From Thermofilales archaeon (GTDB taxonomy: Archaea; Thermoproteota; Thermoprotei; Thermofilales; Thermofilaceae), in assembly GCA_028275925.1 (NCBI GenBank), contig JAPWTS010000004.1, positions 1-52,898 of the forward strand: 52,898 nucleotides of DNA, written 5' to 3'. A program made the translations under genes and the position numbers. Below, in pieces: positions 1-52,898 of the stretch; the first letter of the stretch is position 1, and each line of letters opens with the position of its first letter. Below the pieces are notes generated by a model, which saw only the letters and a program-made list of their open reading frames with translations, did no database searches and was not told where the DNA came from.

Positions 1-76
1 AATTTTTTTAACCGATCGAATACTTTCAGCCAGCTTAGGTTATCGAACCAGACCCCCCTCCCTCTTCGCGCGCTGG

Positions 77-165
77 GAATCCCCCGCTAAAAGCGCGTTC
101 TAGGAAGCCGCCAAAAGCGGCGCGCGAAGTAAGCGGTTGGATAGGCTAAGGGGCCCAGAAAAAGG
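77..165 (+). repeat. GAATC element copy 1 (type A)
   Basis: Begins GAATCCCCCGCTAAAAGCGC, continues to GGAAG at 103-107, then a GCCGC/GCGGC hairpin, and ends in GGCTAAGGGGCCC near 144-156. It is closely matched by the copy at 1097 and less closely by those at 341, 1361 and 2567. Confidence 0.7.
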
Positions 166-340
166 TGGCGGAGAGACCGGTCGGCTCCCGAAACCGGCGG
201 CTCGGGAGCCGAGCGGGCTATGACGGCGTAATGCCTCCGCCGAACGGAGGGTTTTAAAGCCGCAGGCGTTCGTGACGGCGGAAACCCTTTTCCGGTCGAG
301 AGGGGGGCAGGAAGGGGGGCTCTCCGCGCGACGGGGCTGC

Positions 341-430
341 GAATCCGCCGCAAAAAGCGCTTCCGGTGGAGGAGACAAACGCCGCGCGCGCGAAGATCGG
401 GGGGCTCGGCCAAGGGGCCCGAAGAAAGGG
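341..430 (+). repeat. GAATC element copy 2 (type B)
   Basis: Begins GAATCCGCCGCAAAAAGCGC and ends with a GGCCAAGGGGCCC-like segment just upstream of the promoter of the gene at 504. It corresponds to the copy at 1361 in the second module. Confidence 0.65.
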
Positions 431-456
431 AGGAGGAGCGCTGGGGGGCGGCGCTC

Positions 457-472
457 TAGAAAGGTTTAAATA
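457..472 (+). promoter_or_regulatory. Promoter (BRE/TATA) of the gene at 504
   Basis: TAGAAAGGTTTAAATA lies 32-40 bases before the ATG. Initiation is expected about 25 bases downstream, which leaves only a very short leader containing the GGTGGTGAGG ribosome site. Confidence 0.7.
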
Positions 473-503
473 CCTAGGGATCATAGGGTTGGTGGTGAGG
501 AAT

Positions 504-995
504 ATGGCGGTTGGGAGGGTGGTGAACGTGAACGAGATGGTTGGCAGCGCGGTCGAGAATGCGAAGAACCTTTGGTCGCGGGGTAGGATCGCGGTCGTCG
601 AGGCGGCGACCGGCACCGCGAGGAGCGAAGTGACAGTAAAAGATGGGGGCGAGCACGACGAGTGGAACCCGACCCCGCCGACCGCCGAGTTCAAGAACTA
701 CATCGGCACAAGCTGGGGCTACGTCGAGATGGAGTACCTAACGCTGAGGCTGCCGCCGCCCCAAGAAGTGGAAAAGGGAGCGGCTGCGCTGAGGCAGCTG
801 CTTTTGGACTTCTTCGCGGAGAGGGGAGAGGAGAGGGAGTTCAACTTCAGCGATGGCGCCGCCGTCTTCGAGTCACTCGTAGACTTCTGCTCCGAAGCGT
901 ACGGTCAATACAGCACGCGCGGCCTCGAAGCGACGGTCTACGACGGCGGCGGCGACTACTCGCCGATAAAAGTGAAGCTCACTTGGCTCGGCTGA
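504..995 (+). CDS. Left-arm paralogous protein A1
   Basis: A 163-residue protein of no recognised family. The ATG at 504 is chosen over the longer open frame because GGTGGTGAGG sits 4-13 bases upstream and the TATA box lies at 465-472. It is a clear paralogue of the gene at 1980-2486. Both share an LPPP motif after a T-L-(R/K)-L strand, a helix, and a C-terminal part with YSTRGLEATV and GGDY. Both are preceded by the same noncoding repeat module and followed by the same terminator motif. A tandem duplication with divergence is inferred. A role in host interaction or counter-defence would fit an accessory gene at the genome edge, but nothing in the sequence proves it. Confidence 0.8.
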   Translation: MAVGRVVNVNEMVGSAVENAKNLWSRGRIAVVEAATGTARSEVTVKDGGEHDEWNPTPPTAEFKNYIGTSWGYVEMEYLTLRLPPPQEVEKGAAALRQLLLDFFAERGEEREFNFSDGAAVFESLVDFCSEAYGQYSTRGLEATVYDGGGDYSPIKVKLTWLG

Positions 996-1008
996 CCTCC
1001 CGAAAAAA

Positions 1009-1045
1009 TCCATTATTTTTTTTATCCGATTTTTCACTTTCGGCG
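1009..1045 (+). terminator. T-tract terminator with ACTTTCGGCG box
   Basis: TCCATTATTTTTTTTATCCG followed by a second T run and ACTTTCGGCG. The same arrangement follows the genes ending at 2486 and 3900, and a partial copy opens the window. Confidence 0.7.
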
Positions 1046-1096
1046 TAGTTAGGTAACGCAATTGGGGCGACGCGCGCACGGCGACGCCGCGCTCGG

Positions 1097-1185
1097 GAAT
1101 CCCCCGTTAAAAGCGCTTTCCGGAAAGCCGCTTGGATCGGCGCGCAAATGAGGTGGGCGGATAGGCTGAGGGGCCTAGAGAAAAG
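1097..1185 (+). repeat. GAATC element copy 3 (type A)
   Basis: Begins GAATCCCCCGTTAAAAGCGC, reaches CGGAAAG at 1121-1127 and ends near GGCTGAGGGGCCT. It is the closest match to copy 1. Confidence 0.7.
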
Positions 1186-1360
1186 GGCGAAACCGGTCGG
1201 CGGTCTCCCGAGGCGGCTGCTTCGACCGGCGAACCGGCTATGACGCGGTGATGCGGCTGCCGGACAAAGGGTTTAAGAGTCGAAGACGCGTGGAGCGGCG
1301 GGAGACCCTTTCCGGTTGGGAGAGAGGGGGAGGGGAGGGGGCGCTCTGCGACCGACCCGC

Positions 1361-1450
1361 GAATCCGCCGCCGAAAGCGCCTTCTGAGAAACCGCCCAAA
1401 GCGCCGCGCGGGACTGGCGGTTGGACGGGCTAAGGGGCCCTAAAAGGGGC
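1361..1450 (+). repeat. GAATC element copy 4 (type B)
   Basis: Begins GAATCCGCCGCCGAAAGCGC. AACCGCC and GGCGGTT can pair (about 1390-1422). It ends in GGGCTAAGGGGCCC. Confidence 0.7.
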
Positions 1451-1648
1451 GGGCGAGCGAGGGAGGAGGGGCGGAGGGGGAGGCTGCAAGGGGGGGCTCC
1501 CGCCCGAGGAGGCCGCAGACCGGCGATCCGATGAACTAAACTAGGCCACAGCCGACCCCCTTCCTCGCCTCCCCCACCCAGCCCGTCTGGGGGGTCTTTT
1601 TATGGCTTTCGGCGCCCGCGCCGGCGGCTTAGGGGGCTGGGCGCCGTA

Positions 1649-1664
1649 TAGAAAAGCTTATAAA
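1649..1664 (+). promoter_or_regulatory. Promoter of the gene at 1696
   Basis: TAGAAAAGCTTATAAA is the canonical BRE/TATA of this genome, 32 bases before the ATG. It rules out the in-frame ATG at 1666, which would lie inside or directly after the TATA box. Confidence 0.8.
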
Positions 1665-1695
1665 GATGAGACGTGAAAGACTAGTGGTGAATAAT

Positions 1696-1962
1696 ATGGC
1701 TGAAGGTGGGAGGGGGAGACACAGCATATGGAAGATCGAGGTGGCGCAGAATATGGTGATCGAGGTGTCAACGACTGGGCCGATGGACGAGGTGGAGGTG
1801 CTGGACGCCGCCGCGAAGTTCTTCGAGGCGCTGATCGTCCCGTCCTTCAAGCTAATAGCTAGGAGGGACGTGCTGGGCGACGGCTGCGTGTACGAGGTCG
1901 AGGTCGAGCTGGAGCCCTTGGTGCAGGAGCTGGAGGAAGGTTTAAATATCCCAGATGAATAG
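1696..1962 (+). CDS. Small hypothetical protein
   Basis: An 88-residue protein of unknown family. The start at 1696 is set by AGTGGTGA 5-12 bases upstream and the TATA at 1657-1664. The segment IEVAQNMVIEV resembles EVAQHMIVV near the N terminus of the gene at 3448, and its C-terminal strand-rich part (EVEVELEP) recalls the end of the 504/1980 pair. It may be a diverged member of the same left-arm family. Its 3' end contains the promoter of the next gene. Confidence 0.7.
   Translation: MAEGGRGRHSIWKIEVAQNMVIEVSTTGPMDEVEVLDAAAKFFEALIVPSFKLIARRDVLGDGCVYEVEVELEPLVQELEEGLNIPDE
1935..1949 (+). promoter_or_regulatory. Promoter inside the preceding gene
   Basis: GAAGGTTTAAATATC overlaps the last codons of the 1696 gene and lies about 35 bases before the ATG at 1980. 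Confidence 0.65.
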
Positions 1963-1979
1963 GGTTGGTGGCGAGGGAT

Positions 1980-2486
1980 ATGAGAAAGGTGGAGGTGGAG
2001 GAGAGGATCGCGAGGGAGATCGGCGAGACCGTGGAGAGAGTGAAGAAGCTGTGGCTGAACGGGCGCATAGCGAAAATTGCCCTGTCGTGGGGTCGCTACT
2101 TCGACATCGAGGTCGAGGACTTAGGCGACTCGGAAGCCGAGGAGGAGGAGAGCGGAAGGGCGCTGCCGGCGCTGAGCTACGAGAACAGGTGGGTCGATGA
2201 CTGCACGAGGGAGGTGGAGCGGATGACGCTTAAGCTGCCTCCGCCGTGGTTCGACTACCCCATCGAGGAGGCGGCGAAGCTGCTCGAGCGCTTCCTACGC
2301 GACTTCGCGGTGTCGGAGGAGAGCGTGGAGTTCGGGTTCGGCGACGGCATCGCGATCCTAAACTCGTTCGCGAAGCTGTGCAGCAAGCTCTACGAGGAGT
2401 ACTCGACGCGCGGCATCGAGGCCACCGTGGAAGACCTAGGCGGCGACTACCCGCTGATCAAGGTTCGCGCCGTCTGGCACGGCTGA
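1980..2486 (+). CDS. Left-arm paralogous protein A2
   Basis: A 168-residue paralogue of the gene at 504-995. The ATG at 1980 follows GGTGGCGAGG. Shared features are the (V/I)xxVKxLW helix near the N terminus, the T-L-K-L-P-P-P motif, F-x-D-G-x-A near residue 120, and the ending YSTRGIEATV...GGDYPLIKV. The insert between the first helix and the LPPP motif differs between copies and is acidic here. No catalytic signature is visible. Confidence 0.8.
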   Translation: MRKVEVEERIAREIGETVERVKKLWLNGRIAKIALSWGRYFDIEVEDLGDSEAEEEESGRALPALSYENRWVDDCTREVERMTLKLPPPWFDYPIEEAAKLLERFLRDFAVSEESVEFGFGDGIAILNSFAKLCSKLYEEYSTRGIEATVEDLGGDYPLIKVRAVWHG

Positions 2487-2489
2487 ATC

Positions 2490-2524
2490 CCATAATTTTT
2501 TTATTTCATTTTTTACTTTCGGCG
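2490..2524 (+). terminator. T-tract terminator with ACTTTCGGCG box
   Basis: CCATAATTTTTTTATTTC, a second T run, then ACTTTCGGCG at 2515-2524. It directly follows the stop of the 1980 gene. Confidence 0.7.
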
Positions 2525-2566
2525 TACTCGGACAAGATAGGCGTCCCCAGCTGGGCGCCGGCAGCC

Positions 2567-2640
2567 GAATCCGCCGCCGAGCTGCGCTTCTGGGAAGGCG
2601 CGTTTCCGGCGCGCCCGCGCCCTACCACGCGCGCGGAAAG
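2567..2640 (+). repeat. GAATC element copy 5
   Basis: Begins GAATCCGCCGCCGAGCTGCG and reaches GGGAAG 31 bases after its start, as in copies 1 and 3. A GGCGCG-rich hairpin follows. Confidence 0.6.
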
Positions 2641-2670
2641 TGCGCGAAAAGGGGGAGGGGGAGGGGCGCA

Positions 2671-2686
2671 TAGAAAAGCTTATAGG
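2671..2686 (+). promoter_or_regulatory. Promoter of the gene pair at 2718/2915
   Basis: TAGAAAAGCTTATAGG lies 32-47 bases before the ATG at 2718. Confidence 0.75.
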
Positions 2687-2717
2687 CATAGGATCCGAAG
2701 GTATGGTGGTGAGAGAA

Positions 2718-2918
2718 ATGAAATCGGGGAAGTCTTTCGGCGGACTCGACGCGGAGACGCTGCTCGAGCAGCTGCGCGACGTGGAGGCGTTGCTCGAGAC
2801 CGCGTTGGACGCGCTGTGGAGCGAAGACCCAGTCGGGGCGGAGAGGGCCGTGCAAGGGGCGCTCGACATCGTCACCGACATCATCCTCGAGCTCGAGGAG
2901 GGGGGTGAGGAAGAGTGA
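2718..2918 (+). CDS. Small acidic helical protein
   Basis: A 66-residue acidic, Leu-rich, all-helical protein. The start at 2718 is chosen because GGTGGTGAGAG lies at 2705-2715. The stop overlaps the GTG of the next gene (GTGA), so the two are translationally coupled. No family recognised. Confidence 0.7.
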   Translation: MKSGKSFGGLDAETLLEQLRDVEALLETALDALWSEDPVGAERAVQGALDIVTDIILELEEGGEEE

Positions 2919-3397
2919 TCGTCCGCGTGGTGGACAAGCACGGGAGGGCCTTCGAGGACGAGCGCCTAGCGCTCAGGGCCCTCGGCCTCGAGGAGCTCTA
3001 CTGGCAGCTCGGCAACCTCCACCCGAGCGAGGCGGCGAAGGCCATAGCCCTGATCCAGAGGCACTGCGACCTCTACTTGAAAGACGGCGAGTGGGTCGGC
3101 TACTTGGGCGGCGGCGCGAAGATCCACCTGCGGAGGGTCGGGAGCGACTGGAGCGTGCTCGTCGAGCTGCCGTTCGAGGACGCGGGGGGCGCCGCCTTCA
3201 TCCTAGAGCGGATGGCGGCGCTCGCGGAGAGAGTGAAGCGGCTGGAGGAGGAGGTGAAAACGCTGCGGGAGGCGGTGCAGAAGCTGGAGAGACGCTCGAG
3301 GAGAAGAGAGGGGGAGGAGGGGGGGAGGGCCGCCGAGAAACTAGTCGAGGCTCTGGAGAGACTCCTCTCCCAGAGAGAGGGGGGTGAGGGGGAGTGA
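2915..3397 (+). CDS. Hypothetical protein with C-terminal coiled coil
   Basis: A 160-residue protein starting at a GTG that overlaps the upstream stop by four bases. Residues 1-100 look like a compact alpha/beta domain. From about residue 104 it is a heptad-rich coiled coil (ERVKRLEEEVKTLREAVQKL), then a charged linker and a last helix. Oligomerisation through the coiled coil is likely. The upstream acidic protein is a plausible partner because of the coupled start. Confidence 0.75.
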   Translation: MIVRVVDKHGRAFEDERLALRALGLEELYWQLGNLHPSEAAKAIALIQRHCDLYLKDGEWVGYLGGGAKIHLRRVGSDWSVLVELPFEDAGGAAFILERMAALAERVKRLEEEVKTLREAVQKLERRSRRREGEEGGRAAEKLVEALERLLSQREGGEGE

Positions 3398-3400
3398 CCA

Positions 3401-3416
3401 CAGAAAAGCTTATATT
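3401..3416 (+). promoter_or_regulatory. Promoter of the gene at 3448
   Basis: CAGAAAAGCTTATATT begins four bases after the preceding stop codon and lies 32 bases before the chosen ATG. Confidence 0.75.
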
Positions 3417-3447
3417 TTTTTCCTCGATGGAGAAGGTGGTGGGAGAT

Positions 3448-3900
3448 ATGACGGAGATAAGCGAAGTTGCGCAGCATATGATCGTCGTGAACACCAAGCA
3501 GACCAAGTCCGCTAGCTGGATCGTGAAGGTATACGACCCCTCGAAGGATTCCCTCTCGAAGATGAACGACCTCTACCTGAAGAACGGTTACACGAGGATG
3601 GTCTTGGAGAAATTGCTCTCCGCTGTCGAGTCCCTCCCCGCCGTGATACGCATTCCGAAGAAGTACTCCGCCCTCCTGTTCCCGCGGTACTACCTGATCG
3701 TCTTCAACGTGAGGAACAGGACGGACGAGTCCACCTACGTCGTGCCGGAGAGCGTGGAGGTCGTGGAGATCGTCGGGGTGAGGCTGAACGGGAGGCCCAC
3801 GGCGTGGTCGTACCGCGCGTCGTTCTGGCACCCAACGTGCCAGAACCTCATCGCCTCGGCGCTGAGGAGAGCGCTGCAGGCCGCCCGCGGCAGCCAGTAG
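3448..3900 (+). CDS. Hypothetical protein, left-arm family
   Basis: A 150-residue protein of unknown family. The ATG at 3448 follows GGTGGTGGGAG. The in-frame ATG at 3427 is less likely because no ribosome site precedes it. The N terminus (EVAQHMIVV) resembles that of the 1696 gene. The middle holds an (F/L)xxxYYLIVFNV strand, and the protein ends in a basic helix. It is followed by the same terminator/ACTTTCGGCG motif as the 504 and 1980 genes, so it belongs to the same duplicated series. Confidence 0.75.
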   Translation: MTEISEVAQHMIVVNTKQTKSASWIVKVYDPSKDSLSKMNDLYLKNGYTRMVLEKLLSAVESLPAVIRIPKKYSALLFPRYYLIVFNVRNRTDESTYVVPESVEVVEIVGVRLNGRPTAWSYRASFWHPTCQNLIASALRRALQAARGSQ

Positions 3901-3912
3901 CCGGTCGCCGGA

Positions 3913-3949
3913 ACCCATAATTTTTTTACCCGTTTTTTCACTTTCGGCG
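3913..3949 (+). terminator. T-tract terminator with ACTTTCGGCG box
   Basis: CCCATAATTTTTTTACCCG, a T run, then ACTTTCGGCG at 3940-3949. Confidence 0.7.
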
Positions 3950-3995
3950 AACCCAGACGGGGAAAGGGCTGGCCGCCGCCGCGCGGCTGGGGGTC

Positions 3996-4090
3996 GAATC
4001 CGCCGCCGAATAGGCTTTCGGCTGGGCTCCCAGATGCAGCGCCCCAGCCTTCCGGCTCGGGCGGCGGAGGGGCCGGAGGGGGGAGGGGGC
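3996..4090 (+). repeat. GAATC element copy 6 (diverged)
   Basis: Begins GAATCCGCCGCCGAATAGGC. The later part differs from copies 1-5, but the element keeps its place between a terminator and the next promoter. Confidence 0.5.
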
Positions 4091-4091
4091 G

Positions 4092-4104
4092 ATGCATTTA
4101 AGTA
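4092..4104 (+). promoter_or_regulatory. Promoter of the gene at 4136
   Basis: ATGCATTTAAGTA is a TATA-like element about 35 bases before the ATG, with GGTGGGATAAG just before the start. Confidence 0.6.
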
Positions 4105-4135
4105 CTTTCCGAATGAAAGACCGGTGGGATAAGAA

Positions 4136-4870
4136 ATGGTCACGGAGCTGGAGGCGGTGGTGGTGTGGGACGATTGGCTCAGGTGGGCGGAGGCGGAGAC
4201 GCTGGCGGAGGAGGCGGAGGAGGCGGTGGCGCGCGCCGGCGCGTCGGTCGCGATGGCCCTCTCGAGGGCGAGGAGAGGGGAGGAGTGGGCCGGCGAGAGG
4301 GAGGACGCGCTGAGGGAGGTGAGGGCGGCCCTCGTCTCCCTCGCGAAGGCGGAGACGCACCTCTCCGCTAGGCTGCAGGAGCTGGCCAAGGCGGCCAAGC
4401 AGGCGGCGTCGAGGGTCTACGGCGCCGTGGCCGAGGCGGTCGAGGCGGGGGAGGCTCGGGCGGCCTCGGCTAGGCTGAGCCGCCTCTCCGAGCAGGTCAG
4501 GGTGTTCGAGCTGTACCTGATCACGGTGAGGGACTACCAGGACGCCTGGCTGCTGGTGAACAGGGCCAAGAGGGCGCTGGAGACCGTCGGGGGCGCGCCG
4601 GTGGACAGGCTCAGGGACGCGGAGGAGGCGCTGAGGGAGGCGGAGGAGACGCTCGCGCCCCACTCGCACGCCGGAGCCGCGCTGCGCCCCCTCGTCGCGC
4701 TCACGAGGGAGGGGGAGGGAGCGGTCTCCCGCGGGAGGGAGGTGGCCAAGGCGACCGCGGCGGCGATCGCCATCGCCACGAAGATGATGAGGAGCGGCGG
4801 GGGCAGGCGGAGGGCCGTCGCGGAGGCGGTGCTCGAGTGCGCCCGAGTCCTCCTCGAGCGGCTCGGCTAG
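4136..4870 (+). CDS. Long helical, Ala/Glu-rich protein
   Basis: A 244-residue protein that is almost wholly alpha-helical and rich in Ala, Glu and Arg. Long heptad-like stretches run through residues 15-140 and 155-190. It has no signal peptide or membrane segment and only one Cys. GGTGGGAT precedes the ATG by 7 bases. It could be a structural or scaffolding coiled-coil protein, but the sequence does not allow a functional call. Confidence 0.75.
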   Translation: MVTELEAVVVWDDWLRWAEAETLAEEAEEAVARAGASVAMALSRARRGEEWAGEREDALREVRAALVSLAKAETHLSARLQELAKAAKQAASRVYGAVAEAVEAGEARAASARLSRLSEQVRVFELYLITVRDYQDAWLLVNRAKRALETVGGAPVDRLRDAEEALREAEETLAPHSHAGAALRPLVALTREGEGAVSRGREVAKATAAAIAIATKMMRSGGGRRRAVAEAVLECARVLLERLG

Positions 4871-4871
4871 C

Positions 4872-4972
4872 GAATCCGCCGGATCCGCCCCCCTCCGCCG
4901 GATCCGGCGAACCTAGGCGCCGCCCCCGCCCTAGGCTGACCTAATGGGCTAGAGGGGGGAGGGGGTCGGGCG
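4872..4972 (+). repeat. GAATC element copy 7 (diverged)
   Basis: GAATCCGCCGGATCCGCCCC followed by CCGCCGGATCCGGCG and CCTAGGCGCCGCCCCCGCCC, a run of short palindromes. It holds the usual position between a stop codon and the next promoter. Confidence 0.45.
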
Positions 4973-4989
4973 GAGAAAAGCTTATAAGC
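4973..4989 (+). promoter_or_regulatory. Promoter of the DHH-family gene
   Basis: GAGAAAAGCTTATAAGC is a consensus BRE/TATA 33 bases before the ATG at 5022, with GGTGGTGAGGG in between. Confidence 0.8.
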
Positions 4990-5021
4990 CTTGGATACCA
5001 AGGGATGGTGGTGAGGGAAAA

Positions 5022-6218
5022 ATGGCGGAGAAAATCCAAGCAGGTCAACCGGCGCCCGCGCCCGCGGCGGCCAGCCTGCCCACGGTCGTCGTCGGCCACT
5101 TCGACGCGCACGGCGTGACCGCCGCGTACCTAGCGGCCAAGGCATACAGCGCGAGCGAGGTCTTCGCCAACTACCCAGCCACGAGCCCAGAAAACGTCGT
5201 GCAGACCCTGCAGAACCTGTACGCGGCGTCGCCGTCGCCGCTGCGGATAGTCCTTGTGGACATCCCCATCGACTTAAAGAACCCCGCGGCGTTCGCCCGC
5301 GGCCTCGAGGATCTGGCCCTGCGCCACGAGGTGCTGTACTTCGACCACCACGAGTCCAGCGTGCAGTTCCTCCACCTGTTCCAGAGGGTCAAGGCGGTGT
5401 TCCTCGGCCCCAGCGCCCTGACGCTGAACAACTACCTGCTCTCGAGGATCCCCAGCGCGACCGACATCGACAGGACGATAGCGCTGGTCGGGGCCGTCGG
5501 CGACCGAGACCCAGAGGTCGTCAGGCAGGGTCTCTACAGCGCCGAGCTGCAGAGGCTGGCTGACGGCCTCGACGTGCTGGTGAGGGAGAGGGACGGCGCG
5601 CTGCGCGTGCTCAGGGCCCTGCTCCAGAACCCCGAGGGAGTCCTAAGCGAGGCTAGGGCTAAGGCCGACCAGATACCCGCAGCGCAGTACGGCCAGCGGG
5701 TCGGGCCCGTGGTCGTGGCCGAGGGGCAGCTGCCCCCGATGTGGGGGCCGAAGGCGCTGGAGAAGCTGGCGTACCAGTGCGCCGCTTGGTACGCTGTCGG
5801 CTGGGGCGTGGACGAGCGCACGAGGACGCCCATCGCTAGGGCGATAATCAGGTGGGACATCGCCGCTAAAATGCCCTACCTGCCGCTGCCGGGAGCGGTC
5901 GCAAGGCAGCTGTGGCCCACTAGGAACGTCATCGGCCACCCCGCCGCGCCCAGCGTCGCCGCGACCTCAGAGCAAGAGGCAAGAGAGATGGCGCTCCAGT
6001 GGGCTAGGGCGCTGGCGGAGCAGGCGCTCAAGAGCACCGCGCCGCAGGCGGCCACCTTCATCAGCGAGACGAAGGTCGGCGAGATGATCGCGGAGGTGCT
6101 GCACCGGCTGGAGCAGCTGATCGAGCTGCAGACGAAGATGTACAGCGAGTACCTAGAGCTGAAGCGGAGGCAGGTCGAGCTGCTGCAGCGCGCGAGCGGG
6201 GCGCGGGCCGCCGACTGA
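5022..6218 (+). CDS. DHH-superfamily phosphoesterase-like protein
   Basis: A 398-residue protein whose residues 20-170 follow the DHH phosphoesterase pattern. Motif I reads HFDAHG (26-31), motif II Asp is in VDIPID (80), motif III is FDHHE (107-111) and motif IV is GAVGDRD (157-163). The family includes RecJ-type exonucleases, nano-RNases and cyclic-dinucleotide phosphodiesterases, all using Mn ions held by these residues. The second Asp of motif I (usually HxDxDG) is His here, so activity may be altered. The C-terminal third (about 330-398) is helical and coiled-coil-like instead of a clear DHHA1 domain. Possible roles are nucleic-acid processing in replication or removal of a nucleotide defence signal; both are inferences. 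Confidence 0.75.
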   Translation: MAEKIQAGQPAPAPAAASLPTVVVGHFDAHGVTAAYLAAKAYSASEVFANYPATSPENVVQTLQNLYAASPSPLRIVLVDIPIDLKNPAAFARGLEDLALRHEVLYFDHHESSVQFLHLFQRVKAVFLGPSALTLNNYLLSRIPSATDIDRTIALVGAVGDRDPEVVRQGLYSAELQRLADGLDVLVRERDGALRVLRALLQNPEGVLSEARAKADQIPAAQYGQRVGPVVVAEGQLPPMWGPKALEKLAYQCAAWYAVGWGVDERTRTPIARAIIRWDIAAKMPYLPLPGAVARQLWPTRNVIGHPAAPSVAATSEQEAREMALQWARALAEQALKSTAPQAATFISETKVGEMIAEVLHRLEQLIELQTKMYSEYLELKRRQVELLQRASGARAAD

Positions 6219-6223
6219 ACGAA

Positions 6224-6248
6224 CAATTTTTTTTCTTCTTTTTCTTCG
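6224..6248 (+). terminator. T-tract terminator
   Basis: CAATTTTTTTTCTTCTTTTT follows the stop at 6218. Confidence 0.65.
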
Positions 6249-6276
6249 CGATCTCCCCCTCCCTCCTACCCTCGGG

Positions 6277-6558
6277 CTAGCTAGGTCTCCGGCCCCAGCC
6301 GAGCGCGACGTAGCCGCCGGAGGGCTGCCCCGTCGCCCACAGGACGCCGTACGCGGAAAGGAGGATGAGCGCGCCGCCGGCGACCATCAGCGCGAAGGCT
6401 AGGAGGAGGTTCAAAACCCTAACCGGCGACGGCGACGAGATCAGGTATAGGAGGGACTCGACGAAGTAGGACGTGGCGAAGACCGAGAGGGCGGCGCTGG
6501 CGCTGAGGCAAGCTAGGAGGAGGACGGCAGCCGCTAGGTACTTGGCCCGAGGCGCCAT
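6277..6558 (-). CDS. Small two-TM membrane protein
   Basis: A 93-residue membrane protein with an N-terminal hydrophobic segment (about 7-32) and a second (about 48-75). The ATG at 6558 is chosen over a longer frame because a TATA box (GCTTATATGC on the minus strand, 6581-6590) lies about 25 bases upstream, giving a leaderless mRNA. It is transcribed divergently from the next gene, which is also a two-TM protein. Confidence 0.7.
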   Translation of the reverse strand: MAPRAKYLAAAVLLLACLSASAALSVFATSYFVESLLYLISSPSPVRVLNLLLAFALMVAGGALILLSAYGVLWATGQPSGGYVALGWGRRPS

Positions 6559-6630
6559 ACGGGCGCCGGCGGGGGCGGCCGCATATAAGCGTGGCGTCAG
6601 GCTTTTACGGGCGGCGCGCGGTCGAAACCC

Positions 6631-6885
6631 GTGGGCTGCGCGAAGGACAGGATCAAGCAGGCGGCGTCCCTGCTCGGCGTCGTGGTAGCCGCGGGTATGC
6701 TGACCGGCCTCGTCGAGGCCTTCGCGGCGCACGAGCTCATCGAGTGGTTCGGCGCCACGAGGGAGGTGGTGGGGCTGGCGCTGGCGTTCGCCCTCGCGTT
6801 CGCGGTGTGCACGACGGCAGCCGTGATGCTCCTCGCGATCGCGATCGGCGAGCTCGCCGACCGGTCGGAGGGCAATCAGAAGTAG
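6631..6885 (+). CDS. Small two-TM membrane protein
   Basis: An 84-residue protein with two hydrophobic helices (about 10-32 and 45-72), starting at a GTG about 27 bases after a TTTTA element (leaderless). It pairs divergently with the membrane protein at 6277-6558. No family recognised. Confidence 0.7.
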   Translation: MGCAKDRIKQAASLLGVVVAAGMLTGLVEAFAAHELIEWFGATREVVGLALAFALAFAVCTTAAVMLLAIAIGELADRSEGNQK

Positions 6886-6896
6886 ATTTATATACT
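6884..6896 (+). promoter_or_regulatory. Promoter of the gene at 6926
   Basis: AGATTTATATACT overlaps the stop of the preceding gene and lies about 33 bases before the ATG. Confidence 0.75.
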
Positions 6897-6925
6897 ATTC
6901 AATCAAAGGGCTTGCGGTGGGAGAA

Positions 6926-7264
6926 ATGGCAGGGTGGGCGGTGGTGATCCCGCGGGACGCGTTCAAGGCCTTCCGGATAAACTACGGCGGCGGCAGGGTG
7001 GAGACGCTGCCGGACTCTAGGGCCGCGAGGGTGAGGGACGACCTGTGGATCGTGAGGGTGGGCGACGAGGTCGTCGTCGGATCCGACCTTAGGGCGTGCG
7101 TGAGGGCGTACTTCGAGTGGCTGAGGGGGTTCAAGACCGAGTTCGCGAAGTTCTTGGAGGAGAGGGGGGAGGGGGAGCTGGCGGCGGAGAAGTACGCGGA
7201 GGCGGCGGCGCTGGCGCTGAAGGCGAGGGCGGTCGAGACCGCGGACGTAGACGTCCTCGGCTGA
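6926..7264 (+). CDS. Hypothetical protein
   Basis: A 112-residue protein, beta-rich at first (about 1-60) and helical after that. The ATG at 6926 is preferred to the GTG at 6917 because that GTG is part of the GGTGGGAG ribosome site. No recognised family. Confidence 0.7.
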   Translation: MAGWAVVIPRDAFKAFRINYGGGRVETLPDSRAARVRDDLWIVRVGDEVVVGSDLRACVRAYFEWLRGFKTEFAKFLEERGEGELAAEKYAEAAALALKARAVETADVDVLG

Positions 7265-7268
7265 GCTC

Positions 7269-7297
7269 CGCATATTTTCCTTCTTTTATTTTTTTCT
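7269..7297 (+). terminator. T-rich terminator
   Basis: CATATTTTCCTTCTTTTATTTTTTTC follows the stop at 7264 and precedes the next promoter at 7303-7316. Confidence 0.55.
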
Positions 7298-7302
7298 TGA
7301 AA

Positions 7303-7316
7303 GAAAGATTTATATG
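7303..7316 (+). promoter_or_regulatory. Promoter of the 7349-8006 gene pair
   Basis: GAAAGATTTATATG lies about 33 bases before the ATG at 7349. Confidence 0.7.
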
Positions 7317-7348
7317 CTCCGGTACCGCAGTCCCAGCGGTGAGAGGGT

Positions 7349-7537
7349 ATGGGGAAGAGGGTGTGGGAGAAGTGGGGTCTCCTCAAGGGGGCCGAAAAGG
7401 GGATGTGGGAGGAGGCGCTGGGCGCCGCTAGGCGGGAGTGGGCAGACGAAAGCGAGGTCGAGTGGGAGGTCGAGAGGGGCGGGGAGGGGTGGGAGAAAAA
7501 GAGGCTCTGGAGGAGGGGGGCGCGGCTGAGGGGGTGA
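7349..7537 (+). CDS. Small charged Trp-rich protein
   Basis: A 62-residue protein rich in Trp, Glu and Arg, predicted as one or two amphipathic helices. GGTGAGAGG precedes the ATG. It lies 7 bases upstream of the zinc-binding protein at 7545, so the two are probably co-transcribed. Confidence 0.6.
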   Translation: MGKRVWEKWGLLKGAEKGMWEEALGAARREWADESEVEWEVERGGEGWEKKRLWRRGARLRG

Positions 7538-7544
7538 GCGGCGC

Positions 7545-8006
7545 ATGGGCGGGGTGGGGGAGAGGCCGAGGCCGAGACCGCTGACGCTGACGGAGGCGGC
7601 GGAGATGATCCGCAACACGGCGGAGATCGTGCGGGACGCCGCCGGCGGCGTGGTCAGGAAGCTGGAGGAGCTTCTGGAGAGGCTGGAGAGGGGCGGGGCG
7701 GGGGCGGAGGAGCTGCGCCGGCTCGCGGAGGGGGCGCTCGACCTCGCCTCAAAATGCCAGGAGTACGCTGGGGGGCTGCTGGACGTCGCGGAGGGGAGGG
7801 CGTTCGCGCTGTTCGAGGAGGGAGACCACCGGTGCCTGCTCTGCGGGAGGCGGGGGGCCGGCACGGCGTTTATGCGGTTCAAGATAGAGGCGGGGCACGG
7901 CATCGTGGTCGTGGTGCTGCTCTGCGCGAGCTGCGCGAGGGAGCGCGACGAGGAGGCGAGGGAGGCGATCCGCCAGCTCATAGGCGCCAAGGGGGAGACC
8001 GAGTGA
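7545..8006 (+). CDS. Helical protein with C4 zinc-binding motif
   Basis: A 153-residue protein with an N-terminal helical hairpin (about 15-80) and a zinc site made by CLLCG (about 99-103) and CASCARE (about 127-133). It is a distant paralogue of the minus-strand gene at 41858-42355: same length, same LTLTEAAEMI/LTPAEAVAAI start, an (E/D)LLERLE helix and the same two Cys pairs. The two copies lie on opposite genome arms. The role is unknown; nucleic-acid or protein binding through the zinc knuckle is likely. Confidence 0.75.
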   Translation: MGGVGERPRPRPLTLTEAAEMIRNTAEIVRDAAGGVVRKLEELLERLERGGAGAEELRRLAEGALDLASKCQEYAGGLLDVAEGRAFALFEEGDHRCLLCGRRGAGTAFMRFKIEAGHGIVVVVLLCASCARERDEEAREAIRQLIGAKGETE

Positions 8007-8023
8007 TAGAAAAGCTTAAATAC
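8007..8023 (+). promoter_or_regulatory. Promoter of the gene at 8055
   Basis: TAGAAAAGCTTAAATAC is a consensus BRE/TATA starting right after the preceding stop codon. Confidence 0.8.
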
Positions 8024-8054
8024 ATTGGTTTATGAAAGATAGGTGGTGAGGAAA

Positions 8055-8750
8055 ATGACAAGGAGGGTGGGGTTGGGGAGGCTGCTCAAGAGGAGGAGGG
8101 GGGCGGAGAGTGAGTGGCGGTCGCCGAGCGTGTGGTGCGGCTACTTCCAGCGCTTCCTAGAGGAGTTCAGGGCCGGCTGGAACAAGGGCGATCGGGAGAG
8201 CGGGTGGGTGTACGACGTGCTGTGCATGCTCCGCGGGCCGGACTTGCCCTCCGACCACCACGACGTGCTGGTCTCTTTGGTGAAGGACGTGTTCTGTATG
8301 AGGGTGAGGGGGTTCGTCCTCGGCAGGGTGGAGTGGGTGGAGAAGGAGCTGCGGGCCCACAGCACCGACGAGCTGATGCTCGCGCGCTTCCTAGCGGACT
8401 GGGACGAGGTGGCGGGGGACGAGACGCTGCGCCGCGGGCTCGCCCACTTCCTAGACCACGCTAGGAGGGCGCACAAGGCGCTGGCCCTCCTCGCGGAGGA
8501 CGGGGGCCTCGCAGACCGCCACGAGGCCCTCGCCGACGTGGCTCACCTCCTGATGCGCGCGCTGGAGGAGCGGTGGTGGGGGCGCGCGGTGATGGCGGTC
8601 GCGCTCGCGATCGAGCGCGGCTTGGCGAACCCGACCTCGGTCGGCTTCTGGCTCCGCACCTACAGCGAGGCGGCGGAGGAGAAGACCGCGCGCCTCTGGC
8701 GCGAGCTCTACGGCAGAGACCCGCCCTGGCGGGCGGGCAAAACCTCCTAG
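8055..8750 (+). CDS. Helical hypothetical protein
   Basis: A 231-residue, mainly helical protein with a basic N terminus (KRRRG) and several Trp and His residues (SDHHD near 72, HFLDHARRAHKAL near 135). The ATG at 8055 follows GGTGGTGAGG. No convincing family. The His/Asp pairs recall metal-binding helical bundles, but this is weak. Confidence 0.7.
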   Translation: MTRRVGLGRLLKRRRGAESEWRSPSVWCGYFQRFLEEFRAGWNKGDRESGWVYDVLCMLRGPDLPSDHHDVLVSLVKDVFCMRVRGFVLGRVEWVEKELRAHSTDELMLARFLADWDEVAGDETLRRGLAHFLDHARRAHKALALLAEDGGLADRHEALADVAHLLMRALEERWWGRAVMAVALAIERGLANPTSVGFWLRTYSEAAEEKTARLWRELYGRDPPWRAGKTS

Positions 8751-8809
8751 CCCCCCGATCCCCCTTCCCCCCTTTTTCTACCCCCTTCCGGACTGGAGGG
8801 GGGAGGGGC

Positions 8810-8841
8810 GAATCCCCCGTTGGGGCGCGCCCCCCGCGAGA
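8810..8841 (+). repeat. GAATC element copy 8 (partial)
   Basis: GAATCCCCCGTTGGGGCGCG, with CCCC/GGGG pairing, lies between a stop codon and the next promoter, as do copies 1-7. Confidence 0.45.
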
Positions 8842-8852
8842 GGCTTATATCC
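8841..8852 (+). promoter_or_regulatory. Promoter of the gene at 8881
   Basis: AGGCTTATATCC lies about 30 bases before the ATG at 8881, giving a leaderless mRNA. Confidence 0.65.
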
Positions 8853-8880
8853 GACCGCCGCCCCGCCCTAGGCGACCGCT

Positions 8881-9279
8881 ATGAGCTCGAGGAGGAGGGG
8901 GCTGGCCATCCAAGAGAGGGAGGTCGAGGAGGCTGGGGAGGAGCGGGGTGGGGAGGCCGCGGCGGCGCCGAGGGTGAGGGTGGCGGACGTCTCCCCGATC
9001 ACGGAGGCGATGTCCTCGGCGCTCGGCAGGGCCGTCTCGGCGCTCGAGCTGCTCGCCCCCATCTTCGACAGGGTCGGCGCCAAGACCGTCGTCGTGGCGG
9101 CTGGGGGCGGCTCGTACGTCTCCTACGGCGAGACGGCTGGGCTGGACTTGGTCTCCTTCGACAGGGAGCGGGCGGAGGGAGGGCTGGAGGCTGCCGCCGC
9201 CTCCCTCGCTGGGAGGGGCGGCTTCTCGGAGGCGATCGTGGTCAAAGGGCACGCGGACGCGCTGGTGATCCTCCGCTGA
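8881..9279 (+). CDS. Small alpha/beta protein, possibly roadblock/LC7-like
   Basis: A 132-residue protein. After a charged N-terminal tail it shows helix, strand (TVVVAAGGGSYVSYGE), strand (LDLVSF), helix, strand (AIVVKGHADALVIL). That order resembles small roadblock/longin-type folds, though without a decisive motif. A leaderless start is inferred from the TATA at 8841-8852. Confidence 0.65.
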   Translation: MSSRRRGLAIQEREVEEAGEERGGEAAAAPRVRVADVSPITEAMSSALGRAVSALELLAPIFDRVGAKTVVVAAGGGSYVSYGETAGLDLVSFDRERAEGGLEAAAASLAGRGGFSEAIVVKGHADALVILR

Positions 9280-9359
9280 GGGGGCGGCTGGGGCGGGCGG
9301 GGCGTGGAGGGGCTCCTGAGCGCGCGGAGGGGCGGGGGGCCCTAGCGGTAGCTTCAAGA

Positions 9360-9374
9360 GAAAGTTTTTTATAC
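9360..9374 (+). promoter_or_regulatory. Promoter of the 9397-10179 genes
   Basis: GAAAGTTTTTTATAC lies 23-30 bases before the ATG at 9397, giving a leaderless mRNA. Confidence 0.65.
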
Positions 9375-9396
9375 TAACCTTTACCGCCACTACCGT

Positions 9397-9837
9397 ATGC
9401 AGAGGAGGGGGGAAGCGATCGAAGCGGCGAAGATCGTCAGGAGCGTCAGCGGCGTGAGGAGCGAGCGCCCGACCCTAGTCTCGCTCTACGTGCCGGCTGG
9501 GGCGACGCTCGAGCGGGTGGCGGCTATGCTTAGGGGCGAGCTGCCCGCCCCGCCCAGCGCGCTGGGCGCCGTCGAGGCGAAGCTGGCGGCCGCGTGGGAC
9601 AGGCTGACCAAGGCGTGCCCGAGCGGCTTCGCCGTGTTCGCCGGCATAACCGGCGCCGGCGGCGGGTGGGTGTTCGAGACCGTGCCGCTGCCGGAGCCGA
9701 TCGACGAGCCGATCGTCATGGTCGGCAACCGATTCTACGTGGAGCCGCTCGTCGAGATGCTGTGGAAGTGCGGCCACCACGTCAGAGCAGCGCTCGGCAT
9801 CAAAGGCAGGCTGACCCGCAGGCGCCCGAGGGTGTAG
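9397..9837 (+). CDS. Stand-alone aRF1/eRF1 N-domain-like protein
   Basis: A 146-residue protein resembling the first domain of archaeal/eukaryotic class-1 release factors, which reads the stop codon in the ribosomal A site. Matching features in order are LVSLYVPAGATLERVAAMLR (LVSLYIPPG... in the family), a helix ending AAAWDRL, the strand GFAVFAGI, then EPIDEPIVMVGNRFYVEPLVEML, like the family's YxCDxxFHxEPLxxL. The NIKS loop that contacts the stop codon is not recognisable (the site reads ELPAPPS). The GGQ domain that triggers peptide release and the C domain are absent, since the gene ends after the first domain. It may bind ribosomes and modulate termination, or be an unrelated binder on the same fold. 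Confidence 0.6.
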   Translation: MQRRGEAIEAAKIVRSVSGVRSERPTLVSLYVPAGATLERVAAMLRGELPAPPSALGAVEAKLAAAWDRLTKACPSGFAVFAGITGAGGGWVFETVPLPEPIDEPIVMVGNRFYVEPLVEMLWKCGHHVRAALGIKGRLTRRRPRV

Positions 9838-9840
9838 ACC

Positions 9841-10179
9841 ATGCCCGCGGAGCGCAGGGTCGCGCTCGGAGACCCGAGCAGGAAGATGTACGGCGTGAGG
9901 CTGGCCGAGGAGGGGGGGAGGTGGAGGGCTAGGGGCGCGACGCCGCTCGGGAGGGTCGCCGAGGCGGAGGGCGCCACGCCGGAGGAGGCGCTGGCGGGCT
10001 TCCTCGAGGAGGACGCGAGGGACGCGGAGCGGCTCGCCAAGCAGTACGAGAGGGCGGCGGAGAGGGAGGGGGACGGGGACTGGAGGGAGATGGCCCGCTA
10101 CTTCAGGGGCTTGGCGGGTCGGAGGAGGGAGCTGGCGAGGGCGGTCAGGGAAGGGCGGGTCGCCGTCCTCCTAGTCTGA
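9841..10179 (+). CDS. Charged helical protein
   Basis: A 112-residue protein with a short beta-like N-terminal part (YGVRLAEEGGRWRARG, about 17-32) and two long charged helices. It begins four bases after the stop of the release-factor-like gene and is probably its operon partner. No family recognised. Confidence 0.65.
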   Translation: MPAERRVALGDPSRKMYGVRLAEEGGRWRARGATPLGRVAEAEGATPEEALAGFLEEDARDAERLAKQYERAAEREGDGDWREMARYFRGLAGRRRELARAVREGRVAVLLV

Positions 10180-10189
10180 GCCGGTCGGA

Positions 10190-10360
10190 AAACATTTTCT
10201 TTTTTTCTATCCTTTTTACACCACGCCCTTTCCATATATAAATATCTATACGTTTCTTTCCATCTATATATATCTATATCCACTTTTGGATATAAATATA
10301 TATGAATCGATGGTTTCCTATATATGGGAAAGTGGCTCGTCGGATTTATATATATGGTTG
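10190..10360. promoter_or_regulatory. AT-rich hairpin region, candidate operator or origin
   Basis: This is an AT-rich island in a GC-rich genome. After a T-rich terminator (10190-10212) come several TATA-like runs. ATATATATCTATATCC and GGATATAAATATATAT form a 16-bp inverted repeat with one mismatch and a short loop (about 10266-10304). TTTCCTATATATGGGAAA (10312-10329) is a second dyad, and TTTCCATATATA and TTTCCATCTATATA occur upstream in direct orientation. The next gene encodes a ribbon-helix-helix protein, which suits autoregulation. An origin is an alternative. Confidence 0.6.
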
Positions 10361-10384
10361 GGGCGGCGACCGCGGGGCGTCGGC

Positions 10385-11014
10385 GTGCCGAGAGCCAAGA
10401 GGTTCGCGCGACCGCGCCTCGTCGCGGTGATCTTCGAGGAGGAGGAGTACGAGGCGGCGCGGCGGGTCGCGGCCGCGCGGGGGATGACGTTCTCCGAGTG
10501 GCTGCGCTCGCTCGTCAAGCGCGAGCTGCTCTCCGGCGGAGCCGCGCCGACCCAGCCGCAGCGGGAGCCCCAGCAGGCCGACCCGCAGCCCGAGGAGCGG
10601 GGGCGCAGGGGGCGGTCGCGCCTCGACGAGCTGGAGGACTGCGCGCTGATCAGAGGCGTGCGCAACCCCGAGGGGCTGGCGAGGGCGTGCGGGCGGAGGG
10701 GGCTGCTCCTCTACGACCTAGGGGAGGTCGGGGCGAGGGGGGTGGTCGTCTTCACGGAGTCGTGGGCGCTCTACGCCGTCTACGCCGCGAGCGAGGAGGG
10801 GATGGGGCCGGAGGAGGTCGAGGCGCTCGCCGCTAGGGCGCTGCAGTCCGGCGGGGCGCAGCTCTCGGAGAGGGAGAAGGTGGCGCTGGCGCTCTTCGCC
10901 CTCTCGAGGATGGGGAGGGTCGCCTGGGACGGCAGCAAGTGGGTCGAAGCTGGGGGAGACGGCGGGAACCGAGCGGAGACCGAGGGGGAGGGGGAGGCGG
11001 CGGCGCCCGCCTAG
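10385..11014 (+). CDS. Ribbon-helix-helix regulator with C-terminal extension
   Basis: About 209 residues from a GTG at 10385, chosen because the last TATA (GATTTATATATATGG, 10342-10356) lies about 35 bases upstream. An earlier in-frame ATG at 10286 would lie inside the AT-rich regulatory region. Residues 11-50 match a ribbon-helix-helix DNA-binding domain: strand RLVAVIF, then helices EYEAARRVAAARG and FSEWLRSLVKREL. A Pro/Gln-rich linker follows, then a helical domain of about 100 residues. The palindromes just upstream are likely targets. The gene converges on the zinc-finger gene and the stop codons share CTAG. Confidence 0.7.
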   Translation: MPRAKRFARPRLVAVIFEEEEYEAARRVAAARGMTFSEWLRSLVKRELLSGGAAPTQPQREPQQADPQPEERGRRGRSRLDELEDCALIRGVRNPEGLARACGRRGLLLYDLGEVGARGVVVFTESWALYAVYAASEEGMGPEEVEALAARALQSGGAQLSEREKVALALFALSRMGRVAWDGSKWVEAGGDGGNRAETEGEGEAAAPA

Positions 11015-11352
11015 AGGCTCCTAGGCAGGTAGACGTAGACGAGCGCGCGCCCGATCTTCGCGACCGCGTCCGGCGGCACCGCCCTCCTGACGGCTGGGGG
11101 TATGGCGCCCACCGGCACGCCGCCCATCTCCGCGCTCACCCTCTCCAGCGCCCTCCTCAGGGCAGCCCCGTACTCCCTCCTGTGGCGCCGGCGGGCGTGC
11201 CACTCGAACTCGTACCAGCTGTAGAAGACCTCTGGGCAGAGACCGCAGGCGAAGCCGCCGTGGCGCGTCCGCTCGGCCTGCAGGGCCCTGAGGAGCTCCT
11301 CCCTGCGCGCCTCGGAGAGGCGGCGCCTGACCTCGGGCAGCCTCTCGGGCAT
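11011..11352 (-). CDS. C2H2 zinc-finger protein
   Basis: A 113-residue protein with one classical C2H2 finger, CGLC-x12-H-x4-H (about residues 36-57). Basic helices lie on either side. Single C2H2 fingers are common in crenarchaeal viral transcription regulators. It probably binds DNA. It lies downstream of the nuclease-like gene at 11359 and is likely co-transcribed from the shared promoter at 11939-11956. Confidence 0.75.
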   Translation of the reverse strand: MPERLPEVRRRLSEARREELLRALQAERTRHGGFACGLCPEVFYSWYEFEWHARRRHRREYGAALRRALERVSAEMGGVPVGAIPPAVRRAVPPDAVAKIGRALVYVYLPRSL

Positions 11353-11358
11353 AGCCGC

Positions 11359-11922
11359 TCACGCCCCCTCCCTCGCGCTCTTGAGGAGGGCGACCAGCCT
11401 AGCCCTGTAGGGCTTGGCCTCCTCGTAGACGATGTCGAGGAACCGCTTGTAAGCGCCCTCGCCGGCGACGAGCTTCCAGCTCGCCGGCGCGCTGAGCCAG
11501 ACCGCGGCGCCGACCTGGCGGGGCCGGAAGTAGCCGCCCTGGACGGTGAGGATGTAGGGGTTCTCGAACGAGTACGACGCCTCCTCGACGGCGCGGCGCA
11601 TCTTCGTGTTGAACGCCCTCGACCCGCTCACGACCTTCACGGTCACCCTCCTGCCCCTGAGGTAGCCGGAGAAGTCGAAAGGCTCGTCCGCCGGCTTGGC
11701 GCCGGCGAAGAACGGCCGGAAGAAGCGGGGGGCGTGCTCGCCGACGACCGTGGTGCAGATGCGCTCCGCCCTCGCGTTCACGACGCCGACCGGGCCGAAG
11801 AGCGCGCGCACGAAGACGCTCGGGGGCACCAGCAGCTTCCCAGCTGACAGCCTCGACTCCACGTCCGCCAGCGCCTGCCTGACGACCCTCCGCACCTCCT
11901 CCCAGGGGTCTCCCTCCGCCAC
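11359..11922 (-). CDS. Possible PD-(D/E)XK-type nuclease
   Basis: A 187-residue protein starting at GTG. Its centre has the layout of a restriction-type core: Glu 62 in VVGEH, Asp 83 in FDF, then a strand with Lys 96 (RVTVKVVSG), a helix, a strand (YILTVQGG) and VGAAVWLSAP. The residue two before the Lys is Thr instead of Asp/Glu, so the motif is imperfect. The VKVVSG...N...ILTVQG run reminds me of some small type II restriction endonucleases, but I cannot verify this. No partner methylase is adjacent. Treat it as a nuclease-fold candidate. Confidence 0.45.
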   Translation of the reverse strand: MAEGDPWEEVRRVVRQALADVESRLSAGKLLVPPSVFVRALFGPVGVVNARAERICTTVVGEHAPRFFRPFFAGAKPADEPFDFSGYLRGRRVTVKVVSGSRAFNTKMRRAVEEASYSFENPYILTVQGGYFRPRQVGAAVWLSAPASWKLVAGEGAYKRFLDIVYEEAKPYRARLVALLKSAREGA

Positions 11923-11937
11923 GGCTTTACGTGCTGG

Positions 11938-11956
11938 GAAGGTTTATATATACCTT
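11938..11956. promoter_or_regulatory. Near-palindromic bidirectional TATA
   Basis: GAAGGTTTATATATACCTT reads as a TATA box on both strands. It is about 20-25 bases from the GTG at 11922 (minus) and about 25 from the GTG at 11975 (plus), so one element probably drives both genes without leaders. Confidence 0.6.
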
Positions 11957-11974
11957 CCCCTTAAGGACGGCCCC

Positions 11975-12493
11975 GTGGGACAGGAGAGCAGGCTCAGGTT
12001 CTTGGAGTGGAAGAGGTACGTCGTCGGCGTCCTCGAGGGGGAGGCGGTCTCGGATCCCGAGGTGAGGAAAGCCCTCGACGAGGTGAGGGTGCAGGGCGTC
12101 GTCTACGCCCACAGGGCGGTGGTGGCGGTCGCCCGCCTCGTCGCCAAGAGACCGCACTTGGAGACCGCGTACAGGGTGCTGCCGGATCCCGAGGAGGCGG
12201 AGAGGTGGGTCAGGGAGCTGTGCACCTACGCGTCGCCGGCGACGGCGGACTTCTTCGCGTGGAAGGCCGCGGCGGCGGTCAGGCTGGCGAGGGCGTACGC
12301 CGAGAGGGGCGACCCGAGGCTGGCGGAGGCGCTCGGCTACCTGCCGAGGGCTAGGCGGGACTCGGTGCCCGCCCTCGTCGCTATGATCCTCGAGGCGGAC
12401 AGGGGGCTGGCGGCGGCGATCGCGCCGAGCGAGGAGAGGGTCGGCGCCTGGCTGAGGGAGCTGCAGGGCGGCGCCAAGCCGCCGGCGCTCTGA
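11975..12493 (+). CDS. Helical repeat-like hypothetical protein
   Basis: 172 residues from a GTG at 11975, set by the TATA at 11941-11952. It is mostly helical with paired helices (AHRAVVAVARLVAKR; ATADFFAWKAAAAVRLARAYAERG), giving a HEAT/TPR-like look. No motif found. It is the first gene of a four-gene run reaching 13469. Confidence 0.65.
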   Translation: MGQESRLRFLEWKRYVVGVLEGEAVSDPEVRKALDEVRVQGVVYAHRAVVAVARLVAKRPHLETAYRVLPDPEEAERWVRELCTYASPATADFFAWKAAAAVRLARAYAERGDPRLAEALGYLPRARRDSVPALVAMILEADRGLAAAIAPSEERVGAWLRELQGGAKPPAL

Positions 12494-12501
12494 CCGGCCC
12501 G

Positions 12502-13032
12502 ATGACACTAGAAAAGCTCGGGAAGAAGGAGCTGAGGTACGCCGCCAAGCTGGTCGAGGCGCTCGGCGGTCTAGCCGAGGCGCTCGGGCAGCTGGAGCCG
12601 AAGCTGAGGGACGCGGAGCTGGCGCTCGCGGCGGCGAAGGAGGTGGAGGTCGTCGCCTCCTCGCCGTTCGTGGACTACCAGCGGCTGCTCGGGGCGGCCG
12701 AGGGGCTCGCGGAGCGGCTGCGGCGCGACTTGGACGCGCTGGTCGAGCTCGCCGAGACCGTCAGGGAGAAGCTGAGGGCGCTCGAGAAGAGGCACTACGC
12801 CAAGGAGCCGCAGCTGGTGATGGTTATGAGGGCCCTGAGGGCCGGCTGCCGGAGGGCGAGGGAGGTCGTCAGGTATTTGGAGGGGGAGGGGTGCTTTATG
12901 TCCGTGAACACCGCCGAGCAGCTCCTGAGGAGGCTGGAGAGGATGGGGTGGGTCGTCAGGGTCGGCGAGGGCGAGTATATAACCGTCGAGGACGCGGTCA
13001 AGCGCGAGATGCGGGGGGGCGGGGAGCCGTGA
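12502..13032 (+). CDS. Coiled-coil protein with C-terminal winged helix
   Basis: A 176-residue protein. Residues 10-100 form long helices. From about 128 to the end (SVNTAEQLLRRLERMGWVVR...EYITVEDAVKREM) it has a winged-helix pattern: recognition helix, then a two-strand wing. It probably binds DNA. Its stop overlaps the next GTG (GTGA). Confidence 0.65.
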   Translation: MTLEKLGKKELRYAAKLVEALGGLAEALGQLEPKLRDAELALAAAKEVEVVASSPFVDYQRLLGAAEGLAERLRRDLDALVELAETVREKLRALEKRHYAKEPQLVMVMRALRAGCRRAREVVRYLEGEGCFMSVNTAEQLLRRLERMGWVVRVGEGEYITVEDAVKREMRGGGEP

Positions 13033-13469
13033 GGGGGGAAAGCGCGGATAGGGAGGCGCGGGACGAGATCCGCAGGGCGCTCGTGAGGATGAGGGCGGCC
13101 CTCGTGGCGCTCAAAGCGAGGGAGATCAGGGAGGGGATGCCCAAGGAGGGCGTGGAGAGGCTGGACGCCGCGTACGCGAGGGCGGTGGAGGCGCTCGAGG
13201 AGCTGGCGAAAGTAGTGAAGGACGAGCTGGGCTTCGTCCTCTCCGATAGGATCGCCTCCTTCGCCGCCAACGCGGCCCTCATCGCGTACCTCCAGCTGCT
13301 CTACCTGACGGCGACCGGCAAGCAGGCTGGGGTCGAGGAGGGGGAGGCGCTCGCGGTCGCCGTCTACACGCTCTTCGACGCGCCGCTGATCGAGGCGCTC
13401 CTCGTCACGCTCGAGAGCAGCAAGCTGCTCTCGGAGCTGGAAGGGAAAAAGGGAGGTGAGGGGGAGTGA
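13029..13469 (+). CDS. Helical hypothetical protein
   Basis: 146 residues starting at the GTG that overlaps the upstream stop. It has charged N-terminal helices and a more hydrophobic central segment (about 75-100, AANAALIAYLQLLYL) that could be a buried helix or a membrane segment. No family recognised. Confidence 0.65.
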   Translation: MRGESADREARDEIRRALVRMRAALVALKAREIREGMPKEGVERLDAAYARAVEALEELAKVVKDELGFVLSDRIASFAANAALIAYLQLLYLTATGKQAGVEEGEALAVAVYTLFDAPLIEALLVTLESSKLLSELEGKKGGEGE

Positions 13470-13472
13470 GAG

Positions 13473-13490
13473 AGAAAAAAGCTTAAATAC
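13473..13490 (+). promoter_or_regulatory. Promoter of the 13523-15689 operon
   Basis: GAAAAAAGCTTAAATACC is a BRE/TATA about 35 bases before the ATG at 13523. GGTGGGTGGG follows as the ribosome site. Confidence 0.75.
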
Positions 13491-13522
13491 CTTATGTTGA
13501 TAGGGTATGGTGGGTGGGAAAT

Positions 13523-14563
13523 ATGACGCAGGTGGTTCGGGTCGGGCCTGGGGCGGAGGTCGCGTGCCCCAAGTGCGGCGCCCCAGGCACCCTGAAGGTG
13601 GAGACCTTCAGGGCCGCCGGCAAAGAGTACAGGTACTGGACTGTGCTGCACGGGAGGCGGCGCTGCATCCTGAAGAGGTACGAGGAGGGGGAGGCCGAGC
13701 TGGCGCTCCCGCAGCCGCCCGAGGCGCAGCCGCCCGCGCGGGAGGCGGGCGAGGCGGAGGGGGAGAGGGAGTACACGGCGGCCGAGGCGATAGAGGCCAT
13801 CTCCTCCGTCAAGCCGCCGGAGGGGGAGGCGTACCCTAGGAGGCTGCAGAGGCCGGCGTGGTACATCGTGAAGCTGGCCGCGAGCTGGGGTTCGTTCAGG
13901 GAGAACCCGACGGAGGAGAACTACAGGCGGCTGCTCAACGCCGCCGCGCAGGTGACCGAGCGGCTCGGCGTGCCGACCGCCGACCTCGCCGTGGCGGCGG
14001 AGCAGTTCCTGAAGACGAAGAGCGAGACCGCGAAGATCAAGGTGAACGAGGCGCTCACGACCGTCGTCTGCAGGATCGTCACGCAGGTGCTGGCAGAGGG
14101 GGAGGGGAAGCCGCTCGCGGGCGGCGCGCCGGCCGAGCAGGGTGGGCCCGAGGAGGTCGCCAAGAGGCTGGAGGAGAGGCTGAGCAAGCTGGAGGGCGAG
14201 GTGCGGGCGATCGCGGAAACGGTCGCCGCGCTGGCGGAGCAGAGGGAGAAGATCGCCGAGGAGGTCGCCAAGAGGGCCGCGGAGGCGGTGGCGCAGGCCC
14301 TAGCCCAGCGTAGGGCCCAGCGCGGGGCCGGCGGGGCGGGGAGGGCGGGCGTCAAGGCCCTAGTGCTGCAGATCCTCTCGGACGGGAGGCCGAGGACGAG
14401 GAGGGAGATCGAGCTGGAGCTGAGGGAGAGGTTCGGCGTGGAGGCGAAGGAGAAGCCGCTGTCCGGCAGGCTCTCGGAGCTGAAGAGGGCTGGGCTGGTG
14501 GCGTTGGAGGTGAGGGAGGGGGTTTTCTACTGGCGGATCGCTGGGGCGGGTGGGGGTCGGTGA
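13523..14563 (+). CDS. Zinc-ribbon and winged-helix DNA-binding protein
   Basis: 346 residues from ATG 13523, after the GGTGGG site. The N terminus has CPKCG (about 15-19), then H-x4-C near residue 46, which may complete a zinc site. A Pro-rich linker, a helical domain (about 85-180) and a long coiled coil (about 200-260) follow. The last 65 residues form a winged helix (VKALVLQILSDGRPRTRREI...LSGRLSELKRAGLVALE...FYW). The layout suggests a transcription regulator or replication-associated DNA-binding protein. The stop overlaps the next start by GTGA. Confidence 0.7.
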   Translation: MTQVVRVGPGAEVACPKCGAPGTLKVETFRAAGKEYRYWTVLHGRRRCILKRYEEGEAELALPQPPEAQPPAREAGEAEGEREYTAAEAIEAISSVKPPEGEAYPRRLQRPAWYIVKLAASWGSFRENPTEENYRRLLNAAAQVTERLGVPTADLAVAAEQFLKTKSETAKIKVNEALTTVVCRIVTQVLAEGEGKPLAGGAPAEQGGPEEVAKRLEERLSKLEGEVRAIAETVAALAEQREKIAEEVAKRAAEAVAQALAQRRAQRGAGGAGRAGVKALVLQILSDGRPRTRREIELELRERFGVEAKEKPLSGRLSELKRAGLVALEVREGVFYWRIAGAGGGR

Positions 14564-15441
14564 GCGGGCGGTGGAGCGGGTGGAAGGCGAGGGCCGTGGC
14601 GGCCCTCGCCAAGGCGGCGGCGGATCCCGCGCTCCCAGAGAAGGTGCGGGCGGCCGCGGCGGCTGCCGCCGCTAGGCTCGCGAGGCTGGACGCTAGGAGC
14701 AAGCTGCCCCCAGCCGACGTCCTGTCGCTGGCGGCGAGGGTCTCCGCCGCTGCGGCGCTGGTCGCCGCGTCCGGCAGACCGGATCTCGGCGGGGCGGCGG
14801 CGCCGAGCTGGGAGGAGCTGGCGGACTTGGTCGGGGGCAGGGAGCTGGACAGGGTGGGCTCCTTCGCGCTGTGGAAGGCAAAGACCTGCGCGGCGCTGGC
14901 TAGGGTCTGCGCGGAGCTCGGGAGGGGGGAGGTCTCCGAGGCGCTGGCCGAGTTCGCCTCAGCGCTGGCGGAGCAGCGGGCGCCGAAGCTCGCGTCCCGC
15001 GGCGGCGAGCCGGGCACCGTCGCTAGGAAGCTGGTGGAGGCGGCGGAGATCCTGCTGGACGCGGCGGAGCTGACCGGCAGGCGCGAGCTGGCGGAGCTGG
15101 CGCCGACGCCGGAGTGGATCAGGGCGTGGACTGGCTGCGACGTGGGCGCGATGGTGACCCACAGGCTCAAGCGCCCCTTCACGGTCGAGGCTGTGAGGGA
15201 GTGGCTGAGCGAGAGGCTGGCCGGCGAGGGGGGGAGGACGGCCGGCGTGGCGCTCGCGGAGATACTCAGGGTCTTCAGGGTGCCGAGGAGGTCGTCCGAG
15301 GCGGTGGAGAAGGTGCTCGCGGAGGTCGGGGAGGTGGTGGCGAAGGGGTCTGGGGAGGCTAGGTGGAGGTACGCCGGCTCCGTCTCCAGGCAGGGAATAT
15401 ACAGGAGGGGCGTGACGTTCCTTTTCGAGAGGGTGGGATGA
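14560..15441 (+). CDS. Ala-rich helical hypothetical protein
   Basis: A 293-residue protein coupled by GTGA to the upstream DNA-binding protein. It is almost entirely helical and very rich in Ala, Leu, Glu and Arg. The last 90 residues (FTVEAVREWLSERL...TAGVALAEILRVFRV...RWRYAGSVSRQGIYRRGVTFLFE) look like a winged-helix or small DNA-binding domain. No known family. Confidence 0.65.
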   Translation: MSGRWSGWKARAVAALAKAAADPALPEKVRAAAAAAAARLARLDARSKLPPADVLSLAARVSAAAALVAASGRPDLGGAAAPSWEELADLVGGRELDRVGSFALWKAKTCAALARVCAELGRGEVSEALAEFASALAEQRAPKLASRGGEPGTVARKLVEAAEILLDAAELTGRRELAELAPTPEWIRAWTGCDVGAMVTHRLKRPFTVEAVREWLSERLAGEGGRTAGVALAEILRVFRVPRRSSEAVEKVLAEVGEVVAKGSGEARWRYAGSVSRQGIYRRGVTFLFERVG

Positions 15442-15689
15442 TGGCGGGGAGGGACGAGAAGACGGAGGAGGTGGCGAGGCTGGCGGAGAGGATAGCGGAG
15501 ATCATCCGGAGCCTGCCGACGCCCGACGACCGGGTCGGCGCGGCGGTGACCGCGATCTCCGCGATACTGGAGAGGTCGAACCTGACGCTCGGCGAGCAGG
15601 CGGCGGCGATCAAGCTGGTCGAGGTCTTCTTCGTGATGAGCGCGAAAGAGGTGATCGAGAGGATGGCGCCGCCGCCCGGCGTGATGTGA
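15438..15689 (+). CDS. Small helical protein
   Basis: 83 residues starting at an ATG that overlaps the upstream stop (ATGATGG, so ATG 15441 is an alternative). Three helices are predicted. It ends directly against the minus-strand Hjc-like gene, with the two stop codons in TGATCA. Confidence 0.65.
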   Translation: MMAGRDEKTEEVARLAERIAEIIRSLPTPDDRVGAAVTAISAILERSNLTLGEQAAAIKLVEVFFVMSAKEVIERMAPPPGVM

Positions 15690-16100
15690 TCAGCCGAGCG
15701 CGTCGCCGAGGCGCATCCACCTCTCCGGCGCGGAGCGCGGGTGCCTGAACACGGCGTGCGTCGCCGTGACCTCGTCGGGGTCGGCGAGCGGCCTGATCCT
15801 CCACTTCTCGCCCGCCTCGTCCGGCAGGAGGCGGACGGCGAGGTACGCCTCCGCCCCAGCCCTAGCCGCCTCGGAGAGCACCTCCTCCCACCTCCACCTG
15901 TCGATCCTCATATCCTCGCCGGAGAGCCTAGCCTTCACCTCGATGAAGAGGATCCTGCCCCCCTTCGCCGCGACGACGTCGAAGCCGGTGCGCCTGCCGC
16001 TCGCCGGCACCCTAGTGGCCCACCACCCCCTCCTCTCCAGCTCGAGCACCAGCCCGCGCTCCGCCTCGTACGCCCTCCTCCTCGCCCTCAGGCTCGCCAC
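15690..16100 (-). CDS. hjc: Hjc-type Holliday-junction resolvase
   Basis: A 136-residue protein with the archaeal Hjc layout, which cuts four-way DNA junctions. It has an N-terminal basic helix with Glu (RAYEAERGLVLELERRGWWATRVP), GFDVVAAKGG with the metal-binding Asp, FIEVKAR with the E-x-K pair, then a helix and the strand AYLAVRLL. The GTG at 16100 is chosen because GGAGGTG lies just upstream. It overlaps the 3' end of the nucleotidyltransferase gene. It would resolve replication or recombination intermediates of the viral genome. Rudiviruses and lipothrixviruses also encode such enzymes. Confidence 0.8.
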   Translation of the reverse strand: MASLRARRRAYEAERGLVLELERRGWWATRVPASGRRTGFDVVAAKGGRILFIEVKARLSGEDMRIDRWRWEEVLSEAARAGAEAYLAVRLLPDEAGEKWRIRPLADPDEVTATHAVFRHPRSAPERWMRLGDALG

Positions 16101-16780
16101 AGCTGACCCACCTCCGGCAGAATGCGCCGCGCCTCCAGCAGATCCTTGTAAGTGTTCACGGCCAGCCACCGGCCCCTGACGACGTACGCGCACAGCGTCC
16201 CGTTGGAGGCGAGGGCCGGCAGGGTCGTCGCCTCGAGGTCGCCCTCCTCCGGCAGGAGCGGCAAGACCCTGTAGCGGTCGAAGGCGTAGTGCCCGACCGA
16301 CACGTAGAAGTCCGCGAGGGTCTGGGACAGCTCGCCGGCGAGCGGCTTCTCGACGAAGCGGGCGACCCTGTCCCCCTCGAGCTTCACGACGCCCCACGGC
16401 AGCCTAGGTCTGGCGACCGCCAGCGCGCCGGCCGCCCACGGGTGCTCCTCGAGCCGCGCCACCACGTTGCGCGGGTCGTCGAGGAGGATGTCGTCGCAGT
16501 TGCAGGCGTAGAACCTGTCCCCCCTGAGCTGCTGGGCCGCGAGCCTGAGGGCGCCGCCGGTGCCGAGCTTCCTCCTCTCCTCGACCCAGTAGACGTCCAG
16601 CTCCTCGATCCTGAAGCCCCTAGCGCAGACGTAGACGTCGCGGAAGCCGTGCCTCCTCAGCCAGGCGACCTGCCACTCGAGGAGGGTCACGCCCTCCGCG
16701 ACCTCCGCCAAGGGCTTCGGGATCCACAGGTAGGGCTTCATACGCCAGGCGTCGCCCCCAGCTAAGACGACCGCCTCCAT
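16088..16780 (-). CDS. Sugar-1-phosphate nucleotidyltransferase-like protein
   Basis: A 230-residue GT-A-fold nucleotidyltransferase related to RmlA/GlmU/mannose-1-phosphate guanylyltransferases, which make NDP-sugars from NTP and sugar phosphate. The nucleotide loop reads VVLAGGDAWRMKPYLWIPKPL (1-24). Further matches are GTGGAL (about 73-78), a metal Asp in NCDDILL (about 93-99), VVKLEGDRVARFVEKP (about 129-144) and a C-terminal YVVRGRWLAVNTYKDLLEA. It may supply activated sugars to the two virally encoded glycosyltransferases at 20215 and 27283. Confidence 0.8.
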   Translation of the reverse strand: MEAVVLAGGDAWRMKPYLWIPKPLAEVAEGVTLLEWQVAWLRRHGFRDVYVCARGFRIEELDVYWVEERRKLGTGGALRLAAQQLRGDRFYACNCDDILLDDPRNVVARLEEHPWAAGALAVARPRLPWGVVKLEGDRVARFVEKPLAGELSQTLADFYVSVGHYAFDRYRVLPLLPEEGDLEATTLPALASNGTLCAYVVRGRWLAVNTYKDLLEARRILPEVGQLWRA

Positions 16781-16781
16781 A

Positions 16782-17186
16782 TCACTCCCCCCTCCCCCGC
16801 CTCCTCTTGAAGTGTTCCCTCAGCTCCTCCGCCTCGGCGGCCGCCCTAAGGCCCTCGCTTATGAACTCCCAGGCGTCCTCCGTGAACATCGAGGCGACCG
16901 CCGCTAGCGCCTCGTCGGGGTCGCCGCCCAGCGCCAGCGCGCTGGCGAAGGTCACGGCGCACGCCATACCGGTCACGTTCCACACCGCGAGCGCGCCCTC
17001 GACCACCTCGTCTGGGGGCTCGGCGCCGGACGCGAGGCGGAGGAAGGCCCTGAGGAAGGCCCTCTGCCCCTCCACCGCGCGGCGCATAGCCTCCTCCGCC
17101 TCCCTCCACCCCTCTAGGTCGCGATCCGGCATCTTGGCCAGCTCCACCTTCTCCCTATCGGTCAGGGGTCTCCACCAGAGCGCCAC
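16782..17186 (-). CDS. Helical hypothetical protein
   Basis: 134 residues from a GTG, all helical, with a moderately hydrophobic centre (GMACAVTFASALALGG, about 72-87). It sits in a minus-strand run with the nucleotidyltransferase downstream and a regulator upstream. No recognised family. Confidence 0.65.
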   Translation of the reverse strand: MALWWRPLTDREKVELAKMPDRDLEGWREAEEAMRRAVEGQRAFLRAFLRLASGAEPPDEVVEGALAVWNVTGMACAVTFASALALGGDPDEALAAVASMFTEDAWEFISEGLRAAAEAEELREHFKRRRGRGE

Positions 17187-17192
17187 GCCCGC

Positions 17193-17795
17193 TCACCCCC
17201 CGCCCGCGCGGAGCCTCTGGAGCGCCAGCTCGAGAACCCTCAGGTGGTAGACCCTCAGCGCCTGCGGGCTCTCCGGCAGGCCGAACCTGTCCGCGACCTC
17301 CGATGGGCTCGCGCGGAGCCGCTTGGCCAGCGCCGTCAGGAGCCAGCGCACCCTCGCCTCCGCGACCGGCGGGAGCGGCGCCGCTAGGGCCCTCAGCGCC
17401 TCCCTCACCTTGGCCGCCTGCTCCGCGGTCAGCTGGGACGGGTCTGGCGGCACCTCGAAGCCCAGCTCCTCGGACAGGACGTCCCTGACGTCGCTCCAGC
17501 TCGCGACGCTCCAGGCGAGCTCGCGGATGGCGGCGACCTCGGACGGCGGCGCCCTAGGCGGCTGCGGGGCTGGGGCGGGCTCCGGCGGAGCGGCCGGCGC
17601 AGCCGGCTCGGCCGGCCTCGCCCCCGCCTCGACCTCCGACCTAGGCCCAGCGCCCCGCGGCGGCGGCTGCTGGGCGCCGGAGAGGAGGCGCCTTATGACC
17701 TCGTCCACGCTCCAGGCCCCCGTCCTCTCCTTCAGCTCCATCAGCTTGGCGTGCACCTCTGGGCTGACGACCAGCCTCCTGTACCTGCGCGCCAC
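17193..17795 (-). CDS. Ribbon-helix-helix-like regulator, Pro-rich linker
   Basis: 200 residues from a GTG. Residues 1-40 (RRLVVSPEVHAKLMELKERTGAWSVDEVIRRLL) match a ribbon-helix-helix domain. A Pro/Ala-rich linker covers about 42-88, followed by a helical domain of about 110 residues. The design parallels the regulator at 10385 (RHH, Pro-rich linker, helical domain). A TATA-like element lies near 17820-17830 on the minus strand. Confidence 0.65.
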   Translation of the reverse strand: MARRYRRLVVSPEVHAKLMELKERTGAWSVDEVIRRLLSGAQQPPPRGAGPRSEVEAGARPAEPAAPAAPPEPAPAPQPPRAPPSEVAAIRELAWSVASWSDVRDVLSEELGFEVPPDPSQLTAEQAAKVREALRALAAPLPPVAEARVRWLLTALAKRLRASPSEVADRFGLPESPQALRVYHLRVLELALQRLRAGGG

Positions 17796-17854
17796 GGGGG
17801 GCGGAGAGAGAGGCGGCTACTTATGCATATTCCTTATTTTGACCATCCCCTAGG

Positions 17855-18226
17855 CTAGAGGAGGGACTCGATCTCGCTGCGGAGCCTCCTCCTCTCCCTC
17901 CGCCTCGCCATCCTCGTCCGTATGTCGAGCGCGAGCGACGCCATATCGCGGCCCGCCGCGTCGAGCACCGCCTTCATCAGCTCGCCCTTCAGCTCGTCCA
18001 AGGGGATGCCCTTCCCCGCGGAGGCTAGGAGCGCGGAGAGGCGCTTCGCGATGGCCCCGACGTACTCCTCCAGCTCCGCCTCCGTGATCGACCCGCCGGC
18101 GTACTCCCTCGCGATGTCCCTGAGGAGAGACCAGGCCTCGATCTTCTGCGCCTGGAGCGCGGTGCCTATGAAGAGCTTGTTCAGCAGCCCGAGCACGGGG
18201 TCGATGCTGGAGGCGTCAAGCGCCAC
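17855..18226 (-). CDS. Helical hypothetical protein
   Basis: 123 residues from a GTG that overlaps the end of the upstream open frame by 11 bases. All-helical, ending in a highly basic segment (RMARRRERRRLRSEI) that could bind nucleic acid. No family recognised. Confidence 0.65.
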   Translation of the reverse strand: MALDASSIDPVLGLLNKLFIGTALQAQKIEAWSLLRDIAREYAGGSITEAELEEYVGAIAKRLSALLASAGKGIPLDELKGELMKAVLDAAGRDMASLALDIRTRMARRRERRRLRSEIESLL

Positions 18227-18395
18227 CGCCCCTCACCCTCCCGCCTTTGCCCATCACCTCCCTTATCTTCATTACGTCCTCCAGCCTCACGTACCAGAAG
18301 CCGTCGGGGCCGACCCTGCCCTCGATCCTCCCCTCCCTGATCAGCGAGTCCAAGAGGGCGAGCGGCACCTCGAACTCGGCGACCGCGTCGATCAC
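18216..18395 (-). CDS. Small helix-turn-helix protein (alternative reading)
   Basis: 59 residues from the GTG at 18395, which overlaps the upstream RHH stop by GTGA, the coupling used repeatedly in this genome. The sequence resembles excisionase/MerR-type helix-turn-helix proteins. It is in frame with the longer reading frame to 19097, so this is an alternative interpretation of its last part. Confidence 0.5.
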   Translation of the reverse strand: MIDAVAEFEVPLALLDSLIREGRIEGRVGPDGFWYVRLEDVMKIREVMGKGGRVRGGGA

Positions 18396-19097
18396 GCGTA
18401 TCCAGCCCTCTCCCGCTCCTCCTCCTCCAGCAGCTCCAGGTACTTCAGCAGCGCCCTCGCCACCAGCTCCGGCACCGTGCAGTACTCCCTCTGCGCCGCC
18501 TTCTCCAGTCTCTCCAGCAGCCTCCTCGAGATGCGTATCTCCAGCACCACGCTCCCGCTCGCGCTCAAGCTCCTCCTCCGCCAGTCTCTCGAGGAGCTTT
18601 ATCAACCTAGCTCTCTCCCCGCCCACGAACTTGGTCGTTTCGTATATCACCAGCTTCCTCACGTTCCCCTTCCTGAGGAGCTTGTCTAGGTCGATCCTAG
18701 TGATCCTGAAGACCGCGGAGACCATAACGTGGGTCAGGTTGGGTATCGGGTTCGCTAGGATCTGCCAGCTCAGCTCGCACTCGATCCCGTCGCGCTCCAG
18801 CCACTGCTTGACGATGCCGAGGTACTTGGTGAGGGCCTTGGCCCTCGCGAGCAGGTACCTCTTCGTCTCCTTCGGGTCGAGCTTCGACTCGACGATCCTG
18901 AACGTCACCGTGAGCGCGACAGACCTGCTGGACAACGCCCTGTCGTAGGTCACGGCCACGTTGATGCCCTTCACGATGGAGTGCTTCGCCATAAACTCGG
19001 CTGCGCTGGCGACGCGCCCCAGCTTCAGGCAGGTCTCGCCGAGCGCCACCCTCTCGATCACCTCGTCGGGCACCGTTTCGCTGACGCCGACCGCCAC
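18216..19097 (-). CDS. Composite open frame: hypothetical domain plus helix-turn-helix
   Basis: An uninterrupted 293-codon frame with three very different parts. Residues 1-185 look like a normal alpha/beta protein of unknown family. Residues about 186-234 are Gly/Ala/Glu-rich and coincide with a different-frame ribbon-helix-helix gene (18392-18550), so they are probably a shadow. Residues 235-293 form a MerR/excisionase-like helix-turn-helix (VPLALLDSLIREGRIEGRVG...FWYVRLEDV), with its own GTG at 18395 overlapping the RHH stop (GTGA). The likeliest reading is three genes, the first with a lost or shifted stop, or an indel in the sequence. A true fusion cannot be excluded. The first gene is leaderless from a TATA near 19120-19130. 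Confidence 0.55.
   Translation of the reverse strand: MAVGVSETVPDEVIERVALGETCLKLGRVASAAEFMAKHSIVKGINVAVTYDRALSSRSVALTVTFRIVESKLDPKETKRYLLARAKALTKYLGIVKQWLERDGIECELSWQILANPIPNLTHVMVSAVFRITRIDLDKLLRKGNVRKLVIYETTKFVGGERARLIKLLERLAEEELERERERGAGDTHLEEAAGETGEGGAEGVLHGAGAGGEGAAEVPGAAGGGGAGEGWIRVIDAVAEFEVPLALLDSLIREGRIEGRVGPDGFWYVRLEDVMKIREVMGKGGRVRGGGA
18392..18550 (-). CDS. Small ribbon-helix-helix protein nested in another frame
   Basis: 52 residues starting VVLEIRISRRLLERLEKAAQ. The strand VVLEIRIS, the helix LLERLEKAAQREYC and the helix VPELVARALLKYLELL form a complete ribbon-helix-helix domain (CopG/Arc type, a dimeric DNA binder). It lies wholly within the longer frame 18216-19097, where the alternative translation is low-complexity, so this is the coding frame. 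The GTG at 18550 is used here; a TTG 18 bases upstream is an alternative start. Confidence 0.65.
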   Translation of the reverse strand: MVLEIRISRRLLERLEKAAQREYCTVPELVARALLKYLELLEEEERERAGYA

Positions 19098-19317
19098 GGT
19101 TGAAAGAGCGGGAGAGCGCCCTATTTAACTTTGCTCCTGCCTTTTTTCTCTTTTCGACAAAAAGAGCACTATCATTTTCGGACAGTCATCAGGTACAGAC
19201 CCCTAAGCTTTTCGTCTTAAGTATACAGTCGATTTGATAGCTAACTGAACCCGAGAGTTCTCGTCCCGTAACGCTTAAATAGTTTTGATCGAAAAACCCC
19301 GTTTCGGGGACGCATAA
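19098..19317. promoter_or_regulatory. Divergent intergenic region before the capsid genes
   Basis: About 220 bases without a gene. It holds a minus-strand TATA near 19120-19130, a CTCTTTT/AAAAGAG hairpin near 19149-19167, and an AT-richer stretch ending in the capsid promoter. Confidence 0.6.
19270..19310 (+). promoter_or_regulatory. Capsid operon promoter and leader hairpin
   Basis: AACGCTTAAATAG is the TATA (about 19270-19282). CCCCG-TTT-CGGGG (about 19297-19309) forms a hairpin at or just after the expected start of transcription, directly before the ATG at 19318. It may stabilise the abundant capsid mRNA or act as an operator. Confidence 0.6.
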
Positions 19318-19677
19318 ATGCCGTTGGTGAAGGGTCTCAAGGAGAGGTTCGACAAGTACACCGCCAAGACGCCAGCCGACACCTTCGGCGCTAGGTACGT
19401 GGCCTCGAGGGCCATCGCCCTGAAGAGGCACGCGGAGGGCGCGAGCGCCATCGCGGAGGTGGTCGAGCTGGCTAGGAACGTGCTCGAGAGCAAGGGGGTG
19501 CCCGCCGGCCAGCAGGGCGTCTACTACGCCTTCGTCGAGAAGGTGAGGAAGGCGCTGTTCAGCCACAGCGGCACGACGCTGACCGCGTACGTGGACGGCC
19601 TCAAGGCGGCGTTCGTGCAGAAGGGCTGCGACCCGACGATCCTCGACACCTTGGCCAAGCTCATCATCGGAGGCTAG
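19318..19677 (+). CDS. Major capsid protein 1 (Adnaviria type)
   Basis: A 119-residue helical protein. Its C-terminal two-thirds aligns by eye with the rudivirus/lipothrixvirus coat protein. The block GVPAGQQGVYYAFVEKVRKAL corresponds to the family's G-I-T-G-P-S-R-A-I-Y-Q-G-Y-G-x-K-V-A-R-A-L. LTAYVDGLKAAFV corresponds to its N-M-V-A-G-L-K-A-Y-Y-V, and DPTILDTLAKLIIGG to P-E-I-L-D-A-V-V-N-I-I-L-G. In that family two such subunits wrap A-form DNA in a helical virion. The N-terminal basic arm (KGLKERFDKY) would contact DNA. This sets the virus class. Confidence 0.85.
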   Translation: MPLVKGLKERFDKYTAKTPADTFGARYVASRAIALKRHAEGASAIAEVVELARNVLESKGVPAGQQGVYYAFVEKVRKALFSHSGTTLTAYVDGLKAAFVQKGCDPTILDTLAKLIIGG

Positions 19678-19690
19678 GGGGTGAGACCGG

Positions 19691-20071
19691 ATGCCGTTCG
19701 TCCGTAGGTTTGCCGACCGGGTAGAGAAGTACCAGACGAAGTACCCGACCGACGCCGCGGTCATCACCGCCAAGATCACCGCGGTCAAGTCGATAATGGA
19801 TCTGAGGTACGAGGCGGCGTCCTCGCCGGTCGTCAACGTGGTGAGCATCGTCAGGAACATCGTCGAGAGCGAGGGCGTGCCCAGCGGCCAGCACGCGCTG
19901 TACTACTCGTTCGGGCAAATCCTAGCTAAGCTGATGTTCAGCCACAGCGGCGCGACGCTGAGCAAAGAGATCTCCGGCCTGAAGCAGATGTGGGTCACCG
20001 CCTACAAGGCCGACGCCGCGATACTGGACAAGATCATCACCGCGGTGCTCGGCGCCGTACCACCGTACTAG
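19691..20071 (+). CDS. Major capsid protein 2 (Adnaviria type)
   Basis: A 126-residue paralogue of the preceding capsid protein, 13 bases downstream, with GGGGGTGAG before its ATG. Shared blocks are EGVPSGQHALYYSFGQILAKLMFSHSGATL against GVPAGQQGVYYAFVEKVRKALFSHSGTTL, and a C terminus AAILDKIITAVLG. Two adjacent capsid paralogues are the lipothrixvirus arrangement, in which they form a heterodimer; rudiviruses use one. Confidence 0.85.
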   Translation: MPFVRRFADRVEKYQTKYPTDAAVITAKITAVKSIMDLRYEAASSPVVNVVSIVRNIVESEGVPSGQHALYYSFGQILAKLMFSHSGATLSKEISGLKQMWVTAYKADAAILDKIITAVLGAVPPY

Positions 20072-20097
20072 GAGCAGCGGCTCCAGCGCCTCTGGGG

Positions 20098-20140
20098 CCT
20101 GTAAAAATAAATATTTTTTTTCTTTCCTCCTTTTTCCACT
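20098..20140 (+). terminator. Strong T-rich terminator after the capsid genes
   Basis: AATAAATATTTTTTTTCTTT and following T runs separate the capsid pair from the next leaderless gene. Confidence 0.7.
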
Positions 20141-20214
20141 AGGGGCCCAGACCCCCCTCTCCCCGACCGCTGGGGGGCGCAACGCTCTTTAAGCCGACCC
20201 CCTTTGTCCCCCCC

Positions 20215-21288
20215 GTGGAGGGAGGGAGGAGGTACAGGGGCAGGGTTCTGCCGGTGGCGCCGGAGCGCGCGACCTCGCTGAGGAGGGTGGCGGAGGACAT
20301 CGGGAGGGTTCTGGAGGGGCTCGGGTTCCGAGTCCTCGAGCCCCTGCTGTACCCAGACGCGGTGAGGTTCGGGCAGCTCCGACCCAGCGCGACCTACATC
20401 GTGATGGCCTTCGACACGATATGGGCCGTCCCCTTCTTCTACCTAGGCTACAGGGCCAAGGCGGACGGCATCAGGTACGCCTGGTACGCGACCGTGGAGG
20501 GGAGGGTCGTCAGGGCCCCCGGCACGGAGTGGGTCTTCAGGGAGCTGGAGTTCGTCGCCAACTCCAAGTACACGGCGAGGAAGCTCGCGGAGGCGGGCGC
20601 TAGGGTGAGGGCCGTGGTCTACCACGGCGTGGACGCGCAGGAGGCGTTCGCGAGGGGGGCGCTCGGCCCAGCCGTGAGGCGGTCGCTCGGCTTCTCCGAG
20701 CGGGACTTCGTCGTCGGCTACGTGGCCGGCGCGTACGCGAGGAAGGGGCACGACCTCTTCGCGGAGGTCATCAAAGAAGTGGCGAAGAGGGATCCGAGCG
20801 TGAAGTTCGCGGTGGTCACGCAGCCGCAGGCCGCCGAGGCGTACGCCGGCTGCCCGAACACCCTAGTGCTGACGAGCTTCGGCCAGAAGCCGAGGGAGTG
20901 GGTGTGGGGCTTCTACCACGCGATCGACCTATACGCCCACGCCGCGCTGGCGGAGGGCTTCGGAATGCCGATCCTAGAGAGTTTGGCCTGCGGGAGAGCT
21001 GTGGTTCACGCGGACTACGAACCGCTCTCGGAGATAACGACGCCCGAGACGTCGTTCCGGGTGCCGGTCGTCGACGTCCAGTACGCGGGCGACCCCTACC
21101 ACCTGCAGACGGGCATCGAGTACGAGCACCACCTCTACGACCCAGCCGAGTTCGCGGAGGCGCTGCTGCAGGCGAAGGACGAGGTGCTGAGGAGGAGGGG
21201 GGAGCTGGAGAGGGCGTGCCTCGAGAGGGCGAGGGAGTTCGACGCGAGAAAAGTATATAGAGCGATAGCCGATATGCTGGCGGGGTGA
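20215..21288 (+). CDS. GT-B glycosyltransferase, family 4-like
   Basis: A 357-residue glycosyltransferase. The N-terminal half ends in VANSKYTARKL and VVYHGVD (about 114-142), typical of the linker in GT4 enzymes. The C-terminal donor domain has GYVAGAYARKGHDLFAEVI (about 168-186) and the key EGFGMPILESLACGRAVVHAD segment (about 246-266), with the Glu pair that binds the nucleotide sugar. A leaderless GTG start follows TCTTTAAGC. Filamentous archaeal viruses often encode such enzymes, probably to glycosylate virion proteins. It heads an operon with two small proteins and the giant protein. Confidence 0.85.
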   Translation: MEGGRRYRGRVLPVAPERATSLRRVAEDIGRVLEGLGFRVLEPLLYPDAVRFGQLRPSATYIVMAFDTIWAVPFFYLGYRAKADGIRYAWYATVEGRVVRAPGTEWVFRELEFVANSKYTARKLAEAGARVRAVVYHGVDAQEAFARGALGPAVRRSLGFSERDFVVGYVAGAYARKGHDLFAEVIKEVAKRDPSVKFAVVTQPQAAEAYAGCPNTLVLTSFGQKPREWVWGFYHAIDLYAHAALAEGFGMPILESLACGRAVVHADYEPLSEITTPETSFRVPVVDVQYAGDPYHLQTGIEYEHHLYDPAEFAEALLQAKDEVLRRRGELERACLERAREFDARKVYRAIADMLAG

Positions 21289-21292
21289 GGGA

Positions 21293-21592
21293 ATGGAGGA
21301 AACCACTAGGCCCCTGCCGCAGGCCGCGCCGGTAGCCCCCGCACCGGCGCCGCCGGCCGCGCAGCCTGGGGAGGTCGCCAGAGTCCTGACGCCGGAGGAG
21401 AAGGAGCTGATGGACGCGATGGGGAGGCTGTTCACCGCCGCGCAGGAGTTCGGGCTGGCGCTCGCCTCGATGGAGACCGACGTCTCCAAGCTGCCGCCGG
21501 ACGTCAAGGAGGTCGTCGAGATGGGCAGGGAGGTGGCCAAGGCGGTCAAGCACTTCCAGCGGCTGATCAGGAGGAGGCTCGGCACCGTATGA
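21293..21592 (+). CDS. Small helical protein with Pro/Ala-rich N terminus
   Basis: 99 residues. A Pro/Ala-rich N-terminal 30 residues precede two helices. GGGGTGAGGG lies directly before the ATG. It is coupled by ATGA to the next gene. Possibly a minor virion protein, judged only by position. Confidence 0.65.
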   Translation: MEETTRPLPQAAPVAPAPAPPAAQPGEVARVLTPEEKELMDAMGRLFTAAQEFGLALASMETDVSKLPPDVKEVVEMGREVAKAVKHFQRLIRRRLGTV

Positions 21593-21876
21593 GCGCCGCC
21601 GGTCTCCAGACCGTCAAGATCATACTGACGCCGATCGAGGCTAGGCTGGAGGACGCAAAGGTCACGATCCTCGAGGTCGTCGGGTACGAGTGGCTCGGCG
21701 GGGAGAGGAGGTACATAGTCTCGTGCTACTTGGAGTGGAACGGGTACAGGAGCCAGACGTTCCGGCTCGACGTGAGGGACGGGCGGGAGCTGGACAGGAA
21801 GCTGAGGACGGAGCTGGCCAAGATGAAGCTCGCCCTGATGACCGGCTACGAGCACATCTTCGCGAAGACCGGCTGA
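21589..21876 (+). CDS. Small alpha/beta hypothetical protein
   Basis: 95 residues. Strands (VKIILTPIEARL, YIVSCYLEWNG, SQTFRLDVR) are followed by a helix. The start overlaps the preceding stop (ATGA). No family recognised. Confidence 0.65.
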   Translation: MSAAGLQTVKIILTPIEARLEDAKVTILEVVGYEWLGGERRYIVSCYLEWNGYRSQTFRLDVRDGRELDRKLRTELAKMKLALMTGYEHIFAKTG

Positions 21877-21906
21877 GGTAAGCTTAAGAAACCCTCTTTT
21901 TCCGTA

Positions 21907-24900
21907 GTGACCGCCTTGACGGAGGGGGAGACCAACCTAGCGGTTCTGGAGGAGAAGACCCTGTCGGAGCGGGAGCTGGCGGAGGCGGCCAAGCTGCTGT
22001 CCTCGCTCCTCTCGAGGGGGGGCGCGGAGGCGGCGCTGGAGGCGGGCCTAGCCGCCGCCCAAGAGGAGATCAGAGCGGTCGCCGAGGAGCTGGAGAGGCT
22101 GTCGAGGAAGCTGCTGCCGGAGGTCGCGGAGCTGGACTTGGCGGCGATGGCGGGCTGCCTGTTCGGCATCACCGACCCGATCGGCCAGATACAGGCCTGG
22201 TTCGCGGATCGGTTCAGGGAGATGACCGTCTGGTTCTCGTCCGCCGTGCAGGGGATCTTCAAGGACTTCTGGGACACGATCATCTCGCCCGTGCTCGGGG
22301 GCATCCAGTTCGTCGTCGGCGCGATAAAGAGCGCGCTCGACGGCGTCGCCCAGCAGGTCGCCGGCCTAGCCTCCTCGATAATCTCCGGCGTGACGGGGGC
22401 GCTCGCCCCCCTGCTCGAGGGGGCGAAGTCGTTCCTCGGCTCGCTGATCCAAGGCGTGACGGCGGGCATCGGCTCGCTCGCCTCGCAGGTCGGCAGCCTC
22501 TTCTCCTCGCTCGCCTCCCAGATCGGCAGCGTGGCGAGCGCGGTCGCGAGCGGCTTCGCCTCGCTGGCGTCGCGGCTCGGGGACGCCGCCAAGGGCATCC
22601 TCGACGCGGTCGGGAGGGTGGGCGCCGCGGTCGGCGAGGCGTTCGGCAGGATCGCCGACCTCGTGTCTAGGAGCCTAAGGGAGCTCGCCGGCAGGGTGCT
22701 CGGCGCCATCCAAGGCGCCGTCTCGACGCTGACCGGTCTCTTCGAGAGGGTGACGAGCGGGCTGGCCGGCATCGGGGAGATGATCGGGAGGGGCTTCGCG
22801 GGGCTGGCGGAGAGGGTGTCCGGAATCGTCCAAGCCGTCTCGAGGGCGGTCGCCCCAATCGCGGAGGCGGTCGCGAGGGCGCTCGGCCCCATCGCCGACA
22901 TAGTCGGGAGGGGCTTCGCCGCGATGGGCGAGTGGATGGGCAAGGCGTCGCAGTCGCTCCTTCAGCTCGGCGTCTCCGTGCAGGGCTTCGTCAACGCCGT
23001 CCTGCAGCTGCCGGAGCGCATCCGCGGCTTCTTCGAGTGGATCAGGGAGGCGATAGAGGGCGTCAAAGAGGCGATCGAGGGCTTCTTCCGAGACCCGATC
23101 GGGGCGATTAGGGCCGCGCTGAAGGACATAGGGGAGTGGATCTGGAAAGCCCTGCCGGACTGGCTCAGGGGCGCGGTCGAGTTCCTAGTCTCGTTCTTCA
23201 GGGAGCTGAGGGAGAGCCTAGGCAGCTCGCCGATCGACCTCCGCGGCTTCTTCAAGGGGATCTTCGACTGGCTCGCCCAGCAGATCTGGAATATGCTGCC
23301 GGACTGGCTCAAGGGCGCGATACAGGCGATCCAAGACTTCGCCGACTGGCTGCGGAGGTCGCTCGAGGACTTCGCGAAGGATCCGATGGGGTTCCTGCAG
23401 CGCGGCTTCACCTGGCTCGCCCAGCAGATCTGGGAGCACCTGCCGGGCTGGGCGAAGGACGCGCTGCTGACCTTCAAGGGCTGGCTGGACGAGGTGTGGA
23501 AGAGGCTGGGGGAGTTCGCGGAGTCGGCTAGGAGGGCGCTGGAGGACTTCGCGAAGTGGATATGGGAGCACCTGCCGGAGCCGCTGAAGCAGTTCCTCGA
23601 GAGGGTGAGGGACTTCTTCGAGCAGGTCTGGCGCGGGATCGTCTGGTTCTTCACGGAGGCGGTTCCGAACTTCTTCAACTGGCTGTGGCAGCAGCTGCAG
23701 GAGTTCGCGAGGGATCCGGCCGGCTACATCTACAGGGGCTTCCAGTGGCTCGGCGAGGAGATCTGGAAGCGGCTCCCCGACCCCGTTAAGTGGTTCTTCG
23801 AGAAGGTGAAGGAGTTCTTCGAGTGGGCCTGGAACGGGCTCGTGTGGCTCTTCAGCGAGGGGCTGCCGAACTTCTTCCGCTGGCTCTGGGAGAGGATTCA
23901 GGAGTTCTGGCGCGACCCCATCGGCAGCATATCTAGGGGGCTGTACTGGGTCGGCGAGCAGATCTGGAAGCTGCTGCCGGATCCCCTGAAGCAGTTCATC
24001 ACCTGGGTGAGGAAGGGGCTGGAGTGGCTGTGGCAGCAGTTCCTCGAGTTCGTCAAAGACCCGATCGGGGCTATCCAGAGGTTCTTCGCCTGGCTGGCCG
24101 AGAGGGTGACAGAGGGGGTGAAGTGGATAGCGGACATACTGTGGAAGGGGGTCGAGGCGATCTTCCGCTGGCTGGGCGGCGTCCTCGCCGGCTTCGTCGA
24201 GCTGCTCTACCGCGCCATCGTAGAGCCGCTGAGGGGAATCGCCGAGAGCATAGGGAGGGCGGTGCTGGCCTCGCTCGGGTGGCTCGTCGGTCTCGGGCAG
24301 TCGGCGGCCAAGCAGATAGCGGAGACCGTGGAGAACGCCATCAAGACGGGGTTCGAGGAGGGCAAGAGGCTCCTGCTGGAGACGATAGCGGAGGCGGTCG
24401 GCGGGAGGGGCGTCGGCGAGGTAGACCTAGCGCTGAAAGTGACGCTCCTAGCGTTCGGGCTCTCGGGTCTCTTCGACTGGGCTGCGAGCCTCGCCAAGTA
24501 TCTGTCCCACCTGAACGAGAGGATCTTCATCGGCTACGTCGCCTCGCTGGGTATGCAGTTCGGCATCGTCACCGTGGACAGTGCGATCAGGAAGGTCTGG
24601 GGCGTCTACCTGAGACCGGCGAGAGCCTGGTACGAGCTGGGCGAGTTCCTAGCGCGCACCGCGGACACGATGAGGCACTGGTTCTTCGAGCTGGTGCCTA
24701 GGGGGTTCGCCGCGGTCATCGAGCCGGCCTTCATGTACACGTGGAGGCAGGCCTGCGACACCTTCGGGCTGGAGAATCTGCCCCTCTCCGCGCCCGCCCT
24801 GCCGCTCGTCGTCACCGCCCTACAGCGCCTAGGTCTCACGGGCCCAGCGGAGGTGGGCGGGTGGGACGCGTTCAAGATGCTCGAGGAGTATATGATGTAC

Positions 24901-27051
24901 AGGGGGTACCCGAGGTGGTTCAGGGAGGCCTTCCTCGGCTTCGGGAAGTACGGGACGCGCGCCAAGATCAGGGTGCAAGACCGCTTCAGGCAGAAACGGG
25001 ATATCCCCTTGGCCTTGGTCTACGAGATGCCCACGCCGGGCGAGCTGGCGGAGATGATGGTGAAGGACGCCTTCGCGTCCTTCGACGACTACAAGAGGTG
25101 GGCGGAGAGGCTCGGCGTGCCGGAGGGCGTGGCCGTCTTCAACTACTTCCTCAGGTTCCGCTACCCAGACCCGAGGTACCTGTGGACGTTCGCGCTGCGC
25201 GCGGCGGCGAACATGCTCTGGTTCAGGCAGACGAACGAGATGAAGAGCGACGCGGCGCAGGACGCGAGCCCGATCGGCGCCTACGCGCCGGCAGACCCAG
25301 CGGACTTCAACGGGAGGGGCGGCGAGGCGTTCAGGATCCTGCTGAAGTACCTGAAGTGGCAGGACTACGCGCCGTTCGCGTGGGACGCGGGATGGCCCTC
25401 CGACGCCGGCATCATCGCCGACGCGCTGGCGGACATCCCCTCGAAGATCGACGCCCGCTGGATGGTGAAGTGGGGGCTGTTCGACCTGCTCGGGGAGCTC
25501 GGCGTGGGGGCGGCCAGCCCTCCGGAGGCGATCGCGAACGCGCTGGCGGGCGGCGGCGCGCGCGGCGGCGGCGGGCCCGAGCTGAAGATGGACGTCGAGC
25601 TGCTGTGCAAGTTCCTGATGGCGAGCGGGCTGCACCCGTACTACGTGCCGCTGTCCGCTATCGCGGAGGCGATGAACGCGCTGAGCGAGGAGAGGACGAT
25701 GGTTCGGACTGGCGTGCAGAACCTCTACGAGAGGGGGCTCATAACGCTGGGCACCGCGAAGTCGCTCCTGAGCGGCATAGGCACCGTCAGGTTCAAGGTC
25801 GCGTACGCGGCGCCGCCGGACTTCACCTGGAAGTCGTTCGACTTCGGGGTGCCCATACGGTTCCTCGAGCCGGAGGTGCACCTGACGCTGGTCAGGAGCG
25901 CGATGGACAGGTACCTCGAGGTCTACGGGAAGGCCGTGAGCGAGGTCGCTAGGGGCGTGAGGGAGCTCGCCCTCTCCCCAGAGGAGGGGGAGAAGCTCCT
26001 CGAAAAGTACGCGGAGGCGATCGGCGCTAGGCTCAGCGCGACCCTAGGCGGCGAGCTCGGGCTGCAGGTCAAGATCGCGCCCGACGAGGAGTACTTCAAG
26101 GCGTGGCTGGAGTACGCCCAGCTGACGGCGAACATCGAGACGGTGTACAGGCTGCGGGTGCTGGCGCAGAGGATACTCGGCTGGGTGATCTACAGGGTCG
26201 CCACCGGCTACATCACAAACGAGGAGCTGGAGCGCGTGCTCGCGACCCTCGAGATGCACTTCAAGTTCACCGATGAGGAGCTCGACGCGGTCAGGGCGCT
26301 GGCGGCGGCGGTGAACGACATCGCGGTGAGGGAGACCCAGCGCTCGACGAGGGCTAGGATCGCGCTGGAGGAGGCGGTGCCGACGCTCGGCACGCTCGCC
26401 TCGATGGCGGAGTACGTGGAGGTGCCGATGGACTTCGTGCAGCAGGTGCTGGCGGAGAGGCGGGTGACGGGCACCTACGCGGAGCTGTGGATCAGGTACC
26501 TGATGGCGAGGACGATCGCGAGGGAGGTGGAGACCCTCTCCTCGACGTACAGGAGGTGGGTCGAGAACTTCGCGGAGCCGGTCGAGATCGGCGAGGCGAT
26601 CAGGGCGCTGATGAGGGCCGGCGGGTGGACTGACCGCGAGCTCGCCATCTACGACGTAGACCTCTACCTCAGGAAGGCGTTCAGGGTCATGTCGCTGCTG
26701 ACGCCGACCGTCAGGCAGTTCGTGGGCGACGCCCTCTACCTGAGCGACTGGGAGAGGTACTTCGAAGACCTGCTGAGGGCGCGCGGCGTCGACTTGGAGA
26801 GGTACAAGCGGCAGGTCGAGTACTACAAGACGCTGATCAGGAACCGTAGGCTGAGGGCTAGGGTCAACGCGTACATCACGGAGCTGGTCAACGCCTACGC
26901 CGAGGGCGTGATCACCGAGGACGAGCTGAGGGGGGAGCTGGAGTACCTGAAGGGCTACGGGCTGGTCGACGAGGAGATAGAGATCGTGACGTGGATCGCG
27001 GAGCTCAGGCGCGCTAGGAGGCTAGCGAGGGGGCGCGGGGGGGCGCGCTAA
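21907..27051 (+). CDS. Giant 1,714-residue putative virion protein
   Basis: The largest gene here, starting at GTG 21907 after AAGCTTAAG. Residues 1-80 are helical and Glu/Ala-rich. Residues about 90-370 are Ser/Ala/Gly-rich heptad-like repeats (SLASQIGSVASAVASGFASL). Residues about 370-800 hold five or six repeats of roughly 60-80 residues built on (I/L)W..LPDWLK...F and (D/R)P(I/M)G..(R/Q).F.WL, very rich in Trp and Phe. Residues about 860-1714 form a large mostly helical region without known motifs. Amphipathic Trp repeats suggest contact with lipid, fitting an enveloped filamentous virion. A terminal-structure or tape-measure-like role is possible. Function is inferred from size and neighbourhood. 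Confidence 0.8.
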   Translation: MTALTEGETNLAVLEEKTLSERELAEAAKLLSSLLSRGGAEAALEAGLAAAQEEIRAVAEELERLSRKLLPEVAELDLAAMAGCLFGITDPIGQIQAWFADRFREMTVWFSSAVQGIFKDFWDTIISPVLGGIQFVVGAIKSALDGVAQQVAGLASSIISGVTGALAPLLEGAKSFLGSLIQGVTAGIGSLASQVGSLFSSLASQIGSVASAVASGFASLASRLGDAAKGILDAVGRVGAAVGEAFGRIADLVSRSLRELAGRVLGAIQGAVSTLTGLFERVTSGLAGIGEMIGRGFAGLAERVSGIVQAVSRAVAPIAEAVARALGPIADIVGRGFAAMGEWMGKASQSLLQLGVSVQGFVNAVLQLPERIRGFFEWIREAIEGVKEAIEGFFRDPIGAIRAALKDIGEWIWKALPDWLRGAVEFLVSFFRELRESLGSSPIDLRGFFKGIFDWLAQQIWNMLPDWLKGAIQAIQDFADWLRRSLEDFAKDPMGFLQRGFTWLAQQIWEHLPGWAKDALLTFKGWLDEVWKRLGEFAESARRALEDFAKWIWEHLPEPLKQFLERVRDFFEQVWRGIVWFFTEAVPNFFNWLWQQLQEFARDPAGYIYRGFQWLGEEIWKRLPDPVKWFFEKVKEFFEWAWNGLVWLFSEGLPNFFRWLWERIQEFWRDPIGSISRGLYWVGEQIWKLLPDPLKQFITWVRKGLEWLWQQFLEFVKDPIGAIQRFFAWLAERVTEGVKWIADILWKGVEAIFRWLGGVLAGFVELLYRAIVEPLRGIAESIGRAVLASLGWLVGLGQSAAKQIAETVENAIKTGFEEGKRLLLETIAEAVGGRGVGEVDLALKVTLLAFGLSGLFDWAASLAKYLSHLNERIFIGYVASLGMQFGIVTVDSAIRKVWGVYLRPARAWYELGEFLARTADTMRHWFFELVPRGFAAVIEPAFMYTWRQACDTFGLENLPLSAPALPLVVTALQRLGLTGPAEVGGWDAFKMLEEYMMYRGYPRWFREAFLGFGKYGTRAKIRVQDRFRQKRDIPLALVYEMPTPGELAEMMVKDAFASFDDYKRWAERLGVPEGVAVFNYFLRFRYPDPRYLWTFALRAAANMLWFRQTNEMKSDAAQDASPIGAYAPADPADFNGRGGEAFRILLKYLKWQDYAPFAWDAGWPSDAGIIADALADIPSKIDARWMVKWGLFDLLGELGVGAASPPEAIANALAGGGARGGGGPELKMDVELLCKFLMASGLHPYYVPLSAIAEAMNALSEERTMVRTGVQNLYERGLITLGTAKSLLSGIGTVRFKVAYAAPPDFTWKSFDFGVPIRFLEPEVHLTLVRSAMDRYLEVYGKAVSEVARGVRELALSPEEGEKLLEKYAEAIGARLSATLGGELGLQVKIAPDEEYFKAWLEYAQLTANIETVYRLRVLAQRILGWVIYRVATGYITNEELERVLATLEMHFKFTDEELDAVRALAAAVNDIAVRETQRSTRARIALEEAVPTLGTLASMAEYVEVPMDFVQQVLAERRVTGTYAELWIRYLMARTIAREVETLSSTYRRWVENFAEPVEIGEAIRALMRAGGWTDRELAIYDVDLYLRKAFRVMSLLTPTVRQFVGDALYLSDWERYFEDLLRARGVDLERYKRQVEYYKTLIRNRRLRARVNAYITELVNAYAEGVITEDELRGELEYLKGYGLVDEEIEIVTWIAELRRARRLARGRGGAR

Positions 27052-27082
27052 GCTTTTCTAGGGCGGCGGGATCGGGCTGGAC

Positions 27083-27262
27083 GTGGCCGCGCGGGAGAGG
27101 GGGGAGGCTGGGCGGGAGCCGGAGCCGCCGGAGGAGGTGAAGAGGGCGGTGGAGGAGCTGAAGAGGAGGGGCGACGAGGCGCTGAGGAAGCTCGACGAGG
27201 CGATCAGGAAGCTCAGGGAGGCGGTGGAGGAGATCGAGAGGGGGGCGCCGCAGGCTAGGTAG
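27083..27262 (+). CDS. Small coiled-coil protein
   Basis: 59 residues from a GTG about 25 bases after a TTTTCTA element (leaderless). After a Pro/Glu-rich start it is one long heptad-patterned charged helix (EVKRAVEELKRRGDEALRKL). It fills the gap between the giant protein and the second glycosyltransferase. Confidence 0.6.
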   Translation: MAARERGEAGREPEPPEEVKRAVEELKRRGDEALRKLDEAIRKLREAVEEIERGAPQAR

Positions 27263-27282
27263 CTCCGGCTGGGGCGGGCGGC

Positions 27283-28389
27283 GTGGGGGGGCGCTCCGTC
27301 CTCTACTCGTACCCGATCTGGCAGACGGTCTCCTTCTCGCTGGTGGCTAGGAAGCACATCGAGCACCTGAGGGCGCGCGCGCCGGTCTACGAGTGGGACT
27401 CGGCGACCGTGCCGGACGTGTACGTGCTGACGCCGTTCGCGCTCGTGGTGCACCCGACGATCGGATCGCTCCGGAACTGGGCGCAGCAGATCGAGGAGAT
27501 AGAGGGGGACTTTGAGAGGGCGCTCAGCTCCCTCGAGGAGCGCTTCAGGAAGTACGAGAGGGTCGTCGGGGTGGACGTGGCGGACAGCGACAGGGTGAGC
27601 GAGCTGGGGATCCGGCTGGCGGAGCCGGTGGACGCGCTGGTGGTGCCGAGCGAGTGGGCAAGGCAGGCGTTCCTCAGGAGCGGCTACCGGAAGCCGGTGC
27701 ACGTGGTGCCCCACGGGGTGGACAGGCGGTGGGTCGAGGAGCCGCCCCGCCTCCCGACGGAGAGGGACAACCCAGCCCTCTACCTCCTCAGGAAGGTGAA
27801 GGAGGTCGGCGGCAAAAAGCTGCTGCTCTTCTGGCTCTGGCACAGCCCCGCGCGCAAGGGCTTCCCAGAGGTCGCCGAGTTCTACAAGAGGCTGCGGAGG
27901 GAGAGGGGCGACGTGGCGCTCGTCGTGAAGACCGGCGAGCCCCTGCAGCCGGACGACCCCGAGCTGGTCAAGCTCGGGGTGGTCAACGTGTGGGGCTGGC
28001 TCGACGACCGCGAGAAGATGATGCTCTACGACCTATCCGACATCACGCTCCTTTTCTCCCGCGGCGGGGCTTTCGAAATATGCGGCTTGGAAAGCTTGGC
28101 GAGGGGGGTGCCGATCATCGCGCACAGGAGGGGGTCGTGGGCGGAGTACTCGCCGGGGTGGTGCCTCGTGCCGGAGGGCGAGAGGGCGCCCGTGCTGCCG
28201 GGCAACCCGATACATATCGGGTTCGGCTACAAGGTGGACGTGGAGAAGGCGGTGGACTTGGCGCACGCTATGCTCGACGACTTGGACGAGTACAAGGCCA
28301 AGGCTAGGGAGCACGCGCTGAGGGTCGTCGCGAAGGAGTACACGTGGGACAGGGTCGCGGGGCGGCTCTGGTCGGTCGTCGCGTCGTGA
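27283..28389 (+). CDS. GT-B glycosyltransferase 2
   Basis: A 368-residue protein with GT4-like features: VDALVVPSEWARQAFLRSGY and VHVVPHGVD (about 113-146), LLLFWLWHSPARKGFPEVAEFY (about 184-205) and the donor-binding segment FEICGLESLARGVPIIAHRRGSWAE (about 264-288), with Glu at both family positions. It is not a close copy of the enzyme at 20215. The two may act in sequence on virion glycans. Start: GTG 27283. Confidence 0.8.
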   Translation: MGGRSVLYSYPIWQTVSFSLVARKHIEHLRARAPVYEWDSATVPDVYVLTPFALVVHPTIGSLRNWAQQIEEIEGDFERALSSLEERFRKYERVVGVDVADSDRVSELGIRLAEPVDALVVPSEWARQAFLRSGYRKPVHVVPHGVDRRWVEEPPRLPTERDNPALYLLRKVKEVGGKKLLLFWLWHSPARKGFPEVAEFYKRLRRERGDVALVVKTGEPLQPDDPELVKLGVVNVWGWLDDREKMMLYDLSDITLLFSRGGAFEICGLESLARGVPIIAHRRGSWAEYSPGWCLVPEGERAPVLPGNPIHIGFGYKVDVEKAVDLAHAMLDDLDEYKAKAREHALRVVAKEYTWDRVAGRLWSVVAS

Positions 28390-28397
28390 GGGAGACG

Positions 28398-28408
28398 GCT
28401 TTATAACT
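28398..28408 (+). promoter_or_regulatory. Promoter of the 28432-30097 genes
   Basis: GCTTTATAACT lies 24-34 bases before the GTG at 28432, giving a leaderless mRNA. Confidence 0.65.
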
Positions 28409-28431
28409 CGGCGGGCGCCCTCCCGAGCTGG

Positions 28432-29766
28432 GTGGCGCCGGTGGGCGCGTCGCAGCAGGAGGCGGAGGCGATCCTCGAGCGGAAGGTGAAGCTGATCGAG
28501 AAGGCGCACAGGGACGAGGCGGTCGGCGACAACTACGTGAAGCTGCTGCTGGCGGGCCGCGCCAACGCCTACGCTGGGGACGCGGTGATGAGCGACACGC
28601 TCTTCACCGGCCTAGCCGCGACCCTCCTCTACGGCATCCCGCTCGCTGACGTGGTGCCGTGGCAGCTGCTGTTCCGCACCGAGTACCCGAGCCTCGAGGA
28701 GTTCCTGAGGGGCGTGCTGATCGACATCGAGCCGGTCGCGCCGGAGGAGGTGGCGCCGGCGCTGGAGACGGTCGAGGGCACCCTACAGTTCGTCTTCTCG
28801 CCGGACTTCTGGGAGACCGCCGCCCGCCAGATACCGAACAAGGCCGTCTACGGGAAGTCCCGCTACGACCTGAGCTACTTCGACCCAGCGGCGGTGCGCG
28901 ACTTCCTCCGCTCGACCGCGATCGCGGTGATGAAGAGGGGGACGAGCCACTCCGGCTCCAAGGAGAAGATGCGGAGCCTAGCCGACGCGCTCGGCGTGGA
29001 CGAGGCGGTGGCGGAGGACATATTCAACAGGGCGGCGCTGCTCAGCGCGCTGAGGGAGCAGGGCGGTCTCGTCGGCTACACGTGGGTCGGGGTCACCCAG
29101 CTGACCGGCGGGCGCGTCAGGTTCAGGGCGTACGACGGGAGCGAGGTCGAGGTGCAGGTCGACCACGTGGTGGACGCGCTCGTCGGGGCCTACGTCGGGC
29201 TCTCCCGCGTCGGGCTCTGCTCCGTCACGCCCAGCGACTACTCCAAGGCGCCCCCGCTCCGCTACGACCCCGAGGCGGCCAGGTACGCGATCGACTGGCT
29301 GCTCTCGCTGTTCACGCGGGGCTTCAGGGACAGGCTGCCGGCGACCGCGCTGGCCGCCGCGAACTACCAGACGGCGGCGGAGAGAGGGAAGACCGTGACG
29401 CCGCTGGCGGAGGCGTACGCTCTGCCCGCGTCGCAGGCGGCGCGGCTCGAGGCGGCGGCGGAGGGGGTCGTGAGGAGGCTGAAGCCGGACGTCGGGCCGT
29501 ACGAGCTGAACCTCTACAAGGCGGCGGTCAGGGCCCTGTACGGCGAGCTGTTCTCGCCCCACCGCTGGGGCGCGGAGGCGCAGAGGTCGATGACGAGGGA
29601 CGAGCTGAAGCGCTACTGGGTCGGGAGGTGGGCGGGGGCGGGCCTCGACGCGGGGGTGCTGGACGCGCTGTTCGAGGCGGTCTACCCAGCGGCGCAGGCG
29701 CTCGGCGACGCGAGGTGGAGCGAAAGGCTCTTGGAGCTGAGGAGGAGGCTCAGGCTGAGGGGGTGA
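28432..29766 (+). CDS. Hypothetical, probably structural protein
   Basis: 444 residues, mixed helical and beta, no signal peptide or membrane segment. A central beta-rich part (VRFRAYDGSEVEVQVDHVVDALVGAYVGLSR, about 223-253) lies between helical halves. Its place between the glycosyltransferase and the fibre-like protein, and the tight junction with the next gene, suggest a virion role. No family recognised. Confidence 0.7.
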   Translation: MAPVGASQQEAEAILERKVKLIEKAHRDEAVGDNYVKLLLAGRANAYAGDAVMSDTLFTGLAATLLYGIPLADVVPWQLLFRTEYPSLEEFLRGVLIDIEPVAPEEVAPALETVEGTLQFVFSPDFWETAARQIPNKAVYGKSRYDLSYFDPAAVRDFLRSTAIAVMKRGTSHSGSKEKMRSLADALGVDEAVAEDIFNRAALLSALREQGGLVGYTWVGVTQLTGGRVRFRAYDGSEVEVQVDHVVDALVGAYVGLSRVGLCSVTPSDYSKAPPLRYDPEAARYAIDWLLSLFTRGFRDRLPATALAAANYQTAAERGKTVTPLAEAYALPASQAARLEAAAEGVVRRLKPDVGPYELNLYKAAVRALYGELFSPHRWGAEAQRSMTRDELKRYWVGRWAGAGLDAGVLDALFEAVYPAAQALGDARWSERLLELRRRLRLRG

Positions 29767-29767
29767 T

Positions 29768-30097
29768 ATGGCGTACGACTACCTGAAGCTGCCGGCGTAC
29801 GCGAAGATCACGCCGGAGTGGATCGCCTCGCTGGTGGACGTCCTCAACGCGCACAAGGACGAGCTAGACAAGAAGGTGAACAAGGCGCTCGACAGCGACG
29901 TCGTCCCCGTCCAGGACGCAACTTACAGCGTCGGCAGCAGCTCGTACCGCTTGAAGGCGATATACGCGCTTGCCGTCTATGCGGGCGACCTCGTGCTCGG
30001 CGGCAGGTACGCGGTCACCGAGTCCGACGACGGGCTCGTGCTGGTGGACTTGAAGACGGGGAAGAGGTACAGGCTGGTCTTGGAGCCGCTGGAGTGA
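29768..30097 (+). CDS. Fibre-like small protein
   Basis: 109 residues. The stretch VGSSSYRLKAIYALAVYAGDLVLGG (about 54-78) matches the recurring G-S-x-x-x-R-(W/L)-K-x-(I/L)-Y-A pattern of phage tail-fibre and receptor-binding proteins. The rest is beta-rich. GGGGGTGAT precedes the ATG. Probably a fibre or tip component. Confidence 0.65.
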   Translation: MAYDYLKLPAYAKITPEWIASLVDVLNAHKDELDKKVNKALDSDVVPVQDATYSVGSSSYRLKAIYALAVYAGDLVLGGRYAVTESDDGLVLVDLKTGKRYRLVLEPLE

Positions 30098-30146
30098 GCG
30101 AAAGGGGTTTAAGGGCGGCTTCCGGCGGAAAAGGGGGTGGGAGGTA

Positions 30147-30527
30147 GTGCCGGTCTGGTGGCCGCCCGCCTACCGCTACAAGCACCTGTTCACGTTCGAC
30201 GACACGCAGGTCTCGATGAGCGGCACGACGGAGACGGAGCTGAAGACGTTCAGGTTCTACAAGAGCGCCTACGCGCCCTTCCGGAGGCTCGCGATGCTCG
30301 TCTCGCTCTGGGTGTCCGGCGGCACCGGCACGCTGAAGGTGTACATCGACGCGGAGACCACGCCGCGCGCCAGCTTCAGCACGACGAGCACGAGCGAGGT
30401 CTTCGCCACGCTCGCGTTCAGCGTCGCGGATCTGGCGTACGGCCCCCACACGGTGCGCGTCAGGTGCGTGAACAGCGGCGCCTACTACACGTACACCCGC
30501 TACTTGGACGCCTGGGGCGAGGTGTGA
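30147..30527 (+). CDS. Beta-sandwich putative virion protein
   Basis: 126 residues from a GTG about 35 bases after GGTTTAAGG. It is composed of beta strands with many Thr, Ser and Tyr (SLWVSGGTGTLKVYIDAE; HTVRVRCVNSGAYYTYTRYLDAW). It resembles the later pair at 34414 and 34804 in size and strand pattern. It lies three bases before the Cys-triplet genes. Confidence 0.65.
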   Translation: MPVWWPPAYRYKHLFTFDDTQVSMSGTTETELKTFRFYKSAYAPFRRLAMLVSLWVSGGTGTLKVYIDAETTPRASFSTTSTSEVFATLAFSVADLAYGPHTVRVRCVNSGAYYTYTRYLDAWGEV

Positions 30528-30530
30528 AGC

Positions 30531-30818
30531 GTGTTAAGGTACTGGAGGGGCGGCGACCCGCCGGCGGAGGAGCCGGACATCAAGAACCTGCCCTGCAGGC
30601 AGTGCCAGACCTGCGACGCCTGCCAGAGCTGCTACAGCTGCCAGGTGTGCTACGCCTGCCAGTCCTGCTACTCGTGCCAGGTCTGCAACACCTGCCAGGT
30701 CTGCTACACGAGCTGCTACAGCTGCTACACCTGCTACGGCTCGTGCGAGACGTGCCAGGTGTGCAACACCTGCCAGGTGTGTGTCTCCTGCGACTGCTAC
30801 GTCGCGATAATCGCGTAG
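30531..30818 (+). CDS. Cys-triplet-repeat peptide 1 (candidate precursor)
   Basis: 95 residues from a GTG three bases after the upstream stop. Residues 1-20 are a short non-Cys leader beginning LRYWRG. From about residue 21 Cys occurs every third position with few slips, giving 23 Cys in about 70 residues (CQTCDACQSCYSCQVCYAC). The spacer pairs are drawn mostly from QV, QS, YS, NT, QT. It is closely related to the next gene and to the N terminus of the radical SAM enzyme. Leader plus Cys-rich core beside a radical SAM/SPASM enzyme is the plan of thioether-bridged RiPPs. Metal binding is the main alternative. Confidence 0.8.
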   Translation: MLRYWRGGDPPAEEPDIKNLPCRQCQTCDACQSCYSCQVCYACQSCYSCQVCNTCQVCYTSCYSCYTCYGSCETCQVCNTCQVCVSCDCYVAIIA

Positions 30819-30831
30819 GGGGTGGGGGAGG

Positions 30832-31101
30832 GTGGCGCTGAACCTGAAGTACTGGAGGGGTGCGAGGACGGCGGACGTGAAGGACATGGAGTGCGTGACC
30901 TGCCAGACCTGCTACCCCTGCCAGACCTGCGTCTCCGCCTACTCGTGCGGGGCGTGCCAGTCCTGCTACTCCTGCCAGGTGTGCAACACCTGCTACGGGA
31001 GCTGCGTGACGTGCCAGGCCTGCAACGTCTCCTGCTACAGCTGCTACTCCTGCCAAGTGTGCGATGCCTGCCAGGTCTGCTACGCGGTCAAGTACGGGTG
31101 A
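30832..31101 (+). CDS. Cys-triplet-repeat peptide 2 (candidate precursor)
   Basis: 89 residues from GTG 30832 after GGGGGTGGGGGAGG. The leader has LKYWRG, matching LRYWRG of the first peptide, then a DVKDMEC boundary. The core has 20 Cys at mostly three-residue spacing (CQSCYSCQVCNTCYGSC). It ends in YAVKYG without Cys. The shared leader motif in otherwise different leaders is what a common maturase would recognise. Confidence 0.8.
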   Translation: MALNLKYWRGARTADVKDMECVTCQTCYPCQTCVSAYSCGACQSCYSCQVCNTCYGSCVTCQACNVSCYSCYSCQVCDACQVCYAVKYG

Positions 31102-31107
31102 GGGGGC

Positions 31108-32358
31108 GTGCCCTGCGCGACCTGCGAGTCGTGCGTCGGCTGCCAGGTCTGCTACAGCTGCCAAGCCTGCGTCAGCTGCGAGCAGGGCTTCGGCGGCCCT
31201 CCGCCCCCCACCCTGCCCCTGACGGAGAGGGCGGTCTCCGCCACCGTCTACCCGACGGAGAGGTGTAACCTGAGCTGCTCGTACTGTTTTTATTTCAACT
31301 ACAGGCGGCAGTTCGCCAGGAAGGATATGGACGAGGACACGGCGCTCGCGCTGATGGACTTCCTCGCCAAGCGCGCTGAGAGGGAAAAAGCGAACGTGAT
31401 CCATATCGGCTGGTTCGGGGCGGAGCCGACGCTCGCCATACCCTTCATCGAGTGGTTTATGGAGACCGCCAAGAGGAGGCACCCGAGGTACAGGTGGACG
31501 TGCAGCGTCACCACGAACGGAGTCCTCCTCGCTGACGAGGGGTTCGCGGAGCGGTGCAGGATCTTCACGCACATCATACTCTCGGTGGACGGCGTGGGGG
31601 AGTGGCACGACATATACCGCCGCTTCCCGGACGGGAGGGGCAGCTGGCAGTACGTGGAGAAGGCGATCCGGAACCTGCAGAAGCTGGGCATCCCGTTCAC
31701 CGCGAGGATGACGCTCGCGCCGGAGAACGTCGCGGGGGCGTACGAGAGCGTGAAGGCGCTGGTGGAGATGGGGGTGAAGAACATCTTCACGGGCGTCGTC
31801 GAGGAGGACGTCTGGGACGAGGAGAGCCTGTGGGAGCTCCGCAGGCAGTACCAGCTCATCGCCGACTACCTGATCGAGCAGCTCCTCAGGGGCAACGAGG
31901 TGCACTGGGGCCAGTTCCGCCACGGCATCGACCTCGTGTTCAGGGAGCAGCCGCTGGGCGAGCACGACCACTGCGGGCAGCTCGGCAACTCGATGGGCGT
32001 CTACGTGGACGGCTCGATATACGCGTGTCACCGCGCGGTCGGGATACCGGAGCTGAAAGCGGGGGACGTGTTCAGCGGGATACCGCCCGAGGCGGAGGCG
32101 AAGTTCACCAAGATGTTCAGCAGGAGCAGGGCGGTCGAGGCGAACGGTCTCTGGAGCTACCCGTTCAGGGAGAGGACGCACTTCGGCTGCCTGGTCGCGA
32201 ACTACGAGGCTAGGGGGGACATCCACAGAACCAACGTCCCGCTCCTCAGGGCGTACGACGAGAGCTGCGCGCTGGCCGCGCTGAAGCTGTTCATGGCGGG
32301 GAGGGCGCACCAGAGCAAGCTGATCTACGACGTCTACTTCAAGGGGATAGTGAAGTAG
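31108..32358 (+). CDS. Radical SAM/SPASM enzyme with Cys-triplet N terminus
   Basis: 416 residues from GTG 31108, six bases after the second peptide gene. Residues 1-24 repeat the Cys triplet pattern (eight Cys, CQVCYSCQACVSC). The radical SAM site is CNLSCSYC (Cys 53, 57, 60), followed by GWFGAEPT (101-108) like the family GGEP motif. The C-terminal SPASM-like part has CGQLGNSMGVYVDGSIYACH (Cys 289, 307) and later Cys 361 and 387 for auxiliary clusters. Related enzymes make thioether or C-C bonds in peptides or act as sulfatase maturases. The likely substrates are the two preceding peptides and perhaps its own N terminus. Confidence 0.85.
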   Translation: MPCATCESCVGCQVCYSCQACVSCEQGFGGPPPPTLPLTERAVSATVYPTERCNLSCSYCFYFNYRRQFARKDMDEDTALALMDFLAKRAEREKANVIHIGWFGAEPTLAIPFIEWFMETAKRRHPRYRWTCSVTTNGVLLADEGFAERCRIFTHIILSVDGVGEWHDIYRRFPDGRGSWQYVEKAIRNLQKLGIPFTARMTLAPENVAGAYESVKALVEMGVKNIFTGVVEEDVWDEESLWELRRQYQLIADYLIEQLLRGNEVHWGQFRHGIDLVFREQPLGEHDHCGQLGNSMGVYVDGSIYACHRAVGIPELKAGDVFSGIPPEAEAKFTKMFSRSRAVEANGLWSYPFRERTHFGCLVANYEARGDIHRTNVPLLRAYDESCALAALKLFMAGRAHQSKLIYDVYFKGIVK

Positions 32359-32370
32359 CGCTGGGAGACC

Positions 32371-32383
32371 AAGCTTTTTACCT
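32371..32383 (+). promoter_or_regulatory. Promoter of the 32412-33751 genes
   Basis: AAGCTTTTTACCT lies about 30-40 bases before the GTG at 32412. Confidence 0.55.
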
Positions 32384-32411
32384 CCCTTTCCGCCGGTGAG
32401 GCTAGGGCGCT

Positions 32412-33392
32412 GTGTCGTTCACCTCGACGTACCCGACGAACTTCGTCAAGCTCGCCTACGCGAAGAGGGTGTTCATCGTCAGCGTCTCCGACCTCGCGAA
32501 GGGCGCCGAGGCGCTCAAGCGCGCGGTCTCGCTGAGGCGCGGGGACGCGGGGAAGGGCGCCGAGAGACCGGCGAAAGCCGTCTCGAAGCCGCTGAGGGAC
32601 GCTGGGAGGGGGCTGGACAGGCTGGCGAGAGCCGCGGCGAAGCCGCTCCGCGAAGCGTGCAGGGCGCTGGAGAAGCCGCTCAGGAACTTCGCCCGGAGGG
32701 TCAAGGACGCGGCGTTCGGGGACTACGGCTTCAAGACCGTCCTCGCGAAGTGGTACAGGGTGGCGGTCAGCGACCTCGCGAAAGCCGCGGAGCGGCTGTC
32801 GAAGCTCGCTTCGGCGATCCAGCGCGACGCCGGCAGGGCCTTGGACAGGCTCGCGCGGGCGCCCCTCAAGGCGGCGCGCGACGCCGCGAGAGCGCTGGAC
32901 AGGCTCGCCAAGTCCGCCGCGAGGTTCTGGAGGGACGCCTCGTTCGGGGACTACGGCTTCGCTAGGGTACCTGGGAAGGCCTTCCTAGAGGCGGTTCGCG
33001 CGGCGGAGAGGGCGGCTAAGCTGGCGTCGAAGCGCGCGGTCGAGGTCGCCAGGGGCCTAGACCGCGCCTACAGGGCCCTCGCCAAGAGGGTCAGGGACGC
33101 GGCGCTCTCCGACTTCTCGCTGATCCTCGGCGTCCCCATCAAGCTGTACCTGAGGGACGTCTTCCTCGGCACGCACTGGCCGGAGCTGAGGAGGAGGTAC
33201 GTCAGGTCGCTGGCGGAGCGGGCGAGGGCGGTGGAGCGCGGCGCCTCGCTGCGCTTCAGGCTGCTCTGCGAGTACGTGCGCACCGTCCTGCCCTACGACG
33301 TCGTCCTCGCGGCAGACCACAACGCGCTGAAGAGGGTGATGCTCTGCGCGGTGGAAAAGCTGAAGAGCATCCGCACCAGGCTGGGGGCGTGA
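32412..33392 (+). CDS. Basic helical protein with internal repeats
   Basis: 326 residues, strongly basic and helical. A motif recurs about every 70 residues: RRVKDAAFGDYGFKTV (about 94-109), RFWRDASFGDYGFARV (about 173-188) and KRVRDAALSDFSLILG (about 229-244). Each follows a run of RALDRLA(K/R)-type helix. The C-terminal 85 residues are not repeated. The charge and repeats suggest binding along DNA or to capsid. The stop overlaps the next start (GTGA). Confidence 0.7.
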   Translation: MSFTSTYPTNFVKLAYAKRVFIVSVSDLAKGAEALKRAVSLRRGDAGKGAERPAKAVSKPLRDAGRGLDRLARAAAKPLREACRALEKPLRNFARRVKDAAFGDYGFKTVLAKWYRVAVSDLAKAAERLSKLASAIQRDAGRALDRLARAPLKAARDAARALDRLAKSAARFWRDASFGDYGFARVPGKAFLEAVRAAERAAKLASKRAVEVARGLDRAYRALAKRVRDAALSDFSLILGVPIKLYLRDVFLGTHWPELRRRYVRSLAERARAVERGASLRFRLLCEYVRTVLPYDVVLAADHNALKRVMLCAVEKLKSIRTRLGA

Positions 33393-33751
33393 GCGCCGTC
33401 GACGTGTTCGAGATGAAGGCCGCGCTGGTCAGGGACGTGCCCCTAGGCTGCGACGAGGGGACGGAGCCGGAGTGGAACTGCTACGTGTACAGCTCGGACT
33501 ACGACAGCGTCGCCGACGCGCTCGCCGCCTACGCGGACGCGGTGGAGCAGCTGCACGGCATCTACAAGCAGAAGTACGGGAGGGAGGCGCCCGGCGTCGC
33601 GGGCGACCTCGCGGAGGCGCGCGGCCTGCTGTCCCAGATCCCCAAGCACAGGAGCGGCGACCCCGTCTCCTCGGAGGACAGGAACAGGATGGTGTGGGCG
33701 CTCAACGCGCTCGTCCGCGCCACCCTGAGGCTGGAGGCCGCCCTCGCGTGA
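33389..33751 (+). CDS. Helical hypothetical protein
   Basis: 120 residues coupled by GTGA to the basic repeat protein. Helical from about residue 38, acidic at the N terminus with two Cys near 21 and 31. A complex with its basic neighbour is plausible from the coupled start and opposite charge. Confidence 0.65.
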   Translation: MSAVDVFEMKAALVRDVPLGCDEGTEPEWNCYVYSSDYDSVADALAAYADAVEQLHGIYKQKYGREAPGVAGDLAEARGLLSQIPKHRSGDPVSSEDRNRMVWALNALVRATLRLEAALA

Positions 33752-33798
33752 GACGACACGCTTAAAACGCCCTCTTCCCGCCTGGGAAAGCGGTGGGC

Positions 33799-34407
33799 AT
33801 GAGCGCTCGGGAGGAGGTCGGGGTCGTCGGCTACCTAGAGGTGATCGTCAGGGACAAGCACGGCAGGGTCAAGTGCCGCATCGGCGGGCCCCCGCCGGCT
33901 GCGCGCAAGCCTCTCCTCAAGCGCCTCGCCGGCTGGGCCAAGCGGCTCCTCGGAGACCCGCCGGTCGCGCCCGAGGCCGTCAGCTCGCTGCCCGCCGGCA
34001 TCGCCCCCGAGCTTGGGGTTCTCAGGAACATCATCACCGACGCCGGCATCGCGGAGATGGTCAGGCTCGTGTTCGGGCTGGGCGGCGCGGCGTTCGGCTA
34101 CATCGCGATCGGCACCGGCACCACCGCGGAGAGCGCGTCGGACACCGCCCTCGCAGCCGAGATCAAGCGGAAGGCGGCTTCGAAGACGCAGACCACCACG
34201 ACCGTCGCCAACGACACCTGCCTGCTCTCGGCCACCTTCAGCAGCGCGGACGGCCTGACGGGCACCAGCGCGGTGACGGAGGCCGGCGTCTTCAACGCCT
34301 CGACCGGCGGGGTGCTGCTCGCGAGGAAGGTGTTCAGCGCGGTCAACGTGAACTGGGACGCTGGGGATTCGTTAACTATCAATTATTACATCCAACTGAG
34401 TAGGTAG
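33799..34407 (+). CDS. Phage-tail-like structural protein
   Basis: 202 residues from ATG 33799 after GCGGTGGG; GTG 33793 is an alternative. A TATA (ACGCTTAAAAC) lies near 33758-33768. Residues about 95-200 match a pattern common in tailed-phage fibre and base-plate proteins: YIAIGTGTTAESASDTALAAEI, a Thr/Ser-rich strand, SAVTEAGVFNASTGGVLLARKVF and DSLTINYYIQL. The N-terminal part is basic. It is an adhesin-type module in a non-tailed filamentous virus, probably at the virion end. Confidence 0.75.
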   Translation: MSAREEVGVVGYLEVIVRDKHGRVKCRIGGPPPAARKPLLKRLAGWAKRLLGDPPVAPEAVSSLPAGIAPELGVLRNIITDAGIAEMVRLVFGLGGAAFGYIAIGTGTTAESASDTALAAEIKRKAASKTQTTTTVANDTCLLSATFSSADGLTGTSAVTEAGVFNASTGGVLLARKVFSAVNVNWDAGDSLTINYYIQLSR

Positions 34408-34413
34408 AGAATA

Positions 34414-34782
34414 ATGGTTGTAAGGATAAAATCCCGAACCGTGTACAGCGGCTCCGTCACGCCGAGCGCGCTGAACACCGAGGCGAACCTGATCAGCGTG
34501 CCAACGCAAGCGGACATGTACCTGTTCGAGGCGTACGTGGACATCGGCAACCTCGCCAGCGGCGAGACCGCGCTGATCAGGCTGTACCTCAGGGTGGACG
34601 GCGCGACCGAGAGGCTCTACGACGAGATCTCGGTCTCGGGCGACTACGCGCAGAAGGTCGTCCACATCACCGCGATGAACCTCCGCGCGGACGCGCAGGC
34701 CAGGCTCGCGGTCGTGCAGACGAGCGGAAGCCTCAGGAGTTTCGCGTACTGGGGCGTCGTGATGGTCTACGAGGAGGTCTAG
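34414..34782 (+). CDS. Beta-sandwich protein B1
   Basis: 122 residues, all beta, paralogous to the next gene. Both share YSGSVTPSALNTE/YTGSVSPSALNTE, (F/V)E(A/G)Y(V/I)D(I/L), AS(G)(E/D)xA, VDGA and QTSG(S/T)LRS(F/Y). It starts six bases after the tail-like protein. Likely a repeated surface or fibre subunit. Confidence 0.75.
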   Translation: MVVRIKSRTVYSGSVTPSALNTEANLISVPTQADMYLFEAYVDIGNLASGETALIRLYLRVDGATERLYDEISVSGDYAQKVVHITAMNLRADAQARLAVVQTSGSLRSFAYWGVVMVYEEV

Positions 34783-34803
34783 CGGGGGTGATCCGCGCTG
34801 CCG

Positions 34804-35166
34804 GTGATCGTAGCGTCGAAGACGAGGTACACGGGCTCGGTGTCGCCGAGCGCGCTGAACACCGAGACGGTGGTGGTGGACATACCGGCGCAGAGCGACG
34901 ACTACATCGTGGAGGGCTACATCGACCTCTCCGCGCTCGCCTCGGGGGACGCCGTGACGGTCAGGGAGTACGTGGCGGTGGACGGCGCGAACTACAGAAC
35001 CTACGCGACCGTCAGCTACAGCGGGCCGGTCTCGGATCCCATCATACGCTTCCACGCGAAGACCCTCACCTACAATATGAAGTACCGCGTCACGATCACG
35101 CAGACCTCTGGGACTTTGAGAAGCTATCCTTACGGTTTCGTTCTCGAGGTGCTGGGGGTGGTGTAG
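34804..35166 (+). CDS. Beta-sandwich protein B2
   Basis: 120 residues, paralogue of the preceding gene. GTG 34804 is used, with GGGGGTGAT ten bases upstream; a CTG two codons earlier is possible. The pair arose by tandem duplication. Location between two fibre-like genes supports a role in host attachment. Confidence 0.75.
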   Translation: MIVASKTRYTGSVSPSALNTETVVVDIPAQSDDYIVEGYIDLSALASGDAVTVREYVAVDGANYRTYATVSYSGPVSDPIIRFHAKTLTYNMKYRVTITQTSGTLRSYPYGFVLEVLGVV

Positions 35167-35167
35167 C

Positions 35168-36724
35168 GTGCCGGATCTCGTCCTAGACTACCACAGGCTG
35201 AGGACGCCGATCGACCACCCGGACGCGAGCGTCGTCACGGCGAAGATCGCGGACGGCGCCATTGCGACGGCCAAGCTCGCCGCGCTCGACTACGCGACGT
35301 TCAGCGGGCTGACCGCGGATCCGGCGCTCGCGGCTGGCAGAGTGTGGTTCCGCAGCGACCTGGGCCTGCTCTCGTACAGCCCCGACGGCACGACCGTCAG
35401 GAGGATACCGTACGGGACGATCAACGTGGATGCGCACGCATCAAGGCACGCCGCCGGCGGCGCCGACCCCATCCCCTCGGGCGGGATATCGAGGAGCATG
35501 CTGGAGTACCCGACGGCGGGCGTAAGCTTCGCATACCTAGCGGCAATCGACAAAGTGGTGTGGACGCAGCGGACGAACTCGGGCAATATATGCGCGACGC
35601 GCGACAGCTTCGCGGACAAGAGCGTGATCGCCTGCGTCCAGACGAACAACTACAGCAACCTGATGGCCCGCATCCAGAACGCGACGAATATGTACTACAG
35701 CGAGTACAACTTAGCCGCATCGACCGCCGACCACAAGATCTACAAGATCTCCGCCGGCACCTTCACGGCTCTCGCGAGCGAGGCGGTCGACCTCGACGGG
35801 AAGGGCAGGGGGCAGCGCGTCAGCTGCAGCGGCTCGACGGTCAAGTCGCTCCGCTACGAGATCTCGACGTACATCGACCCTCTCAGCCCGCCGACCGCCA
35901 CCGCGACGATCAGCGCGACCGACACGGCGTTCGCCTCGGGTCTCTACGGCTTCCGCTTCCTCCCAGGCGACACGAACCAGCAGGGCGGCATGTCCTCCGC
36001 GTTCGCTTACCTCGCCGCGCCCGCCTCCGCGCTGCCCCCCGCGCTGCTCCTCCTAGAGACCGAGACGAGGGGGAGCGGCGCGCCCGACGACCCCTACGCC
36101 CCCGACCTCGGGCAGAGCTTGGTGGAGACCGACCGCGTGGAGGTGCCGGAGTTCCTGAGACTGGAGAGGAGGAAGTGGGAGATCCTGAGGGCGAAGGGCT
36201 TCACGGACGAGGAGATGCGCGTCGTCTTCGGTTTCGTCCCGCAGCACCAAGTCGACCTAGACGCGGTGACGTGGGGCGTCTTCGAGTTCTCCGAGAAATC
36301 CCCGACGAACATCATCGTGGTCACGGGGGACAACCCATACAGGCAGGGCGCGATCCAGAGGCAGGCGGAGTACGCGAAGAAGAAGGGTCTCGGGGTCTTC
36401 GACCCGCCCAGAAACTACGGTGAAGCTGTCGCGCTCTACAACAAACTGAAAAGCGACTTCCCCCACTGGCTAGCCGGCAAAGACAACTTCACGTACATGT
36501 GTCTAGGCTGGGAGGAGCTGGACGTCTTCCAGTGTGCGGACTTCTACTACGGCGAGCTGCTGGAGCACAGGACGCACTACGACCAGCTAAAGAGGGTGAA
36601 TCCCAAGGAGATCGAGAACCGCCTGCTGGAGCTGAAGTCTAGGCTGGAGCAGATGACGGTGCTGCCCGAGGAGAGGGACAAGCACCTCAGGAAGGTGGAG
36701 GAGCTGCTGAAGAAGGGGTGGTAG
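35168..36724 (+). CDS. Phage-fibre-like protein, candidate host-attachment fibre
   Basis: 518 residues from GTG 35168, two bases after the preceding stop. Residues about 1-105 carry fibre signatures: SVVTAKIADGAIATAKLA, GRVWFRSDLGLLSYSPDGTTVRRI and HASRHAAGGADPI, the last a hallmark of fibres of many thermophile phages. Residues about 105-300 are a beta-rich domain. From about 320 it becomes alpha/beta and helical, ending in a charged coiled coil. Probably the receptor-binding fibre. Confidence 0.75.
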   Translation: MPDLVLDYHRLRTPIDHPDASVVTAKIADGAIATAKLAALDYATFSGLTADPALAAGRVWFRSDLGLLSYSPDGTTVRRIPYGTINVDAHASRHAAGGADPIPSGGISRSMLEYPTAGVSFAYLAAIDKVVWTQRTNSGNICATRDSFADKSVIACVQTNNYSNLMARIQNATNMYYSEYNLAASTADHKIYKISAGTFTALASEAVDLDGKGRGQRVSCSGSTVKSLRYEISTYIDPLSPPTATATISATDTAFASGLYGFRFLPGDTNQQGGMSSAFAYLAAPASALPPALLLLETETRGSGAPDDPYAPDLGQSLVETDRVEVPEFLRLERRKWEILRAKGFTDEEMRVVFGFVPQHQVDLDAVTWGVFEFSEKSPTNIIVVTGDNPYRQGAIQRQAEYAKKKGLGVFDPPRNYGEAVALYNKLKSDFPHWLAGKDNFTYMCLGWEELDVFQCADFYYGELLEHRTHYDQLKRVNPKEIENRLLELKSRLEQMTVLPEERDKHLRKVEELLKKGW

Positions 36725-36959
36725 CCGAGCGCCCCACCTCCGCCAGCCAGAGCAAGACCGCGACCGCGATCAAAACGAGCACGACGACCGCGGTGAAGCC
36801 GAAAGCGTAGGCCCAGACCAGCGACACGGCGTCCCAGCTCAACGGCTCAACATTCTTCAACGCTGACAGGTTCCAGCGGGTAAGCTCCCAGATGCACGCA
36901 ACACCTACAGCCGTCACCAGCAGGCTCAGCCCCACCGCGAGCAGCACGCTTTTCATCAT
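36687..36959 (-). CDS. Two-TM membrane protein
   Basis: 90 residues, two hydrophobic helices (about 3-22 and 46-72) and a Ser/Pro tail. The ATG at 36959 is leaderless, from a TATA around 36976-36988 on the minus strand. Its 3' end overlaps the fibre gene by 38 bases, and it is divergent from the methyltransferase. Confidence 0.65.
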   Translation of the reverse strand: MMKSVLLAVGLSLLVTAVGVACIWELTRWNLSALKNVEPLSWDAVSLVWAYAFGFTAVVVLVLIAVAVLLWLAEVGRSATTPSSAAPPPS

Positions 36960-37007
36960 AGAAGCGTGTCGGAAAGTTTCATATACGTATTACGCTCGAC
37001 ATAACGC

Positions 37008-37499
37008 GTGAAGCTCAATTTAGGTTGCGGATTAGACATCCGCGACGGATACATCAACATCGACGTGCGCAAGGTGCACCCCAAGATCCTCGTCCTAGAC
37101 CTCGAGAAAGAGCTTCTCAGACCGTTTCCGGACAACAGCGCGGAGGAAATCATCGCTAAGGATTTCGTCGAGCACTTGAGCTGGCGCGTCGTCGAGGATT
37201 TCCTCAAAGATTGCTATAGGGTTCTCAAGCCTGGAGGGAGGATGTACATACAGGTTCCAGACTTGGAAGCGATAGCGAAGAAAGTGATACTCAACCCCAG
37301 CTTCAAGTACGGCGAGCTGGAGGGGTGGAAAGCGATATCGTTCTGGGTTTACGGGGCTCAGGATTATGAAACCAATCTACACAAAACAGGTTTCACAATA
37401 CCAACGTTAAAGAAGCTTCTAGAGTCGATTGGCTTTGTCGTGGAGGACATCAGGAGCGACGGCGGCACAAATATAAATTGCTGGGTTAGGAAGCCGTAG
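37008..37499 (+). CDS. SAM-dependent methyltransferase
   Basis: 163 residues, class I methyltransferase fold. MKLNLGCGLDIRDGYINIDV (1-20) is the SAM-binding motif I and its partner strand. AEEIIAKDFVEHL (about 45-57), RVLKPGGRMYIQVPD (about 71-85) and a C-terminal strand complete the fold. The target is unknown; this small type often methylates sugars or small molecules, which fits the viral glycosylation genes. Its A+T content is visibly higher than that of its neighbours, suggesting recent acquisition. Confidence 0.8.
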   Translation: MKLNLGCGLDIRDGYINIDVRKVHPKILVLDLEKELLRPFPDNSAEEIIAKDFVEHLSWRVVEDFLKDCYRVLKPGGRMYIQVPDLEAIAKKVILNPSFKYGELEGWKAISFWVYGAQDYETNLHKTGFTIPTLKKLLESIGFVVEDIRSDGGTNINCWVRKP

Positions 37500-37509
37500 G
37501 CGATCGGGA

Positions 37510-37752
37510 GTGGGGCGGCTCTCTAGGGCGGCTGGGGCGGCGTTCGCCGGTCTGCTGGTCTCGTCCGCGGTCGGCGTGAGCGCGATGGCGTTCGGGAGGG
37601 CGCTGTCCGCAGCGCTGGCGCTGGCGTCGTCCCCGAGCCTGCAGGCGCTGACCGACCTGCTGCTGGCGCTGCTGGCGATGTGGGTCTGCGGGATGATCCT
37701 GATCGCGGTCGCGTACGCGGTCTCGCGGCCCGAGGAGGACTACTACGGGTAG
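37510..37752 (+). CDS. Two-TM membrane protein
   Basis: 80 residues from a GTG 11 bases after the methyltransferase stop. Hydrophobic segments lie at about 7-35 and 46-72, with an acidic C terminus (PEEDYYG). One of several two-TM proteins that could sit in a viral envelope or act at release. Confidence 0.65.
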   Translation: MGRLSRAAGAAFAGLLVSSAVGVSAMAFGRALSAALALASSPSLQALTDLLLALLAMWVCGMILIAVAYAVSRPEEDYYG

Positions 37753-37795
37753 GCTGGGGAAAGCTTAAAAGCTGGGCGCGCGGTTTCGCCGAACG

Positions 37796-38116
37796 ATGGG
37801 TATGCCGGTCAGCTGGTTCGAGGTGGGGCTGGGGGCCGGCCTAGTGGCGGCCGTCGCGCTGATAGCGTACGTGTGGCTGAAGAACAGGGAGCTGGCCCAG
37901 ACGGTGATCGAGGAGAAGATCACCATCCTCAAGTACGCGATCCCGATACTGGAGAGCGTCATCCCCTACCTGCCGCCCGACAAGCAGCCGCAGGCCAAGG
38001 AGTGCGTCGAGGCTTTGCAGATGATGCAGAAGATCAACGAGGCTTTGCTGCAGGTGCCAGCCGCCAAGCTCAGGAAGGCTTGGCTGATGTACAGGGTTCA
38101 GGTGAAGGGTGGTTGA
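37796..38116 (+). CDS. Single-TM protein with helical tail
   Basis: 106 residues. An N-terminal hydrophobic helix (about 8-27) is followed by helices (AQTVIEEKITILKYAIPILESVI). Leaderless start after AAGCTTAAAAG (about 37762-37772); ATG 37802 is an alternative. Confidence 0.65.
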   Translation: MGMPVSWFEVGLGAGLVAAVALIAYVWLKNRELAQTVIEEKITILKYAIPILESVIPYLPPDKQPQAKECVEALQMMQKINEALLQVPAAKLRKAWLMYRVQVKGG

Positions 38117-38117
38117 G

Positions 38118-38399
38118 ATGGGGGTCACGTTCGAGCAGCTCCGGGAGGTCGCTAGGGCGATCCTAGGCGGGGCCCTCCCGCTCTCCAGGGAGGACTTCGC
38201 GAGGAGGGTGGAGGAGTGGGTCTCGTCGCAGCCGGAGTGGCTGCGGAACACGTACTTCGGCATGAAGGTGAAGGAGGGGGAGGGGGAGGGGGCGCGGGTG
38301 CGCGTCGTCGTCGTCAAGCGCTCGGAGATCCCTAGGAAGATCGTCGAGGACGACTGGTTCTACCAGACGTTCCTCAGGTTCCTCGCGGGGTGGCTCTGA
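38118..38399 (+). CDS. Small hypothetical protein
   Basis: 93 residues, ATG 38118 after GGGTGGTTGAG. Helix, then a beta pair (ARVRVVVVKR), then a helix with aromatic residues (DDWFYQTFLRFLAGW). It lies directly before the peptidase-like gene and is likely co-transcribed. Confidence 0.6.
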   Translation: MGVTFEQLREVARAILGGALPLSREDFARRVEEWVSSQPEWLRNTYFGMKVKEGEGEGARVRVVVVKRSEIPRKIVEDDWFYQTFLRFLAGWL

Positions 38400-38400
38400 G

Positions 38401-39855
38401 GTGGCGGTCAAGGTCGTGGCGCTGCCCCCGCGCCGCGAGCAGGCTTCGAGCGGCCCGCAGGGCGGGCTGGGGGCGGGGGTCAAGCTCGTAGTCCTCGCGC
38501 CCTACTACGAGGAGGCGACGTTCCTCTGGTCTCCATTCCTAAAGGGCTGGGTCGCGAAGGAGCTTAGGGCGCGCTGCGTCGAGCCCGTGGTGCTCTGGGG
38601 CAACGACTGCGTGCCGGACAAGTTCGCGGAGGCGATGAGGGATCCCGAGGTCAAGGGCGTGCTCGGCGTCGGCCACGGCAGCGACGACGAGATCGTGGGG
38701 CAGGGCAACGCCACGCTCGTCAAGGTCGGGATGCTCGTGCCGGACGAGTGGAAGGACGACGTGTTCGCCCCCGTCTCCTGCCTCGTCGGGCGGAGGCTCG
38801 TGCCGTACCTGGTGCAGCAGGGCGTCCCCGCCGGCATCGGCGAGGTGACGGAGTACTGGTTCACCGCCGCCGGCACGGCCAGGGACGCGATGGATCCGGA
38901 GGAGGATCCGCTGCTGAAGTACTTCCTCTACGCGGAGTACACGTTCTGGTTCAAGCTCGCGGAGGGGGCGACCGCGGGCGAGGCGTACGACGCGATGATC
39001 GAGGAGTACAAGCGGCAGGCGGAGCTGGCGAAGAAGGTCGACCCGCTCACGTGGTGGTGCCTCCAGGTGGACTGGCAGAACCGGAAGTTCTTCGGCGACA
39101 GGAACTACAGGCTGCCGTCCACGCCGGGCAGGATCCTGACGAAGACCGAGGTCTCCGCCAGCGGCGAGAGGCGGCCCACGGAGAGGAAGGACGTAATCAC
39201 CGTGACCGGCAGGGTGGCGGCAGAGGACGGGAGCGTGCCGAAGGGGTGGGTCAGGGTCAAGGTGTCGAGGTGGCCCGACCCCACCGACAAGAGCGACGTG
39301 GTGCCGCTGGACAGCGAGGGCAGGTTCAGCGTCACCTTCACCTTCGGCTGGGACGCTAACATCGACTACACGTACACCGTGGTCGCGTGGTACGGCGGCT
39401 GGGTGGACGAGAAGTGCTACGTGCCCTCCTCCGCGACGACCGCGGTCACCGTGAGGAGCGGGAGGGCGCCGACCGCCACCAAGATCACGAGGGTGGAGGC
39501 CAAGCGCGAGGGCGACACGGTGCACCTGTACGTCGAGGGAACCGTGACCGAGGCGGACGGCAAGCCGGTCGCCGGCGGCGAGGTGGAGATCGCGGTCACC
39601 GACACCTTCCCGGTCAAGGACTACGTGAGGACGGACGCGGAGGGCAGGTTCGCATGGAGGCGCGACGTGCCCGTGGGCTGGTTCGACACCAAGCTCTCCG
39701 TCACGGCCTGCTATAGGGGCGACGAGCTGAGGATGCCCTCCTGCGACGAGAGGCTCGTCAAGATACCACCGAACTGGAAGGTGGTCGCGATCATCGCCGG
39801 CGCCGCGGCGGTCATCATCGCGCTGGTCATCTTGGCTGCCATACTGACCGGCTAG
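38401..39855 (+). CDS. Caspase/gingipain-fold protein with Ig-like domains and C-terminal TM
   Basis: 484 residues. Residues about 27-230 look like a clan CD cysteine peptidase. VLGVGHGSDDE supplies the His (92) after a hydrophobic strand, and FAPVSCLVGRRLVPYLVQQGVPAGIG supplies the Cys (127) at the end of the next core strand, as in C25/caspase-type enzymes. Two beta-sandwich domains follow (about 250-350 and 355-460), with carboxypeptidase-regulatory/Ig-like GRVAAEDGSVPKGW and GTVTEADGKPVAGG. A hydrophobic helix (about 463-483) ends the protein, so the catalytic part would face away from the membrane. It might process virion or cell-surface proteins or aid exit. Confidence 0.7.
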   Translation: MAVKVVALPPRREQASSGPQGGLGAGVKLVVLAPYYEEATFLWSPFLKGWVAKELRARCVEPVVLWGNDCVPDKFAEAMRDPEVKGVLGVGHGSDDEIVGQGNATLVKVGMLVPDEWKDDVFAPVSCLVGRRLVPYLVQQGVPAGIGEVTEYWFTAAGTARDAMDPEEDPLLKYFLYAEYTFWFKLAEGATAGEAYDAMIEEYKRQAELAKKVDPLTWWCLQVDWQNRKFFGDRNYRLPSTPGRILTKTEVSASGERRPTERKDVITVTGRVAAEDGSVPKGWVRVKVSRWPDPTDKSDVVPLDSEGRFSVTFTFGWDANIDYTYTVVAWYGGWVDEKCYVPSSATTAVTVRSGRAPTATKITRVEAKREGDTVHLYVEGTVTEADGKPVAGGEVEIAVTDTFPVKDYVRTDAEGRFAWRRDVPVGWFDTKLSVTACYRGDELRMPSCDERLVKIPPNWKVVAIIAGAAAVIIALVILAAILTG

Positions 39856-39863
39856 CGCGAACG

Positions 39864-39876
39864 CAATTTTAAATAA
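39864..39876 (+). promoter_or_regulatory. Promoter of the gene at 39898
   Basis: CAATTTTAAATAA lies 22-34 bases before the GTG, giving a leaderless mRNA. Confidence 0.65.
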
Positions 39877-39897
39877 ACCTCTTTTTCTTTTTCACCT

Positions 39898-40179
39898 GTG
39901 ATCAAGTGCGCGATCAAGCTGGCGGCGTTCTCGTTCATAGAATGCATGCTGGTCACAGCGTGCGTGTACGTAGGCTGCAGGCTGGTGGACGACGTTGCCA
40001 TCGTCGCGCGTTTCCGCTCGCTCGACCCCCTTTACGAGATACCGATCTTGGTGTTCCTCGGCGCGGTCGCGGGGTTCCTGACCGTGCTGGCAGCCCTCTA
40101 CATCGTCTACATCCTGCTCGAAATAGCGGACAGGATAATGTACAAGGTCAAAGCGCGCGAGCTGCTCGAAGCGTACTAG
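39898..40179 (+). CDS. Two-TM membrane protein
   Basis: 93 residues with hydrophobic helices at about 5-28 and 46-75. Cys residues at 4, 16, 21 and 27 are unusual for the small membrane proteins here. It is the last clear gene of the plus-strand virion block. Confidence 0.65.
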   Translation: MIKCAIKLAAFSFIECMLVTACVYVGCRLVDDVAIVARFRSLDPLYEIPILVFLGAVAGFLTVLAALYIVYILLEIADRIMYKVKARELLEAY

Positions 40180-40193
40180 CACGTTGTGCACCC

Positions 40194-40222
40194 CTTTCCG
40201 AGCGCTCGCTTTTTCGAGCGTT
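40194..40222 (+). terminator. Hairpin with T tract
   Basis: CGCTCG-CTTTTT-CGAGCG (40203-40220) follows the end of the plus-strand block and may terminate transcription. Confidence 0.5.
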
Positions 40223-40260
40223 GAAGCGCAAACTTTTATGCTCGGTCGGCTCGCCGTCGA

Positions 40261-40677
40261 GCTGCGAGCGAGGAGGTTTGCGAGAGGCTGAGGTACCTGC
40301 TGTCGGAGGTCGAGAGGTGGCGGGAGGACGACGAGCATAGGGTGGCGATGGCGACCGCGAGCTTGAAGGGCGTCGGCGATAGGCTGGAGGAGATCCTCGA
40401 CCTCGCGGCGGAGCTGGCCGTGGATGACCCGAGCTTTCCGAGCGTGAAAGAGCCCACCAGCGCGCACGCGCGCGCGCTTCACGCGCTCCTCAGGCGCGTA
40501 TGGCACGCCCGCCACCCCCTTCCCCCCTCTCCTCCTCCTCGACGAGGGCCGAGACCTCCGCGCGGGCCGCCTCGACCTCCTCCAGCGCCGAGGAGAGGTA
40601 GGCCTTGGCTAGGCGCGGGTTGCCGCCGGGCAGGAGGGCGAGCAGCGCCTCCAGCAGCTCCGCGACCGCGGCGCTGA
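40261..40677 (+). pseudogene. Orphan coding-like frame without a clear start
   Basis: The frame from about 40261 reads CERLRYLLSEVERWREDDEH, then a GTG at 40342 and LEEILDLAAELAVDD, which looks like a real helical protein. There is no ATG or GTG before 40342, although a TATA-like CTTTTATG lies at 40233-40240. After about 40490 it becomes Pro/Arg-rich, the shadow of the convergent minus-strand gene. An 11-base repeat CTTTCCGAGCG flanks the region (40194 and 40434). It may be the remnant of a gene cut at the junction of the two genome arms, or a short gene with a non-standard start. Confidence 0.35.
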
Positions 40678-40720
40678 TGTGCTCCGCGGCGTCCCTCCTC
40701 AGCTTCGCCGCGCAGCCCAT
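40490..40720 (-). CDS. Small helical protein
   Basis: 76 residues from ATG 40720, two helices (EHISAAVAELLEALLALL; AYLSSALEEVEAARAEVSALVEE) and a Gly-rich charged end. It is the downstream-most gene of the minus-strand right-arm cluster. It recalls small HEPN-like or four-helix proteins, but no motif is decisive. Confidence 0.6.
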   Translation of the reverse strand: MGCAAKLRRDAAEHISAAVAELLEALLALLPGGNPRLAKAYLSSALEEVEAARAEVSALVEEEERGEGGGGRAIRA

Positions 40721-40739
40721 ACCCAGCCGCCACCCCCGC

Positions 40740-41072
40740 TCACGGGTGCTTCACGACGACCTTCAAGCCGAAGACCTCCCTGTCGATCTCCTTCAGGATC
40801 TCTAGGCACTCCCCGAAGAGCCTGAGCACGGTCTCGTCGTCCGCCTCGTACCTGTGCGCGAGCGCCTCCTCCCTGAACCTCTCGACCCTCTCCCTCAGCT
40901 TCGGAGAGAGGTTGCCCGGGATGTCCATCTCTAGGAGGTGGTCGGTCGCGGCGTGGAGCACGAGCGCCCACCTGCCCGCGAAGCTCGCCTCCCGCAGCTG
41001 GTAGGCGTGCGCGTAGAAGAGCGCCAAAGCGGTGACGAAGCCGTTGTTGAACTCGACCTCCTCCCCGCTCAC
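40740..41072 (-). CDS. HEPN-like helical protein
   Basis: 110 residues from the GTG at 41072 that overlaps the upstream stop (GTGA). The last half reads FREEALAHRYEADDETVLRLFGECLEILKEID. This resembles HEPN/HepT-type proteins, where an R-x(4-6)-H pair (here REEALAH) forms the RNase site, followed by a helix with an acidic lead and L-x-x-L pattern. No MNT nucleotidyltransferase partner is adjacent. Possibly an RNA-cutting or antitoxin-type protein. Confidence 0.5.
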   Translation of the reverse strand: MSGEEVEFNNGFVTALALFYAHAYQLREASFAGRWALVLHAATDHLLEMDIPGNLSPKLRERVERFREEALAHRYEADDETVLRLFGECLEILKEIDREVFGLKVVVKHP

Positions 41073-41452
41073 GCTCCGCCACCCCCCTCCCTCTCGTGGA
41101 TCCGAGAGAGGATCCCCCGCGCGTCGCGGATCGACCGCTCCGCGTCGGCGAGCCAGGAGCCGGCAGCCTCGGCGGAGCCGTAGAGGACGAGGGAGACGAG
41201 GGCGGCGTCGATCTCGCCGACCGCGTCGAGCGCCCTCCCCGCGAACTCCCTCTCCCTCTCGCCGAGGGAGGGGAGGGGGGACATCCCGAGCAGCTCCCGC
41301 GCCCTCCTCGCGTCCTCCTCGAGCGTCTCGAGCCACCTAGCCGCCTGGTCGGGCCTGCCCTTGACGAGGGCCAGCTCGAGGGCCGTCCTCGCGTCGCCGA
41401 GCAGGTAGGCGAGCGACTTGAGCGGCTCGGGGGGCCTCTTGGCCCCGATCAC
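41069..41452 (-). CDS. Helical hypothetical protein
   Basis: 127 residues, GTG start overlapping the stop of the upstream ribbon-helix-helix gene (GTGA). Two helical repeats with similar pattern (DARTALELALVKGRPDQAARWLETLEEDARRAREL; EIDAALVSLVLYGSAEAAGSWLADAERSIRDARG) suggest an internal duplication. Confidence 0.6.
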   Translation of the reverse strand: MIGAKRPPEPLKSLAYLLGDARTALELALVKGRPDQAARWLETLEEDARRARELLGMSPLPSLGEREREFAGRALDAVGEIDAALVSLVLYGSAEAAGSWLADAERSIRDARGILSRIHEREGGGGA

Positions 41453-41625
41453 CCGCCCTCACCCTCCCCGAGGGGGATCCCAGCCCTCTCGAGGATCCAC
41501 TCGACGGTCTCGTTGACGGTTCTGAAGCCGCGCTCGACCCTGACGCGCATAATCGCCCTCCAGGCCCTCTCGCTGACGTGGAGGGTCTTCACCTTCCCCC
41601 TAGCCTTCCCGACCCCGCCCGACAT
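41449..41625 (-). CDS. Small ribbon-helix-helix regulator
   Basis: 58 residues. The strand KVKTLHVSE, the helix AWRAIMRVRVERG and the helix TVNETVEWILERAG form a ribbon-helix-helix domain. It closely resembles the protein at 43677-43883 (VLNVSEDVWRELMRRKIDGGYRTVDAVLRDLL). The ATG at 41625 is leaderless from a TATA (ACATATACC, about 41645-41655 on the minus strand). It heads the operon running down to 40490 and probably autoregulates it. Confidence 0.75.
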   Translation of the reverse strand: MSGGVGKARGKVKTLHVSERAWRAIMRVRVERGFRTVNETVEWILERAGIPLGEGEGG

Positions 41626-41854
41626 CGCGTACCGGGCGGTCTGTCGGTATATGTACCTTTCGGTCTGAAAAGGAAAAGCGCGCGAGGGAGTCGCGCCACG
41701 GCGTGCGGGCGAGCGACTTGAGCAGCCCGAGCGCCTCCCGCTCCGGAGCCCAGCCCGTCAGCGGGCTCCACACCCACCGCCTCCCCTCCTCGTCCTCGGC
41801 GAGGAGGGAGACCCTCCCGCTCCACACGACCCTCAGCCTCCTGCCCTCGGGCAC
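41600..41854 (-). CDS. Small hypothetical protein
   Basis: 84 residues from a GTG three bases after the upstream stop. A beta-rich first half (LRVVWSGRVSLLAEDEEGRRWVWSPLTGW), then a helix. Its end overlaps the start of the ribbon-helix-helix gene by 26 bases and contains that gene's promoter. Confidence 0.55.
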   Translation of the reverse strand: MPEGRRLRVVWSGRVSLLAEDEEGRRWVWSPLTGWAPEREALGLLKSLARTPWRDSLARFSFSDRKVHIPTDRPVRDVGRGREG

Positions 41855-41857
41855 CCC

Positions 41858-42355
41858 TCAGCCACCCCCCTCCCCTCCCGAGACTCGGCGCCCGCCGGTC
41901 GGGTAGACCGAGCGCAGCCTAGCGGCGAGCCTCTCGGCGGCGCCCCAGAGCTCCGCGGCGCGCTCCCGCGAGCACCTCTCGCAGAGGAGGAAGAAGAGGG
42001 TGGCTGGGCCGCTGCCCTCGAGGTTGACGTGGACGACCAGCTCGGCGGCGTGCTCCCCGCCGCAGAGGGCGCAGCTCCCCTCCCTCTCTCCCTCGACGGC
42101 GCAGGCGCGGCCCGCCGCGGCGTTGCGGATGGTCATCGCCCTGCTCGCGGCCAGCTCGAGCGCGTCCCTCGCCTCCTCGAGGAGCGCCCTCGCCTCCTCG
42201 GCCCGCAGCCGGCCCCCCTCCAGCCTCCCGAGCAGCTCCTCGAGCCTCCCCGCGACCCCCTCGAGGTCGTCCAGCAGATCCTCCGCCGCCCTGAGGATGG
42301 CGGCGACCGCCTCCGCCGGCGTCAGCGTCCTCAGCCTCTGCCCGCCCTCAGCCAC
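41858..42355 (-). CDS. Helical protein with C4 zinc motif (paralogue of 7545-8006)
   Basis: 165 residues. An N-terminal helical hairpin precedes zinc ligands CALCGG (about 95-100) and CERCSRE (about 127-133). The same plan occurs in the plus-strand gene at 7545. It is co-transcribed with the TGT-like enzyme upstream (8-base overlap). The unknown function must be useful enough for two diverged copies to be kept. Confidence 0.7.
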   Translation of the reverse strand: MAEGGQRLRTLTPAEAVAAILRAAEDLLDDLEGVAGRLEELLGRLEGGRLRAEEARALLEEARDALELAASRAMTIRNAAAGRACAVEGEREGSCALCGGEHAAELVVHVNLEGSGPATLFFLLCERCSRERAAELWGAAERLAARLRSVYPTGGRRVSGGEGGG

Positions 42356-43145
42356 GGGCCCCCACCTCGACGACCTCCCCCTCGAGACCCGAGAGGAGGC
42401 CGAGCTCCTTGGCTAGGTAGGGCTCGGCCCTCCTAAGGAACTCGCGCCAGGCGAGGAGCTTCTCCTCCCTCTTCGAGCACATCCTCCCGATGAGCGGCTT
42501 GCACCACCAGTTCGTCACGATCGAGTCCACGGAGTCCACGTAGGGCTCCACCTCCGGCCAAGCGCTCATCGTCACGCCGAACATGTGAACCTTTTTGTCC
42601 GGCAGCTCCACCCTCACCGAGCGGGCCAGCATACGCAGGTACGCTGGGCTCCTCGCGGTACAGGAGGGGGCGATCGCCACGTACTCCACTTTGTCGAGCA
42701 GGCCGCGCTCCCGCATCTCCCTCAGGCAGGCGAGGACGCTGCTGGGTCTCTCGGGTCTGCCTTGCAGCGGGAGGATCCAGTCCAAGTCGGGGTGGGCGTC
42801 GACAGCGTACTCGGCGTTGCGGACAGTCCTCTCGACGTTGTCGTGGATCGGGTTGCCTGGGTAGTCCGCGGGGTAGTCCGGCGCGACCGCCCAGACCTCC
42901 CTAGCCCCCCTCCTCCTCGCGGCGCGGGCGAACTCGGCGACCTTGTCCACCCACCGAGCCCAGCCGGTCGGGTACTCCTTCAGCCCCCTCCTCGCGAAGA
43001 TCTGGAACACGCCGGAGTCCACGATCACGGAGAGCGTCTTGTCGCCGACGAGGTAGAGAGACCAGTCGTAGTACGCGTTCACGATGAGGAAGGGGTAGTA
43101 GATGCCGTAGTAGGGCGGCCTAGTGTAGATGCGCGTGGCTACCAC
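42348..43145 (-). CDS. TGT/DpdA-like base-exchange enzyme 1
   Basis: 265 residues from the GTG at 43145. The fold signature is that of tRNA-guanine transglycosylases and their DNA-acting relatives (DpdA). IVDSGVFQIF (about 40-49) matches DSGGFQ, VWAVAPDYP (about 83-91) matches the substrate loop, DWILPLQG (about 121-128) matches the VVQG strand, and HMFGVTMS...VDSVDSIVTNWW has Asp 206 where the catalytic nucleophile is expected. Such enzymes swap guanine for a 7-deazaguanine such as preQ0. It is shorter than tRNA TGT and lacks the PUA and zinc parts, which favours DpdA. Hosts that make archaeosine supply preQ0. Confidence 0.7.
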   Translation of the reverse strand: MVATRIYTRPPYYGIYYPFLIVNAYYDWSLYLVGDKTLSVIVDSGVFQIFARRGLKEYPTGWARWVDKVAEFARAARRRGAREVWAVAPDYPADYPGNPIHDNVERTVRNAEYAVDAHPDLDWILPLQGRPERPSSVLACLREMRERGLLDKVEYVAIAPSCTARSPAYLRMLARSVRVELPDKKVHMFGVTMSAWPEVEPYVDSVDSIVTNWWCKPLIGRMCSKREEKLLAWREFLRRAEPYLAKELGLLSGLEGEVVEVGARG

Positions 43146-43441
43146 CTCGGCATAAACATCTCCCTCACCGCCTGCCTGACGGCCTCCGGCATAATGCGGG
43201 CCAGCTCGGCGGCTAGGCGTGAGACCAGCTCGCCGGCGACCGCCCTCGCCGTCTCGACCCTCACGTAGTTCCTCCCCCCGACGACGGAGAGGGCCTCGAC
43301 GGCGGCGGGCGCGGCGGGCTGCCACTCCCAGCCGTCCACCTCGACCCTCTCCACGCCCTCGAACCTCAGGATCTCCGCGCCGCGGTCGAAGACCCTGACC
43401 ACGTACTTGCCGCCGCCGGCGGGCTCCGCGACGACCAGCAC
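43139..43441 (-). CDS. Small hypothetical protein
   Basis: 100 residues, beta-rich first half (LVVAEPAGGGKYVVRVFDRGAEILRF) and helical second half. Its stop TAG overlaps the GTG region of the TGT-like gene, so they are coupled. A partner role to that enzyme is possible but unproven. Confidence 0.6.
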   Translation of the reverse strand: MLVVAEPAGGGKYVVRVFDRGAEILRFEGVERVEVDGWEWQPAAPAAVEALSVVGGRNYVRVETARAVAGELVSRLAAELARIMPEAVRQAVREMFMPRW

Positions 43442-43696
43442 CTACCTCCCACCCGAGCCCCTCTCCCCCTCCGCCTCGCCGGAGAGCCTTTTGACCTCCT
43501 CGAGGGCCCTCGATATGGCGGTTCTCGCCCTCTCGACGAGGGAGAGGGCGGTCTGGAGGTGCAGCGAGACCAGCTCGTACCTGCGCCTGTAGCCGGCGTC
43601 GCGGGCCATATCCACCTCCCTAGCTGCGTGCGTCAGGAGGTCGGCGACCGTCTCGAGCGCCTCCGCCGCGGCGTCCCTAACCGCCACCCCCCTCAC
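43442..43696 (-). CDS. Small helical protein
   Basis: 84 residues (81 if GTG 43687 is used, which has better ribosome-site spacing). Two long helices. It lies between a ribbon-helix-helix regulator and the TGT operon genes. Confidence 0.6.
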   Translation of the reverse strand: MRGVAVRDAAAEALETVADLLTHAAREVDMARDAGYRRRYELVSLHLQTALSLVERARTAISRALEEVKRLSGEAEGERGSGGR

Positions 43697-43883
43697 CCCC
43701 CTCCTCTCCCTCGACCTGCGGGAGACCGAGGAGGTCGCGCAGCACCGCGTCCACCGTCCTGTAGCCCCCGTCGATCTTCCTCCGCATCAGCTCCCTCCAC
43801 ACGTCCTCGCTGACGTTGAGCACCTTCTTGAACTTCCACGGCTTCTCGCGGGGCTTGACCGAGACCTGAGACCCGACCGGCAT
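43677..43883 (-). CDS. Ribbon-helix-helix regulator
   Basis: 68 residues from ATG 43883, chosen because the TATA (ACTTTTATGG on the minus strand, 43914-43923) lies about 30 bases upstream. The longer frame would cross the promoter. Core VLNVSEDVWRELMRR, GYRTVDAVLRDLLG. Close relative of the protein at 41449. It heads the operon containing TGT-like enzyme 1 and probably controls it. Confidence 0.75.
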   Translation of the reverse strand: MPVGSQVSVKPREKPWKFKKVLNVSEDVWRELMRRKIDGGYRTVDAVLRDLLGLPQVEGEEGGEGGGG

Positions 43884-44021
43884 ACGGTCACCGAGCGCCC
43901 TCCGTACCAAAGCCATAAAAGTGTTTCGTTCAGTAAAAAGCCGGAAGACCGCCAGACCCAGCACAGCTTTTCCTTGAACGCCAGAGATTTAACCCTTGGG
44001 GCTGCGCGGCCCCCGAACCCT

Positions 44022-44783
44022 ATGCAGGCTCCTCTGGTCGTCGCGAGGGGCAGGACGCTTCCGGAGGCTTGGGAGCGCTCCCTCGCCGAGCTCGCGAGGG
44101 TCGGGGAGCGCGTCTTCACGGAGTACGGCGAGTGGTCGCTCGACGCGCCCGCTGTGATCGTCGTGGAGGAGCCCTTCGCGGAGCCGCGGGTTCACCTGAA
44201 GGGCATCGTCGCCGGCTCGCTGAGGGGGCTGGAGGAGTACGCCCGCGAGGTGGTGGCGGGGATCCACGACGACAGGGCGGGGGAGTACGGGTACACGTAC
44301 CACGAGCGGCTGCGCCACTACCCGACCCCCAGCTTCTCGCCGCTCACGGGGCAGGTCGTCGGGCTGGAGGAGCTGGATCAGGTCGGCGCGATGGTGGACA
44401 AGCTGCTCTCCGCCCCGCACACGAGGAGGGCGCAGGCGATCACCTGGGTGCCTTGGAAGGACTTGAAGTCGGAGCACCCGCCCTGCCTCCAGAGGGTGTG
44501 GGCGAGGGTGGTGGGCGGGAGGCTGCGCCTCCACGCGCACATGCGGTCGAACGACGCGCTCAAGGCCGCCTTCATGAACATGTACGCGTTCACGGAGCTG
44601 CAGCGCGCGCTGGCGGAGGCGGTCGGGGCCGAGCCCGGCCCCTACGTGCACTTCGCGGACTCGTACCACGTGTACGAGCGCGACTGGAAGTGGTTCCGCA
44701 AGTTCGTCGAGCAGATCGAGTCGGGCGAGGGCAGGAGGTACTGGAGGACTACCGAGGAGTACAGGAGGATGGCTGGGCTCTGA
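44022..44783 (+). CDS. thyA: Thymidylate synthase, ThyA type
   Basis: 253 residues from ATG 44022, leaderless after GAGATTTAACC (43983-43993). ThyA makes dTMP from dUMP with methylene-tetrahydrofolate. RRAQAITWVPWKDL, the active-site HPPCLQ (Cys 155), the phosphate Arg in MRSNDALKAAFMN (Arg 175) and the base-recognising Asn 186 are present, followed by YVHFADSYHVYERD with the conserved His-x-Tyr. The Asn is conserved, so dUMP (not dCMP hydroxymethylation) is the expected substrate. A large viral genome may need extra dTMP. It and two short genes form a plus-strand island in the minus-strand arm. Confidence 0.85.
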   Translation: MQAPLVVARGRTLPEAWERSLAELARVGERVFTEYGEWSLDAPAVIVVEEPFAEPRVHLKGIVAGSLRGLEEYAREVVAGIHDDRAGEYGYTYHERLRHYPTPSFSPLTGQVVGLEELDQVGAMVDKLLSAPHTRRAQAITWVPWKDLKSEHPPCLQRVWARVVGGRLRLHAHMRSNDALKAAFMNMYAFTELQRALAEAVGAEPGPYVHFADSYHVYERDWKWFRKFVEQIESGEGRRYWRTTEEYRRMAGL

Positions 44784-44850
44784 GACGCCCTCCGGCGGCC
44801 GGATCCGGCGGCCCGACACCTTTTTCTGCCCAGCCTCCCGCCGAGCCCCC

Positions 44851-45228
44851 GTGGAGACCTGGACTGCCGTCCGGATCCTGAGGGAGCTGGTGGCGGCGGA
44901 GCTGCTGAGGGAGATCAACGAGCTGTACGCGTCGTACGTGGGGAGCCTCGTGAGACCCGACGGCACGCCCGTCCCGATACGCGACAGGATCGTGGCCGTC
45001 GCCCAAGCCGGCGCGGCGCCCTGGATCTTCATGGCGGGCGACTACGTGGCGATCGCCAAGGTGCCGGAGAGGCTGGCGCACGTCATCACGGTGAGGGAGC
45101 TCGCCTCGCTGGTCGGCGGGTGGTACTCGGAGACGGAGAGGGTGGCCCTAGTCAAGCCCGACACGCTGGAGAGCTTCATAGCGGAGAGGATCAGGGCGGT
45201 GTCCGGCCTGCTGGGCCAGACGGGCTAG
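44851..45228 (+). CDS. Hypothetical protein
   Basis: 125 residues from a GTG about 25 bases after CACCTTTTT. Mixed helix and beta (IRDRIVAVAQAGAAPWIFMAGDYVAIAKVPERLAH). It follows thyA with its own likely promoter. No family recognised. Confidence 0.65.
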   Translation: METWTAVRILRELVAAELLREINELYASYVGSLVRPDGTPVPIRDRIVAVAQAGAAPWIFMAGDYVAIAKVPERLAHVITVRELASLVGGWYSETERVALVKPDTLESFIAERIRAVSGLLGQTG

Positions 45229-45235
45229 CGGGGCT

Positions 45236-45670
45236 ATGGCCGCCGCCACCACCATCGACCTCCTCGACTCGGTCTCCGCTAGGGAGGCGGTAGACCTCTC
45301 GCTCAGGTGGATCGACCTCGAGGCGCTCCGGCGCGAGGCGGGCAGCCTCTCCCTCGTCTGGGCGAGCCCGAGGCTCGCGACCGCCGTCCTGCAGAGCGGG
45401 GAGCTCGCCTACCTGTGCCCCTGGGACTGGGTCGTGCTGTTCTCCGGCGACGGGGTCAGGTACAGGCTGAGGCTGAGCGACTGGGCGAGGAGGGAGTGGT
45501 GCGGGGAGGGGTGCAACCACTTCAGGGTCTACGTCCTCAGGAGGGGGTCGCCGGAGGCGGCGCGGGCGGCGGTCGGCGGGCGGCACGTCTACGCGGTTCT
45601 CGACGGCGAGACCGTCAGGTTCGTAGTGGCGGCTAGGACGAGGGGGCTCGGCGCCCCCTGGAGGGCGTAG
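45236..45670 (+). CDS. Hypothetical protein
   Basis: 144 residues, ATG seven bases after the preceding stop. Contains WCGEGCNHFRVYVLRRG (about 88-104) with a C-x3-C pair and His that could bind metal, and beta strands near the end. No family recognised. Confidence 0.65.
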   Translation: MAAATTIDLLDSVSAREAVDLSLRWIDLEALRREAGSLSLVWASPRLATAVLQSGELAYLCPWDWVVLFSGDGVRYRLRLSDWARREWCGEGCNHFRVYVLRRGSPEAARAAVGGRHVYAVLDGETVRFVVAARTRGLGAPWRA

Positions 45671-45674
45671 GCGG

Positions 45675-46037
45675 CTATCCTTGACCGCGCCTCCGCCTCT
45701 TCCGCTCCTCCTCCCGACCCTCGTCCGCCATCTCGTCGTACGTGTACTCCTCCATCAGCAGCGGGTTCTCGTCGAAGCCCTCCTCCTCCTCCTCCAGCTC
45801 CCCCTCCCTCCTCCGCCTCACGAGCGGCCAGCCGCCGCCGAGCTCGTAGACCCTCAGCCTCCGGAGCTGCTGCAGGAGCGGCTCCTCCCACTCCTCGAAG
45901 TACGGCTCCCAAGCCCTAGGCAGGAGCATAAAGGGCTCCTCGTCCTCGACCTCGTCGTCGCAGAGGCTGCTCCAGCCGAAGTGCCTGTAGTGCTCCTCCC
46001 AGCTCCTCCGGTACCAGCTCCGCCAGCTCACGGGCAC
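45675..46037 (-). CDS. Acidic Trp/Tyr-rich protein
   Basis: 120 residues from a GTG. Aromatic-rich N terminus (SWRSWYRRSWEEHYRHFGW), then long acidic stretches (EEEEEG) and a basic C-terminal tail. The strongly acidic surface could mimic DNA, as some viral inhibitors do; this is only a suggestion. It lies 20 bases downstream of TGT-like enzyme 2. Confidence 0.55.
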   Translation of the reverse strand: MPVSWRSWYRRSWEEHYRHFGWSSLCDDEVEDEEPFMLLPRAWEPYFEEWEEPLLQQLRRLRVYELGGGWPLVRRRREGELEEEEEGFDENPLLMEEYTYDEMADEGREEERKRRRRGQG

Positions 46038-46056
46038 TTGGGGGCGGGGCGGGCGG

Positions 46057-46782
46057 TTAAGCGTTTCGGGGCAGCCTAGAGACGAACTCGAGGAAGTACC
46101 TCTCCCTCTCCCTCGCGCCCCCGCAGCTGCGGCGGCCCCGCTCGCGGGGGAACGTCCAAGCCATACTGTCGAAGCTGTGGAGAACCCCCTCCAGCCTGAG
46201 GGCGGCGCCCAGCGGTATCCCGAAGGCGTGCAGCCTCTTGCCCGCCAGCAGGGAGGCCGCGTACCTCACCGCCCGCACGACGAAGCCGGCGCTCCTAGCG
46301 GTGCAGAGGTTGGCGACGCCGAAGTAACCGAAGCGGTCGAGGATCCCGACCTCCGCGTACAGCTCGACGCACCTCCCTAGGCTTTCCGCGTCCATATAGT
46401 GGCCCTGAACCGGTATCATCCACCGCACCTCTGGGTGGGAGTCCACGGCTGCGGTCACGCTCTCGACCGTCCTCTCTATGTTCGTCTTCCCGCCGACCCA
46501 CAGCGAGCGGGGGTGGTAGTCGTCTGGGTAGTCCGGCGCGACCGCCCAGACCTCCCGCGCGTAGAGCGAGGCGATGCGGTACAGGGCGGCGACCCTCTCG
46601 AGGTGGCTGGGCGGGTAGTCCCTCACGGACGGATCCCTGAAGATCTCCACGCCGGAGTCCACGATGACCGCCTCGACCCTCCCCCACCGCCTGAGGTACC
46701 TGAGCCCCCTCTCCGGCCTGTTGGCGTTGATCAGAACGTAGGGCCAGTAGACGCCGGAGGGCGGGAGGGTGAAGAACCTCAC
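46057..46782 (-). CDS. TGT/DpdA-like base-exchange enzyme 2
   Basis: 241 residues, diverged paralogue of the enzyme at 42348. Matching blocks are AVIVDSGVEIF (38-48), VWAVAPDYPDDYH (78-90), NIERTV (101-106), WMIPVQGHY (121-129), GVANLCTARSAGF (155-167) and HAFGIPLG...SFDSMAWTFPRERGR with Asp 205 at the expected nucleophile position. It keeps the first Asp (42) but has DSGVE instead of DSGVFQ. The two enzymes may act on different sites or substrates. A start at GTG 46782 is used, without an obvious promoter, so it is probably read with the zinc-ribbon gene upstream. Confidence 0.7.
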   Translation of the reverse strand: MRFFTLPPSGVYWPYVLINANRPERGLRYLRRWGRVEAVIVDSGVEIFRDPSVRDYPPSHLERVAALYRIASLYAREVWAVAPDYPDDYHPRSLWVGGKTNIERTVESVTAAVDSHPEVRWMIPVQGHYMDAESLGRCVELYAEVGILDRFGYFGVANLCTARSAGFVVRAVRYAASLLAGKRLHAFGIPLGAALRLEGVLHSFDSMAWTFPRERGRRSCGGARERERYFLEFVSRLPRNA

Positions 46783-46853
46783 GCGGGCCCAGCCTCGGCG
46801 GGCGCCCTTCTCGCCACGGCTCGGGCGGAGAACTCCCCCCTCACGGGCGGGCC

Positions 46854-47042
46854 CTACGCGTGGCCGAACGCAGCCGCGTAGGCGGCTGCGGAGCCCCTAG
46901 CCGCCCTCTCCCTCCTCAGCACCTCCTGGAACAGGGCCTTGGCCCCCTCCTCTAGGCACCTCTCGCAGAGCCAGACGCCGCCGAGCTTGGCCGCGGCTGG
47001 CCCGCCGCAGCGGGCGCACCTGAGCTCCCCGCCCTCCGGCAC
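46854..47042 (-). CDS. Small zinc-ribbon protein
   Basis: 62 residues with CARCGG (about 9-14) and CERCLEE (about 26-32), a compact C4 zinc ribbon, then a basic helix. Leaderless GTG after GGTTTTATCC (about 47063-47072, minus strand). Likely nucleic-acid binding. Confidence 0.7.
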   Translation of the reverse strand: MPEGGELRCARCGGPAAAKLGGVWLCERCLEEGAKALFQEVLRRERAARGSAAAYAAAFGHA

Positions 47043-47093
47043 GGAGGGAGGGAGAGAAAGGGGGATAAAACCCTTCGCCCCCAGCCGGGGCCG

Positions 47094-49214
47094 CTAGGAG
47101 ATCGGCGCCACGTAGCCGAGCTTCGGCTCGACTATCAGCCCCCTCTCGTACCACGACTGCAGGGCCTTCTCGACGAACGCCTCGTCGAAGCCCTTCTCGA
47201 CCGCCGCCTCCACGAAGTCGGCCCTCCTCACCGGCTGCCTCCCGTTCTCCTGGTACATCCTCTTCAGGAGATCCCAGAGGAGGGCGATCTTCTCCGCCTG
47301 CGACCTCGGCCTGCCGGCCATCACGATGTTGATGTCGATCTCGCCGGTCTCCACGTCGACGCAGGCGCTCCTGAGGAAGGCGGTCATCAGCCTGATCGCG
47401 GCCTCCGCGTCCCGCTCGTCCGCGACGGGGCTGAGCCTCATCTTCGCGTGCGCCTCCGCGAGCCTGAGCATCGCCTCGAACTGCCTCAGCGTGATGGGCA
47501 CCGGCGAGCCCGCCCTAGCGGCCTTCTGCCGCATCTCCACGTAGAACTCCTCCAGCTTCCTCCCCGCCTCCTCGGAGATCCTCGGCCTGCAGTTCGCCCT
47601 AGCGTACGCGATGTACTTGCGGAGGAACGCTGGGTCGAGCGGCGGGGCCTGGGCGGCGCCGGCGCCCCCGCGGTACGCCCTCACGTGGGCCGCGAGCGCG
47701 CCGTCCGCCTCCCTGCTCGGCTCGTCCCTGAGGACGAAGATGAGGTCGAAGCGGGAGAGTATCGGGGCGGGCAGCGAGATGTTCTCGGAGAGGGGCCTGT
47801 TCGGGTCGTACTTCCCGAAGGTCGGGTTCGCCGCGGCGAGGATCGAGGTGCGGGCGTTGAGCACCGCCACGATGCCCGCCTTCGCGATGGAGACCGTCTG
47901 CTGCTCCATCGCCTCGTGGAGGGCGACCCTGTCCTTCGCGTCCATCTTGTCGATCTCGTCGACCGCGCAGAGACCCATGTCGGCTAGGACGAGCGCGCCG
48001 GCCTCCAGCGTGTAGGCGCCGGTCTCCGGATCCTTGACCACGGTCGCCGTCAGGCCGGCCGCTGTCGCGCCCTTCCCGCTCGTGTACACGCCCCTAGGCG
48101 CCAGCATCGCCGCGTACTTGAGCAGCTGGGACTTCGCGGTGCCGGGGTCTCCGACGAGCAGGATGTGGATGTCGCCCCTCGACCTGAGGCCGTCGGGGTA
48201 CACCACGGTGTTGCCGCCGAACAGCTGGAGGGCGATCGCGAGCTTCACGTCCTCGAGACCCTTTATCGAGGGGGCGATGGAGGAGACGATCAGCTCCTCG
48301 ACGTCCGGCCTAGCCGCGATCTCCTTTATCCTCCTCTCGTCCTCGGGCGTGATGACGACCGGCTCCTCCTTCGCCGCCACGTCCAGACCGACCGCCTCGA
48401 CGTAGTACGTGGTCTCCACGCCCCTCAGGACGCCCCTCACGATGCCGGTCACCACCACCTCGTCGCCGGGGTTGGCGAGGTCTACGAGGTCGTCGAACAC
48501 GTCCACGACGGCCCTCACGGGCACGTTGCCGGGCGGCAGCTCCTCCGGCGGCTCCTGCACGTGGAGCCTCCTCCAGTCCCTCACCTCGCTCAGGCGGAAG
48601 TCGAAGTCCACCGGCCCCTCCCCGCACCTCTCGCACCTCTTCGGCTTCGCCAGCTTGAAGCCCTCGGGCCACGCGTAGTGGACGTGCTTGCACTTCCTGC
48701 AGACGAACGCCGCCTTCTGCACGAGACCGCTCTTCGGCTTCGCCCTCGTGACGATGCCCTTGAACGAGACGAGCTTGCCGACGTGCTCCTTCCCGATGGC
48801 CCTGAGCGGGATCCTCGTCGGCAGGCCGCGGACGCCGACCCTCAGCAGGTGCCTCGCCCTAGCGTGGAGGTCGGGCGCCTCGACCCTCGCCAGCTCGACG
48901 AGCGCCTGCCTAGCGGCCTCCAGCGCCTCGTCGGGCTTCTCGACGAGGAAGTCGGCCAGCATATAGCCCGTCTCGGCGTCCTCCCAGGCGAGGAGGTCGG
49001 AGAAGTCGATGACGAGCATCGTGGACTTCACGAGGACGTACTTGAACTCGAGGGGGAAGCTCTCCGGCGCGGGCGCGGGCTCCGCCATCCGCCTGACCCT
49101 CGCCCTGTACTTGTACTCCCCGCCCGCGTCCTTGAAGGTCTGGAAGAACCTGAGGAAGCGCTCGTCCCACGTCTCGCCGCTCAGCCTAGGGCCCTCGACC
49201 TCCGCCCCGCTCAC
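47094..49214 (-). CDS. mcm: MCM replicative DNA helicase
   Basis: 706 residues, full length for an archaeal MCM, the ring helicase that unwinds DNA at the fork. It has an N-terminal A domain, a zinc finger CRKCKHVHYAW...CERCG (about 171-200) and an OB fold. The AAA+ core has Walker A GDPGTAKSQ (about 352-360), Walker B CAVDEIDKM, a sensor/presensor part with AKAGIVAVLNARTSILAAANP and the arginine finger SRFDLIFVLRDEPSREAD. A C-terminal winged helix (about 640-706) ends the protein. All key residues look intact. The GTG overlaps the stop of a ribbon-helix-helix gene (GTGA). MCM is unusual for filamentous archaeal viruses and implies helicase-driven replication. Confidence 0.95.
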   Translation of the reverse strand: MSGAEVEGPRLSGETWDERFLRFFQTFKDAGGEYKYRARVRRMAEPAPAPESFPLEFKYVLVKSTMLVIDFSDLLAWEDAETGYMLADFLVEKPDEALEAARQALVELARVEAPDLHARARHLLRVGVRGLPTRIPLRAIGKEHVGKLVSFKGIVTRAKPKSGLVQKAAFVCRKCKHVHYAWPEGFKLAKPKRCERCGEGPVDFDFRLSEVRDWRRLHVQEPPEELPPGNVPVRAVVDVFDDLVDLANPGDEVVVTGIVRGVLRGVETTYYVEAVGLDVAAKEEPVVITPEDERRIKEIAARPDVEELIVSSIAPSIKGLEDVKLAIALQLFGGNTVVYPDGLRSRGDIHILLVGDPGTAKSQLLKYAAMLAPRGVYTSGKGATAAGLTATVVKDPETGAYTLEAGALVLADMGLCAVDEIDKMDAKDRVALHEAMEQQTVSIAKAGIVAVLNARTSILAAANPTFGKYDPNRPLSENISLPAPILSRFDLIFVLRDEPSREADGALAAHVRAYRGGAGAAQAPPLDPAFLRKYIAYARANCRPRISEEAGRKLEEFYVEMRQKAARAGSPVPITLRQFEAMLRLAEAHAKMRLSPVADERDAEAAIRLMTAFLRSACVDVETGEIDINIVMAGRPRSQAEKIALLWDLLKRMYQENGRQPVRRADFVEAAVEKGFDEAFVEKALQSWYERGLIVEPKLGYVAPIS

Positions 49215-49360
49215 CGCCCTTCACCGCGGAGGAACCTCCTGATCGCCTCGTTCACGGCCAGGTGCATCTTCTTCGTCCCGTACCTGCGAACCAGCTCTAG
49301 GTAGAGATCCTCCTCGATGGACAGCCTGACTTGCCTCTTCCTGACCCCCGCGGCCCGCAT
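49211..49360 (-). CDS. Small ribbon-helix-helix regulator upstream of mcm
   Basis: 49 residues. The strand KRQVRLSIEE, the helix LYLELVRRYGTK and the helix AVNEAIRRFLRG. The ATG at 49360 is read from a TATA (GGTTTATAAG, 49389-49398 on the minus strand) inside the end of the upstream gene. It overlaps the mcm start by GTGA and probably controls mcm expression. Confidence 0.75.
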   Translation of the reverse strand: MRAAGVRKRQVRLSIEEDLYLELVRRYGTKKMHLAVNEAIRRFLRGEGR

Positions 49361-49374
49361 ACTCTCCACGGTGG

Positions 49375-50097
49375 CTACGTGGATGAGTGGCTTATAAACC
49401 TAGCGCGCGCCTCCCTCCGCGCCCCCTCGGGGCGCAGCGCCCTCCTGAGCTCGCGGGCGAACGGCTCCGCCCTGTCGATCTTGTCGAGCAGGACTGCGAT
49501 GCGATCCTCGTACGCCACCATCACGTCGGCCGGCACCTCCTTGCGGAGGTACCTGAGCCAGGGGTAGTAGACGACCTTGAAGAACCTCCTCCTAGCGGTC
49601 TCCCACTCGCTCAGGGCCCCCTCCAGCAGCTTGAACATGCCGTCGGTCTTCGCCCTCCACTGCCAGTAGTACTTCTCCGCGGGAACCGAGCGCCCGCCGA
49701 TCTCCAGCCACTCGCCCCTCGCCCTCCACTCCTCCACCTGCCTCCTCTCGGCCGCCAGCCTCCTCGCCTCCTCGGCGAGCTCGGGCAGCCTCTTCGCCAG
49801 CCTATCGATGACCGGCTCGACCTCCTTCAGCGTATCCTCCACGTCCTTCAGCTTCATCTTCGTGAGAGGCGGCAGCTTCGACGTGTCGGCCCTCTCCACC
49901 ACCGGCGGGGCGACGATCTGCAAGCCGTATTTGACCTTCGCCTCGCCCTCCAGCCAGTCGATGACCACGTCCCTGAGGAGCGAGCTGACGGTCTTCCCCT
50001 CCCGTCTCGCGATCTGCTCCAGCATCTCCGCGTAGCTGCGCTCGATGTAGAAGTGCATAATGACGCCCTTCTCCTTCAAGACGCGGGGTCTAGGCAC
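49375..50097 (-). CDS. Ribbon-helix-helix protein with coiled-coil extension
   Basis: 240 residues from a GTG about 25 bases after TTTTTATAACT (about 50118-50127, minus strand). Residues 12-50 (MHFYIERSYAEMLEQIARREGKTVSSLLRDVVIDWL) are a ribbon-helix-helix domain. A long coiled coil (about 75-130) and a helical C-terminal domain with aromatic residues (FFKVVYYPWLRYLRKEV) follow. It lies next to the nested inverted repeat and upstream of mcm, so it might be an origin-binding or partition-type protein. Confidence 0.7.
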   Translation of the reverse strand: MPRPRVLKEKGVIMHFYIERSYAEMLEQIARREGKTVSSLLRDVVIDWLEGEAKVKYGLQIVAPPVVERADTSKLPPLTKMKLKDVEDTLKEVEPVIDRLAKRLPELAEEARRLAAERRQVEEWRARGEWLEIGGRSVPAEKYYWQWRAKTDGMFKLLEGALSEWETARRRFFKVVYYPWLRYLRKEVPADVMVAYEDRIAVLLDKIDRAEPFARELRRALRPEGARREARARFISHSST

Positions 50098-50478
50098 GCT
50101 AGACCTTTCCTTTCAAAGTTATAAAAATGTAACGCTCAGCGTCCTCCGTTTCGGGCGCCCCTCCCGAAGACCTCAGATGGCGGCCTCGCCGACGACTCGA
50201 GGGGGGAGGGGGGATCCCCTCCCTATGGTCGCAACCATTAACGACGTACTCTACTACCTACTAGACGTAAGGGAGTTGTATAGTTATAACTAACTATAGT
50301 ATAGTAGGTAGTAAGTAGTATAGTAATAAGAGAGGGGGGAGGGGGGGTCTAGATTACTTTCGCCGTTCTCAGATAAAATATATATTGAGCCTCTTTTCTT
50401 TGAACAGAGCGATTAAGCACGATCATTGACGAAATGTGCCCGAGGAATATGACGGCGTCATAAAGGCTGGGGAGGGCC
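50098..50478. promoter_or_regulatory. AT-rich nested inverted repeat, candidate origin or control region
   Basis: This 380-base gap has no gene. It holds nested perfect dyads: TACTACCTACTA (50252-50263) pairs with TAGTAGGTAGTA (50302-50313), and inside them TATAGTTA-TAAC-TAACTATA (50279-50298). A G-rich run (50332-50347), a TATA-like AAAATATATATT (50376-50387) and ATGACG-G-CGTCAT (50449-50461) follow. The minus-strand promoter of the RHH gene lies near 50118-50127. An AT-rich dyad upstream of mcm and DNA-binding genes is a good candidate for a replication origin. Confidence 0.6.
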
Positions 50479-50796
50479 CTAGGCGCCGAGGGCCGCGCGG
50501 GCCCTAGCCTCAGCCTCGTCCAAGACCCTCAGCAGCTTGGGCGCCAGCTCGTCTGGGACGGCCCCCTCCCTCAGGAACGCGTCCCTGACCTCGAACCACA
50601 GCTCGTGGACGTCGCGCCTCCTGTAGGTCTCAGTCCAGACCAGCCGCCGGCGGGGGTACCAGCGCGAGAACAGCTTCGCGACGACCGCGCCGCCGACCAG
50701 CTCGAGAACCAGCTCCAGCTCCCCGACCCTCCACATCCCCAGCCCCCTCTTCGCCCTAGCCCCGCGCCCCCCTTTGCCGCGCCCTTTGAAGCTCAT
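50479..50796 (-). CDS. Basic hypothetical protein
   Basis: 105 residues from ATG 50796, which overlaps neither neighbour (three-base gap). Basic Gly/Arg/Lys-rich N terminus (GRGKGGRGARAKRG) followed by an alpha/beta region (ELELVLELVGGAVVAKLFSRWYPRRRLVWTETYRRRDVHE). Possibly nucleic-acid binding. Confidence 0.6.
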   Translation of the reverse strand: MSFKGRGKGGRGARAKRGLGMWRVGELELVLELVGGAVVAKLFSRWYPRRRLVWTETYRRRDVHELWFEVRDAFLREGAVPDELAPKLLRVLDEAEARARAALGA

Positions 50797-50799
50797 TGC

Positions 50800-51108
50800 T
50801 CAGCCACCGAACACCCTCTCGACGAGCTCCCTCCCCCTCTCCGTCAGCTTTAGGCAGACCCTCCCGTCCCTGACCTCGGCGGTCAGGTAGCCGGCCCAGA
50901 GCGCGTACTCGATGTGCGCCCTGACGGCCCTCTGCCCTATCGGCGCGCCCCGCTTGGCCCTAGCCTCCTCGAGCAGCCTGCCGGCCGCCCGCAGGGGCAG
51001 GGGCTCCATCTCGCCGACCAGCTTGAGCGTCAAGGCTAGGGAGAGCGTGGCCCTCGCGCTCTTCGGCTTCCACCAGGGCCCCTTCCCGCCGGCGCCCATC
51101 TCGCCCAC
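50800..51108 (-). CDS. Winged-helix protein
   Basis: 102 residues if the leaderless GTG at 51108 is used; ATG 51099 is an alternative. The longer frame to 51141 would run through the TATA (GCTTTTATGCG, about 51128-51138, minus strand). The second half (IGQRAVRAHIEYALWAGYLTAEVRDGRVCLKLTERGRELVERVF) is a winged helix with a clear wing. Probably a transcription regulator, co-transcribed with the gene at 50479. Confidence 0.7.
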   Translation of the reverse strand: MGEMGAGGKGPWWKPKSARATLSLALTLKLVGEMEPLPLRAAGRLLEEARAKRGAPIGQRAVRAHIEYALWAGYLTAEVRDGRVCLKLTERGRELVERVFGG

Positions 51109-51180
51109 GGGGGCGGCATAGCCTAGGGCGCATAAAAGCATATCGGTTGCCGGCAGACCGGCGCGCTGGAAGGGCGCAAC

Positions 51181-51217
51181 AGAAAAGCTTTTTTACCTCT
51201 GTTGCAAGGCTTGCAAC
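51181..51217 (+). promoter_or_regulatory. Promoter with perfect dyad operator
   Basis: AGAAAAGCTTTTTTACC (51181-51197) is the BRE/TATA. GTTGCAA-GGC-TTGCAAC (51201-51217) is a perfect 7-bp inverted repeat at the expected transcription start and before GGTGGGAGG. It is the best-defined operator candidate in the window. Confidence 0.7.
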
Positions 51218-51228
51218 CGGTGGGAGGG

Positions 51229-51696
51229 ATGGCGGGGATCGTGGTGCCGGCCCAGCTCGGCGAGGTCTGCGCCTACGTCCCGAGGAGGCTGGTGCTCGAC
51301 GTGGCGGCTGCGGTGGAGAAGGGCAAGCTCCGGAGCAGCGACCCAGACGTCATCTCCCTCCTGCCCCGCCTCCTCGGCGCCTGCCCGCTCTGGCGGAAGC
51401 CGGTCTACTACTCTCTGCCGAGCGAGGCTAGGGAGGTGTCCCTCTGCCTCATTCTCGCCCTCTTCCTCTCCGACCAGCGCGGCACGGCGGCCAGCTTCCT
51501 GCCGCACCGCTGGGGCACCCGCTACTTCGACTTCCGGTCGACGAGGGACACGCAGGTGATGGTCGACGACGTACTCGCTCTGTTCGGCAAGATCGGGGAG
51601 TTCGGGGTCAACGGCCGGAGGTGGAGGTGCGCGGGCGTCGGGAAGAACGGCACCAAGAACGCCGTGGTGGTGAGCTTCGCCCGCGCCCTAGAGTGA
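51229..51696 (+). CDS. Hypothetical protein
   Basis: 155 residues from ATG 51229 after GGTGGGAGGG. The N-terminal part (GIVVPAQLGEVCAYVPRRLVLDVAAAVEKG) is followed by an alpha/beta region with FDFRSTRDTQVMVDDVLALFG. The end (RWRCAGVGKNGTKNAVVVSFARAL) looks like a beta hairpin and helix. No recognised family. The dyad upstream points to tight repression. Confidence 0.65.
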   Translation: MAGIVVPAQLGEVCAYVPRRLVLDVAAAVEKGKLRSSDPDVISLLPRLLGACPLWRKPVYYSLPSEAREVSLCLILALFLSDQRGTAASFLPHRWGTRYFDFRSTRDTQVMVDDVLALFGKIGEFGVNGRRWRCAGVGKNGTKNAVVVSFARALE

Positions 51697-51726
51697 AAAA
51701 CAAAGAAAAAATATTTTTTATTTCTT
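51697..51726. terminator. Bidirectional terminator between convergent genes
   Basis: AAAGAAAAAATATTTTTTAT is AT-rich and nearly symmetrical, giving a T tract at the end of both converging transcripts. Confidence 0.65.
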
Positions 51727-52476
51727 CCTAGCTTTTGCCCACAGGGCGGGGAGCGCCAGCGCCACGAGCGCCAGCGCGGCGAGCAGAGCCGCCGCCTCCG
51801 CCCTGCATCTCGCGAGCTCCGCCCCCAGCGCGTCGTAGGCGCTTTTGAGTCCCTCGTACCTCGCGAGCAGCTCGGTGTAGCTGGAGTTGAGCTCCTTGGC
51901 CGTCGCCTCCCACCAGGCGCGCTCGCCCGCGAGCTTCGCCAGCTTCACCGCGCACTCCTGCCTCTGGTTCGCGCACTCCTGGTAGTGCTCGTACCAGTAC
52001 CGCTCCTCCCTCTTGCACCTCTCGTACTGCTCCTTCACGTACGAGAACTGCGACAGAGGTATCGGCGAGACCACGGTCACGGGCGCCGAAACGGCGACGT
52101 AGTGGTTCTGCTTGCGCGAGTCCACGTAGTCTATCGCTAGGCGCACCCTCACGAGCCCAGCCGACGCGCTGGTGTTGCCGACGAAGCACTTCCTGAACTT
52201 GGAGTCGAGGACGGTGCGGTAAAGTAGGGTTTCATCGATGACGCTGGGGTATATCCCGTAGATGCTGACCTCGGCCCTCACGACGTACACCCTGTGGAAG
52301 GGCTGCAGGTTGACGCATACTTGGATCGTCTCGCCCGTCTTAGCCTCGCGGGGCGCGTCGACGCTGATGTCCCAGAAGTCGGTCGCGCTCATCATCAGGG
52401 GCTGGGCGGTCGCCGCCGCGGCTGCGATCGCCGCGATCAGCGCTGGGGCTAGGGCTAGGAGCCTGCTAGTCGCCAC
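51718..52476 (-). CDS. Surface protein: signal peptide, beta domain, coiled coil, C-terminal TM
   Basis: 252 residues from a GTG. Residues 1-25 (SRLLALAPALIAAIAAAAATAQ) are a signal peptide. Residues about 28-135 form a beta-rich domain with two Cys (54 and 97) that could pair. Residues about 140-225 are a coiled coil with four more Cys (CKREERYWYEHYQECANQRQEC). A hydrophobic helix (about 226-248) and a KARKK tail end the protein. This is the plan of a membrane-anchored spike. It may be an envelope or host-surface protein of the virus. No sequence family recognised. Confidence 0.75.
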   Translation of the reverse strand: MATSRLLALAPALIAAIAAAAATAQPLMMSATDFWDISVDAPREAKTGETIQVCVNLQPFHRVYVVRAEVSIYGIYPSVIDETLLYRTVLDSKFRKCFVGNTSASAGLVRVRLAIDYVDSRKQNHYVAVSAPVTVVSPIPLSQFSYVKEQYERCKREERYWYEHYQECANQRQECAVKLAKLAGERAWWEATAKELNSSYTELLARYEGLKSAYDALGAELARCRAEAAALLAALALVALALPALWAKARKK

Positions 52477-52717
52477 CGCCGCCCACCCCGTACAGCTTGA
52501 GCAGCTCGAGGGCCCTCTCGGCGACGCCCCTGACCTCCTCCAGCGCCTTGACCAGCTTCTCCTTCACCTCCTCCGGCGTGGAGCCCGAGAGCGCGAAGAT
52601 GCACCGGTCGCCCTCGCTGACCCTCAGCTCGTACCCCCTATAGTCGAGCTCGCCGAGCGCGGAGTACCTGTCGCCGGAGACCTTCACGTGGACGCTCACG
52701 CTCACCCTTTTTCCCAT
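52466..52717 (-). CDS. Small alpha/beta protein
   Basis: 83 residues from ATG 52717. Beta-rich first 45 residues (RVSVSVHVKVSGDRYSALGELDYRGYELRV), then helices. The TATA (GTTTTTATAT, about 52747-52757, minus strand) gives a short leader. It overlaps the start of the surface-protein gene by 11 bases, so the two are coupled. Confidence 0.65.
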   Translation of the reverse strand: MGKRVSVSVHVKVSGDRYSALGELDYRGYELRVSEGDRCIFALSGSTPEEVKEKLVKALEEVRGVAERALELLKLYGVGGGGD

Positions 52718-52741
52718 TCTCCCGCCACCCTGCTTTCCTAG

Positions 52742-52898
52742 CCGAAATATAAAAACATTTCGCTCATCCCGAAGGGTTATCGTAGTTCTTTCTTTGAACC
52801 GCCCGGTTCGAACCTGCTAACGCGCAGGATTTAATTATAAGGGCTTGTCGGGGTGAGCCCAAGGGGGGGTTAAACCAGTCCTCGGTTAGCGCTCTTTA
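52742..52898. other. Right-end noncoding stretch
   Basis: About 157 bases without a gene. It has the minus-strand promoter of the 52717 gene, GAACCGCCCGGTTCGAACC (overlapping short dyads, about 52796-52814), and a plus-strand TATA-like GGATTTAATTATAAGG (about 52828-52843) with GGGGTGAG downstream. That promoter could serve a gene beyond the window edge. Its reverse complement shows no convincing match to the left end. Confidence 0.5.

What the first reader, a model, noticed from the sequence alone, without database searches (positions are those of the whole stretch)
30531..32358. Virus-encoded Cys-triplet peptides with a radical SAM/SPASM enzyme that carries the same repeat
Seen: two adjacent proteins of 95 and 89 residues have Cys at every third position (23 and 20 Cys), each after a short leader sharing L(R/K)YWRG. 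The next gene, six bases on, is a radical SAM protein (CNLSCSYC, SPASM-like Cys) whose first 24 residues repeat the (C-x-x)n tract with eight Cys. Known: radical SAM/SPASM enzymes install thioether or carbon bonds in Cys-rich RiPP precursors such as sactipeptides and ranthipeptides. Inference: a viral RiPP-like pathway making a heavily cross-linked rod-like peptide inside a virion gene block, perhaps a virion part, an adhesin or a toxin against competing cells. The enzyme's own tract may be a built-in leader, a self-substrate or an electron/metal relay. I know of no such system in archaeal viruses.
Basis: partly seen in the sequence, partly recalled or inferred. Interest (0 to 1): 0.93.

Follow-up and report, generated by a model that had tools for sequence, protein, structure and literature searches.

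The report
Viral enzyme paired with cysteine-ladder tail proteins
Tailed viruses of archaea, and of probable bacterial hosts, carry proteins with a cysteine at every third position next to a radical SAM enzyme that carries the same repeat, which suggests they chemically lock part of their tail tip into a tough rod, something we found no description of.

Summary
Two peptides (95 and 89 aa; 23 and 20 Cys) are followed, six bases on, by a radical SAM enzyme whose first 24 residues hold eight Cys at every third position. The enzyme is closest to PapB, a ranthipeptide (thioether) maturase, but below that family's cut-off. It keeps the Cys expected to bind one auxiliary cluster and lacks those for the other.

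The pairing is conserved. Every C-x-x tract of this type that I found had such an enzyme just downstream, except on two contigs that end there. All 11 CXX-clade loci found by enzyme sequence alone had a Cys-repeat neighbour. Sources include two further Thermoproteota lineages and many viral contigs. In about eight contigs the tract is also the C-terminal tail of a large protein whose model matches siphophage tail-tip hubs. Bacterial-type substrates lack a leader and no enzyme shows an RRE domain.

Where the Cys ladder breaks, the residue four after a Cys is Gln/Glu in 67% of cases (chance 22%), which is PapB's CX3D/E spacing. Best reading: the virus cross-links its own tail-tip proteins; this is not an exported RiPP or toxin. 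The chemistry is inferred and no mass data exist.

The parts
30147..30527 (+). 126-aa small protein of the tail block; homologues lie directly upstream of the Cys-triplet genes in L021/L258, L368 (fused to a 427-aa tail-fibre-like protein) and L173
   Evidence: tblastn synteny; gene list
30531..30818 (+). Cys-triplet protein 1 (95 aa, 23 Cys); leader MLRYWRG...DIKNLP then (C-x-x)n tract
30832..31101 (+). Cys-triplet protein 2 (89 aa, 20 Cys); leader MALNLKYWRG...DVKDME then (C-x-x)n tract
31108..32358 (+). PapB-like radical SAM enzyme (416 aa)
31108..31179 (+). enzyme's own N-terminal (C-x-x)8 tract, residues 1-24; same hexad and same terminal motif C-[EQ]-x-x-[VIYF] as related enzymes and as breaks in substrate tracts
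31264..31287 (+). radical SAM cluster motif CNLSCSYC
31972..32190 (+). degenerate SPASM region: Cys 289, 307 and 361 kept (expected AuxI ligands); the four Cys expected to bind AuxII are absent (the last of those four lies just beyond this stretch)
   Evidence: alignment of 10 enzymes; which Cys bind which cluster is from general knowledge of SPASM enzymes

Best explanation
A virus-encoded, PapB-like radical SAM/SPASM enzyme modifies Cys-ladder tracts on the virus's own tail-tip proteins, most likely by forming thioether bonds from each Cys sulfur to a carbon of the residue four positions on (C-x-x-C-[Q/E/D/N/Y/V]). The ladder becomes a stiff, non-reducible, heat-stable rod that extends the tail-tip hub (central fibre or adhesin). 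The enzyme carries, or is encoded beside, one to several substrate-like CxxCxxC units, which probably replace the usual RRE/leader recognition by homotypic docking or self-modification. Shown: the gene pairing, its conservation, the sequence rules, the fusion of the tract to tail-hub-like proteins. Inferred: modification itself, thioether chemistry, rod shape, recognition role of the enzyme tract, tail-tip location in the window virus.
For: Reciprocal co-occurrence. A scan with the 95-aa peptide alone found six viral loci; every one of them with enough downstream DNA had the enzyme next. Scans with the enzyme alone found 11 further CXX-clade loci (L154, L161, L162, L163, L170, L173, L339-L343), and all have Cys-repeat neighbours. 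Of about 150 enzymes, all with an N-terminal Cys-triplet run of 3 or more lie beside a Cys-triplet gene. All 10 enzymes tested match PapB. The CXX-associated enzymes form one group without the window (99/84), and one clade including the window is not rejected (p-AU 0.18). The tract is the C-terminus of large proteins with one shared family match, phrog_8917, whose model hits T5 and lambda tail-tip hubs: all 13 PDB hits with E under 0.001 are tail-tip or baseplate proteins (BFVD agrees). Synteny with the same upstream tail gene in three other lineages. A tape-measure gene lies 3.5 kb upstream. At ladder breaks, residue +4 is Q/E in 142 of 213 cases against a mean of 46 and a maximum of 61 in 500 permutations; PapB links Cys to Asp/Glu in CX3D/E (PMC9413430). 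Enzyme units end in the same +4 classes.
Against: No expression, mass or structural data. The window enzyme is on a very long branch (2.37), scores 177.6 against a PapB cut-off of 340, and lacks four SPASM Cys. The +4 enrichment is weak or absent in the archaeal tracts themselves, which have few breaks (window 0 of 3, G081 0 of 2), and breaks repeated in tandem are not independent. The enriched acceptor is mostly Gln, whereas PapB is described with Asp/Glu. Both AlphaFold models are poor (pLDDT 58 and 52) and TM-scores to tail proteins are at most 0.25. In archaeal viruses the tract is not fused to a hub, so its virion location there is inferred from neighbours. Related period-4 tracts do not follow a +4 or +5 rule at breaks.
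Confidence: 0.6

Rival explanations
1. The Cys ladders are metal or iron-sulfur scaffolds (CxxCxxC is a classic cluster-binding spacing). The enzyme's tract is an extra cluster site or electron relay, and the virion carries a metallated rod; the radical SAM enzyme loads or modifies only a few sites.
For: Enzyme units often hold exactly three Cys, CxxC[YF]xC, repeated up to five times, a cluster-like spacing. The window enzyme lacks four SPASM Cys yet has the longest unbroken tract, so the tract could supply ligands.
Against: The strict pairing with a PapB-like peptide maturase and the +4 Q/E/V/Y rule, which persists where the neighbouring Cys is missing, are not needed for metal binding. No assembly or chaperone gene was seen beside it.
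Confidence: 0.2
2. A secreted RiPP: a cross-linked peptide toxin or superinfection-exclusion factor made by the virus for its host.
For: Archaeal peptides have a short conserved N-terminal stretch N[LIV][RK]...[ND][LIV][KR][DN]xxC before the tract; the enzyme class makes RiPPs.
Against: Bacterial-type substrates start M-A-C with no leader. No RRE was found in nine enzymes. No protease or transporter was seen among neighbours scanned. The same tract is the C-terminus of tail-hub-like proteins. The genes lie in the structural block.
Confidence: 0.1
3. The Cys-rich proteins work through disulfides or free thiols and the neighbouring radical SAM enzyme modifies something else (for example a tail fibre or a host protein).
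For: Group II and other phages place similar enzymes beside Cys repeats of other spacing, so a shared substrate other than the Cys tract is conceivable.
Against: The enzyme itself carries the same repeat, and in L368 that repeat is a separate gene between peptides and enzyme. The Cys-ladder protein is the constant neighbour while other neighbours change.
Confidence: 0.1

Closest known systems
PapB / freyrasin ranthipeptide system (NF047865; PMC9413430)
   Same: Best-matching curated enzyme family; radical SAM/SPASM; Cys-rich substrate with acidic or amide residues four after Cys (CX3D/E in PapA); nested cross-links are accepted by PapB.
   Different: Here the window enzyme is below the family cut-off; no RRE domain found; no leader in most substrates; substrates are viral, have Cys every third residue with mainly Gln at +4, and are fused to tail-hub-like proteins; enzymes carry substrate-like repeats; window enzyme lacks four SPASM Cys.
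CXXX-repeat target radical SAM maturases (TIGR04115) and Cys-every-fifth CefB (NF038107)
   Same: Radical SAM maturases paired with regularly spaced Cys repeats.
   Different: Spacing of 4 or 5 rather than 3; scores far below cut-off (106 against 350; 63 against 600).
SCIFF maturase (TIGR03974)
   Same: Thioether-forming radical SAM/SPASM enzyme next to a small Cys-rich peptide.
   Different: SCIFF peptide has six spaced Cys; score 102 against a cut-off of 425; SCIFF-like loci seen in gut 'phage' records lack CXX ladders.
Siphophage tail-tip hub proteins (T5 pb3-like, lambda J)
   Same: The large proteins bearing CXX tails match these folds best.
   Different: C-terminal extension is a Cys ladder instead of a fibre or receptor-binding domain; no modifying enzyme is known to me for T5 or lambda hubs.

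Membership tests
PapB ranthipeptide maturase (NF047865) | curated score cut-off 340 bits | tested here: not met
   window 177.6 bits; best of 10 members E 4e-68
PapB ranthipeptide maturase (NF047865) | radical SAM CxxxCxxC motif | tested here: met
   CNLSCSYC; Pfam PF04055 E 6e-17
PapB ranthipeptide maturase (NF047865) | SPASM domain with two auxiliary clusters (seven Cys) | tested here: not met
   window keeps 3 of 7; nine relatives keep the pattern
PapB ranthipeptide maturase (NF047865) | RRE domain that binds the leader | tested here: not met
   no PqqD/RRE Pfam match in nine enzymes; window has about 47 residues before the core, 24 of them the Cys tract; a very divergent RRE could be missed
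PapB ranthipeptide maturase (NF047865) | substrate with CX3D/E motifs | tested here: inconclusive
   +4 residue is Q/E in 67% of ladder breaks, but mostly Gln and not in the few archaeal breaks
PapB ranthipeptide maturase (NF047865) | thioether to a non-alpha carbon, loss of 2 Da per link | not testable with these tools
   needs mass spectrometry
RiPP (general) | N-terminal leader, later removed and product exported | tested here: not met
   bacterial-type substrates begin M-A-C; no protease or exporter in neighbours scanned; archaeal peptides do have a short conserved N-terminus
Virion tail-tip protein | fold of tail-tip hub in the protein carrying the tract | tested here: inconclusive
   all 13 PDB hits with E<0.001 are tail-tip or baseplate proteins, but model pLDDT 52 and TM at most 0.25
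Archaeal tailed virus (window) | tape measure plus archaeal replication gene | tested here: met
   tape measure E 7e-32; viral-type MCM with 29-36% identity to haloarchaeal and Methanocaldococcus tailed viruses; no terminase or capsid match among genes scanned

The most novel reading that the evidence does not exclude
A whole class of tailed viruses builds a covalently cross-linked Cys-ladder fibre at the tail tip with a dedicated radical SAM enzyme that uses its own copy of the ladder, instead of a leader/RRE pair, to recognise or prime the substrate: a post-translational modification system devoted to virion proteins, with period 3 and period 4 versions in archaeal and bacterial viruses.
Probability: 0.45. 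Interest if true: 0.95.

Novelty: new variant of a known kind. Interest (0 to 1): 0.86.

Why it matters
Radical SAM peptide cross-linking is known for small secreted or signalling peptides. If it is used to harden virion proteins, it adds a new assembly chemistry for viruses, would explain how tail fibres stay intact in hot, reducing settings where disulfides fail, and gives a repeat-recognising enzyme that may need no leader, which is useful for making stapled rods and fibres.

Tried and rejected
Degenerate 9x(TGYNNNNNN) pattern in viral contigs: about 120 hits, almost all other-frame readings of collagen-like or simple repeats without the enzyme; only two were real, so it is not used as evidence. 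A narrower C-Q-x-C pattern had the same problem, but filtering for the true hexad left only loci with the enzyme or cut by the contig end. tblastn of the peptide in phage records gave no match, uninformative because the low-complexity filter masks it. The enzyme scan of viral contigs with the window protein alone found nothing; the window enzyme is too divergent. AlphaFold of the window enzyme did not resolve the tract. Gut 'phage' hits are SCIFF loci, probably bacterial DNA. No CXX-clade enzyme was found in isolated phages. Literature searches for viral radical SAM modification of virion proteins found nothing relevant; the library is open-access only. Frame artefact considered and rejected (GC3, homologues with different base composition). 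No direct terminal repeat found at the contig ends.

Full report
OBSERVATION. Protein 1 (30531-30818) has 23 Cys in 95 residues, 19 of 22 gaps being exactly three. Protein 2 (30832-31101) has 20 Cys in 89 residues. The enzyme (31108-32358) starts with eight Cys at every third residue, then a radical SAM domain (Pfam E 6e-17). GC3 of 0.94-0.97 in the three genes fits the coding pattern of the contig, and a low-GC relative (L021) keeps the Cys with mixed codons, so the frames are real. The window is contig C142 of a 1.95-Mb assembly. It bears a tape-measure gene and a viral-type MCM helicase closest to archaeal tailed viruses, so an archaeal tailed virus is a fair reading. The enzyme has no homologue at E 1e-5 in the three other genomes of its genus.

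ENZYME. Of all NCBIfam models the PapB ranthipeptide maturase is the best match (177.6 bits, cut-off 340), and it is the strongest model across nine relatives. In an alignment of ten enzymes the SPASM Cys pattern is complete in the nine relatives. The window enzyme keeps Cys 289, 307 and 361 and lacks the other four. By the usual ligand assignment in SPASM enzymes (general knowledge) that is AuxI kept and AuxII lost. No RRE-type domain was found in nine enzymes.

CO-OCCURRENCE. Searching IMG/VR with peptide 1 alone gave six loci. Four of these, from three distinct viruses, have a radical SAM gene directly downstream with its own N-terminal CxxCxxC units; the other two contigs end within about 500 bases. 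Searching with an enzyme profile gave eleven further loci in the CXX clade (L154, L161, L162, L163, L170, L173, L339-L343), all with Cys-repeat neighbours; L339-L342 mix spacings of three and four. L265 (Anaerolinea) also has a CXX ORF just upstream at the contig edge. Among about 150 related enzymes, an N-terminal run of three or more Cys triplets occurs only beside Cys-triplet genes. In reverse, every ORF with two or more C-[QE]-x-C-[NDYV]-x-C hexads in all DNA fetched lies beside such an enzyme, unless the contig ends. On a tree of 79 enzymes the CXX-associated ones other than the window form one group (99/84, with one period-4 member inside). The window is placed unsurely on a long branch, but one clade including it is not rejected (p-AU 0.18). 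Named or placed hosts: Candidatus Methanodesulfokora washburnensis (L258, same sequence as L021), another Thermoproteota family (G081, L343/L368), Chloroflexota (L265).

ANATOMY. In the archaeal viruses the order is small tail protein, CXX peptide, CXX peptide, enzyme; the upstream protein is homologous in the window, L021/L258, L368 (where it is the end of a 427-aa tail-fibre-like protein) and L173. In L368 the enzyme's Cys tract is a separate 86-aa gene between peptides and enzyme, so the tract is a separable module. In the bacterial-type viral contigs (L022, L154, L157/L025, L161, L162, L163, L166/L023, L169/L045, L170; L026 similar) a large protein of about 850-1470 aa ends in a CXX tract, followed by a small CXX protein that starts M-A-C or similar with no leader, then the enzyme. 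Those of the large proteins that were scanned share PHROG 8917. A model of one of them (pLDDT 52, so weak) matches T5, DT57C, lambda and other tail-tip or baseplate proteins in all 13 PDB hits with E below 0.001, and 'tail protein' or 'tip attachment protein J' entries in BFVD.

SEQUENCE RULES. The tract is a hexad: C-[Q/E]-x-C-[N/D/Y/V]-[T/S/A/V]. Q/E (or M/K) follow alternate Cys, 326 of 411 pairs alternating and only 10 with such a residue twice running. Where the ladder breaks (no Cys in the next four positions), residue +4 is Q or E in 142 of 213 cases; permuting non-Cys residues gives a mean of 46 and a maximum of 61, and a harder control gives a mean of 25. The rest at +4 is mostly V or Y. 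The Q/E at +4 is therefore not there because it follows a Cys. PapB joins Cys to Asp or Glu in CX3D/E and accepts nested links (PMC9413430), so C(i) to residue i+4 is the natural candidate bond. The enzymes' own units end with the same +4 classes: V/I/Y/F after C-[E/Q] and Q/E after C-[D/F/V]-[T/S]. Limits: archaeal tracts have few breaks and do not show the rule by themselves, and tandem copies are not independent.

MECHANISM. Shown: pairing, conservation, repeats, fusion to hub-like proteins. Inferred: (1) the enzyme recognises the ladder without a classical leader/RRE pair, its own tract serving as docking module or self-substrate; (2) it forms thioethers i to i+4; (3) the product is a stiff rod at the tail tip. 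For a virus of hot, reducing water a non-reducible rod makes sense, but bacterial-type relatives suggest heat is not required. The window enzyme's missing SPASM Cys are unexplained; its unusually long tract may compensate (speculation). The main rival is a metal or iron-sulfur scaffold.

WIDER PATTERN. Similar enzymes sit beside period-4 tracts (CQxxC) at the ends of large phage-like proteins (L172, L174, L178, L264, L270, L286, L310), beside paired CQTCQGCQ proteins in gut phages, and beside Cys/Gly-rich proteins in an Erwinia jumbo phage. Radical SAM treatment of Cys-rich virion proteins may be a general phage trait; I found no paper on it in the library.

VERDICT. Real, conserved and surprising; chemistry untested. 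Filed as a new variant of a known kind (radical SAM peptide cross-linking) because the enzyme family is known, although its use on virion proteins appears new.

Noticed in passing
L031 (Erwinia phage pEa_SNUABM_29) 2064-2462 and 2475-2873, + strand: Two paralogous 133-aa Cys/Gly/Ser-rich proteins (CxxxC repeats) near two radical SAM genes; GenBank annotates the opposite strand instead. A cultured phage that could serve as a model.
   Followed up: partly
L032 (Campylobacter phage CP21) 1072-2688: 539-aa protein with CDCNYCTC repeats, annotated as an N-acetylneuraminate lyase, lies about 2 kb from a radical SAM gene annotated as two pieces.
   Followed up: no
L162 4735-7059: The radical SAM enzyme is interrupted by an intein-like insert inside the CxxxCxxC motif.
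   Followed up: no
L116, L184, L189, L191, L204, L205, L240, L243: Gut phage-like contigs with two ~130-aa proteins ending in CQTCQGCQ tracts, most with two radical SAM genes within a few kb: a parallel system.
   Followed up: partly
L172, L174, L178, L264, L270, L286, L310: Large phage-like proteins (about 750-1300 aa, or cut by the contig end) with period-4 CQxxC tracts next to the radical SAM gene; Q/E follows 83% of Cys.
   Followed up: partly
L339-L342: Thermoproteota loci with ~400-aa proteins of mixed CXX/CXXX tracts and, between them and the enzyme, a short protein or tail with a conserved C-terminal helix (KEVVMETLIELDL).
   Followed up: no
L325 3799-4449: Planctomycetota ORF with CxC repeats (CTCTCDCDCEC) beside a radical SAM gene whose N-terminal part is also Cys-rich.
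   Followed up: no
window 20215-21288 and 27283-28389: Two glycosyltransferases, one on each side of the tape-measure gene; could modify tail proteins.
   Followed up: no
window 46057-46782: DpdA-like protein (Pfam PF23859, E 8e-6, just under cut-off): possible 7-deazaguanine DNA modification.
   Followed up: no
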